The position numbers were made by a program, and so were the translations under genes. 43,143 bases of DNA from a bacterium (GTDB taxonomy: Bacteria > Patescibacteriota > Gracilibacteria > Absconditabacterales > Absconditicoccaceae): the NCBI GenBank assembly GCA_023245855.1, contig JAHFJL010000004.1, forward strand, positions 1 to 43,143, written 5' to 3'. Each line of letters starts with the position of its first letter. Position 1 is the stretch's first letter. Positions 1 through 43,143 of the stretch are shown in pieces. The notes under the pieces were generated by a model. The model searched no databases and was not told where the DNA came from. It saw nothing but the letters and a program-made list of their open reading frames with translations.

Positions 1-630
1 AACCCAGGTAAAGTGTATTCTATTGGTGATGCAGTAGCATTACTCAAAAAATCAAGTTATACAAAATTTGATGGATCTATAGAGATCGCTGTCAAAACTA
101 ATGCAGACGCAAAGTATAATGACCAGATGATGAGAGGAACTACTATCCTTCCTCACGGAACAGGAAAAAGCAAAAGAATCGCAGTCTATACAGCTGACGA
201 AAAAACTGCAAAAGATGCATGAGCTGATATTGCTGGGACAGAAACTTTGATTGCTGAGATCAAAGCAGGAAAATTCAATTTTGATGTGTTATTGACTACA
301 CCTGAACATATCAGAGATTTAGCTCCTGTAGCTAAACAACTTGGACCTAAAGGATTGATGCCGTCTCCAAAAGCGTGAACAGTAGCAGTAAATATCGTTC
401 AAGCAATCACAGAATTCAAAAAAGGGAAAATGGAATTCAAACTTGATAAAACAGGAAATATTAATGCTTCCATAGGAAAAATGTCATTCACAGAAGCTCA
501 GATAGAAGACAACATCAAAGCCTTCATCAAAGCTCTTGAAGAGAACAAACCAACAGGAGTAAAAGGAAAACTTATCAAAAAAATATTCTTAGCACCTACA
601 ATGGGTCCTGGAATACAGATAGAAGCATAA
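1..630 (+). CDS. rplA: 50S ribosomal protein L1, 5'-truncated by window edge
   Basis: L1 binds 23S rRNA at the mobile L1 stalk and helps release deacylated tRNA; in many bacteria it also represses its own mRNA. About 209 C-terminal codons are present in frame 1 and the first residues lie outside the window. The family signature is clear: LGPKGLMPSPKAGTV at about 340-384, where the Gly of AGTV is a TGA codon (376-378). A second TGA-Gly sits at 220-222. Both match glycines expected from the family, so this gene alone argues for UGA=Gly. It ends in TAA, followed at once by a 17-bp hairpin terminator. The upstream neighbour (often rplK) is not visible. Confidence 0.97.
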
Positions 631-639
631 TTATCAACA

Positions 640-687
640 CATACAAAAAAACAGACTTGCATCATGGCTTGTCTGTTTTTTTGTATG
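640..687. terminator. Bidirectional intrinsic terminator between rplA and ftsX
   Basis: A perfect 17-bp inverted repeat (640-656 with 671-687) around a 14-base loop. The arms carry A7 and T7 runs, so a U-tract follows the stem core in both directions. It separates convergent rplA (plus) and ftsX (minus). Confidence 0.85.
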
Positions 688-693
688 TAATTT

Positions 694-1635
694 TTATAAT
701 TTTTTATTAAGTGCACGAGCAAAGAAGTAAGAAAATCCAAATCCTGCAAACGCTACCACGATAATCTCTCCTATAAAGATACCTATAACCAAGAGAATAT
801 TGCTAAATACGCTCCAGAGCGTTACATTGAAAAGGCTGTATATATAGTAGTTGATGGTGATTCAGCTGACAAGCAATAATGCTATGCAGATAAGGAATGA
901 GAAACTGAGTACATTCACCGTAAGAGCTGTAAATCATTGCATAATCTGATTGTAGGTAGCTCCAAGTATTTTTCTGACTTCAAGTTCTCTATGAAACGTA
1001 TGAAAGATGTTTTTGAGTAAGAATCCGATGAATGATAAGATGATCGCCAAAAGTATCGCTATGATCAGATAGGAAAGTCCGACCACGAAATTACTCAGAT
1101 TGATAATGGTGAGAACTCTATTTTCCTGATCCTTAAGTGTGGATCCTACTTCTACATCCTTGGTGTTTAGGATGATATCTTTGTTTTGGAGGATGATGGT
1201 TTTTAGCGATTCATATTTGCTATTGCTATCAAACATGACGTACAAGGTTGCCGGTAGTGGATTATCGATTCCGAATTTTTGGAAGTTATTTACGACATCA
1301 GGTATCTTTTTTTGTAAGAAAGCTAACGCATCATCTTTGGATGAAAACATTACTCTGAGTCACTGTGTTTCAAGCTGATCCTTGAGCGTGATGATTCTTT
1401 TTGAAATATCGGTTTGTTGATATCCGGACATATCCTTGATATAGAAGTACATCCCGAGCCTATCTTTGAGCTGTCCAGTAAATTGATGAGAATAGAGAGA
1501 AACTCCCAAAAATATATTCAAAAGAAAAAGCAAAAACCCGATAAAGATGCTCACACCAAAAATATTAGTCCATGAAGTCTTGAGGATCGTGGAGAGATTA
1601 TGAGGAAACATTTTTGAAAGTGAACTTTTCAACAT
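694..1635 (-). CDS. ftsX: Cell division protein FtsX (ABC-type permease)
   Basis: FtsX is the membrane partner of the ATPase FtsE and activates cell-wall hydrolases at the division site. The 313-residue product has the family's layout: an N-terminal membrane segment (about residues 20-50, ending VSLYSHQFTG), an extracytoplasmic domain, then three membrane segments, with the motif ELEVRKILGAT (FtsX/MacB cytoplasmic loop) before the third. TGA-Gly codons occur in the middle (QGLRVMFSS), after QIMQ and in LLLVSG. It lies 45 bases after the TPR gene on the same strand and ends at the shared terminator. No ftsE is adjacent, which is unusual because ftsE normally overlaps ftsX. The start ATG is the first in frame after heptamer-repeat DNA. 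Confidence 0.85.
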
Positions 1636-1649
1636 TACACACGAGTATA

Positions 1650-1677
1650 AATGATAAATGAGATAATTTTTAATGTA
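1650..1677. repeat. Degenerate heptanucleotide repeat upstream of ftsX
   Basis: Four 7-base units (AATGATA, AATGAGA, TAATTTT, TAATGTA) fill most of the gap between the TPR gene and ftsX. The first two units reappear before the prepilin gene at 38045. Confidence 0.5.
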
Positions 1678-1679
1678 AT

Positions 1680-2315
1680 TTATGCGTCTTTAGTCTGTTT
1701 TTTGAACATATGCTGGGTAGTGATGAATTTTTCAAATAAAGATATTTTCTGATCATAGAAGTCCATTCATTTATCGATAGTCTGTAATTTCTCACGATGT
1801 TTGTAGAAATATCTGATCATGTCTTTTGCTTGCTTATATTTATGCTCGAGGATATAAAGCTCTATAAGATTGTAGATGACTTCAGCATCAGTACTATTGA
1901 TATGAAATGCATCTTTGAGGAAATTTAGCCCTTTTTCTCTGTTGCCATATCGATATTCGCAGAGTCCATAGCATCTAAGGATTTCATGATTTTCTGCTTT
2001 TGTGATTTCTAAGGCTTGTTGGAGATATTTTTTGGCTTCCATTCGATGATTTTTTTCCATCTCAAGCACACCTTTGATATAGAGTCCAAGCGGGTCAGTA
2101 TTATTTTTTCTTGCATTCAAAAAATCTATCGCTTTGCTCGCTTTCCCGATTTCACCTTTTCTATATTGGATATCAGTCACTTGCAAAAGTGCATCTTCGT
2201 TATTGGGATCCCTAAAAAGGATGGTATTAACTTTATTGATAGCTTCATCAAATTTTCACAACTCTTTGAGTTCTTCTATTTCGTTGATAAGCGAATCAGG
2301 GATATATGTAGCCAT
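1680..2315 (-). CDS. TPR-repeat protein of unknown function
   Basis: A 211-residue helical protein made of tetratricopeptide-like repeats. Units recognisable by spacing and Ala/Gly/Tyr positions include GKFDEAINKVNTILFRDPNN, KASKAIDFLNARKNNTDP, RMEAKKYLQQALEI, REKGLNFLKDAFHINSTD and KYKQAKDMIRYFYKHR. TPR proteins are usually protein-binding scaffolds; no catalytic motif or membrane segment is seen. Two TGA-Gly codons join three standard-code fragments, including GKFDEA (a TPR-typical Gly position). ATG at 2315 is the first start in frame. It lies between htrA and ftsX on one strand and may be cotranscribed with both. The specific role cannot be read from sequence. Confidence 0.75.
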
Positions 2316-2463
2316 ACTATGAATTCATGAGATAAATATATTGATACTCAAGTGTATCTATAGAATCGCTTATTTTCAAATTTTTCTGGCTTGCTAAGAG
2401 GATTGGAATTTACATTTAGATAAATAGTGACATAAATAGCTCTTTTGTACGAAAAATAGAGAA

Positions 2464-3627
2464 CTATTGCTGAGTTTTTCATCACAAAAGCACGTTAAAT
2501 TTCATTTCTTCACCATTTCTTACAATATCCAATGTAATCTGATCTCCAGGAACATAGGTATAGAGCTGATAGAGAAACGGGAGCTGATTGTTTATTTTTT
2601 CCCCATTGATGCTGAGAACGCTATCTCATACCTTGAGTCAAGCTTGCGCTGCCGGTAAATCCGTAAGAACGTCAGTGATAAAAATTCAATTATCCACGGT
2701 AAGTTTTTTTTCTTGTTTAAGCGTAGGTGTGATATTCACATATTGGATGCCGATGATAGGTCTCGCTATTTTTCAGAAATTTTCGATTGATTTGATAATA
2801 CCAGCCACAAATTCTTTGCTGATTGGCAATGCAAACGTCATGCCTTCTCCTTCAGCGATAGCAGTAGTGATTCAAAGAGTATTGCCATTGATATCCAAGA
2901 GAGGACCACCGCTATTCCCAGGATTTGCCTGAGCATCTGTTTGATAGAGTCAGACATAAAGGTTATTTTTGTTGATAGTGAGCTGTTTGTTTTTGCCTCA
3001 GATAATGCCCATAGTCACACTATTTGCATAATTGGAAAGCGAATTCCCGATGACAAAAGTAAACTGTCCGATATCTACTTGCGTATCCAAAGATAACAGA
3101 GAAGCAGGAACCAGATCCGTAGGAAGCTTTCCTTGAGAGTCTATAATCCTGAGTATTGCAAGATCTAAAAGATCATCAAACCAAATTTTATCGACATTGT
3201 AGGTCTTGCCATTGGAGAGCGTGACTCCATATTTAGCAGCAGTGTCTTGGACGACATGTTTATTTGTGAGAATATATCCTTGTTTAGAAACGATAATACC
3301 GCTTCATCATCATACTTTAGCGGTTTGTTGCTGGATGCTTCCTGGGCCATTGACCTGAGAAGGATCTTCTATATAAAATTTAACATCCTTGCTGATCATA
3401 ATGCTTACGACGGATTGTTGTGCAGAAGCCAGGGAATGGACGATAGAGGATTGGATTGCAAGTATATCAGATTTTTTGATATCATTGACCTGAGTTCAGA
3501 CAGTAGAGGTTATAGAATTTCCTAGAGAATCTAGTTTATCATTGACTGCTCGCCATACGATAAGACTTCATGCAAGTATCAAAAAAATATTGAAAACAAC
3601 GATCAGAGTAATGTGTTTTTTTTGCAT
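2464..3627 (-). CDS. htrA: HtrA/DegP-family serine protease with one PDZ domain
   Basis: A 387-residue membrane-anchored trypsin-like protease for degrading misfolded envelope proteins. Residues 6-27 form an uncleaved signal anchor. The catalytic triad is visible: H124 in TNKHVV, D155 in LLDLAIL and S239 in NPGNSGGPL. The PDZ domain spans about 288-384 and includes AGLKVGDSVLSINGEKI. At least 14 glycines are TGA, including a run of three (residues 106-108, GGGSG) in the conserved segment before the catalytic His. One PDZ domain suggests a DegS/HtrA-like rather than DegP-like layout. It ends in TAG at 2464, and gyrA ends 41 bases upstream on the same strand. Confidence 0.93.
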
Positions 3628-3667
3628 GAAATCTCTAGAAATATGATAAATCTATTTTTATTTTATG

Positions 3668-6238
3668 CTATTCTTCAGTATTTTCTTCATCTGTTTCAGA
3701 AACATCCTTAGCTTCACCAGTTGACGCATTATCTTCACCATCAGCTATCCCTTTTTCCATCTTTTCAGCTTCTTTTTCAGCTTTTTTTCTTTCTTCTTTG
3801 TATCTCATATTCTCTTCTTTTTCTTCCCATGGTCTATAGATGACATCAATATTCTTATCAACCATTTTTGCTAACGGCGTTTCAGGTTCATCAAGATGGA
3901 TGTCGTTAGAATGCAAAGTCTTGATAACGCTATCGCTGAATCTGATTCTGATAGCTCATTCGATGATGCTGATTCCACCTTCAAGACTCTCTTTTCCTGT
4001 CATCACTACCTGCCCTTTTCTTGCTCTTTTTCGGATTTTAAGATCTTCAAGATTGAGGAGTTTACCATTCTTGTTGGAATGGATAAGGATAAAGGGTTCA
4101 CCTTTATGTAAGAACATATTTGCCACTTCATCGCCTTCTTGAAGCTCAATCGCTTTTACTCATCCGGCAGTCTTTCCCATAGGTCTCAGATTACCGCTCT
4201 TGAAGAGAAGCATCCATCAGTGTTTAGTCATTACTCAGATATTATCGGTATCATTCACTGCTTCTACAGAAAGTATTTTCTCTTTGTCTGCAAGCTTCAT
4301 GATAACGGTAGGGAATTTTTTGAATGAAAGCACAAGTTCCTTGTTTATTTTTTTGATGCTATTTTGGTTAGTAAGGAATACCAGATGATGATAGTCGAAA
4401 TGTAAGGTCTTAGCAAATAAAATCTTCCCCTTGAGTCAGAAATGCTCTTTGAGATTGATTGCATTCTGTTTCATGACAAAAGTACCAAGATCTTTTAGTC
4501 TTTGTACCACTAATTCACCGATATCAGTGATTACGATCAATTTATCTTGATTGTGGGTATAGATGAGATCCATAGTCTCCTCAGGGATAGCTTGGATTCT
4601 AGACTGATAGAGGATTTTTACGCTATAATCATTTCCGATCCAAACGATGACATCTTCTTTTTGTTTATCTGCAGCATCCATAAATGCTTTGAGGCTTCCA
4701 GAGATATTATATACACTGAGATCTTGTGAAAGATCTGTTTTTCTTTCATCTCCATAATTTTTTTTCATATATACGAATTCGTCCTTGATCACTTTATCAA
4801 GTTTTTCTGGATTATCGATGATAGATTGAAGCTCTTCGATAAGTTTTTTCTTTTCATCGATTTCTTCCAAGACCTTTTTGATTTCAAGGCCGACCAATGA
4901 TTGCAATCTCATCATCAAGATATATTCTGCTTGTACATCTGAGAATTCGAATTTTTTCATCAGATTTTCCTTCGCATCTGTTTTAGTTTCAGATTTTTTG
5001 ATGGTCTCAATAACTGCATCAATGACATCAATCGCTTTTTTTAAACCTTCTAAGATATGCAATCTGTCTTTTGCTTTATTGAGCTGGAATACTGATCTGC
5101 GGTACACTACCGATCTTCTGAATGTCACAAATTCCATCAAGAGATCCTTGATATTCAAGAGTCTTGGCTGTTTTCCAGCTTCTATAAGTGACACATTATT
5201 GAAATTAAATGCGCATTGCAATTCTGTATATTTATAGAGTTCCACTAAAATCTTATTCGCGTCTACGCCAGCTTTGAGATAGATAGCGATTCTGATCTTA
5301 TTTTTGCTGGATTCGTCCCTCATATCAGTCACACCTTCGATTTTTTTATCAACGACCAATTCACCGATTTTTGCTACAAGAGAAGATTTATTGACGAGAT
5401 ATGGGATTTCATCAATAATAATAATATTACCTGATTTATCTTCTTCAACATGAGTCTTTCCTCTCATGATGACTCCTCATTTTCATTTTTTATACACTTC
5501 TTTGATATTGTTGCTGTCATAAATAGTTCCTCAAGTAGGGAAGTCAGGTCATTTGATGATTTCCATGATATCATCGATAGAAACTATGATAGCTTCTCAT
5601 TTTTTATCTTTTTTTCCTTCTTTTTCCAAAAGGAGTAATGATGCATCAAGGACTTCATTTAAGTTATGAGGTGCCATATTAGTGGCCATACCTACTGCAA
5701 TACCCATGGTACCGTTGCAGAGATGGTTGGGAAATTTTGTAGGAAGCATGATAGGTTCTTGCAAGCTGCCATCAAAGTTATCTCTTCGATCAACGGTATC
5801 CTGTTCGATATCATTTAACATCTCTTCAGCTATTTTAGTCAATCTCGCTTCGGTATACCTCATCGCCGCAGCCCCATCACCATCGATAGAACCAAAGTTA
5901 CCTTGTCCATCAACCAATGGATATCTGAATGCCCGTGGTTGTGCCATACGCACCATAGCTTCGTAGATACTGCTATCACCGTGCGGATGATATTTTCACA
6001 TCACTTCTCCGACAATTCTTGCAGATTTCTTATGTTTCTGATTGAAAAAATTATTCATCTGGTACATACCAAAAAGAATCCTTCTCAATACGGGTTTAAA
6101 TCCATCTCTTGTATCAGGCAGCGCACGGGAAACGATAACGGACATCGCATATTCGATATACGATTTTGAAATCTCATCTTCAATGGAATGGGGCATGACG
6201 GTTCAGGTAGCAATGATTTTACTGTCTTGTGCTTTCAT
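3668..6238 (-). CDS. gyrA: DNA gyrase/topoisomerase IV subunit A
   Basis: An 856-residue type IIA topoisomerase cleavage subunit; with GyrB it passes one duplex through another. The core is strongly GyrA-like: [20 protein letters not shown] (the first Gly is TGA), [25 protein letters not shown] with catalytic Tyr128, and GPDFPTGG in the tower. The C-terminal propeller has recognisable blades ([27 protein letters not shown]), but I find no QRRGG-type GyrA box where the first blade should carry it. The tail is acidic and rich in Glu (about 40 residues). ATG at 6238 starts about 20 residues before the conserved [22 protein letters not shown] promoter and an 84-base leader with a hairpin precede it. 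Core assignment is secure; gyrA versus parC is less so. Confidence 0.93.
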
Positions 6239-6277
6239 AGACTATGATAACAAAAAATAAAGTTTTATCAGACGAAA

Positions 6278-6303
6278 AAACTTTAAGGCGCTATGCCCTA
6301 AAA
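6278..6303 (-). promoter_or_regulatory. Imperfect hairpin in the gyrA leader
   Basis: An inverted repeat (arms CTTTAAGGC and GCCCTAAAAG, one bulge, loop GCTAT) falls within the predicted 5' leader of gyrA. It could be an attenuator-like or mRNA-stabilising element; nothing in the sequence decides which. Confidence 0.35.
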
Positions 6304-6328
6304 GTTCGAATGTACGGATAACACAAAA

Positions 6329-6356
6329 AGTATAACAAAAGATAAGGGAAATTCAA
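6329..6356 (-). promoter_or_regulatory. Sigma-70-type promoter for gyrA
   Basis: On the minus strand, -35 TTGAAT (6356-6351), a 16-base spacer and -10 TATACT (6334-6329). Predicted transcription start near 6322 leaves an 84-base leader before the gyrA ATG. Confidence 0.6.
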
Positions 6357-6407
6357 CGCTTTAGGCCTATCAAAAGTTGACAAACCATAAAAATATTTTA
6401 CAATACT

Positions 6408-6443
6408 AAAAAACACGCAAAATACAGGTATGACGTGTTTTTT
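6408..6443. terminator. Intrinsic terminator-like hairpin
   Basis: A 10-bp stem (AAAAAACACG, 6408-6417, with CGTGTTTTTT, 6434-6443) has a T-run on both strands. On the minus strand it would end transcripts from the 71-codon gene or the hairpin cluster at 6450-6544 before the gyrA promoter. Confidence 0.65.
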
Positions 6444-6449
6444 TATCAC

Positions 6450-6544
6450 ATAGGAATTTCTAAAATTCCTATTCTGCTAAAGCGGGATAAAAACGACGTC
6501 AAAGTCCTTAGCGTAGTCTAAGGGTAAACTTCTTTCAGAAGTTT
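6450..6544. other. Cluster of three stem-loops in the gyrA upstream gap
   Basis: This fills most of the 335-base gap between gyrA and the next gene. Three hairpins follow in series: 6450-6472 (9-bp stem), 6506-6523 (CCTTAG/CTAAGG) and 6526-6544 (8-bp stem, AAACTTCT/AGAAGTTT). No open frame of note lies here. It could be a small structured RNA ending at the 6408-6443 terminator on the minus strand, or a dispersed hairpin repeat. No known RNA family was recognised. Confidence 0.35.
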
Positions 6545-6573
6545 TGGTGTCTTATTTTATAAAATTATTGATA

Positions 6574-6789
6574 TTATTTCTTTTTTGTAGGCTTTTTTGT
6601 ATGAGATAATGCTGGTTTTTTGCTTGGTGAAATTAATCCCAATATACTTCATAGTGTCGGCATAGGGTATTTTTTGGTGAATTCATTGAATTTTTTTGGA
6701 TCAGTGAAATCTTTGGATAATTTTTTCTCTTTTCCATTGATGTTTTCATAATACATAAATTTACCATGAAATGATGATGCAGTACTCAT
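6574..6789 (-). CDS. Small basic hypothetical protein (71 aa)
   Basis: A 71-residue protein starting MSTASSFHGKFMYYENING and ending in a Lys/Pro/Thr-rich basic tail (KKPTKKK). One TGA-Gly occurs (TLGSILG). It has no membrane segment or motif that I recognise. The reading is supported by the TAA stop, the position between a promoter-like box (6856-6888) and a terminator, and its similarity in context to other stand-alone minus-strand small genes here (7366, 9698, 23201). Function unknown. Confidence 0.55.
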
Positions 6790-6855
6790 AAGCTGAGGGA
6801 TATTAAAAAATAAAAAATAGCATAATACTTCTACACAAATACAGTAAAGAAAACA

Positions 6856-6888
6856 AGAAAATCAACAAGAATATAGAGGAATAATTAA
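6856..6888 (-). promoter_or_regulatory. Shared upstream box of small orphan genes (copy A)
   Basis: The plus strand carries AAGAAAATCAA, then GAATATAGAGG and GGAATAATTAAA. The first and last blocks recur identically at 23243-23283, and the middle block recurs in variant form at 9751-9776. Each copy lies roughly 40-100 bases upstream of a small minus-strand gene. On the minus strand a TTGTTG (-35 like) sits inside it. Confidence 0.4.
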
Positions 6889-6898
6889 AGAATATGAG

Positions 6899-6927
6899 AT
6901 AAAAAAAACCAGGACGATACGTCCTGG
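6899..6927 (-). terminator. Intrinsic terminator of the 143-aa gene
   Basis: Stem CCAGGAC/GTCCTGG (6909-6915 with 6921-6927, loop GATAC), followed on the minus strand by a run of U from the A-tract at 6899-6908. It lies 8 bases past the TAA of the gene ending at 6935. Confidence 0.85.
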
Positions 6928-6934
6928 TCAAGAA

Positions 6935-7366
6935 TTAGTTATTAACGGCATTACTTCCAAAGATATATCCAATGGCCTTAGGAAGTTTTAATGTGTCCAC
7001 TGCATCCTTGATAAAACAAATAAAATCATCTTTTAGTTGTTTAGCTGTGTCTTCAGAATCAGCAATAAAATCGATTTCAGTTACTATCATTCCCACTATA
7101 GAGGTAGGACTACTATTTTCACCCCATTTTACTTCCTGTTTAAAAACACGTGTATCTATCACAATTTTACAAGGAGAAAATTTTTGATTATTCAGATGAA
7201 AAATGATTTCTCCTAGGGTATGCTCTTCTTTCTCTAAGATATAGCCCTTACCTGCACCAAAAAAACTTTTAACTATAATCATAGTTAGTTCTAAAGATAT
7301 TTTCCCGTCTAGTTCGGTAGCATATCTTGTTTCTTGTTTTTCCGAAGTTTTTGTTGTAGTGTCCAT
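6935..7366 (-). CDS. Hypothetical protein (143 aa)
   Basis: The frame opens at ATG 7411, but a good promoter (-35 TTGACT 7442-7437, 16-base spacer, -10 TATTAT 7420-7415) puts the transcript start near 7408, past that ATG. I therefore choose the in-frame ATG at 7366 (MDTTTKTSEKQETRYATELD). The Lys/Asn-rich stretch before it looks like leader. The protein is mixed alpha/beta, with no signal peptide and no motif I recognise (for example GAGKGYILEKEEHTLGEII and KIVIDTRVFKQEV). No TGA occurs among about 10 glycines. Its own promoter and terminator make it a single-gene unit. Confidence 0.65.
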   Translation of the reverse strand: MDTTTKTSEKQETRYATELDGKISLELTMIIVKSFFGAGKGYILEKEEHTLGEIIFHLNNQKFSPCKIVIDTRVFKQEVKWGENSSPTSIVGMIVTEIDFIADSEDTAKQLKDDFICFIKDAVDTLKLPKAIGYIFGSNAVNN

Positions 7367-7414
7367 ACAATTTAAGTTTTTAAGGTTTATTTTTTTGTTT
7401 TTTTTGTTCATATA

Positions 7415-7442
7415 ATAATATGAAATTTTACATTAAAGTCAA
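7415..7442 (-). promoter_or_regulatory. Sigma-70 promoter of the 143-aa gene
   Basis: Minus strand TTGACT - 16 bases - TATTAT. It is divergent from the antiporter promoter, with the two -35 boxes only 13 bases apart, so one regulator could act on both. Confidence 0.65.
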
Positions 7443-7455
7443 TACATTATAAAAT

Positions 7456-7483
7456 TTGACAAATATAATTTTTAGGGTATAAT
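7456..7483 (+). promoter_or_regulatory. Consensus sigma-70 promoter of the antiporter gene
   Basis: TTGACA (7456-7461), 16-base spacer, TATAAT (7478-7483): both hexamers match the consensus fully. The predicted start is about 33 bases before the ATG at 7523. Confidence 0.8.
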
Positions 7484-7522
7484 TAGACAAATACATAATA
7501 TTTATATTATTTGGTATATAAT

Positions 7523-9238
7523 ATGGCAGAACAGATGTTTACCGCACTCAGTATAGTGATTTGAATCGTACTTTTAAGTATAGGTTTGATGAAGCTGCTT
7601 AAGCAGCCTATGATTATCTGATATATTATCGCGGGTACTGCTATAAGTTTATTTATACCAAGCTTATTAAATGCAAATACAGCATTTCAGTGATTTGGAA
7701 ATTTAGGAATCGCGTTGCTATTGTTTATAGTAGGTATGGAGCTCAATCCGACGATCATTAAAGATCTAGGAAAGACAGCATTGCTTGCAGGAGTATTTCA
7801 GGTAGTGATTACATGAATAGTTGGATATTTCATAGCTACATCGTTAGGATTTGATGTAATGACTTCAACTTTTCTCTCAATAGGATTCGCTTTCAGTAGT
7901 ACGATCGTAGTATTGAAATTACTGTCCGATAAAGAGGAAATGGAATCGACATCGGGAAGGCTCAGTATAGGTATTTTGATTGTTCAGGATCTGATAGTGA
8001 TGCTTCTGATGATAGGGATGGCTACCTTCAAGAGCATAGAGCATACCCAATCAGTGAGTATTATCGCTTTACTGATAACCAAAATCATAGGAATCATATG
8101 AGGAGTGTATCTGCTCAGTAAATATTTCATCCCGATAGTGACAAAAAAGATAGCTGAATCCCAAGAATATTTGTTTTTGTTCTCGATAGGACGATGTTTT
8201 ATACTCGGAGCATTGTTTCATCGGCTTGGATTCGGAGTGGAGATAGGGACGTTGATTGCCTGAATAACTCTAGCAAATTCATCATATAGATTTGAGATCA
8301 CAAGCAGGATCAAACCGTTGAGAGATTTTTTTATCGTGATATTCTTTGTATTATTATGATCGCATGTAAGCTTCTGAAATATCACCGCCATTGCACGACC
8401 GTTGTTGATATTCATAGCATTCGTGCTTATCGTCAAACCAATCATTACAATGATCGTACTGGGATGTATGGGACATACGAGAAAAAATAATTTCCTGACC
8501 TGAATCTCGCTGGGACAAATCAGTGAATTTTCGTTTTTGTTTATAACGATGGGGATCGCTTCATGATACATCAAAGATGCTTCTCTCCTTTCATTGATCA
8601 CGTTGATAGGATTGATTACGATTGGAGGATCAAGTTATTTTGTGATGTATGGAGAAAGAATTTATCATTTTTTTAAACCGGTATTGAATCTACTTCCATG
8701 AGTATGGAACAAAGAATACAAAAAGATAAATAAGAAAGAGTATGAAATCGTACTCTTTGGATACGGAAGATTTGGAAGCAATTTATATACTTTACTGCAA
8801 AAAACACATGAAAAGATTCTCGTAATCGATGAGCATCCAGGCATCATTTCACATCTCCAGAAAAGTAAGATCCCTTGCATCTATGGTGATGTCAGCGATA
8901 TAGACTTTCTACATGAACTGAATGTCAAAAAAAGCAAGATGATTATCAGCACCGTAAAATCTTTTGATGAGAATATCGTCTTACTCAAAACTATCAAACA
9001 ACACAATCCTCAACTGATCATTATTCTGGTTGCGAATCATATTTATGAGGCGATTAAACTTTATGAACAAGGTGCTGATTACGTTATTCTTCCTCATTAT
9101 ATCGGAGTGGATCATACATCATTGATGGTGGAGGAATATGGATTTGATATCAGAAAATTTATGGAGAACAAAAAAACACTAGTCAATGATCTCAAAAATA
9201 GGCATCAAGACTTGATGATAGAGACACTACAGAAATAA
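7523..9238 (+). CDS. CPA2-family cation/proton antiporter with RCK (TrkA-N) domain
   Basis: A 571-residue membrane transporter of the KefB/KefC/YbaL type, exchanging K+ or Na+ for H+ for pH or osmotic control. About 12 hydrophobic segments fill residues 1-385; typical family stretches are [19 protein letters not shown] (inside the transport core), [38 protein letters not shown] and [12 protein letters not shown]. From about residue 406 an RCK nucleotide-binding domain follows: [13 protein letters not shown] (Gly-rich loop), then VIDEHP and YGDVSD. Many glycines in the membrane part are TGA, joining four standard-code fragments. It stands alone with its own consensus promoter. Ion specificity cannot be read from sequence. 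Confidence 0.92.
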
Positions 9239-9260
9239 CTGAGATACAAAATAATAGTCA

Positions 9261-9293
9261 AATAAAAAAAACTGACCCGGATACGGATCAGTT
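9261..9293 (-). terminator. Intrinsic terminator of the 125-aa gene
   Basis: Stem AACTGA/TCAGTT plus CCG/CGG with one mismatch (9270-9293), and a U-tract on the minus strand from the A-run 9264-9270. It lies 27 bases past the TGA that ends the 125-aa reading, not past the next TAA at 9159. On the plus strand there is no U-tract. Confidence 0.75.
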
Positions 9294-9320
9294 CAATATA
9301 AATAAAGATAATACGATCAA

Positions 9321-9698
9321 TCAAAAAACTCCATGAAACATATTTTCTCTAAGCGGTTGACACAAAGCAAGCACTAATGATTTTGCTTCCAAAAATTTTT
9401 CTGGAACAGGCAGGATGTCATTATCTCGCAAACATTTCAAGGTAATCTCTTTTTGCTGAGGATTGGCAAATGACAAGATTTTGGATGTGTCATTGTCATT
9501 GTACACGAGTTTGATCACGTTGTTGCTATTCAAACGAAGCAAAATTATTTTAGCGAATTTTGCATCAAGGAGTAATCCGGAAGGAAGCGTGATTTGTTTG
9601 ATGTCTCCAAAGGTATGGACAGTAAATGATACTAATTTTTTTTTAATCATGCCTTCAAAGGTCTGATCAATGACTTCAGTAAGATTGAAATTTTCCAT
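9321..9698 (-). CDS. Hypothetical protein (125 aa) whose frame ends in TGA
   Basis: The product starts MENFNLTEVIDQTFEGMIKK and ends PLRENMFHGVF. It is a soluble mixed alpha/beta protein without recognised motif; its four glycines are all GGN. The frame runs to TGA at 9323-9321. Under UGA=Gly it would continue, through four more TGA codons and straight across the terminator hairpin, to TAA at 9159 inside the antiporter gene (179 aa). The hairpin position fits a stop at 9321. Either this TGA terminates, or the natural stop was TAA/TAG and changed, or the transcript lacks a stop. A TTGACT - 16 - TATATG promoter-like pair lies at 9765-9738. Function unknown. Confidence 0.55.
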   Translation of the reverse strand: MENFNLTEVIDQTFEGMIKKKLVSFTVHTFGDIKQITLPSGLLLDAKFAKIILLRLNSNNVIKLVYNDNDTSKILSFANPQQKEITLKCLRDNDILPVPEKFLEAKSLVLALCQPLRENMFHGVF

Positions 9699-9737
9699 AG
9701 TGATTGTTTTTTAGGTTTTTTTTATTTGTTTTTGTCA

Positions 9738-9776
9738 CATATAAATATTCAAGAGATAAAGTCAAGAATATGAGGA
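9738..9776 (-). promoter_or_regulatory. Promoter-like region with shared box (copy C)
   Basis: Minus strand: TTGACT (9765-9760), 16 bases, TATATG (9743-9738). Overlapping plus-strand block AAGTCAAGAATATGAGGA (9759-9776) resembles the boxes at 6856 and 23243. Confidence 0.45.
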
Positions 9777-9781
9777 AATCG

Positions 9782-9809
9782 TTGAAATAGGATGATGTTT
9801 TGATATAAA
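9782..9809 (+). promoter_or_regulatory. Sigma-70 promoter of yjbQ-ispH
   Basis: TTGAAA (9782-9787), 16-base spacer, TATAAA (9804-9809), about 24 bases before the predicted transcript start's ATG at 9840. Confidence 0.65.
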
Positions 9810-9839
9810 CACAAAACGTTTTATTCTGAGTCAGAAAAT

Positions 9840-10295
9840 ATGTATTGTTGTGAAAATAAGATATATTCGACTACCAAGTCATTTGACATCATAGATATCA
9901 CAGATGATATCAAAAAATTTATAGCTGATCAATGAGGTAAGAATTGATTGTGTTCGATATTTACTCGTCATACAACGGCAGTCATAAAAATCAACGAAGC
10001 AGAGGAAGGATTTCGAGGCGATCTCAAAGAATGGTGTGATAAAAATATTTCCATCGATGCGAGATATAGGCACAATGATCTGGAACATAGAGATCCTAAA
10101 ACGATGTGCGAAAGCAAAGAAGAATGTCTCAATGGACATGCACATATCAGAGCTATGGTTATCGGAAATAGCAGTGAAACGATACCGGTGCAATCATGAA
10201 ACCTTATGCTGGGAAGATGGCAGAGAGTTTTGGTGTTTGAACTTGATCATGCTAGAGAAAGGGAAATCGTATTTTCATTTGTAGGAGAAAAATAA
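9840..10295 (+). CDS. yjbQ: YjbQ/UPF0047 family protein
   Basis: A 151-residue single-domain protein of the YjbQ family, small homomeric proteins of uncertain role (some show weak thiamin-phosphate synthase activity). Family landmarks are present: DITDDIKKFIADQGGKNGLCSIFTRHTTAVIKINE (in pieces: FTRHTTA with the conserved His, then INE), HAHIRAMVIGNS, and LMLGRWQRVLVFELD. The first GG of DQGGKNG includes TGA, as does the Gly before LCSIF and that in QSGNLMLG, each at a family Gly position. ATG at 9840 gives the usual family length. It sits 25 bases upstream of ispH and shares its promoter. Confidence 0.85.
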
Positions 10296-10320
10296 TCTTT
10301 TTATCGGACATAAAAAATAG

Positions 10321-11241
10321 ATGACAAAAACTGTTTATTATCTCTCGCCTTCAAGTTTTTGTTTTGGGGTCAAGAGATCTATAGATCAGCTCGATGATAT
10401 CATTTCACGCTATCCCGGAGAGAAGATTTTTTGTGTGCATTCATTGGTGCATAACCCTAAAGTTACGAGCTTATTCAAAAAACAATGAATATTTTTTGTA
10501 GAGAACATTGATGATATCCACTATGAAAAAGCTATAGTGGTATTTTCTGCTCATGGTACAAATAGGGAGATCATCACGAAAGCTAGAAAAAATTTTACAG
10601 CAGTATATAATCTTGAATGCCCTTTTGTAACCAAGATATATTCTGAGATAGATGGATTTATCCAGCAAGGCATCACGACATTTTTTTATTTAGGAAAAAA
10701 AGATCATCAGGAAGGAAAAAATATTCTATGATACATTGCTTCACAATGAGGCACTTCATACGCATTTCAAGACAAAGAATCAATCCCTCAGATAGAAAAA
10801 AATACGGCATTTGCTGTGATTTCACAGACAACGCTTAATTTTGATTATGTCCAGGAGATATTCAAAGAAATTAAAAAGAGATATGCTAATGCTACATTAC
10901 CAACAACATCAGATGTCTGTAAAGCGACCTATGAAAGACAAGAAGTAGTACTACAGAATCTCGATATGTTTGATACTTTTATTGTCATAGGAGGAAAAGA
11001 AAGCAATAATACCAAAGAGCTCTATACCATAGGAGTAAAAAATGATAAGAAAAGTTTTTACTGAGAATCATTGGAAGATATCCTCGAAAATTGAGAAGAA
11101 GAGCTTTTTATCAATGATCGTATAGCAATTACGTGATGAGCATCTACTCCCATAGAAGATATCAAAGAAGTTTTCGATTACTACAAAAATCATGGCTATG
11201 AGCCAGAAATATTAGAAATACATAACGTGAAAATAAAATAA
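10321..11241 (+). CDS. ispH: 4-hydroxy-3-methylbut-2-enyl diphosphate reductase
   Basis: IspH (LytB) carries out the last step of the MEP isoprenoid pathway, reducing HMBPP to IPP and DMAPP with a [4Fe-4S] cluster. The 306-residue product has all three cluster cysteines: C14 (FCFGVKRS), C100 (ECPFVTK) and C200 (DVCKATYERQ). It also has the substrate-binding histidines in HSLVHN, SAHG and KKDHQEG, and the GGKESNNT and TGGASTP motifs. Five or more TGA-Gly codons are used, one in TGGAS. It follows yjbQ in a two-gene unit. It supplies precursors that UppS (36172) would use if the rest of the pathway exists elsewhere. Confidence 0.95.
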
Positions 11242-11252
11242 AAACCTGCGAT

Positions 11253-11618
11253 TTAATTCATCCCTGGTATGCCGCCTCCACCAAGCATGCTTGCCATATC
11301 AGAAGGATCCACTCAAAGGATCTCTTTTGTTTTTTCTCCGACTATTTCTTGCGCTTTTTCTTGCGCTTTTTTGAAGCATTTCATGATAATAGCTTCTAAT
11401 TCAGATTTTTTGCTAGGATCCAAAAGTGCAGTATCATTTATTTTAAGATCCCTAAGTTTCATTTCTCCACTGATATCTACGATAATAGCATCTTGTTCAC
11501 TGCCATCAGATCAGATGAATTTTCCTTCTTTCGCTCTAATAACTAGATTTTTAAGTGCATTTTGAAGTGTCTTGTACTTATCATACATTTTTTTCATTTC
11601 TCCTAATTTTCCAAACAT
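11253..11618 (-). CDS. ybaB: YbaB/EbfC-family nucleoid-associated protein
   Basis: A 121-residue member of the YbaB/EbfC family, small DNA-binding dimers often found beside dnaX and recR. The layout fits: MFGKLGEMKKMYDKYKTLQ helix, a central sheet ending ISGEMKLRDLKINDTALLD, a helical part with repeated KAQEKAQE, and a Gly/Met-rich tail (DPSDMASMLGGGG). Two TGA-Gly codons occur. It converges on ispH with 11 bases between the stops. No dnaX or recR is adjacent. Confidence 0.85.
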
Positions 11619-11690
11619 TGTTTTATGATATAGAATAAAAAAAACTGATGAGATGATAGAGAATACAGACGTATTTTCAATGGTAATATA

Positions 11691-14114
11691 CTATTTATCT
11701 ACCAGTGAATAGCTGACGATGAATTTAGCGATATCTCAAAATATCTTTCCTGCAGTAGCTCATCACCAGATATTTTGTCTTGGTCTGCGTACCTGAACTA
11801 CTATAATATATTTTGGATTGTCTTTTGTGATGACTCAAACAAAAGATCAGTTTGTCCATCATATCCCTTGCATATATTTCCCTTTATAGGAGATTTGTGA
11901 CGTCCCTGTTTTTCCTCCGAGCTTATATCATTCTACTTTCGCATATTTTAATTCTGGATTTTGTTCAACGACACTAAAGAGCGCTTCTTTGAGCGCTGCA
12001 GTGGTTTCAGGCCTGAATATCTGTTTAGTGATTTTTGTGGTGGTAGGATAATAGGTATTCATTTTTTTGTCAAAGATTCATTTGATGATGGTGGGTTTGA
12101 CATAATATCAGCCATTGAGTATCGCTCAATATCAGGCTGCCAATTGCAATGGAGTCACCAATAGCCCTTGTCAGAACACATTATTGTAAAATCTGGCATC
12201 AGATACTGAAGTAACACTTTCTACAAATCATCAATCTTCATTCGCGACTTCTATTCATGTAGCTTTCCCAAATCCAAGGGTATCAACATAATTATAAAAA
12301 ATTTCTTTTCCGAGTTTTTGTGCTATTCTCACCATTCCCACATTACAGGAATATACGAACGCATGGAGGAAATTCCGATCTCACATACAATTTTTATTGT
12401 CGGCATTTTTGATTTCAAACGGTCATACTTTAACCTTACCAGGATCATTATAAGGATCATAAAATCTGATCTCATCAGTATCCAATCATATCGCTACGGT
12501 AAACGCTTTAAATACGCTTCATGGCTCATAGGCCATCGCAGTATTTTTATCAACCAATACTTGTGGTCCATAGACATTTTTAGCGATATATTTTGGGATA
12601 GTCGTATCGTTTCTATCCGTGGTCGTAGCAAGTGTATATTCTCATCACGTTTTGATATACACAGGAATTTCTACGTAACTTTCATCATCGATCATATATC
12701 AATTTTTAGGACCAAGAGGTTCCAAGGTAAACGCATCATTATAGTTATTAGGATTGTAGGAAGGATAGGTAGCTGATGCTTTGACATATCCATTGGAAGG
12801 ATCGTAGACCAATACACTGATCGAATCATCTTTAAGGATGTCATGATATTTTTGGATAACGCTTTCCACTTGTTTTTGGATGCCGATATCTACAGTAAGA
12901 TAGACATCATTCCCATCTTGCGCTTCTTGTAATTCAAAGTCATTAGCTCCTACAGGCCCAATCCATGCTGAGGTACGTCAGACTATTTTTCCATTTTTTC
13001 CACGAAGGACATCATCGAAATATTGTTCTATGCCATAATAAGCATTATTGCTCTTATCGACAAATCCAAGCACATTGGACAGAAAAGAGCCGTATTGATA
13101 ATATCTTTTGGTATAGGATTCCATCCCTAATCAATGCAAAAGCGGTATTTTATCTTTGGAACGTGTTTGATAATATTTTGTTTTTAAATTATTGATTTGT
13201 TGCGCTATGAGGGGATTAGCATTAGAAATTATTTTCACATATCTATTTTCTTGTTTGTAGAACGTGTTCTCTAGATTAGGGAAATTTGTAAGATATCCAA
13301 AGGTATCCAATAATTTTTTAAGAGGAATGATATCTTTATTGATAGTATTGACTCTATCAGGTACTATATATACATAATTTTTACTCTGAATATCGATATA
13401 AGGGAGATTGAGTTTTATGAGAGCATCAATGAAATTAGTGTTGGCAAAGAAACCAAGATAATTTTTTGGTTTCATACCGATATAAATCATTTGATTAAGT
13501 CTTGTTTTGATAAGACTAGATGCAGTATTTTTATTAAATCCGCTTAGAATTTGCTGAAGCTGGATATCATACCCCGTCTGATCATATAAAAAATATCATG
13601 AAGAAACAATACCGCTTCCATAATAAAAAAATTGTGGCTGTGAGGGGAGTATTTGAGTTTGAGTGAACTGTTCTATATTTTGTATGCATTCAATCGAACT
13701 AACTTCTTTCATTCCATAAAGTTCACAGAAATGTTTGTAAACGACAGGGGTTATGATATCAATAAATTTTTCTTTGTCCCAAATGAATTTCGGGTCAACA
13801 AAAACATTGTACATAGAAATATTATCCGTGAGTTGAATATGTTTTGCAGCTTTATCATCAGCGAAAATATTTCCTCTTTTGGCTACGAGCGAGGTTTCGC
13901 TTACATGTTGTTGATTGAGTGTCGTATCATAATAATTGTATTCAATGATTTGGAGATAAAAGAGTCTTAAGATAAGGATAAGAAATAATAATCAAAAAAA
14001 GCACAATAGATAAAAATCTTTGCTTACTTTTATATATTTTAAAAATGTTCTGGTTTTTAACCAGTGTTCGAATTGTTGATCAAAATTTTTATGATGTGAA
14101 GTATATTTTATCAT
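11691..14114 (-). CDS. ftsI: Class B penicillin-binding protein (FtsI/SpoVD type transpeptidase)
   Basis: An 807-residue membrane-anchored DD-transpeptidase that cross-links peptidoglycan. One transmembrane helix lies at about residues 38-58, followed by a long pedestal region of about 300 residues and the transpeptidase domain. The active-site motifs are all visible: S533 in EPGSVFKAFTVA (SxxK), S589 in YSCNVGMVRIAQKLG (SxN) and K735 in GGKTGTSQ (KTG). Many glycines (about 30) are TGA, including that of EPGS. The EPGSVFK and KTGTSQ contexts favour the FtsI/SpoVD division class over MrdA. It is longer than usual for FtsI (about 580-750 aa) owing to the pedestal. No ftsW is nearby. Confidence 0.9.
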
Positions 14115-14175
14115 GATGGAGGTAGAGTAATTATTCTATATTTTTTTTCAATACGAGTATAGAGTAAAAAAAAAC

Positions 14176-14203
14176 TTGATTTTGTATTTTATAAATCTAT
14201 TAT
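14176..14203 (+). promoter_or_regulatory. Sigma-70 promoter of the pilin-like gene
   Basis: TTGATT (14176-14181), 16-base spacer, TATTAT (14198-14203), about 38 bases before the ATG at 14248, in the divergent gap between the PBP and pilin genes. Confidence 0.55.
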
Positions 14204-14247
14204 GTAACCGAATTAATCCTTTTAACTTGTTTAAAAAAACGAAAAAA

Positions 14248-14649
14248 ATGAAAAAATTATCTCTTAGATTGTTATCTTTATTCGCTCTCGGAATGTTTGT
14301 AACGGTTGGTACTGCAAGCGTGACTCCAGCTTTCGCTCAAGGATGATTTGGTACTGTAACAGATACAGCATGAATCGGAATCGCAGGAACAGGAACAGCT
14401 CAAGGTGGAAAATTAATTACTATAATCAAGAGTTTTATCAACTGGATGTTAGGAATATTATCATTGATTGCTCTCGTGATATTGCTTTATGGAGGATTCA
14501 GTATGGTTACTGCAGCTGGAGATGATGGAAAATACAAGAAAGGATTCAAAATCTTACAACAAGCAGCTGTTGGATTGATCTTTATCGGAGTATCATGGAT
14601 GATGGTGAGTGTTATATTCTATTTATTGACTCTTGTTGGAGTATCATAA
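14248..14649 (+). CDS. TrbC/VirB2-like pilin (T4SS_pilin type) membrane protein
   Basis: A 133-residue protein with a signal peptide (residues 1-31, cleavage probably after TPAFA) and two hydrophobic helices (about 68-88 and 108-128) separated by a short charged loop AAGDDGKYKKGFKILQQ. This two-helix, small-loop pattern after a signal peptide is that of TrbC/VirB2-like pilins, which are common as single genes in CPR genomes. Two TGA-Gly codons lie in the mature N-terminus. It has its own promoter and a strong terminator. No other type IV secretion gene is nearby, so a pilus or a general surface role is possible; exact function is unknown. Confidence 0.75.
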
Positions 14650-14676
14650 GAAAACTCATTCCTATGTGAATATATG

Positions 14677-14706
14677 AAACCCTGCTGTATAGCAGGGTTT
14701 TTTTAT
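14677..14706 (+). terminator. Intrinsic terminator of the pilin-like gene
   Basis: A perfect 10-bp stem (AAACCCTGCT/AGCAGGGTTT, 14677-14686 with 14691-14700), GTAT loop, then a T-run. Confidence 0.9.
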
Positions 14707-14762
14707 AGGTAAAAAATGGGATTTTAGTTTGAAAAAAAATACTAAATACCTATATAGGTAAA

Positions 14763-14839
14763 AGCAGAAAGCAGAAAGTCAAAAGCTATAATTTGAAATT
14801 TAGAATCTGAAATTTGAAATTTAGAATTTAGAATCATTT
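14763..14839. repeat. Heptanucleotide repeat array upstream of dnaE
   Basis: Eleven consecutive 7-base units: two AGCAGAA, two diverged units, then seven variants of ATTTGAA/ATTTAGA. The period is unbroken over 77 bases. It fills the gap between the pilin terminator and dnaE. Confidence 0.75.
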
Positions 14840-14863
14840 AATCTATTAATCAGTATTAAAGTA

Positions 14864-17716
14864 ATGCATATCCATGAATTTGAACTTCGTTATCGTGCAT
14901 ATAAGTGATTGAGCTATAAATTTGACCTATGATGGGATCAGGATACTATTTTGGAAATGGCGAAAATTTCTGACCAAGGAGTATTGGCTAAACCGGTGCA
15001 AGAGATAAAACCTGAAGAACTCCATGAAATAACTATGGAAACCTACACAGGATTCAAAAAAAAATTTCTAGAAACCAACAAAGACAAAATAATCTGATTT
15101 GCAACATTAGGAGAATATATTGATCGTTTAGAATATGAACTCAAAGTGATCAAAGAGATGGGATTCAATTCTTACTTCCTGATTGTAGCGGATTTTGTTC
15201 GCCGAGCAAAAAAGAATACCATTGTGGTAGGTCCTGGAAGAGGATCATGAGCATGATCAATATTAGCGTGGGTGATAAGGATAACGGATATCGATCCGAT
15301 TCAGTTTTGATTGCTTTTCGAAAGATTTTTGAATCCTGCGCGTATTTCTATGCCTGATTTCGATATTGATTTTGAGGATGTGCAGAGAGAAAGGGTGGTG
15401 CAATATGTCACAGAAAAATATGGTCAGGATCAGGTATGCTCCATTGGAACCTATATGCAGATGGCAAGTAAAGCAGCATTCAAGGATGTCGCGAGAGTGC
15501 TGGGTGTCCCTTTTGAAAAATCAAATCAGATATCAGGATTGATGCCGGATAAAATGTCGCTCATCCAAGCGGTGCAATCGCCTGATGTAACAGAAGAGCT
15601 TAAAGCTATCTATGAATCTGATGAAAAAGTGAAGCAAGCTGCCGAGCTTTCAGAAAAGCTTCAATGAAATATGAGACAGCTGGGTATGCATGCCTGTGGG
15701 ATCATCATCGCACCAGACAAGATAACAAAATATTCTCCGGTACAATATATCAAGGAAAATGATACAACGATTGTGAGTCAGTATGACTGATGAACATTAG
15801 AGACTATCTGACTTTTAAAGATGGATTTTCTTTGATTGAGGAACTTATCCGTCATCAAAAATTGTATCAAGATTATCCAAAAAAGACATGAAAAAGAACA
15901 TAAACCGCTTCCTGAAATGTTTCAGCGTTTTTTCGAAGATACCTCATTTCAACCACCATTGGAAGACCCATTCACCTTTGAAAAAGTATTCCAAATAGGG
16001 GATACAACATGAATATTCCAGTTTGAATCAAACGGTATGAGAAAATTTCTGATCAAACTAAAAGCGGATTCGATCAACGATCTCGTAGCGATGAATGCAT
16101 TATACCGTCCAGGACCTATGGAATTTATCCCCAACTATATTGCAAGAAAAAACGGAGAAGAACCTATCAGCTATATGAGTTCTGAACTCAGACAAATGCT
16201 TGTTGAAAAATACGGAGAAGAAGAGACCGACAAAGAGAATATCAAACTTGTGGAAGATCTAGCGCCTATCATGAACTTAACATATGGGATTGCCGTCTAT
16301 CAAGAACAGCTGATGTTCCTTGTACAGTCCATGGCGGGATTTTCATTAGCAGAAGCTGATTTGCTGAGAAGATGAGTAGGAAAAAAGAAAAAGGAAATCA
16401 TCGAACAGATCAAAAAAGAATTTACCAAAAGATCAAAAGAATATAGGGAATACAAAAAAGAGACCGCTATCTATATCTACGAAAAGATGATAGAACCGGC
16501 TGCAGCATACTCATTCAACAAATCGCATTCCGTATGCTATGCGATGATTGCATATCAGACTGCATATCTCAAAGCATATTATCCTGTAGAATTTTATGCT
16601 TCATTGATCAGGTCAGTAGAAGAAGATACCGATGAATTGAGTATCTATATCTATGAAGCGCAGAATGCAGGAATTACAGTACTTCCGCCACATATCAATC
16701 AATCCTTTAATCATGTGGCTGCCATAGGAAATGAAATCAGATTATGATTTTTTTGTATCAAATGATTAGGATCGGAAATAGGGGAGGTCATCCAAAAAGA
16801 AAGGCAAACTAATGGACCATATCAGACACTAGAGGATTTTATAAAAAGATGCGCTTCTATTGTAAATAAAAAATCTGTGGAAGGATTGATCAAAGCAGGA
16901 GCATTTGACGAATTCGGTGATCGTGGAACATTATTGCTCAATGGAGAGACGATTCTCGAACGAGCAAAAAAATCCAAAGATTCATGAGGATGACTTTTCG
17001 GGATGATGGAGATGAGTACCAAGATGACGCTCAAACAATGACCTGCAACGACAATGATGGAAAGATTGATGATGGAATACGAGGTATTCAAAGTATTCGT
17101 ATCGGGGAATCCGCTTGATGGATTGTATATGTATATCAAGAGATATAATTTTATCTCTCAATTCAAAGAAAAGGAAGGATTCTGAAGTTTGATCATCGTA
17201 GGATATATCAAGAACATTCAGAGAGCTAAAAAAAAATGATTTTTCATACAAATAGAGGATATTTCAGGAACCATAGAATTTTTTGTCAAAGAGGTTTTGG
17301 ATTTCAAAAAATTTGATATCCTGATGATTACAGGATTCAAAGGGAGATCTATGAGTGTAGAAAAAATAGTGAAAGTATCACGTGAACAGCTTATCAGACA
17401 AGCAGGCAGTAGATATGATCCAGAAATGACAGTAGTGAAAGCAAAATCATTAAGAAATAAATCTCATTGAGAGGAGATCTCATCAGAAGAAGAACAGGAA
17501 GTGCAAGAGCATATATCTAAAGATGTGAGCGGAAATGACCCTGTAGCACAAGAGAACACAACACTATTTGCCCTACCGGATAATGTAAAAAAACTGGATG
17601 AATTAATCAATATAGTACAATCATACCAAGGTGACCAAGAAGTGACAATCAGTAATAGAAAATTTCTTCTCAATGAAGAAGGGATACAGAAGATCCGCGA
17701 TTTACTTATAAAATAA
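14864..17716 (+). CDS. dnaE: DNA polymerase III alpha subunit lacking the PHP domain
   Basis: The replicative polymerase catalytic subunit, 950 residues against about 1,160 usually. Palm landmarks are intact: [27 protein letters not shown] (two TGA-Gly), SMPDFDIDF with D165 and D167, and KMDFLGLR with D321, matching E. coli D401/D403/D555 at a constant offset of about 235. Fingers, helix-hairpin-helix ([19 protein letters not shown]) and OB-fold ([10 protein letters not shown]) follow. The N-terminal PHP domain (about 235 residues) is absent: an in-frame TAG lies at 14822 and the 150 bases before it hold only repeats and a terminator. Cotranscribed with the DHH gene 5 bases downstream. Confidence 0.93.
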
Positions 17717-17721
17717 TAGGA

Positions 17722-18723
17722 ATGACATCAAACGAACTCAAAGCTAAACAGATGATTGATCAAGCTAAAAAAATAGCGATTTTTTGACACATGAGTCCAG
17801 ATGGAGACTGTATAGGCTCTCTGCTTGGATTATGAAAATTATTAGAAAAACAGAAGAAAAAAGTAACATATGTCGTCCCCAATAAGCCAAGCAGGATCTT
17901 TGATTTTGTCAAATGAATCAAAAGACTCAAGTCAAATTTTGATTACAAACACTATGATTTATTGATATTTGTGGATTTTACAGGTATTGGGCGTACCTGA
18001 ATCATAGGTATGGCAAATCCTTGATATTTTAAAGATAAACCTCTGGTAGTTTTTGATCATCATATGGGAGACGGGAAGGAAGAAGGGATATTGATAAAAG
18101 ACGTCAAAAGTATCAGTACATGTGAAATATTATTCGAATATACCATAAGATGGCGACCAGCATTATACGACAAAGATATCGCTACGTATTTTTATTTAGG
18201 CATTTCTTCTGATTCAGGGAATTTTCTTTTTGAAGAGGATCATATTAGGACATTCAGTAATGTTTTGAAATTACTTAAACTTTGAGCTGATAAAGATATC
18301 GTCGTAAACAACCTCATCCGCAAAAGATCACTCAATGCAGTAAAATTTCTCAATCTCTTGCTCAATAGGATAGAAGAAAAATGAGAATTGCTCTATACCT
18401 ACTATGATGAAGATGAAATGAAGGAATATAAGATAGATCAAGAGGAAGCTGCATATGGATTGCATATCATCCAAAATATAGATGGACCGCAAGCAGTATT
18501 GCTATTGAGAAAAATAGGTGATATGATCAGAGGATCATTGAGAGCGAAAAAGCTAGAAGGCAAACAAGCGGGAAAGACTATTGATTGTAATAAAGTGGCA
18601 CAACAGCTGTGATGAGGAGGACATAAATTAGCTGCTGGATTCAGCGTGCCTGTCAAAGGCAAGTTTGAAGACCAGATAAAAGAGATTGTCCGTAATATAA
18701 ACAAAACGATAGAAACGCAATAA
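17722..18723 (+). CDS. DHH/DHHA1 phosphoesterase (NrnA-like)
   Basis: A 333-residue bifunctional-oligoribonuclease/PAP-phosphatase type protein that degrades nanoRNA or pAp. Motifs: H23-x-S-P-D-G-D29 (HMSPDGDCIGS), an LLIFVDFTG segment with the third motif Asp, the DHH triplet D112-H113-H114, SSDSGNF, and the DHHA1 signature GGGGHKLAAGF near the C-terminus. TGA-Gly codons include the conserved Gly of FGHMSPDGD and two in GGGGH. It starts 5 bases after dnaE, so the two are surely one operon. NrnA-like length and order argue against RecJ (longer). Confidence 0.9.
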
Positions 18724-18750
18724 GGGTACTTTACTTTTGCATCTGCCACC

Positions 18751-20142
18751 ATGAAAAGAAATTACAATGTGATTATCCGCTTAATGAGGCCAGTCCTGCA
18801 CATAGGACTGATTATTGTCGTATTTTATGTGATGTATAGAATCCGTCTCTTTACTGATTTGATACCAGGAGTACAGCTCAGGATACCTATTATAAATTAT
18901 CAGGAAAATATGGCATTTGGGATAATTGCAGCATTCGCATTCGTATTCATCGGCATCATAAAAGATCTGTATGAACTTCATAAACCTATCCAAAGATATT
19001 TTCAGACGTTTACGAAGACACGATTTTATCGGTTGATTACAATAACCTTTATTGCATATTTCGGACAGGATTTCGTATTTTTTTTCGGAATTTCAAGATT
19101 CATTATCGTCGTAGGGGCATTCGTAAGTTTTTTCGCGCTTTTCATCTTCGATCAGGTGTGGAACTATATGGAATCAAGAAGGCATAGGGAGGGTCATAAT
19201 AAGATACTCATTGTAGGAAGTGATACGTTAGAGAGTTACAAAGCCATAGAAAAGATAAAAAACGGATTTTCATTCAAGACAGAATTTGCTACCTACAAAG
19301 AGATTCAAGATATAGATATCACAAAATATTTCATTGTAGTCGCAGTAGGAAGCTTTGAAAAAGAGATATTGCAGGATATTTTCGAAAGAGTGAGATTTAG
19401 TGAAAATACGAGATTCTATCATATCAGTGAATGATTTTTTCTTGAAGATGTAGTCTATGCACCAGAAAATATTGATAACATCATAGCATTGGAATATAAA
19501 CATTCTAAGCTTGATGGATGGTCTATGATCCTCAAAAAATGTATCGATCTCGTTTCTGCATTCGTGCTTACGCTAATTACTTTGCCAGTAATGATCATTA
19601 TCGGTATTGCTATCAAGATTGAGTCTCATGGTCCAATTCTCTACAAGTCCAAGAGAGTCGGCAGACAAGGAAAATTATTCATGTTTCTTAAATTTCGTAG
19701 CATGCATACACATATGAGCGTAGGATACGGAGGAAAAGAAGCTGATGAACTCTATAAAAAACTTATACAATCTGATGCGAATGTAAGACCAGGAGTGTTA
19801 CCAAAAATAGCGAACGATCCAAGAGTCACGAGAGTCGGCAGATTTCTCAGAAGGACATCCCTTGATGAATTGCCGCAATTATTTTGTGTGCTTCGAGGGA
19901 CAATGTCATTGGTTTGACCAAGACCGCATCTTCCCAGCGAAGTGAAAAAATATCAGTCACGACAAAAAAGATTGCTTTCTATCAAGCCAGGGATTACCTG
20001 ATATGCACAAGTATTCGGGAGAGATAATCTAGATTTCCAAGAAGAAGCGAAATTAGATTTGTATTATATCCAAAACCGATCGCTCTTTTTGGATGCATAT
20101 ATTATTTTAGCGACCTTCGGCGTAGTATTTAAAGGGAAATAA
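18751..20142 (+). CDS. Polyprenyl-phosphate sugar-1-phosphate transferase (WcaJ/WbaP type)
   Basis: A 463-residue membrane enzyme that starts surface-polysaccharide repeat synthesis by moving a sugar-1-phosphate from a nucleotide sugar to undecaprenyl phosphate. The N-terminal half has about five hydrophobic segments (residues 10-150) and a Rossmann-like part (HNKILIVGSDTLESYKAIEK). The C-terminal catalytic domain (PF02397 type) begins with a further helix at about 260-290 and shows KSKRVGRQGKLFMFLKFRSM, RVTRVGRFLRRTSLDELPQL, SLVGPRPHLPSEV and KPGITGYAQVFGRD. TGA-Gly lies in LVGPRP and ITGYAQ. It is the only glycan gene in this cluster, located 27 bases after the DHH gene. Confidence 0.9.
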
Positions 20143-20166
20143 ATATTTTTACATCAATGCTATTTG

Positions 20167-20778
20167 ATGATTATTCTTGATAAATGAAAGTATACAATCT
20201 ATGTGTCTGAAAAAAAAGATGGGACTGCAAGAGAAATCAAAGACTTCATCTATACTAAACAAGTGCATGGAAATGCTTTGCATATCTTAGATAAGAAGAT
20301 TGAGTTCATTGATTCAGAAAATGATGGGATCATTTCAGAAATACCGAAAATAAAAGTTTGAGTATTGCTAGCAGATTGTAATGGAATACTGTTGATGGGA
20401 AAGAGATGGTACGGGGCTATCCATGCATGACGAAAAGGGTTGCAAAACGGGATGATAGAGAAGGCATTAGATAGATTAAAAAATTATGATGAAGATATAG
20501 CAGCATTACATGCCTATATCGGTCCCTCTATAAGAGCATGCTGTTACGAAGTAGGCGATGAATTCTTAGGATATTTTAATAAGAAATATTTTAGCAGACG
20601 TGATTGAAAACTCTATTTTAATATGATAGCAATGATAAAAGATATTTTAAGGGATGCAGATATCCCGCTTAAAAACATAGAGATCCATACTGATTGTACT
20701 GCCTGTTCTTGACGTTTCTTTAGCTATAGAAAGAGCAATAAAAATCAAAGGATAGTGGTGGCTGTCGAAAAAAAATAG
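20167..20778 (+). CDS. YfiH/LACC1-family multicopper-fold protein (purine nucleoside enzyme)
   Basis: A 203-residue member of the YfiH (DUF152, 'polyphenol oxidase') family; characterised members act on purine nucleosides, and E. coli YfiH also affects cell-wall intermediates. The zinc-site residues are present: His in KQVHGN, Cys in LLADCNG and His in AIHAGRKG. CYEVGDEF and TACSGRFFSYRKS complete the family pattern. It is shorter than usual (about 240-260 aa), mainly at the N-terminus. Start chosen at ATG 20167 (MIILDKGKYTIYVSE); the frame has TAA at 20140 just upstream. TGA-Gly codons occur in DKGKY, KVGVLL, HAGRKG and others. Confidence 0.8.
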
Positions 20779-20803
20779 TATTTAATTCTTTTTTTGCGGA
20801 TAA

Positions 20804-22922
<2,119 letters not shown>

Positions 22923-22924
<2 letters not shown>

Positions 22925-22950
22925 AAAAAAGATCCTGGTACACCAGGATC
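22923..22950 (-). terminator. Intrinsic terminator of the 75-aa gene
   Basis: A perfect 8-bp stem GATCCTGG/CCAGGATC (22931-22938 with 22943-22950, loop TACA). The A8 at 22923-22930 gives a U-tract on the minus strand. It overlaps the ligA stop, so it may also trim ligA transcripts. Confidence 0.8.
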
Positions 22951-22973
22951 TTCATTATAACAATACTTAAAAA

Positions 22974-23201
22974 TTAAGTTTTTTTCCTTTTTGATTTCCT
23001 GGCTTCTTTAGCTTTTTGCTTTTCGTATGCTTCTTCATAAAACTCTGCAATTTCGGTTCTATTAAGACCAAGTGCTATTTGCATACCTTGAATCATTCCT
23101 TCCCTAGTTCTGTCTCTTGCTTGTGGTACATCACTAGGCTTAATGTATCTAGCTAATTCTTTTTTGTAGGTATCAATAACCTCTTCAATTGTTGTATACA
23201 T
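22974..23201 (-). CDS. Small hypothetical helical protein (75 aa)
   Basis: A 75-residue predicted all-helical, highly charged protein (MYTTIEEVIDTYKKELARYI at the start; Lys/Arg-rich end KARKSKRKKT-like). The central DRTREGMIQGMQIALGLN resembles the segment seen in Rpn/PD-(D/E)XK transposase-like or phage small proteins ('REEGIQQGIQ'), but this is weak. No TGA among three glycines. It is a single-gene unit with its own terminator and a promoter-like box (23236-23283). Function unknown. Confidence 0.6.
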   Translation of the reverse strand: MYTTIEEVIDTYKKELARYIKPSDVPQARDRTREGMIQGMQIALGLNRTEIAEFYEEAYEKQKAKEARKSKRKKT

Positions 23202-23233
23202 ATCTTTTATTTTTATATTTTTTATATATATAC

Positions 23234-23283
23234 ATATTAAGAAAAGAAAATCAAGAAAGTCAAAAATATAGGAATAATTAAAA
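23234..23283 (-). promoter_or_regulatory. Promoter-like region with shared box (copy B)
   Basis: Minus strand TTGACT at 23263-23258 and AT-rich TAATAT near 23239-23234. On the plus strand AAGAAAATCAA and GGAATAATTAAA match copy A at 6856-6888. Confidence 0.4.
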
Positions 23284-23336
23284 ACTCTTCACTTTTTTAC
23301 ATATTTTACTAAAGTGAAATATGGGAGAAATTTACA

Positions 23337-23342
23337 TATAAT
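23337..23342 (+). promoter_or_regulatory. -10 box (TATAAT) just before the DUF2461 gene
   Basis: A perfect TATAAT ends only 8 bases before the ATG at 23351, so the transcript should start within a base or two of the start codon. No good -35 box is seen. This would be leaderless initiation. Confidence 0.45.
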
Positions 23343-23350
23343 AGAATCAT

Positions 23351-24016
23351 ATGATTACAAAAATCACGCTTGCTTTCCTCAAAGCCGTCAAAGAAAAAGA
23401 GAATAATAACGTAGCGCGGATGGATAAGAATAGGGATCTCTATCACATGGAGAGAGATAATTTTTTGAATTTTTCCAAAGAGCTGATAGCGAAAACGCAA
23501 AAATTGGATAAGAATATCGGAGAGCTTGAAGTCAAAGACGCGACTTTCCGTTTCAATAGGGATATCCGTTTTAGTAAAGATAAATGACCGTACAAAGGGA
23601 ATTTCGGAGTGATTATCCGTGAAGAGGGGAAGCACGGAATCGGAGGATGATATTACGTACATATAGAACCAGGATCATGTTTTGTCGGATGATGAATATA
23701 TAATCCACCAGCTCCGGTGTTGCTGAGAGTCAGAACTTATATTGCAAAACACTACAAACAACTAGAAAAAATACTCAACACTCCAGAATTCAAAAAAACG
23801 TTTGGTACGATAGAATGAGAACAACGCATAAAAATGCCGAGATGATTTTTACCCAATCACAAAGCTGGGAATCTCTTGAAAATGTTGGGGCGATATGCAA
23901 GCAAAAACGTATCTGATACCGTAGTCCTTCAAGAAGATTTTGTAGCATATTGCCTTGCTATATTCAAAGTATTAAAGCCATTAAATGATTTCCTTAATAG
24001 GGCTTGCAACAGCTAA
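23351..24016 (+). CDS. DUF2461 (TIGR02453) family protein
   Basis: A 221-residue member of a widespread family of unknown function. It matches the family from its first residues (TLAFLKAVKEKENNNVARMDKNRDLYHMERDNF) through FRFNRDIRFSKDKGPYKGNFG to GGGYYVHIEPGSCFVGGGIYNPP and the C-terminal LPNHKAGNLLK. The Gly in SKDKGPYK and several in the GGG runs are TGA. The match from residue 4 onward supports the start at 23351. It has no signal peptide. It is convergent with pth (4 bases between stops). Confidence 0.85.
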
Positions 24017-24019
24017 TGA

Positions 24020-24553
24020 TTATTTTGACAAAAATTCTCTAATTGATTTTTCTATCTCAGTCATCTTATTTTCGATAATATTTTTTTCCTCTTTTTTGAA
24101 TAGCCCCAAAACATAATCAGCGACATCAGCTTGATGAATAGGTCTATCGACTCCGATTCTCAATCTCCAAAAGTCTTTGGTTCAGAGTTGTTCAATGATA
24201 CTTTTTAGTCAGTTGTGACCGGCACTGCTTCATCATGATTTTAACTGAATCTTACCCACAGTAAGGTCGATTTCATCATGGATGACAAGGATATCTTTCG
24301 ATTCTATTTTGTAGAAATTAGCTAATGCGCTAACAGCTCATCATGAACGATTCATATATTCCATAGGTTTCAAAAATAATACTTTCTGACCTTCGATATT
24401 CGATTCAATCATTTCTCATTTTCGTTTATTTTGGTATTCTCGAGTGCCTAATTTTTCACGATTGATAAAATCATCAACAATACCAAATCCGATATTGTGT
24501 CTGGTTTTTTCATATTCCTTGCCAGGATTACCTAAACCTACTATTAATTTCAT
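24020..24553 (-). CDS. pth: Peptidyl-tRNA hydrolase
   Basis: A 177-residue enzyme that frees tRNA from prematurely released peptidyl-tRNA. The family is clear: [20 protein letters not shown] with the catalytic His (H20), [12 protein letters not shown] with the conserved Asn, [26 protein letters not shown] with the catalytic Asp region, and RLRIGVDRP. Four or more TGA codons encode conserved glycines (RSGGA, KSGGS, HNG). It lies 108 bases downstream of infB on the same strand, with heptamer repeats in the gap. Confidence 0.95.
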
Positions 24554-24555
24554 AA

Positions 24556-24583
24556 GTAAATGAATGATGAATGATTATAAATA
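24556..24583. repeat. Short heptamer repeat before pth
   Basis: Units GTAAATG, AATGATG, AATGATT and ATAAATA directly upstream of the pth start codon; AATGATG is the same unit as in ligA. Confidence 0.45.
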
Positions 24584-24629
24584 ACTATAATCTTATTATA
24601 ATAGTTTATTATCGAAAACCACCGACATT

Positions 24630-24657
24630 ATTCATTATTAATTGTTAATTATTAATT
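24630..24657. repeat. Heptamer repeat downstream of infB
   Basis: Four units ATTCATT, ATTAATT, GTTAATT, ATTAATT, ending 5 bases from the infB stop. The same order of units, slightly varied, lies before ftsZ (41103-41130). Confidence 0.6.
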
Positions 24658-24661
24658 GATT

Positions 24662-27127
24662 TTAGTCGGGTTTATCTTGCATTTCATAAAATTCCATGAT
24701 ATCTCAGATTTCTATTTTTTTTCCAGTTATGACTTTAAGTCCGCATTCATCACCTTCACCTACTTCTTTGATAATATCTTTATTTTTATGAAGAGAAACT
24801 ACATGACCGGTGCAAAGGATATCTTCGCCTCTCATAACCGTGAATTTAGGTTTCCCATGCAATTTACCGAAAATAACCCTACCTCAGATGGTCATATCTT
24901 TATTTTTAGTGAAGAAGATTCAGAGTACTTCGAGTTTAGCAAACATCACTTCATGCTGTTCTATCTCTACCATTCCCAACAACAATTTATTGAGATAATC
25001 AGTGAGTTCATAGATGATATCAAAATTTTTCATCTCTATCTTTAGAGAGTCAGCTTTCTTTTTTAAGAGAGCATTCATAGAGATATTGAATCCCAAAAGC
25101 AAAGCTCATGATGCTTGAGCAAGTCAAAGATCAGAATCAGAGAAGTGTCCTACGCTCGCTTGGATGACTTTCATAGTAACATTTTTTGGTAATTGTATTC
25201 CATTGACCGCTTGTTGGAGGGCTTCGAGACTGCTTGATCCATCAGATTTGAGGATAAGTTTAAGCTCTGCTCAAAACGCACCCGCTTGTACTTGAGATAC
25301 GAATTGTTTGACAATGGATTCTCCAGCATTTTTATTGACGTGTTCTTGGATGAGCGATATTTTTGCTTGTGCTTCTTTTTCATTTTTAACTACTTCGACG
25401 ATGCGTCCTGGATCCGGTAAATCAGTGATTCCGAGCACTTGTACAGGTTCTCATCATGCAGCTGAGGTTATGCTCTGCCCTTTTCGATTTTGCATTCTTC
25501 TGATTTTTCCTGTAGTATTGTAGGCAACAACGATATCTCATATTTTCAACGTTCAGGTCATGACAATCATCGTAGAAACGACACCTTGTTTAGGATCTTT
25601 GTGTGCATCAACAATAACTGCTACAGCTGATCTCTCAGGATTATATTTGAGATCAAGCATCTCTGCTTGGAGAAGGATAGCCTCAAGTAACTCAGGTATT
25701 CCTTGTCCTGTCTTTGAAGAGATTCCAATCATAGGAGTATCACCTCACCAATCTTCTGGAGTTAACCCATATTTAGCGAGATCTTGTTTAATCTGATCAA
25801 GCTTCTTTCCTGGTTTATCAATCTTAGTGATGGCAACAATGATAGGCACACCTGATTCTTTAGCGTGTCAGATAGATTCCACAGTTTGTGGCATCACACT
25901 ATCATCTGCAGCAACTACGATGACCGCTATATTAGTTAATTTAGCTCATCTTGCTCTCAAACTCGTAAACAATTCATGTCCTGGAGTATCGATAAAACAT
26001 ATTTTCTTTCCATTATGTTCTACTACAGAAGCTCAGATAGATTGAGTGATTCATCCTGCTTCACCTGCAGCAACAACAGTTTTTCTGAGGTAATCAAGCA
26101 ACGAAGTCTTCCCATGATCTACATGTCCCATAACCGTGACGATAGGTGATCTAGGAAGGAGATGCTCAGCGTCTTTATCCATATCAAGGATAGCTTGCAA
26201 GTCTCAACTCATAAATGTCTGTACCGTTACTTTATTTTCATTTCTTTTGACAGCGATATTGAATTCACTCGCGATAAGTGTCGCAGTATCGAAATCAAGT
26301 GAAGCGGTGATAGAAGTCATAATCTTATTTTGGATCAATTTTTTCATAAGTTCTGGCAACGGTATTCCCATTTTCTCAGAAAATTCTTTGACGGTTATTT
26401 TATCATCGATAGTGATTTCAGCTTTTTTGACAAGATTTGCAGAAGTAGCAGCTATTTTTTGTACCCTTGGTATAACAGGAGCTTGAGGTACAGCGGGTTT
26501 GTGAGGTTGAAATTGTGGTCTCTGTTGAAATCAGGGTTTACCTTGTGAAAATGATGGCTTATTGAATTGTGGTCTATGCTGCTGATCGCCTCTTAATGGC
26601 GGTCTGCTTGGTGCTGGTCTACTTACATTTGTTGTTGGTCATCAAGCAGATCTAAACGGTTTGGTTCATTGATATCCAGGTCTTGCAGGAGACGGTTTTC
26701 CTCCGTGTTGAGGAGCGGTATTTCTAGGTTTAGTAGCGAAAGAATCATCATTTCTTCAAACGATTTGCGGTTTGCTCTGTTCTACCGTATCAAAAGAAAA
26801 ATTAGCGCCACGTCTAGGTTTTTCAAGGACAATACTTTCTTTCTGTTCTTCTTCGATGCGTTTTTCCTCTTCTTTTTGTTTGACGGTTTTCACTTCCTTT
26901 TTAAATCCCAAACCAGACAAAAATCATCCTCATCCCCCCATAAGTTCATCAGCTTTGAGGACTTTAGCATTCGTATCTTTTTCTTTTGTAGGAGTTCAAT
27001 CTTTTATTTTAGGAATCTCTACTTCTTTTTTAGAAGTTTTAGAGGGTGCTTTAGATGCCTTATTTGTTGTGGTAGAAGTTTTTTTTTCTACTGATTTTGT
27101 TGTTGGTTTGACGGGAGTTTTTGACAT
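24662..27127 (-). CDS. infB: Translation initiation factor IF-2
   Basis: An 821-residue GTPase that places initiator tRNA on the 30S subunit. Residues 1-290 form a variable N-terminal part: Lys/Glu-rich, then low-complexity Pro/Arg/Gln/Phe/Asn ([20 protein letters not shown]-like). An IF2-N domain follows ([20 protein letters not shown]). The G domain has [11 protein letters not shown] (G1), DTPGHE (G3) and ITKID (G4). Domains II-IV end in FYEMQDKPD. Many conserved glycines are TGA, for example in GEAGGITQSIGA. ATG at 27127 is the first start after the repeat-bearing intergenic region. TAA at 24662. Confidence 0.96.
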
Positions 27128-27228
27128 ATAACAAAAAAATAACGTAAAATATATAAGACATAGAGTACAAATCCATGCTGGAATATCAAGTGCAATAGTT
27201 TTTGAAGGATGATTTTTAATATCATTTT

Positions 27229-27368
27229 AAAATTTGTTTATGAATTTTATTTTCTAAGTCAAAAATTTGTTTATGAATTTTATTTTCTAAGTCAAAAATT
27301 TGTTTATGAATTTTATTTTCTAAGTCAAAAATTTGTTTATGAATTTTATTTTCTAAGTCAAAAATTTG
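27229..27368. repeat. 33-base tandem repeat (4.3 copies)
   Basis: Units at 27229-27260 (one A short), 27261-27293, 27294-27326 and 27327-27359, then a 9-base partial copy. Copies are identical apart from the first base. The partial last copy runs into the -35 box of the promoter at 27366-27394. A 64-codon frame (27209-27403) would read FVYEFYFLSQK four times, but I do not take it as a gene. There are no spacers, so it is not a CRISPR array. Confidence 0.95.
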
Positions 27369-27394
27369 CAAAATTTACCATTTCCGAGTATAAT
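27366..27394 (+). promoter_or_regulatory. Promoter of the adhesin-like gene
   Basis: TTGCAA (27366-27371), 17-base spacer, TATAAT (27389-27394). The -35 hexamer begins inside the last partial repeat unit. Predicted start is about 10 bases before ATG 27411. Confidence 0.65.
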
Positions 27395-27410
27395 TACCCA
27401 TAATGAGTTA

Positions 27411-28706
27411 ATGACCGATTTAATCTTTAAGCTACATAAAATGTTCAGTGCTCACAAAGTATGATCAAATGATATCTCAATAAGGAATATGATCCTCTTG
27501 TTTTTGACGATTCTTTTTGGGTTTGTATCAGTGATAACTCTTGCTCAGATCAGTATTCCTTCTACGATAGATAATGCACGGCAAACTATAGGAAGAATAA
27601 CTATTACAAGTGATGGAACCGATAGCGGAAAAAAATTACGGGATTTTAATTATGATGGGAATGGAAAAGTATTTGTTGATCGATCAGGACTGCCTACCAC
27701 ACCAAGTTTTGCATGAAAAGTGCTTGGTATTGATAGTAAATGAGATTTGGTATATATAAATAGTACGGGGCTCGTAGTATCATGAGGTACTGCATGAGGT
27801 AGCGCTGATGATGATTGGACTGTAGTAGATTCAGTAGTAGGTACTGTCATGTATGCGCAGCCTGCAGGTAATGTAGGAATAGGCACTACAACGATGAATG
27901 GTAAATTACATGTAAGAAGCACAGGGCAGACAGAGTTATATCTAGAAGATAGTAGTGCATGAAGTGCAGCTAATATCAACCTAAAAAACACCGTAAATAA
28001 CTGGATGTTAGGATGATTTTCAGATAGATTTTATATTGGCAACAATAGTGTAGCATTTTTGAATGTTACGACATGAGGAAATGTAGGTATCGGAACTATA
28101 GATCCAAAAGCAAATTTACAAGTTGTAGGAAATATCATAGGAGGTGATTATAATAACAGCAGTACATGAATATTAGGATTTATCTGATGATGATTCGGGA
28201 ATCATATCAATTGAGATTATAATACTATCGTTTGATGATATAATAACAATATAAATATTGCACATAAATCATTTATTGGCTGATGAATAGCCAATCAAAT
28301 AACATGGTCATGGTATTCTGTCATTCCCTGATGATTTAATAATTTAATATCATCAGCTGATGATAGTTTTGCTTGATGAATAAATGCACAAGCGTTAAAC
28401 AATAATACATTCGTACGAAATAGTGAAGATACTATTTGATTTCAATCAAATCATGCAAAAACATTTATTGTTAATGCTCCTGGTGGGGTAGGAATACAAA
28501 CAAACAATCCATTTGCAGGTACATTAACAGTTTCTGGTAATGTTGTACTTGATCCTCAACCATTCCAAACGAACATTTGTACTATCAAATGAGCAGTATA
28601 TTATTATAACGGGTGATCCTCAGCTCCAGGAGGATACCTTTGTTATTGTGATTGAGCATATTGGAGACAAGTACAAAACAATGCTGCTTATTGTATCGCA
28701 TCATAA
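27411..28706 (+). CDS. Secreted adhesin-like protein with YadA-type head repeats
   Basis: A 431-residue surface protein. A hydrophobic segment at residues 27-46 (ILLFLTILFGFVSVITLA, in IRNMILL...TLAQ) acts as signal or anchor. Then come VGIGTT and VGIGTIDPKANLQV motifs, typical of phage-tail/adhesin stalk regions that precede head repeats. Next is a run of Gly-Gly/Asn repeats (GGGFGNHINGDYNTIVGGYNNN-like, FIGGGIANQI, PGGFNNLISS, AGGINAQAL), as in trimeric autotransporter heads. A Cys-containing tail closes it (GGYLCYCDGAYWRQ). About 25 glycines are TGA, often as TGATGA. Starts at 27441 or 27489 are possible. Role in attachment is an inference from family. Confidence 0.75.
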
Positions 28707-28923
28707 AAAAAATCTAATCAAAAAAGGTTTTATTGGGTAATACATAATAGTATTCAATGAAATACATAAAATCAAAATAATATATCTGATTTTGAATCAG
28801 TGAAATTTTTATCGTTTTTTCAAAGAGATATCCTCATCATTAGATTGACTTTTATCATCAAATGTTTATACTATTTTTACAAAAAAACAAAATAAATACA
28901 AACAATAAAAAAACAAAAAAAAC
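28707..28923. other. AT-rich gap between adhesin and T9SS-domain genes
   Basis: This 217-base gap holds a weak hairpin (CTGATT/AATCAG, 28786-28800) but no clear terminator for the adhesin gene. An A/C-rich leader lies before ATG 28924. No open frame of note or repeat is seen. Confidence 0.4.
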
Positions 28924-30465
28924 ATGAAAACAAAAAAAATTTTCATCTCTATGATGATCTTTATCGTATGCAATGTATCGAGATCATATGCTACAATTAC
29001 GCATATATATCTAGGTAACCTGAGTACTGTAGAATTCTATTATCTATGTGCAGGAGTGCATGATACCATTATCTTTCACAAACCAGCGATGGCAGTGAAT
29101 AACATAACATGGCTTACACCATCAAATACATGGATTTATGCACAAGATAGTGTGATTGCAACCTATGCTACACAAGGAGATTGGCTATTCAGTTCTAATG
29201 AAACAGGTAATGATTTTTATGTGTATTTTACTACTGCTCAACCTGTTAAACCTGCATGTATGGCACGTGATACTTCACTTCTTTGTACAGCATCCATAAA
29301 TTGGATACTAAATGCACAGAACACAGGTATATACGCAACATATCTTTGGGATAATGGAGTGGTAAGTAAAAACAGAACAGTTACGGCATTTGGTACCTAT
29401 TGGGTGACAATCAGTAATCCTTGTGGTACAAGAACAGATACCTTGCATATCAGAAAAATCAATCCCAATGCTCCGCATTTAGGAGCAGATCAAAGCTTAT
29501 GTTATGGAAACAATACCGTATTGACTACGGGAAGTACAAATGTGACCTCATATCAATGGTCAACAGGTGCCACAACACCAACAGTAATAGTCGATACTAC
29601 CGGAGCTTATTGGGTGTATGTCCAAAATACCAATGGTTGTGATGGTAGAGATACAGTAAATATCACTGTATTGTTGCCAATTACTGGATCTATCTGCTCT
29701 GTGGGATTTGATTCTGTATCGTTGAAGAACAATATCAATTGGCCAGGTAACCTACCTCCTAATGCTGATAGTGTTAAGATTTACAAGGAAACCTCTTTGA
29801 ATGTTTGGACATGTATCGGAACGGTATCAAAAACAGTAAATAATTTCATAGATGTAACTTCAAATCCACAAAATCAAAGTAATAATTACAAAATCACTGT
29901 AATTGATACTTGCGGTAATGAATCTGCCTTATCATCATATCATTCGACAATAGTATTGTCAGATATCTATGATGCAGGGACAAATACATATGATTTTACA
30001 TGGTCGCCCTACTATGGGGTTACCGTCAGTGATTATTATCTCTTTGGTATAGATGCTTCCAATACGGTTAGTCAAATCGCTTCCGTATCTGGGAATGTAT
30101 ATACCTACAATTATGCAAATCCCAATGCATCCTATGTTAAGTATTACATCGGATTTCAAGGCCCTAATTGCAATACATCAAATGCAATGGTCGAATCCAA
30201 TCGGGTAGATGCAGAATTGACTACGTATGTTCAGAAAGTTGAGGATATAAAATATGATGTATATCCGAATCCGGCTACTGATCAGATTATAATAACTATG
30301 GGTGCTTTTGATTTCAAAGTTGAAGTGCTTACAATGCTCGGACAGGTACTCCTTTCTGAACACAATGCAAAAACATTGGATGTAAGTGTATTAAACAAAG
30401 GCACGTATATTATGAGCATAACTGCTCATGGTGTACAGACCAACAAGGTTATTATCAAAAATTAA
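28924..30465 (+). CDS. Secreted protein with T9SS type A sorting domain, Bacteroidota-like
   Basis: A 513-residue protein with a signal peptide (residues 1-23, ending SRSYA), Ig-like/beta-sandwich regions (for example ALNIKI-free segment LGADQSLCYGNNTVL and YQWSTGATTPTVIVDTTG, the 'YxWSTGAT' pattern common in Bacteroidota surface proteins), and a C-terminal domain from about residue 441 (YDVYPNPATDQIII ... LTMLGQVL ... LNKGTYIMSI ... KVIIKN). This matches the type IX secretion sorting domain family. All 30 glycines are GGN and none is TGA, whereas the neighbouring adhesin uses about 25 TGA. Read in the standard code it is intact. This fits recent transfer from a Bacteroidota cell, or an assembly join. 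Confidence 0.85.
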   Translation: MKTKKIFISMMIFIVCNVSRSYATITHIYLGNLSTVEFYYLCAGVHDTIIFHKPAMAVNNITWLTPSNTWIYAQDSVIATYATQGDWLFSSNETGNDFYVYFTTAQPVKPACMARDTSLLCTASINWILNAQNTGIYATYLWDNGVVSKNRTVTAFGTYWVTISNPCGTRTDTLHIRKINPNAPHLGADQSLCYGNNTVLTTGSTNVTSYQWSTGATTPTVIVDTTGAYWVYVQNTNGCDGRDTVNITVLLPITGSICSVGFDSVSLKNNINWPGNLPPNADSVKIYKETSLNVWTCIGTVSKTVNNFIDVTSNPQNQSNNYKITVIDTCGNESALSSYHSTIVLSDIYDAGTNTYDFTWSPYYGVTVSDYYLFGIDASNTVSQIASVSGNVYTYNYANPNASYVKYYIGFQGPNCNTSNAMVESNRVDAELTTYVQKVEDIKYDVYPNPATDQIIITMGAFDFKVEVLTMLGQVLLSEHNAKTLDVSVLNKGTYIMSITAHGVQTNKVIIKN

Positions 30466-30472
30466 TGCTTGC

Positions 30473-30502
30473 CCTTTCCGGTTTTCCGGAAAGGTTTTTT
30501 TT
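30473..30502 (+). terminator. Intrinsic terminator of the T9SS-domain gene
   Basis: A perfect 9-bp stem CCTTTCCGG/CCGGAAAGG (30473-30481 with 30486-30494), TTTT loop, then T8. Confidence 0.9.
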
Positions 30503-30588
30503 ATATTCTTCTTTTTTTGCATTGCATTTTTTTCTGTTTTCGCTATCACAGGACTATTCAAGTTTTTTATATGTTTTTTACGTTTGTT

Positions 30589-31866
30589 ATGGAAAAAAAG
30601 GTAAAGAAATGAACACACGCTAACTACGAAATACAGTTTATATTGACTGCTAAAGAATATGAAGATGCAAAACTTATCATGCTCAAAGAATTTCAAAAGG
30701 ATTATGAAGCGCCAGGATTCAGAAAAGGGGCTGCACCGCTTGATATGGTAGAAAAAAACGTAAGACCGGAATATATTTCAATGGGGGCCTACGAAAAGCT
30801 CATCAGCAAAGGACTTCAAGAAATCATTAAAGAACAACCTAATCTTAAACTTATAGGAGAACCTTATGATCTCAAGCAAGAACAAAAAGATGGAAATACA
30901 ATCGTAGATCTTAAACTCGATATTTTTCCTGAAATAGAAGTTATCAATAACGACCGAGAAAAACAATCTGTAAGCCCTATCGACAACACTGCGACTGACG
31001 AAGAGATTGAAGGCACATTACTCAATATCCAAAAACAATATGCTGATTACAAAGACACGGATACCATCCAACTTGATACGATTTCAAAGGTCGCACTCGA
31101 ATATCTTGATAAAGAAGGGAAGGTGGTTCATACCGGACATACCTATATAGGTGAACAAGAGTTTGCGGAAAACCCATTTTTTCCGAAAACATTTGTAAAT
31201 AAGAAAAAAGATGATGTGATAGAACTTATTCACGATGAAAAGAAATTACCAGCAGTATTTCATAACAAGAAAAGTGATATTAAACCAGAAAAAATCAAAC
31301 TTACTATCAAAGATGTTAAAAAAATAGTACTTCCCGAGATGAATCCAGAGATGCTCAAAAAGCTTTTTGGGGATGATACCAAATTACAAAACCAAGATGA
31401 TCTCATAGCATATATCACGGAATCTATCGAGCACCAAAAATATGATCAGGAACTTATCAAAAAAATTGAAGGAGTATTGCAAACATTAAGAAATAAATCC
31501 ATGAAAGTGGAGATTCCTCAGACATTGATAAATGAAGAGTTGAAGACGAGAATCAAGAGTCTTGAAGAGAGATTAGGAGGTAAAGAGAAAATGGATGCAT
31601 ATTTCAAGAATATGTGAGACGAGAAAGCTAAAGCATTTTTTGAAGATATCACAAAAGCGGCTCAAGAAAGCTTAGAAAAATTCTTCATCCTACAAAAATT
31701 CACACAATTACTTAAACTGGATGTAGATTGGAATCAAACAGCGCATTTCGATGTGGAACAGAAAATCTACGATAAGCTCCTAAAAAAAGACGGTACAGAA
31801 AAGAAAACTAAAAATCCACATAATCATACTCATGATCACGATCATGATCATGGACATACTCACTAG
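30589..31866 (+). CDS. tig: Trigger factor with histidine-rich tail
   Basis: A 425-residue ribosome-associated chaperone. The ribosome-binding signature is seen as APGFRKGAAPLDMVEKNV (GFRxGxxP). A PPIase-like middle (about 150-240; IQLDTISKVALEYLDKEGKV) and a long helical C-terminal arm follow. Two TGA-Gly codons (30610 and 31615) frame an uninterrupted 324-codon stretch. The last 16 residues are HNHTHDHDHDHGHTH-like, a metal-binding type tail more familiar from SlyD and not usual for trigger factor. ATG at 30589 precedes EKKVKKGTHANYEIQFILT, which fits the family N-terminus. Confidence 0.9.
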
Positions 31867-31924
31867 AGCCATGAATAACAAAGCAAAAAAATAATAATCC
31901 TATTAATTATTAACACATAAATTG

Positions 31925-32128
31925 ATGTTTCATTTTATCCGAGATCTTATAATTTATCCGTTTGATTCTCATAAAGAAACAAATAAGTTTGCTGGTTTCT
32001 TAAAAATGACATTCAAGGATTATCCAGCTTTTCTACGAGTAAAACCCAATTTCAAAAAAATATTAGTATTCCCGTTTCTAATGCTTTACTATGTATTTAG
32101 AAGCAAAACAATTGCTGATAAAAAATAG
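31925..32128 (+). CDS. Small hypothetical protein (67 aa)
   Basis: A 67-residue basic, aromatic-rich protein (MFHFIRDLIIYPFDSHKETN ... FPFLMLYYVFRSKTIADKK) with one hydrophobic stretch near residues 46-58. No TGA; one glycine. It follows trigger factor by 58 bases and ends shortly before a strong bidirectional terminator, which supports a real gene. Possibly membrane-associated; function unknown. A TTG at 31922 is an alternative start. Confidence 0.55.
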   Translation: MFHFIRDLIIYPFDSHKETNKFAGFLKMTFKDYPAFLRVKPNFKKILVFPFLMLYYVFRSKTIADKK

Positions 32129-32145
32129 AGAAATTTTTGATGAAA

Positions 32146-32173
32146 AAAAGCCCCAAAATATTTTGGGGCTTTT
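32146..32173. terminator. Bidirectional intrinsic terminator
   Basis: A perfect 28-base palindrome (AAAAGCCCCAAAAT and its complement) between convergent genes, flanked by an A-run and T-run. Confidence 0.9.
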
Positions 32174-32227
32174 AGAATATTAGGTGATTTTTCGTCTATT
32201 TTTTATTAATTTTTGATCTATGATAAA

Positions 32228-33130
32228 TTAATCCAATTCTAGTTCTTCATAATTTTCTTGAAGATATTTCCTAGATTTTTTGATGATAAGTTTTACTTTT
32301 TCAGAATCAGAAAGATCTGTTTTAGAAATATTTATTTTAGTGCTGATATAACGATTATATCCATATTCTTTTAATTTTTTGAGGAAGCTTGATAATTTTA
32401 AAACACCGTCACCGGGTAAAATATGTCATTCTCCAACTTTGCTTTTATCAGAGAAATAAATGACTGCAAGATAAGGAAGGAAATCTTTCATCTTTCTTAG
32501 AAAATCACTTTCAAATGCATCAGAATCGAGATTAGAGATATCCAAACCGATATAACAGAGATATTTTTTTACGATTTCCACCATATTACTAAAGCGAAAT
32601 TTTGGTATAGGTAAGGCAAATACGCTTGAATCTTCTGGATTGATGATAGCAAAATGGATGCTTTTATGTTCTTTTCTTCGTCTAAGGACATTATCAGTGA
32701 TAAAGCTGAAAGCTTTAAAGTTAAAAAACTTTGGAGCGTTGATAGTGATAGTATCTGCACCAAGTTCATAACATAAATCGATAGCTCTATTTATCTCTTT
32801 ATCATTGAGATTATCAGAGGTTTGAATTACTTTGATTGGAAGTTCATATTTTTCAGAAAGTTTTTTTACATAATCTATTTTTCGAGAATCAAAATTTTTC
32901 CAAATTGCTAAATCTATACCATCAAATCATGCTTCTTTCACAAGTTCGAATACCAAATCCAATCCATAGCCAGAAAGAGAATCTGTACTAAACAAACATT
33001 CAAGTTTTTTAGGCTCTTTTGCTTCTTTTGAGTCTGTTCCTTGTTTTCAGTCTTCCATTTCAAAAAAGAAGTCTTTCTTTACAGATCAGAGTTGTCAGTC
33101 ATCTATTGGTCTTTCTTTTTTGTTTATCAT
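32228..33130 (-). CDS. Sugar phosphate isomerase/epimerase-like TIM barrel
   Basis: A 300-residue protein of the xylose isomerase-like/AP endonuclease 2 superfamily. Barrel strands read as LECLFSTDSLSGYGLDLVFELVKEAGFDGIDLA, then YELPIKVIQTSDNL, RAIDLCYELGADTITINAPKFF, IHFAIINPED, CYIGLDISNL, LAVIYFSDKSKVGEGHILPGDG and YGYNRYISTKIN. The pattern 'GFDGIDL', 'ELGAD' and a late 'PGDG' is typical. The first 45 residues (Lys/Glu-rich with MINKKERPIDDGQLG) are extra. Some metal ligands of true isomerases (for example E in 'E.N') are not obvious, so it may be non-catalytic or act on another substrate. TGA-Gly codons are used. Confidence 0.75.
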
Positions 33131-33209
33131 TATATTTGTTATGTAAACAATATAAATCGTATGCTATAAGTATACGGTTTTTTTTGATTTTTGCAAATTT
33201 TTATGCTCT

Positions 33210-34196
33210 TTATTTGAGAGATAGCGTAAATAAGAATCCTTTATGATCCGAACCAGGGAGAGTGATAGCGTGTAAACTAGAAATATTGAGTGATGGAGTA
33301 GTCCAAAGATGATCGATATGCGCCCACAAAACAGGAAATTCCATAAGCTTCCAGGTAAATAAGAAAGGGATACGTGAAGTCGCATCAATCAATTCACCAG
33401 AAAACGCTGTTGTGAGGGTGGTATAATCGGTAGACCAAGGAGTGAGGTTAAAATCACCGACCATGATGATATTTGGATGCTTTTCCTGTTGTTCATGTTG
33501 TTGAAAGTTAGCTGCAAGCGTATGTAATTGATCATTTCTCATGATATAATGAGTATAGGTATTAGGAGAACTGGTATGTACAAGATAAAAATATATATCC
33601 TGATTTTGATAAGCGATTGAGGAATATCCATATCTTCGCATCCCTTGAGGGAAATCATTAGCTTTGTTGTTGATTGGATATTTACTGAATACTACATTTC
33701 CTACAAATGTTTTGGATCGAGTGGTAGTATTGATGTACGGATAATTTGCATGCAAGAAGTCTTTGAGATGATTATAGTGATGATCAGAGAATTCTACGAA
33801 CATGATAATATCAGGGTTAGTGTCAGTGATAGTTTTTTGTATCGCTTGATATTCGGTATTATTTTTGTGAATATTAGCAAACAAGACTTTTAGAGTTCAT
33901 GTGTTTTGTTCTTGGATAAATGGCTTTTGAATATAGAAACCATTGAACTGTCTGCTATACCAAAAAAATAGGAATCAGAACGCCAGAAACGATATCCCTC
34001 GAAAATAACGCTGGTGAGGAAAACGATATCAGGGTTTCATTTTTTTTCTGAGATGAACGAAACTAATAATAAGAAATACAAGGGAGAGTATAGCTAAATA
34101 CGGCAAAAAACTGATAAGCAATTCGCTTGCATAATACTCCGGTAGAAGTATCGGAAAGTAAAATATGAATATGCTGAATAAAATTACAATGCTCAT
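33210..34196 (-). CDS. Endonuclease/exonuclease/phosphatase (EEP) family protein, membrane-anchored
   Basis: A 328-residue protein with two or three N-terminal hydrophobic segments (residues 1-50 and about 70-85) and a C-terminal EEP/DNase I-like domain: LKVLFANIHKNN, DIIMFVEFSDHH (the catalytic Glu position), FYLVHTSSP, IIMVGDFNLTPWS (the GDFN motif) and LPGSDHKGFLF (the SDH motif). The membrane segments plus EEP layout resembles bacterial YafD-like proteins. Substrate is unknown: DNA, RNA or a phospholipid are all possible. TGA-Gly codons join the N-terminal part. The frame is open for some way upstream of ATG 34196, so a TTG start nearer 34250 cannot be excluded. Confidence 0.8.
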
Positions 34197-34252
34197 TTTT
34201 CAAAAAGATATAAACAACCGCAAGAATATAAAAAAGAGCGGAGGATGCAAAT

Positions 34253-34281
34253 AAAAAAAAGACTCCGTGAAATACACGAAG
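34253..34281 (-). terminator. Intrinsic terminator of the small frameshifted gene
   Basis: Minus-strand stem CTTCGTG/CACGGAG (one G-U pair, loop TATTT; 34263-34281), then U8 from the A-run 34253-34260. It lies a few bases past the TAA at 34288. Confidence 0.75.
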
Positions 34282-34287
34282 CCCTGT

Positions 34288-34468
34288 TTACTCAAATGAA
34301 TAAGTGTGTGCGATGATTCCATCCTTGATGCATGCCAACTTTAGGTATGCCTCTCCTATGGGATTGTCTTTGGGTATCAGAGGTATAGTCCTCAAGAACT
34401 GGTTTTAAAGTTTTTTTGGATTTTCCCCCAATAGATTTCGTGATGATGATTTTTTTTAGTAGATTCAT
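34288..34468 (-). pseudogene. Small gene with apparent frameshift (about 59 aa)
   Basis: The region has its own promoter and terminator, yet no frame is open throughout. The start frame reads MNLLKKIIITKSIGGKSKKT, then degenerates. The frame one base later reads FLRTIPLIPKDNPIGEAYLK and LACIKDGIIAHTYSFE, ending in TAA just before the terminator, and looks like real protein. Dropping one base in the AAAA of 'ACTTTAAAACC' joins them into a 59-residue product. It may be a sequencing or assembly indel, a recent mutation, or +1 frameshifting. No family recognised. Confidence 0.5.
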
Positions 34469-34502
34469 AGGTATGTTTTTTAGGTTTTGTTTTTGAATGA
34501 CC

Positions 34503-34530
34503 AATATAGATTTCTATCTGAATAATTCAA
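34503..34530 (-). promoter_or_regulatory. Sigma-70 promoter of the small frameshifted gene
   Basis: Minus strand TTGAAT (34530-34525), 16-base spacer, TATATT (34508-34503); transcript start near 34496, 28 bases before ATG 34468. Confidence 0.6.
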
Positions 34531-34547
34531 TACGCATTATTTTTTTA

Positions 34548-34575
34548 TTGACTACAAATATCAAATCGCTACTCT
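34548..34575 (+). promoter_or_regulatory. Possible promoter of miaB
   Basis: TTGACT (34548-34553), 16-base spacer, TACTCT (34570-34575). The -10 box is weak. Confidence 0.4.
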
Positions 34576-34602
34576 GATTCTTCTTTACTATAAAAAACTA
34601 TT

Positions 34603-36069
34603 ATGAAATTCCATATCTTGATTTTTGGATGTCAGATGAATTATGCTGACAGTGCAAGGATTAGAGCAGTGCTTACAAACTGCTGATTTTCATATACAGA
34701 AAATATCAAAGAGGCGGATATCGTGATTTTTGACACTTGTTCTGTCAAACAAAAATCCGAAGATAAAATCACAGGGAAACTCAAGACCATCACATCTGAC
34801 CAGAAAGTACGAATCACCTGATGTATGATTCAACATACCTTAAGAAGCTCAAAATTACAAGGCAAGACAAGTACATTACCGGTAGGAAATTTTATGGGAT
34901 CGATCAAGACGAAAGAGCCAAAAATATTGTGATTGCATGCGGATGAAATAAATAAGCTGAAATCATCAGAAAAATCAACTGAAATTATTGCAGTCAATAA
35001 TGCATTCAATCCGCTCTTCTATAATCTGACACAAAAGCGAAAAAATATAGAGCTGATGCGAAGAATCGACGACACAGGATTTTTGCCATTGATGCTCAAA
35101 AAATTATGATATAAGATATCTTACGACCAGGAGCTTATAAATGAATACGAAAAAATCATCCCAGCAGCAGGCACTACCTCTATGAGCACTCACAAAACAA
35201 CCGCATATATCCCTATCTCTACAGGATGCAACCAATTTTGTGCATATTGTATCGTGCCGTATGCAAGAGGACTGGAAAAATATTCTCCTGTCAAACAGAT
35301 AGTCGATGAAGTAAAAGTGCATCTCAAAAATTGAGCTCAAGAGATAGTCTTGCTCTGACAAATCGTAAATAAGCATCCGAAATTTATCACCCTCATCAAA
35401 GAGATTCTGAAACTCAAAGGACTTAAACGATTGAGATATACTTCGCCATACCCAACCTTTTATACAAAGGAATTATTAGCTTTGCATCAAAAGGAGGAAA
35501 GATTATGTCCGCATATCCATATGCCGTTACAGTCAGGATCTGATATTGTGCTCAAAAGAATGTTTAGAGGATATACCGTCACACAAGCAAAAGAATTCAT
35601 CGCAAACATCAGGAATCTCAAGAGACCGGGGTCATCTAAAGGAGATATAAGCATAACGACTGATATTATCGTAGGGTTCCCGGATGAAACGGAGGAAGAT
35701 TTTCAACAGACGTTGGACCTCGTAAGATATGGGGATTTTGATATGGTATATATCGGTATTTATTCCACGAGACCAGGGACTTTAGCAGCAAAAAATTATC
35801 CTGATACGATTTCACGTGCAGTGAAACATGACAGACGAAAGAGACTCAACACAGTTTTGATCGATATTTCACACAAAAATAATATCCAAGAGATAGGAAA
35901 GATAAAAACAGTATTGGTAAATAAAAAGAGTAAATGAACTATCGAAGGATATACAGATACCATGAAACAGATTATTATCGAATCAAAAAAATCAGTCCAA
36001 GAAGGTGATTTTGTTCAAGTGAAAATTACGAAAGCATTGCCATTCAAGCTCTATGGGGAAATAATGTAA
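34603..36069 (+). CDS. miaB: MiaB-like tRNA methylthiotransferase
   Basis: A 488-residue radical SAM enzyme that adds a methylthio group to i6A37 of tRNA. The UPF0004 domain has C10 ([10 protein letters not shown]), C46 (DTCSV) and C74 (ITGCM), which bind the auxiliary cluster. The radical SAM cluster is C209-x3-C213-x2-C216 ([16 protein letters not shown]). [31 protein letters not shown] and a C-terminal TRAM domain follow. C74 and C209 are about 135 residues apart, against 74 between the matching cysteines in E. coli MiaB, so there is an insertion of about 60 residues. TGA-Gly includes ITGCM and LLGQ. MtaB/RimO are less likely given GQxVN and TRAM. Confidence 0.9.
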
Positions 36070-36171
36070 GGTATGTATTTCTCTTGAATATTTAGAACGA
36101 ATAGATATCAATTTGGTCATATTCAATGGAATACATTTTTTTGTGGTTTTTTTGATTCTTATTTTTAACTT

Positions 36172-36873
36172 ATGAATTACCCGAAACACGTTGCTATCGT
36201 ACCTGATGGAAATAGAACACGAGCCAAAGCAAATGGTAAAACAGTTGCTGAATCATATATGATATCTTATGAAAAAGCAGTGGAATTGATTATACATACC
36301 TTTACACATACAGATGTAAAAGTATTTACGCTTCGAGGATTGAGTACGGAAAATGCAAAAAAAAGACCGAAAGAGGAGTTTGATTTCCTTATGACTATGT
36401 ACAAAATTGTAGAAGAGGATCTTGATGAATTTATGAAGGAGCATAAAATAAATTTTAAAGCGATAGGAGATTTAAACGGGATAACTGATGATTTTAGAGA
36501 ATATTTATTGGCTAAACAAGAAAGAAATACCTATGATACAGACAGATATTTTGTCTTTGCAATCAATTATGGATGAAGAGATGAAATCGTTAGAGGGATC
36601 AAAAAATTAGCCCAAGAAAAGAAAGATCTTACACAGATAACAGAAGAAGATATTAGTGCATCATTGGATCTTGGAAGTTTACCGCCGATTGAACTGATGA
36701 TCAGGACAAAATGAGATCAAGCACAAAGAACGTCAGGGTTTATGTCCTGGTGGATAGGATACGCAGAATTGTATTTTACGTCGAAAAAATGTCCAGAATT
36801 TGATGTTTCAGAATATGAAAAAGCGTTAACTTGGTTTGATCAGATAGCTGATCTGCGTAACTACGGAAAATAA
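36172..36873 (+). CDS. uppS: Isoprenyl (undecaprenyl) diphosphate synthase
   Basis: A 233-residue cis-prenyltransferase that extends farnesyl diphosphate with IPP to make the lipid carrier for cell-wall and glycan synthesis. HVAIVPDGNRTRAKANG holds the catalytic Asp and P-loop-like segment; bacterial enzymes usually read MDGNGRWA here, so this one is variant. VFTLRGLSTEN, FVFAINYGGRDEIV (one Gly is TGA), LMIRTKGDQAQRTSGFMSWW and YAELYFT match regions III-V. It sits between miaB and dnaN and would feed the transferase at 18751 and the PBP at 14114. Confidence 0.9.
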
Positions 36874-36902
36874 ACTCTTTTATCCTGTTACTCTATTATT
36901 AT

Positions 36903-38036
36903 ATGAAAATTACTATCGAGACCGCAAAATTATTAGAGATTATAGATCTTGGATTGAGATTTGTATCAAAAAATGCAACGTTGCCTATCTTGCAAAATTT
37001 CTATTTCAAAGCATCTATAGATGCATTGCTTTTGAGAGCTACAGATATGGAAAAATATATTGAGATGGAAGTTCCTTGTACCGTAATCATGGAGGGAGCT
37101 ATTACTGTAAATGCAAAAATGTTTTCTGATATCATCAAAAGCATCGAAGAGAAACAAGTAGAGATCAGTGTAGATCAGAAGTCACAAGTTATGACGCTTA
37201 AATCAGCAAAAGATACATTTGATATCAATGGTATCGCTGCAAGTGAATATGTTGCATTGCCAGAAGTGCCAAATGAAAACACGATTACCGTAGAGACACA
37301 AACCTTCGCTGAAGGAGTAAGCAAGGTAGAATATGCAGTCACTGAAAAGAATTTCAGTCCTGTATTGACGGGTGTGCTTTTGAAAGCGAAAGAAGATAAT
37401 ATGATTTTCGTAGGTACAGATTCGTTTAGATTGTCAGAGTTCAAAGCCGCTTCATGAATCAAAGGAGGTGATTTTGCACTGATCGTACCAAAGATCACGA
37501 TGACAGATATCCAAAAAATCTGTGAATATGCTACGAGCAATGAAACAGAAGATCTGACAGTAAAATATTCAGAGAATTTAATCGCATTCCAAGTACAAGT
37601 GAAAGATATTAAGATCTTAGCTACTTCATTGCTTATTCAAGGTAATTTCCCTGAATATGATAGAGAAGAGATCATGCCAAGAAATTTCAATACTACTATC
37701 TTGGTAGATAAGAATCTTTGTGAAAAAGCGATCAGAAAAATCTGAATCCTAACAAGAGATATCAATAACTACATCCAGATAGAGACTACGAAAGATAGCA
37801 TCATCATCTCATCAGGGAAAACAGATAAGGGAGCTGGTATTACGAATATCCCTGCTATCATTACATGAACAGCCTTGAGTTTCGGTATTAACGGAAAATA
37901 TATCACAGACTTCATAAAGATTATCAAAGGTGATGAATTACTATTCAATGTCGTAGACAATCAGAAACCATTGATCTTGATGGATAAAGATGAAACAGCA
38001 TACAGATATGTTGTAAGACCCCTTATCAACTGATAA
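36903..38036 (+). CDS. dnaN: DNA polymerase III beta subunit (sliding clamp)
   Basis: A 377-residue processivity clamp, of the usual length. It starts MKITIETAKLLEIIDLGLRF, continues LPILQNFYFKA and YVALPEVP, has GVLLKAKEDNMIFVGTDSFRLS (the typical 'aTDgfRLa' motif) in domain II, and ends YVVRPLIN with a final Gly. The terminal codons are TGA TAA: TGA adds one glycine after LIN and TAA stops. Clamps normally end near 'M..R/P.RI', so the end is in place. It is 29 bases after uppS. Likely partners in this window are DnaE and LigA. Confidence 0.94.
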
Positions 38037-38044
38037 AAATAATA

Positions 38045-38079
38045 AATGATACATGATAAATGAGAAATGATAAATTAAT
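38045..38079. repeat. Heptamer repeat between dnaN and the prepilin gene
   Basis: Five units AATGATA, CATGATA, AATGAGA, AATGATA, AATTAAT. It begins 8 bases after the dnaN stop and covers an upstream in-frame ATG (38060) of the next gene. Confidence 0.6.
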
Positions 38080-38113
38080 CCATTCTATGTGTTTATTGAA
38101 TAATATTTTTATC

Positions 38114-38737
38114 ATGCATCTATCATCCAGAAAAAAAGGGTTTACTATGCTCGAAGTGCTTATCGTAATCATGATTGTGGGAATTTTATTCGTAGCATTC
38201 AGATCCTCATTTCAGATAAAAAACAAAGATGTGCTCTATGGTCAAGCATGCATAGAAACACTGTATGGCCAGATAAATAATTTTGTATATGCAGGACTGA
38301 GCAGTAAGGTGATTTTTTCTGGTAACGTTAAGCATTTTCCCGATCAATATATCGCTACATTTAATCCAAATATACAAAATATTTCACTGAATTATCAAGA
38401 AAATACTACTACCTCCATATATAGTAGTATAGATATCTCCGGATGATCAAATATCAATTATTGTAGGACAAGCACGTATTTTATGCGTATGAACGGTGAT
38501 AATTATACGCTTACCATCAATAAATGATTGGCTGAAAATCAGAATCTGCAATCATTTTTCATTACAGGAACATCATCTCAAAGTACGGGAGGCAATACAT
38601 TTTGGGAATGTAATCTTGTAGGTACGTGATGCAAAGAGATGGCACGCTTTGAAACGGATATAAGAACAATCAGTATAAAAAAATATATGTGTCTTAGTTT
38701 TAGCGAAACGTGAGATTGCCTTGAATGGGACAATTAA
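38114..38737 (+). CDS. Type IV prepilin-like protein
   Basis: A 207-residue pseudopilin with a class III signal: a short basic leader MHLSSRKKG, then FTMLEVLIVIMIVGILFVAF. The prepilin peptidase site is G|FTMLE with the invariant Glu at +5. The rest is a beta-rich domain with four Cys and a polar C-terminus. I prefer ATG 38114, since the alternative at 38060 lies within the heptamer repeat. Five TGA-Gly codons occur in the second half. It is likely part of a type IV pilus or competence-type fibre; no other pil genes are adjacent. Confidence 0.8.
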
Positions 38738-38757
38738 TTTTTTAGAATAGAAAATAT

Positions 38758-39654
38758 ATGACCAAAGAACTTACCTCAGATATACATAATACTCTGGATG
38801 ATCAACAGCATCTAGTTTTTTACAAAATCATGAATTACGAGGTACCTCTAAGGTCTAGTTATTTTCTTTTTGAAAAGAAATGATGAAAGAAAGGTGAAGA
38901 TATTCTGAGAGGTCAAGAATTTCCTCCGGATGAGGTAAAGTACCCTTGGACCAAAAAAAACGCGTATATGGATCAGTATATTGCATATATTGAAAAATTC
39001 AGCCGATTATATAGGTCAGTACCGTTTATTCAGTCAATCTATCTCTGTAATTCGATAACGTTTAATGCGTTGCATGAAGGTTCAGACATAGATATTTTCA
39101 TCGTAACTAAAAAATGAGCGCTTTGGCGTGCTAGATTTTGGAGTACTATAATATTCTTTCTATTTGGTCTCAAAAGGGGAGCGGTACGAGGGAAAAATAA
39201 GAAATTTTGCCTGAGTTTTTATGTCACACAAACGCATCAAAATCTTTATAATATCATGTTGCCTAATAATGATATCTATTTTATTTATTGGCTCGCTCAT
39301 TTAGTCCCTTTATACCAAGAAACACCTGAAAATATCTATAAGCATAATAAACGGCTGGAAAACGTATTGCCTAACTTTCCTGGAAGACATTGCATTGATA
39401 TAGGACTTACCCCAACCCAAGGAAAAACACCATTTAAGAAAATTACTGAATTCCTATTCGGTGGAATACTAGGGGAGGGTATAGAGTATATCATAAAATT
39501 TATCCGAGCCCCAATAGTTATGTATAAGATAAAAAAACTCAAAGAAAAAGGATGGGGGATTATAGTAAATGATAATGTGCTGAAATTTCATATGGATATA
39601 AGAAAAAAAGTCCATCTGCTGTATATAATGTACAAGAAAAAATACAGTAAGTAA
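38758..39654 (+). CDS. Nucleotidyltransferase-like protein, possibly membrane-associated
   Basis: A 298-residue protein. The centre has SIYLCNSITFNALHEGSDID and IFIVTKKG, the Pol-beta-type nucleotidyltransferase pattern GSxxDxD (here GSDIDIF). Around residues 130-145 there is a hydrophobic stretch (FWSTIIFFLFGLKRG), and the C-terminal part is basic and aromatic (LLYIMYKKKYSK). Some family members carry the NTase fold without known substrate. Three TGA-Gly codons are used. It starts 20 bases after the prepilin gene and ends at its own terminator, so the two may be cotranscribed. Function cannot be named further. Confidence 0.6.
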
Positions 39655-39911
39655 AAAGAAGAGATCCTTATCCAAAAATAAGACATATGCTATAATATAC
39701 TAGTGCCTGCTAGTATATTTTTTTGTTATGAAATACCAGTACCGAAGAGATATTTAGAGGGTGATAACCAAACATTAGCAATTGGATTTTCTTGGAAAAT
39801 TTGATTGATAACTATTATATATCAAGATAGATTAAAATCGGTTTGTTTTTTATAGTTGCATTCATAAATCGTAGATGAACAATTTTTTATTCACATAACA
39901 TAAAAATAATC
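39655..39911. other. Intergenic region before ftsA
   Basis: This 257-base gap holds the terminator at 39694-39726 and a promoter-like pair TTGGAA (39792-39797) and TATTAT (39813-39818) with a 15-base spacer, about 95 bases before the ftsA ATG. No open frame of note. Confidence 0.4.
39694..39726 (+). terminator. Intrinsic terminator of the nucleotidyltransferase-like gene
   Basis: A perfect 10-bp stem AATATACTAG/CTAGTATATT (39694-39703 with 39710-39719), loop TGCCTG, then a T-run. Confidence 0.85.
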
Positions 39912-41090
39912 ATGAAAGACATCAAGGCAGTTTTCGATATCGGAAATGATGTCATTAAGTGAGTAGTGTTTGCTAATGATGACGGAAAAGAAATCATCCT
40001 AGCCAAACAAATGGAACCTACACAAGGAATGCGCAAATGAAAAATTCTCGATTCAGAAAATTTTGTAAATACTATCAACAGAATCACAGAATCGTTCATC
40101 AAAAAATTAGGAGGGGATTTTATCGAAGAAGTGTTCGTAGGGATTTCACATCCAGAAATGATTGTTAACAGAGTCATTGAACAAAAAAGGATCATGACCG
40201 ATGAAATAGGAGCTGAGGATGTAGACCATTTATCCAAAGTTATCGCTGAGATTTCAAATAAAAGCAACTATGAAACTATAAAGATAGTTCCCGTACACTT
40301 TGTTATCGATGAAACAAAGAGAGAAAAGGATCCTATCGCTATGAAAGGAAAAAAACTTGAACTTATCGCTGATGTCTTCATGATACCCAAAAACATCTAT
40401 AATGGAGTAATCGACGCTTTCGAAAAGGTAGGACTCAATATTGTCGACATTGTCCCAAATATTATAGCTGCAAGTGAAGTGGCTTTGGATTATGATCACA
40501 AAGATCTAGGAACAATCCTTATCGATATCGGAAAGAATCAAACAAGTTATGTAATGTATGAAGATGGATACCCATTAGGATATGGAACGCTTGCTATGGG
40601 AAGTGAAGATGTAACCAAAGATATCTCTATCGGAATGCAAGTGGACATCAAAGAAGCTGAAGAGATCAAAAGGACCCATGGATCAGCCATCGTTCAAAAA
40701 GAAAGAATTACCGATGATAGTCCTATTGATAGTTTGTTTTTGTCAGATATCATCAATGCAAGATATGAAGAGATATTTATGAAAATCAACAATCATCTCA
40801 AAGATCTAGACAGAGATGGAAGATTAGCATGAGGAGTGCTTCTCATCGGATGAGGTGCAAGAATGCCCAATCTTGATCTATTATCAAAAGACGTTTTCAA
40901 ATTAGCTACATTCTATGGTAAAGATAATATCCTTAATCTGGGTGATATCTCATCAAACATCCAATTCATCAACGTCCTCGGAACGTATGTACGATCAAAT
41001 AAATATTCCGAAGGAAGAAAAGGAACTGGAATTAAGTTTAATCTAGATTTCGTTGGTAAAATTTGATGATTCTTCAAAGACTTATTCTAA
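39912..41090 (+). CDS. ftsA: Cell division protein FtsA
   Basis: A 392-residue actin-like protein that ties FtsZ filaments to the membrane. Landmarks: AVFDIGNDVIKGVV (phosphate 1), VFVGISHPEM, the 1C region, AASEVALDYDHKDLGTILIDIGKNQTSYVMYEDGYPLGYGTLAMGSEDVTKDIS (in part: LIDIGKNQT, phosphate 2), and GGVLLIGGGARMPNL (adenosine motif; three Gly are TGA). The C-terminus IGGFFKDLF is a short amphipathic helix as in FtsA membrane anchors. It lies 51 bases before ftsZ, the usual pair. Confidence 0.92.
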
Positions 41091-41102
41091 TATACATAAA
41101 TC

Positions 41103-41130
41103 ATTCATTCTTAATTTTTAATTATTAATT
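41103..41130. repeat. Heptamer repeat between ftsA and ftsZ
   Basis: Four units ATTCATT, CTTAATT, TTTAATT, ATTAATT, filling most of the 51-base gap and ending 11 bases before the ftsZ ATG. Same family as 24630-24657. Confidence 0.65.
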
Positions 41131-41141
41131 GTATTTTCAAA

Positions 41142-42308
41142 ATGGTAATTCATGAAATCAATCCAGAATTTATTCCAGGAGCTAAAATAAAAGTATTGGG
41201 AGTAGGTGGATGTGGAAATAAGGCACTCAATAGAATGATCTCAGAAGGATTAGAAGGAGTAGGATTTGTTGCTATCAATACTGATGCACAAGATCTTGCA
41301 ACTAATTTAGCTGAAAAAAAGATAAATATCGGACTCAATCTTACAAAAGGGCTTGGTGCAGGCGCTAATCCTGAAATAGGAAGAAAAGCTGCTGAAGAAA
41401 GCGAAACAGAGATCAAAACCATGCTTCAGGATACCGACATGGTATTCATTACTTGCGGAATGGGAGGGGGAACTGGAACAGGTGCTGCTCCAGTTATCGC
41501 AAATATTGCAAGAGGGATGGGAATACTTACCGTGGGTATCATTACTAAACCATTCAGTTTTGAAGGAAATAGAAGAACAGGAAATGCTGAGGAAGGTGTC
41601 AAAAAAATCAAAGAAGCAGTAGACACGCTCATTGTTATCCCAAATGATAAAATTTTTAATGTAATAGACAAAAAAACGAGTTTCAAACAAGCGTTCACAA
41701 TGATAGACAAGATCTTATTTTTAGGAGTGCAAGGTATCTCTGATTTGATCATCAAACCAGGTGACATCAATATCGATTTTGCAGATGTGAAAGCGGTAAT
41801 GACAAACTCTGGAAATGCATTGCTAGGAATCGGATATGGAGCTGGAGAGAAGAGAGCAGTAGAAGCAGCTAGAAAAGCTATAGAAAATCCATTATTAGAA
41901 GAGAATTTAGATGGAGCAAAGAGCATTATATTCGCAGTTTCAGGTGGACATGATTTAACACCAGCTGAAGTAAGAGAAGCAGCAGCAGTAGTAGAAGAAA
42001 TCATAGATCCAGACGTAAATTTCTTCTGGTGAATGACTCTCGATGAAAGTATGGAAGACGAGATTAAAGTGACTATTATCGCTACAGGATTCGAAGAACA
42101 AAGCAAAGAAGCTATCCTTAAACAACCACAAAGAGATATTCTTGGAAGACCGACTATGCCTTCTATGAAAAGAGAATCAGAAAATTTTATTACAAGAGGA
42201 ATCAAAAAAGAGATCAAACCAGAAGCACAACATGAAATAGAAACACCAGCTGAAGACTTGGAAACACCAGCATTTATCAGAAGATCGCTCAATAAAAAAG
42301 CTAACTAA
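41142..42308 (+). CDS. ftsZ: Cell division protein FtsZ
   Basis: A 388-residue tubulin-like GTPase that forms the division ring. Seen: [40 protein letters not shown], the GTP-binding loop GGGTGTG at residues 108-114, [11 protein letters not shown], and the T7 region [22 protein letters not shown]. The last 15 residues hold the conserved tail TPAFIRRSL that FtsA and other partners bind. Only one TGA occurs (42030) among roughly 40 glycines, mostly GGA, showing that well-expressed genes here use TGA sparingly. No Shine-Dalgarno sequence is seen. Confidence 0.97.
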
Positions 42309-42358
42309 TTACAGAGATAATCTACCCATAATTATTAACTTCTCATTAAGTTTAATCA

Positions 42359-42463
42359 ATGTCAAGTCAAAAAAGCAATCAAGAAGCAAGATATTTGCAT
42401 GAAACAGGATCCGGAATACAATTAATGGAGCTTTATATATTAACAGCAAACTTATGAAGTTAA
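42359..42463 (+). CDS. Possible 34-aa ORF overlapping atpC
   Basis: ATG at 42359 opens MSSQKSNQEARYLHETGSGI and ends LTANLGS, with one TGA-Gly and TAA at 42461. It overlaps the atpC start by 10 bases, as in translational coupling. No family recognised; it could be a short real protein or a leader peptide, or chance. Confidence 0.3.
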
Positions 42464-42882
42464 AAATCTCAACACCAGCAAAAATGATTTACCAAGGAGA
42501 GATAGAAAAAATATCTATCCCTACGGAAAATGGAAATCTTAAAGTTATGACCTGACATCCACCCATGGTGACTACAGTAAAGCCATGAATAATTACCTTA
42601 TGGCCAGCAGAAAATAAATTCAAACCAGAAAATCAGATTTATATCAGTACATCAAAAGGGATGGTATTTATCGATGGGAAAGTTGTTCGTATCGTAAGCG
42701 CAGAAGCGACAATCGCTCCTGAGGAATCAGAAGACGTCCTTATGAAAAATAAGATAGCTTTGGAAGATAAAATCAGAAGACTTAAAACTGAATGAAGTAT
42801 CGAAGAGATAGAGAAAGCCTTGATTAGATTAGAAAAGATCAACGCAGATATCCAACTCAAGAAAATGCTTCAAACAGCATAA
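42454..42882 (+). CDS. atpC: F0F1 ATP synthase epsilon subunit
   Basis: A 142-residue F1 stalk subunit that links the rotor and can inhibit ATP hydrolysis. The N-terminal beta sandwich shows MKLKISTPAKMIYQGEIEKI, SIPTENGNLKVMTGHPPMVT and ISTSKGMVFIDGKVVRIVSAEA; the C-terminal part is a helical hairpin (EESEDVLMKNKIALEDKIRR ... IEEIEKALIRLEKINADIQL). TGA encodes the conserved Gly of TGHPP and that of KPGIIT. No other atp gene is adjacent, whereas atpC usually follows atpD, so the operon is split or this copy is displaced. Confidence 0.9.
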
Positions 42883-42913
42883 AAATGCCGAGTATTATAA
42901 GAGATATATAGGG

Positions 42914-42952
42914 AGAAAAAAAGTCTAGCCAACTCAGTTAGACTTTTTTCTT
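42914..42952 (+). terminator. Intrinsic terminator after atpC
   Basis: Stem AAAAAAAGTCTA with its complement TAGACTTTTTT, plus an inner AACT/AGTT, followed by a T-run; spans 42914-42952. Confidence 0.8.
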
Positions 42953-43004
42953 TTGTTTTTCACAGCAATTTCGGTATTATTATTAATAATATAATTCCCA
43001 CACT

Positions 43005-43032
43005 GTTAGTTATTCGTTTTTAATTATTAGTT
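43005..43032. repeat. Heptamer repeat before the last gene
   Basis: Units GTTAGTT, ATTCGTT, TTTAATT, ATTAGTT, ending 8 bases before ATG 43041. Same consensus (NTTARTT) as the ftsZ and infB repeats. Confidence 0.6.
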
Positions 43033-43040
43033 AGTTTGAA

Positions 43041-43143
43041 ATGTATTTTGCAATCCTAGGAAAAAATCCAGAAATAAGTATGGCAGAACTTGAATTCGCT
43101 CAGATAAAAGAGATGAGCTATCCAAAAAAGGGGATAGTGATTT
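43041..43143 (+). CDS. Probable THUMP/TRM11-like RNA methyltransferase, 3'-truncated
   Basis: Thirty-four codons are visible before the window ends: MYFAILGKNPEISMAELEFA and onward. The opening 'YFAILGxNPEISxAEL' is the usual N-terminus of TRM11/THUMP-type tRNA guanine methyltransferases common in CPR and archaea. No catalytic motif is in view, so this rests on the first 20 residues only. Confidence 0.5.
   Translation, partial: MYFAILGKNPEISMAELEFAQIKEMSYPKKGIVI

Follow-up and report, generated by a model that had tools for sequence, protein, structure and literature searches.

In the SR1 genomes of the order Absconditabacterales, in which UGA is read as glycine, genes coding for cargo proteins of the type IX secretion system (T9SS) are purged of TGA while their glycine codons turn over freely. 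There is little doubt that these TGA-purged genes are old residents with start regions of the Bacteroidota type. Because translation in another cell best explains why a gene is kept for a long time with that cell's code, start signals and address label, we consider it on balance probable that they are kept readable by, and translated in, a standard-code Bacteroidota host. The gene from which the analysis started lies at 28924-30465 (+ strand) of the window, the whole 43,143-nucleotide stretch of contig JAHFJL010000004.1 (assembly GCA_023245855.1) that was analysed.

A T9SS-type cargo gene in the window

The open reading frame at 28924-30465 codes for 513 amino acids and has no internal stop under either the standard code or code 25, in agreement with the initial annotation, which had described it as readable in both. 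Domain searches confirm that the product is a T9SS-type cargo protein with a type A sorting domain. A putative Sec signal peptide at the N-terminus (MKTKKIFISMMIFIVCNVSRSYA, 28924-28992, +, cleavage near SYA|TI) is clear by eye in this protein and in its family. The sorting domain, also claimed from the start, lies at the extreme C-terminus (30259-30459, +) and is matched above the curated cut-offs by both TIGR04183 (aa 446-512, E=3.4e-10) and Por_Secre_tail PF18962 (aa 446-511, E=2.5e-11). The family profile (A3) matches solved T9SS sorting domains (8glk_D, E=5.6e-8; 8glj_D, E=5e-6), as well as Ig-like repeats from the grappling-hook protein of Aureispira (GhpA, PDB 9flp). The passenger is predicted to be all-beta, with a weak match to the Ig-like family PF19081 (aa 181-249, E=0.027; 29464-29670, +) and a structure model of low global confidence (pLDDT 68, pTM 0.41) that supports an all-beta fold only. 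Several ‘WSTGAT’ repeats had been proposed, of which one clear repeat stands. Export and processing by a T9SS would be predicted from the sorting domain. SprA, the T9SS component searched for, was detected in 0/49 genomes of the order and in 6/6 Bacteroidota positive controls, as anticipated in the initial annotation for this lineage; no use of the sorting domain is evident in an SR1 cell lacking a T9SS.

The gene is surrounded by conserved neighbours. On the left are infB (24662-27127, −; 24 TGA of 70 Gly) and a TGA-rich adhesin-like gene (27366-28706, +), in which the 25 TGA counted among 61 Gly agree with the approximate number given earlier. On the right is tig, coding for trigger factor (30589-31866, +; start taken from the L066 homologue). 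At most window-type loci (the window copy at 27366-28706, L058, L066, L063, L057, L074, L095 and L096), the adhesin-like family adjoins genes with a T9SS C-terminal sorting domain (T9SS-CTD genes), and its window copy contains NVGIGTxxxxGKLHV-type repeats.

Absence of TGA among glycine codons

The 30 glycine codons of the window gene are GGA (12), GGT (13), GGC (2) and GGG (3), with no TGA, as originally noted; TGA represents 236 of 853 Gly codons (28%) in the flanking genes, and the chance of 0/30 is P=6e-5. The single TGA of ftsZ (41142-42308), raised at the outset as a second case of avoidance, was also found.

TIGR04183 matches above cut-off were identified in 29/49 genomes of Absconditabacterales, including G001 (TGA-bearing) and G042 (TGA-free), each assembled as a single contig. 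Across 64 T9SS-CTD ORFs, 58 TGA are present among 3,091 Gly, versus about 1,010 expected from the local flanks. On SR1-like contigs, a count that leaves out two suspect contigs of G010 (C44 and C55), 53/62 ORFs have no TGA at all; for the 45 zero-TGA genes with well-measured flanks, around 734 would have been expected. In three of the nine TGA-bearing ORFs, no TGA precedes the end of the sorting domain. Internal TGA together with a native-like leader is seen in six CTD-bearing ORFs (L037, L081, L085, L089, L074:13493-14122 and L051), which may represent either a second, SR1-coded class or a chance resemblance. TGA-free genes make up 49/56 of the T9SS genes versus 17/260 of the other genes with at least 20 Gly (Fisher p=4e-35), and 12 of these 17 code for signal-peptide proteins beside T9SS genes.

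Conserved glycine columns, which are not independent when compared pairwise and therefore give effect sizes rather than probabilities, contain TGA in 0/281 cases in the window-type families and 0/1,343 in a family linked to rpsL (0/1,624 overall), while the codon differs in 168/281 and 878/1,343 respectively (60-65%); in core genes, TGA is present on at least one side in 341/739 columns (46%). The other synonymous codons of the T9SS genes are part-way ameliorated towards SR1 usage.

Outside the order, a class-wide search identified T9SS-CTD genes in 15/304 genomes, many on short contigs and some on long ones (for example in G320, G321, G326 and G327). Phage and viral collections and viral contigs gave no match to the T9SS genes and only weak matches to Bacteroidota plasmids were obtained, so a phage or plasmid origin was rejected.

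Translation and transcription signals

Native SR1 genes frequently harbor a TTTA[TCA] element around 20 nt before the start (163/238), found in only 1/46 T9SS genes (p=1e-18). Its presence in operon-internal genes (44/67) as well as in free-standing ones (119/171) indicates a translational rather than a promoter element. The leader of the window gene (28880-28923, +) lacks it near the start and is A-rich, of the Bacteroidota type. In the T9SS leaders as a whole, A peaks at −14 to −11, −6 and −3, with frequencies of 0.89 at −14, 0.77 at −13/−12 and 0.77 at −6, matching the positions at which A is enriched in Bacteroidetes and tunes translation in Flavobacterium johnsoniae (PMC6847099). The T9SS genes thus carry translation signals of the host type. 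The native element precedes the adjacent genes for TGA-rich secreted proteins, and the A-rich leader is therefore not a general trait of secreted proteins. Starts were called by simple rules, which should blur the contrast between native and T9SS genes rather than create it. Shine-Dalgarno sequences are nearly absent in both classes and were discarded as a discriminator. SR1 is listed among the lineages without CCUCC (PMC10783764). The 3' ends of SR1 16S rRNA genes (L173-L175) read GGGGATAGACCACCATTCT, without CCTCC, and their GATAGA could pair with UUUAUC/UCUAUC as a possible Shine-Dalgarno substitute.

In three genes, the first TGA coincides exactly with the end of the sorting domain: G012:C15 (..TKLIKL-TGA), G005:C8 (..KIIVK-TGA) and G048:C32 (..RQFVKR-TGA). 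Each of these stops is followed within about 20 nt by an intrinsic terminator hairpin, through which the frame would continue if read in code 25. No release factor RF2 was found above cut-off in the 49 genomes of the order, whereas 10 control genomes passed, and without RF2, translation of these genes in SR1 could not stop at the TGA. The three genes could be of young origin.

The transcription signals are of a different kind. A sigma70-type promoter, TTGACT-N16-TATACT, precedes the window gene (28845-28872, +) and is closely matched in five SR1 copies. Sigma70 boxes with at least 10/12 matches are present upstream of 48% of the T9SS genes; the figure is 26% for native genes and 12% for shuffled sequences. 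Promoters of the Bacteroidota type (TTTG/TAnnTTTG) are not enriched upstream of the T9SS genes and were rejected as candidates. The promoters therefore look SR1-like and transcription looks local. The transcript of the window gene would end at an intrinsic terminator (CCTTTCCGG-TTTT-CCGGAAAGG-T8, 30473-30502, +).

Age and descent of the T9SS genes

The order pth-infB-adhesin-T9SS-tig, continuing to uppS, is the same in G007 (L058) and G006 (L066), so that in three SR1 species the gene is flanked by the adhesin gene and by tig. In a fourth (G003, L063), the left half of this order is kept and a diverged homologue of about 31% identity occupies the same spot. Independent SR1 MAGs share the arrangement, among them one from Lac Pavin and one from Alinen sediment. 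Another T9SS locus, adjoining a gene of 348 aa, is common to G000 (L005), G007 (L095) and G006 (L074). In addition, a T9SS family of about 350-1050 aa is located directly upstream of rpsL in seven genomes of g1 and in g11, g21 and g22, four genera in all, with three of the copies ending at a contig edge (G009, G047 and G048). In four genomes of g1, the rpsL-linked gene ends a row of three genes for TGA-free secreted proteins. The identity of the rpsL-linked genes tracks that of S12 (rho 0.71, permutation p=0.001).

In the phylogenetic tree, the window protein and the G006 and G007 copies form an SR1-only clade (support 100/100), and a second SR1 clade is supported at 99/99. Both nest among Bacteroidales proteins, indicating that their ancestors came from Bacteroidales, probably through more than one import before these species of the genus split. 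The nearest relatives of the window protein are its SR1 orthologues (53-60% identity), and its full-length Bacteroidales relatives share 37-41% identity. Synonymous sites are near saturation, with pS of 0.66-0.76 for T9SS genes versus 0.59-0.69 for core genes. The genes are intact and their pN/pS (0.31-0.42) points to purifying selection. The recent transfer from Bacteroidota put forward in the initial annotation is thus retained for its source and discarded for its date, which the synteny in three species, the SR1-only clade and the core-like synonymous divergence contradict. It had also been proposed that an old resident gene would be recognized by TGA codons in its close homologues. The gene is indeed an old resident and, surprisingly, its old relatives are equally devoid of TGA.

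Alternative explanations

Repeated import from a host or prey, in some cases at favoured sites, would make every copy too young to have acquired TGA or SR1 start signals. This accounts at once for the missing TGA, the A-rich leaders, the TGA stops and the sorting domains, and it fits the Bacteroidales descent of the passenger families, with two SR1 clades within Bacteroidales and more than one import. A TGA-free pyrF-like gene pair with an A-rich leader within an SR1 contig (L096, 537-2176), probably a young import and useful as a contrast case, resembles what would be expected. However, the loci are the same across species and genera, the SR1-only clade is fully supported, and the rpsL-linked genes co-diverge with S12. 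Moreover, the copies share an SR1-type promoter and a partly SR1-like codon usage, a search of 393 genomes gave no Bacteroidales protein that corresponds over its full length to the 700-aa family, and the nearest Bacteroidales relative of the window protein has only 41% identity. Taken as a whole, repeated import appears rather unlikely. An assembly chimera or Bacteroidota contamination of the bins is far less credible and can practically be dismissed. Two contigs of G010, C44 (L091) and C55 (L094), are almost devoid of TGA throughout, likely reflect such contamination and were excluded from later counts, but the contig around the window gene is made up of TGA-rich SR1 genes, their arrangement is found again in independent MAGs, and single-contig genomes also carry T9SS-CTD genes. 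The chimeric join that had been envisaged at the window gene is contradicted by this shared gene order.

The genes could also be translated in SR1 itself as a special class, in which high expression or a scarce UGA-reading glycine tRNA would lead to the loss of TGA and to an A-rich leader, the proteins acting on the SR1 surface or being caught outside by the sortase of a host T9SS. The SR1-like promoters favor this explanation, a Sec signal peptide would function in SR1 too, and EF-Tu is sparing with TGA, having none in the matched part from G004. Nevertheless, highly expressed genes do use TGA, namely EF-Tu in most genomes (2-3 TGA in five genomes), GroEL (26/48) and S12 (1-7 of 11-12 Gly, with native start signals), and avoidance linked to expression level was rejected on these grounds. 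In addition, the neighbouring TGA-rich secreted proteins carry native signals, the three TGA-stop genes would lack a release factor, and the Bacteroidota sorting domain is left unexplained. We regard translation in SR1 as improbable.

Proposed expression in a Bacteroidota host

For translation in a Bacteroidota host, the following course of events may be envisaged. The genes would have reached SR1 from Bacteroidales long ago and been inherited vertically since, with selection maintaining a form readable in the standard code (no in-frame TGA, an A-rich start, sometimes a TGA stop, and the sorting domain). Transcription would take place in the SR1 cell, from its sigma70-type promoter, and the transcript or the DNA would be passed to the Bacteroidota host, the SR1-like promoter favoring a hand-over of the transcript. 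Host ribosomes would translate it, and the host Sec and T9SS would bring the Ig-like chain to the surface of the host. There it might serve as a ligand for the TGA-rich adhesins of SR1 or alter the host surface. The adjacent TGA-rich adhesin and its orthologues suggest, speculatively, a ligand-receptor pair. A putative conduit is provided by type IV secretion: T4SS_pilin (PF18895) is present in several copies per genome in 49/49 genomes of the order, including one in the window (14176-14649, +) that is not directly linked with the cargo gene. In Patescibacteria, T4SSs are homologues of conjugation machines, but most of them lack relaxases (PMC12102498). We infer host translation, the transfer of nucleic acid, its route and a function at the host surface from these sequence features. 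The complete scenario, in which SR1 transcribes the genes and delivers RNA (or DNA) to a host that makes the protein and displays it through its T9SS, for example as a self-supplied receptor for the adhesins, is tentative and falls somewhat short of an even chance.

Some observations count against translation in a host. Since the promoters are not of the Bacteroidota type, delivered DNA might go untranscribed, and at non-syntenic loci young transfers would look alike, being TGA-free and having donor leaders. The shortage of relaxases in patescibacterial T4SSs and the six CTD-bearing ORFs with internal TGA also count against it. Furthermore, both cultivated Absconditabacteria are known as predators of Gammaproteobacteria. 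In favor of a Bacteroidota host, a co-occurrence of Absconditabacteria and Bacteroidetes has been reported, and the hosts of Absconditabacteria are largely unknown (PMC8406219). In the library searched, no paper links Gracilibacteria to type IX secretion or Absconditabacteria to T9SS.

Significance and comparison with known systems

If this is correct, one bacterium would be keeping genes that are meant to be translated by another, whose genetic code differs from its own. The combination of no TGA, an A-rich leader and a T9SS domain would predict which uncultured SR1 live on Bacteroidota, making the question of their hosts directly testable, and could be used to compile the genes directed at a host in any lineage with UGA=Gly.

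Phages of Gracilibacteria and Absconditabacteria without in-frame TGA, compatible with code 11, have been described and a wider host range was proposed for them (PMC10746230). The SR1 T9SS genes are similarly free of in-frame TGA and readable in both codes, but unlike these phages they are chromosomal, vertically inherited and located beside TGA-rich genes, and they combine exchanged translation signals with a sorting domain specific to the host. The T-DNA of Agrobacterium is a known case of genes that one organism carries and whose expression signals are those of its host. The SR1 T9SS genes likewise bear the translation signals of the putative host, whereas here both partners would be bacteria, the promoter is donor-like and the transfer is putative. 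The window protein resembles type A T9SS cargo of Bacteroidota in its apparent signal peptide, Ig-like passenger and extreme C-terminal sorting domain, while its gene differs in residing at a stable locus of an SR1 lineage without SprA and behind an SR1-like promoter. Finally, it shares related Ig-like repeats with the Bacteroidota surface adhesin GhpA of Aureispira (PDB 9flp), although GhpA is a structural fibre of 5,898 aa and the window protein has 513 aa.
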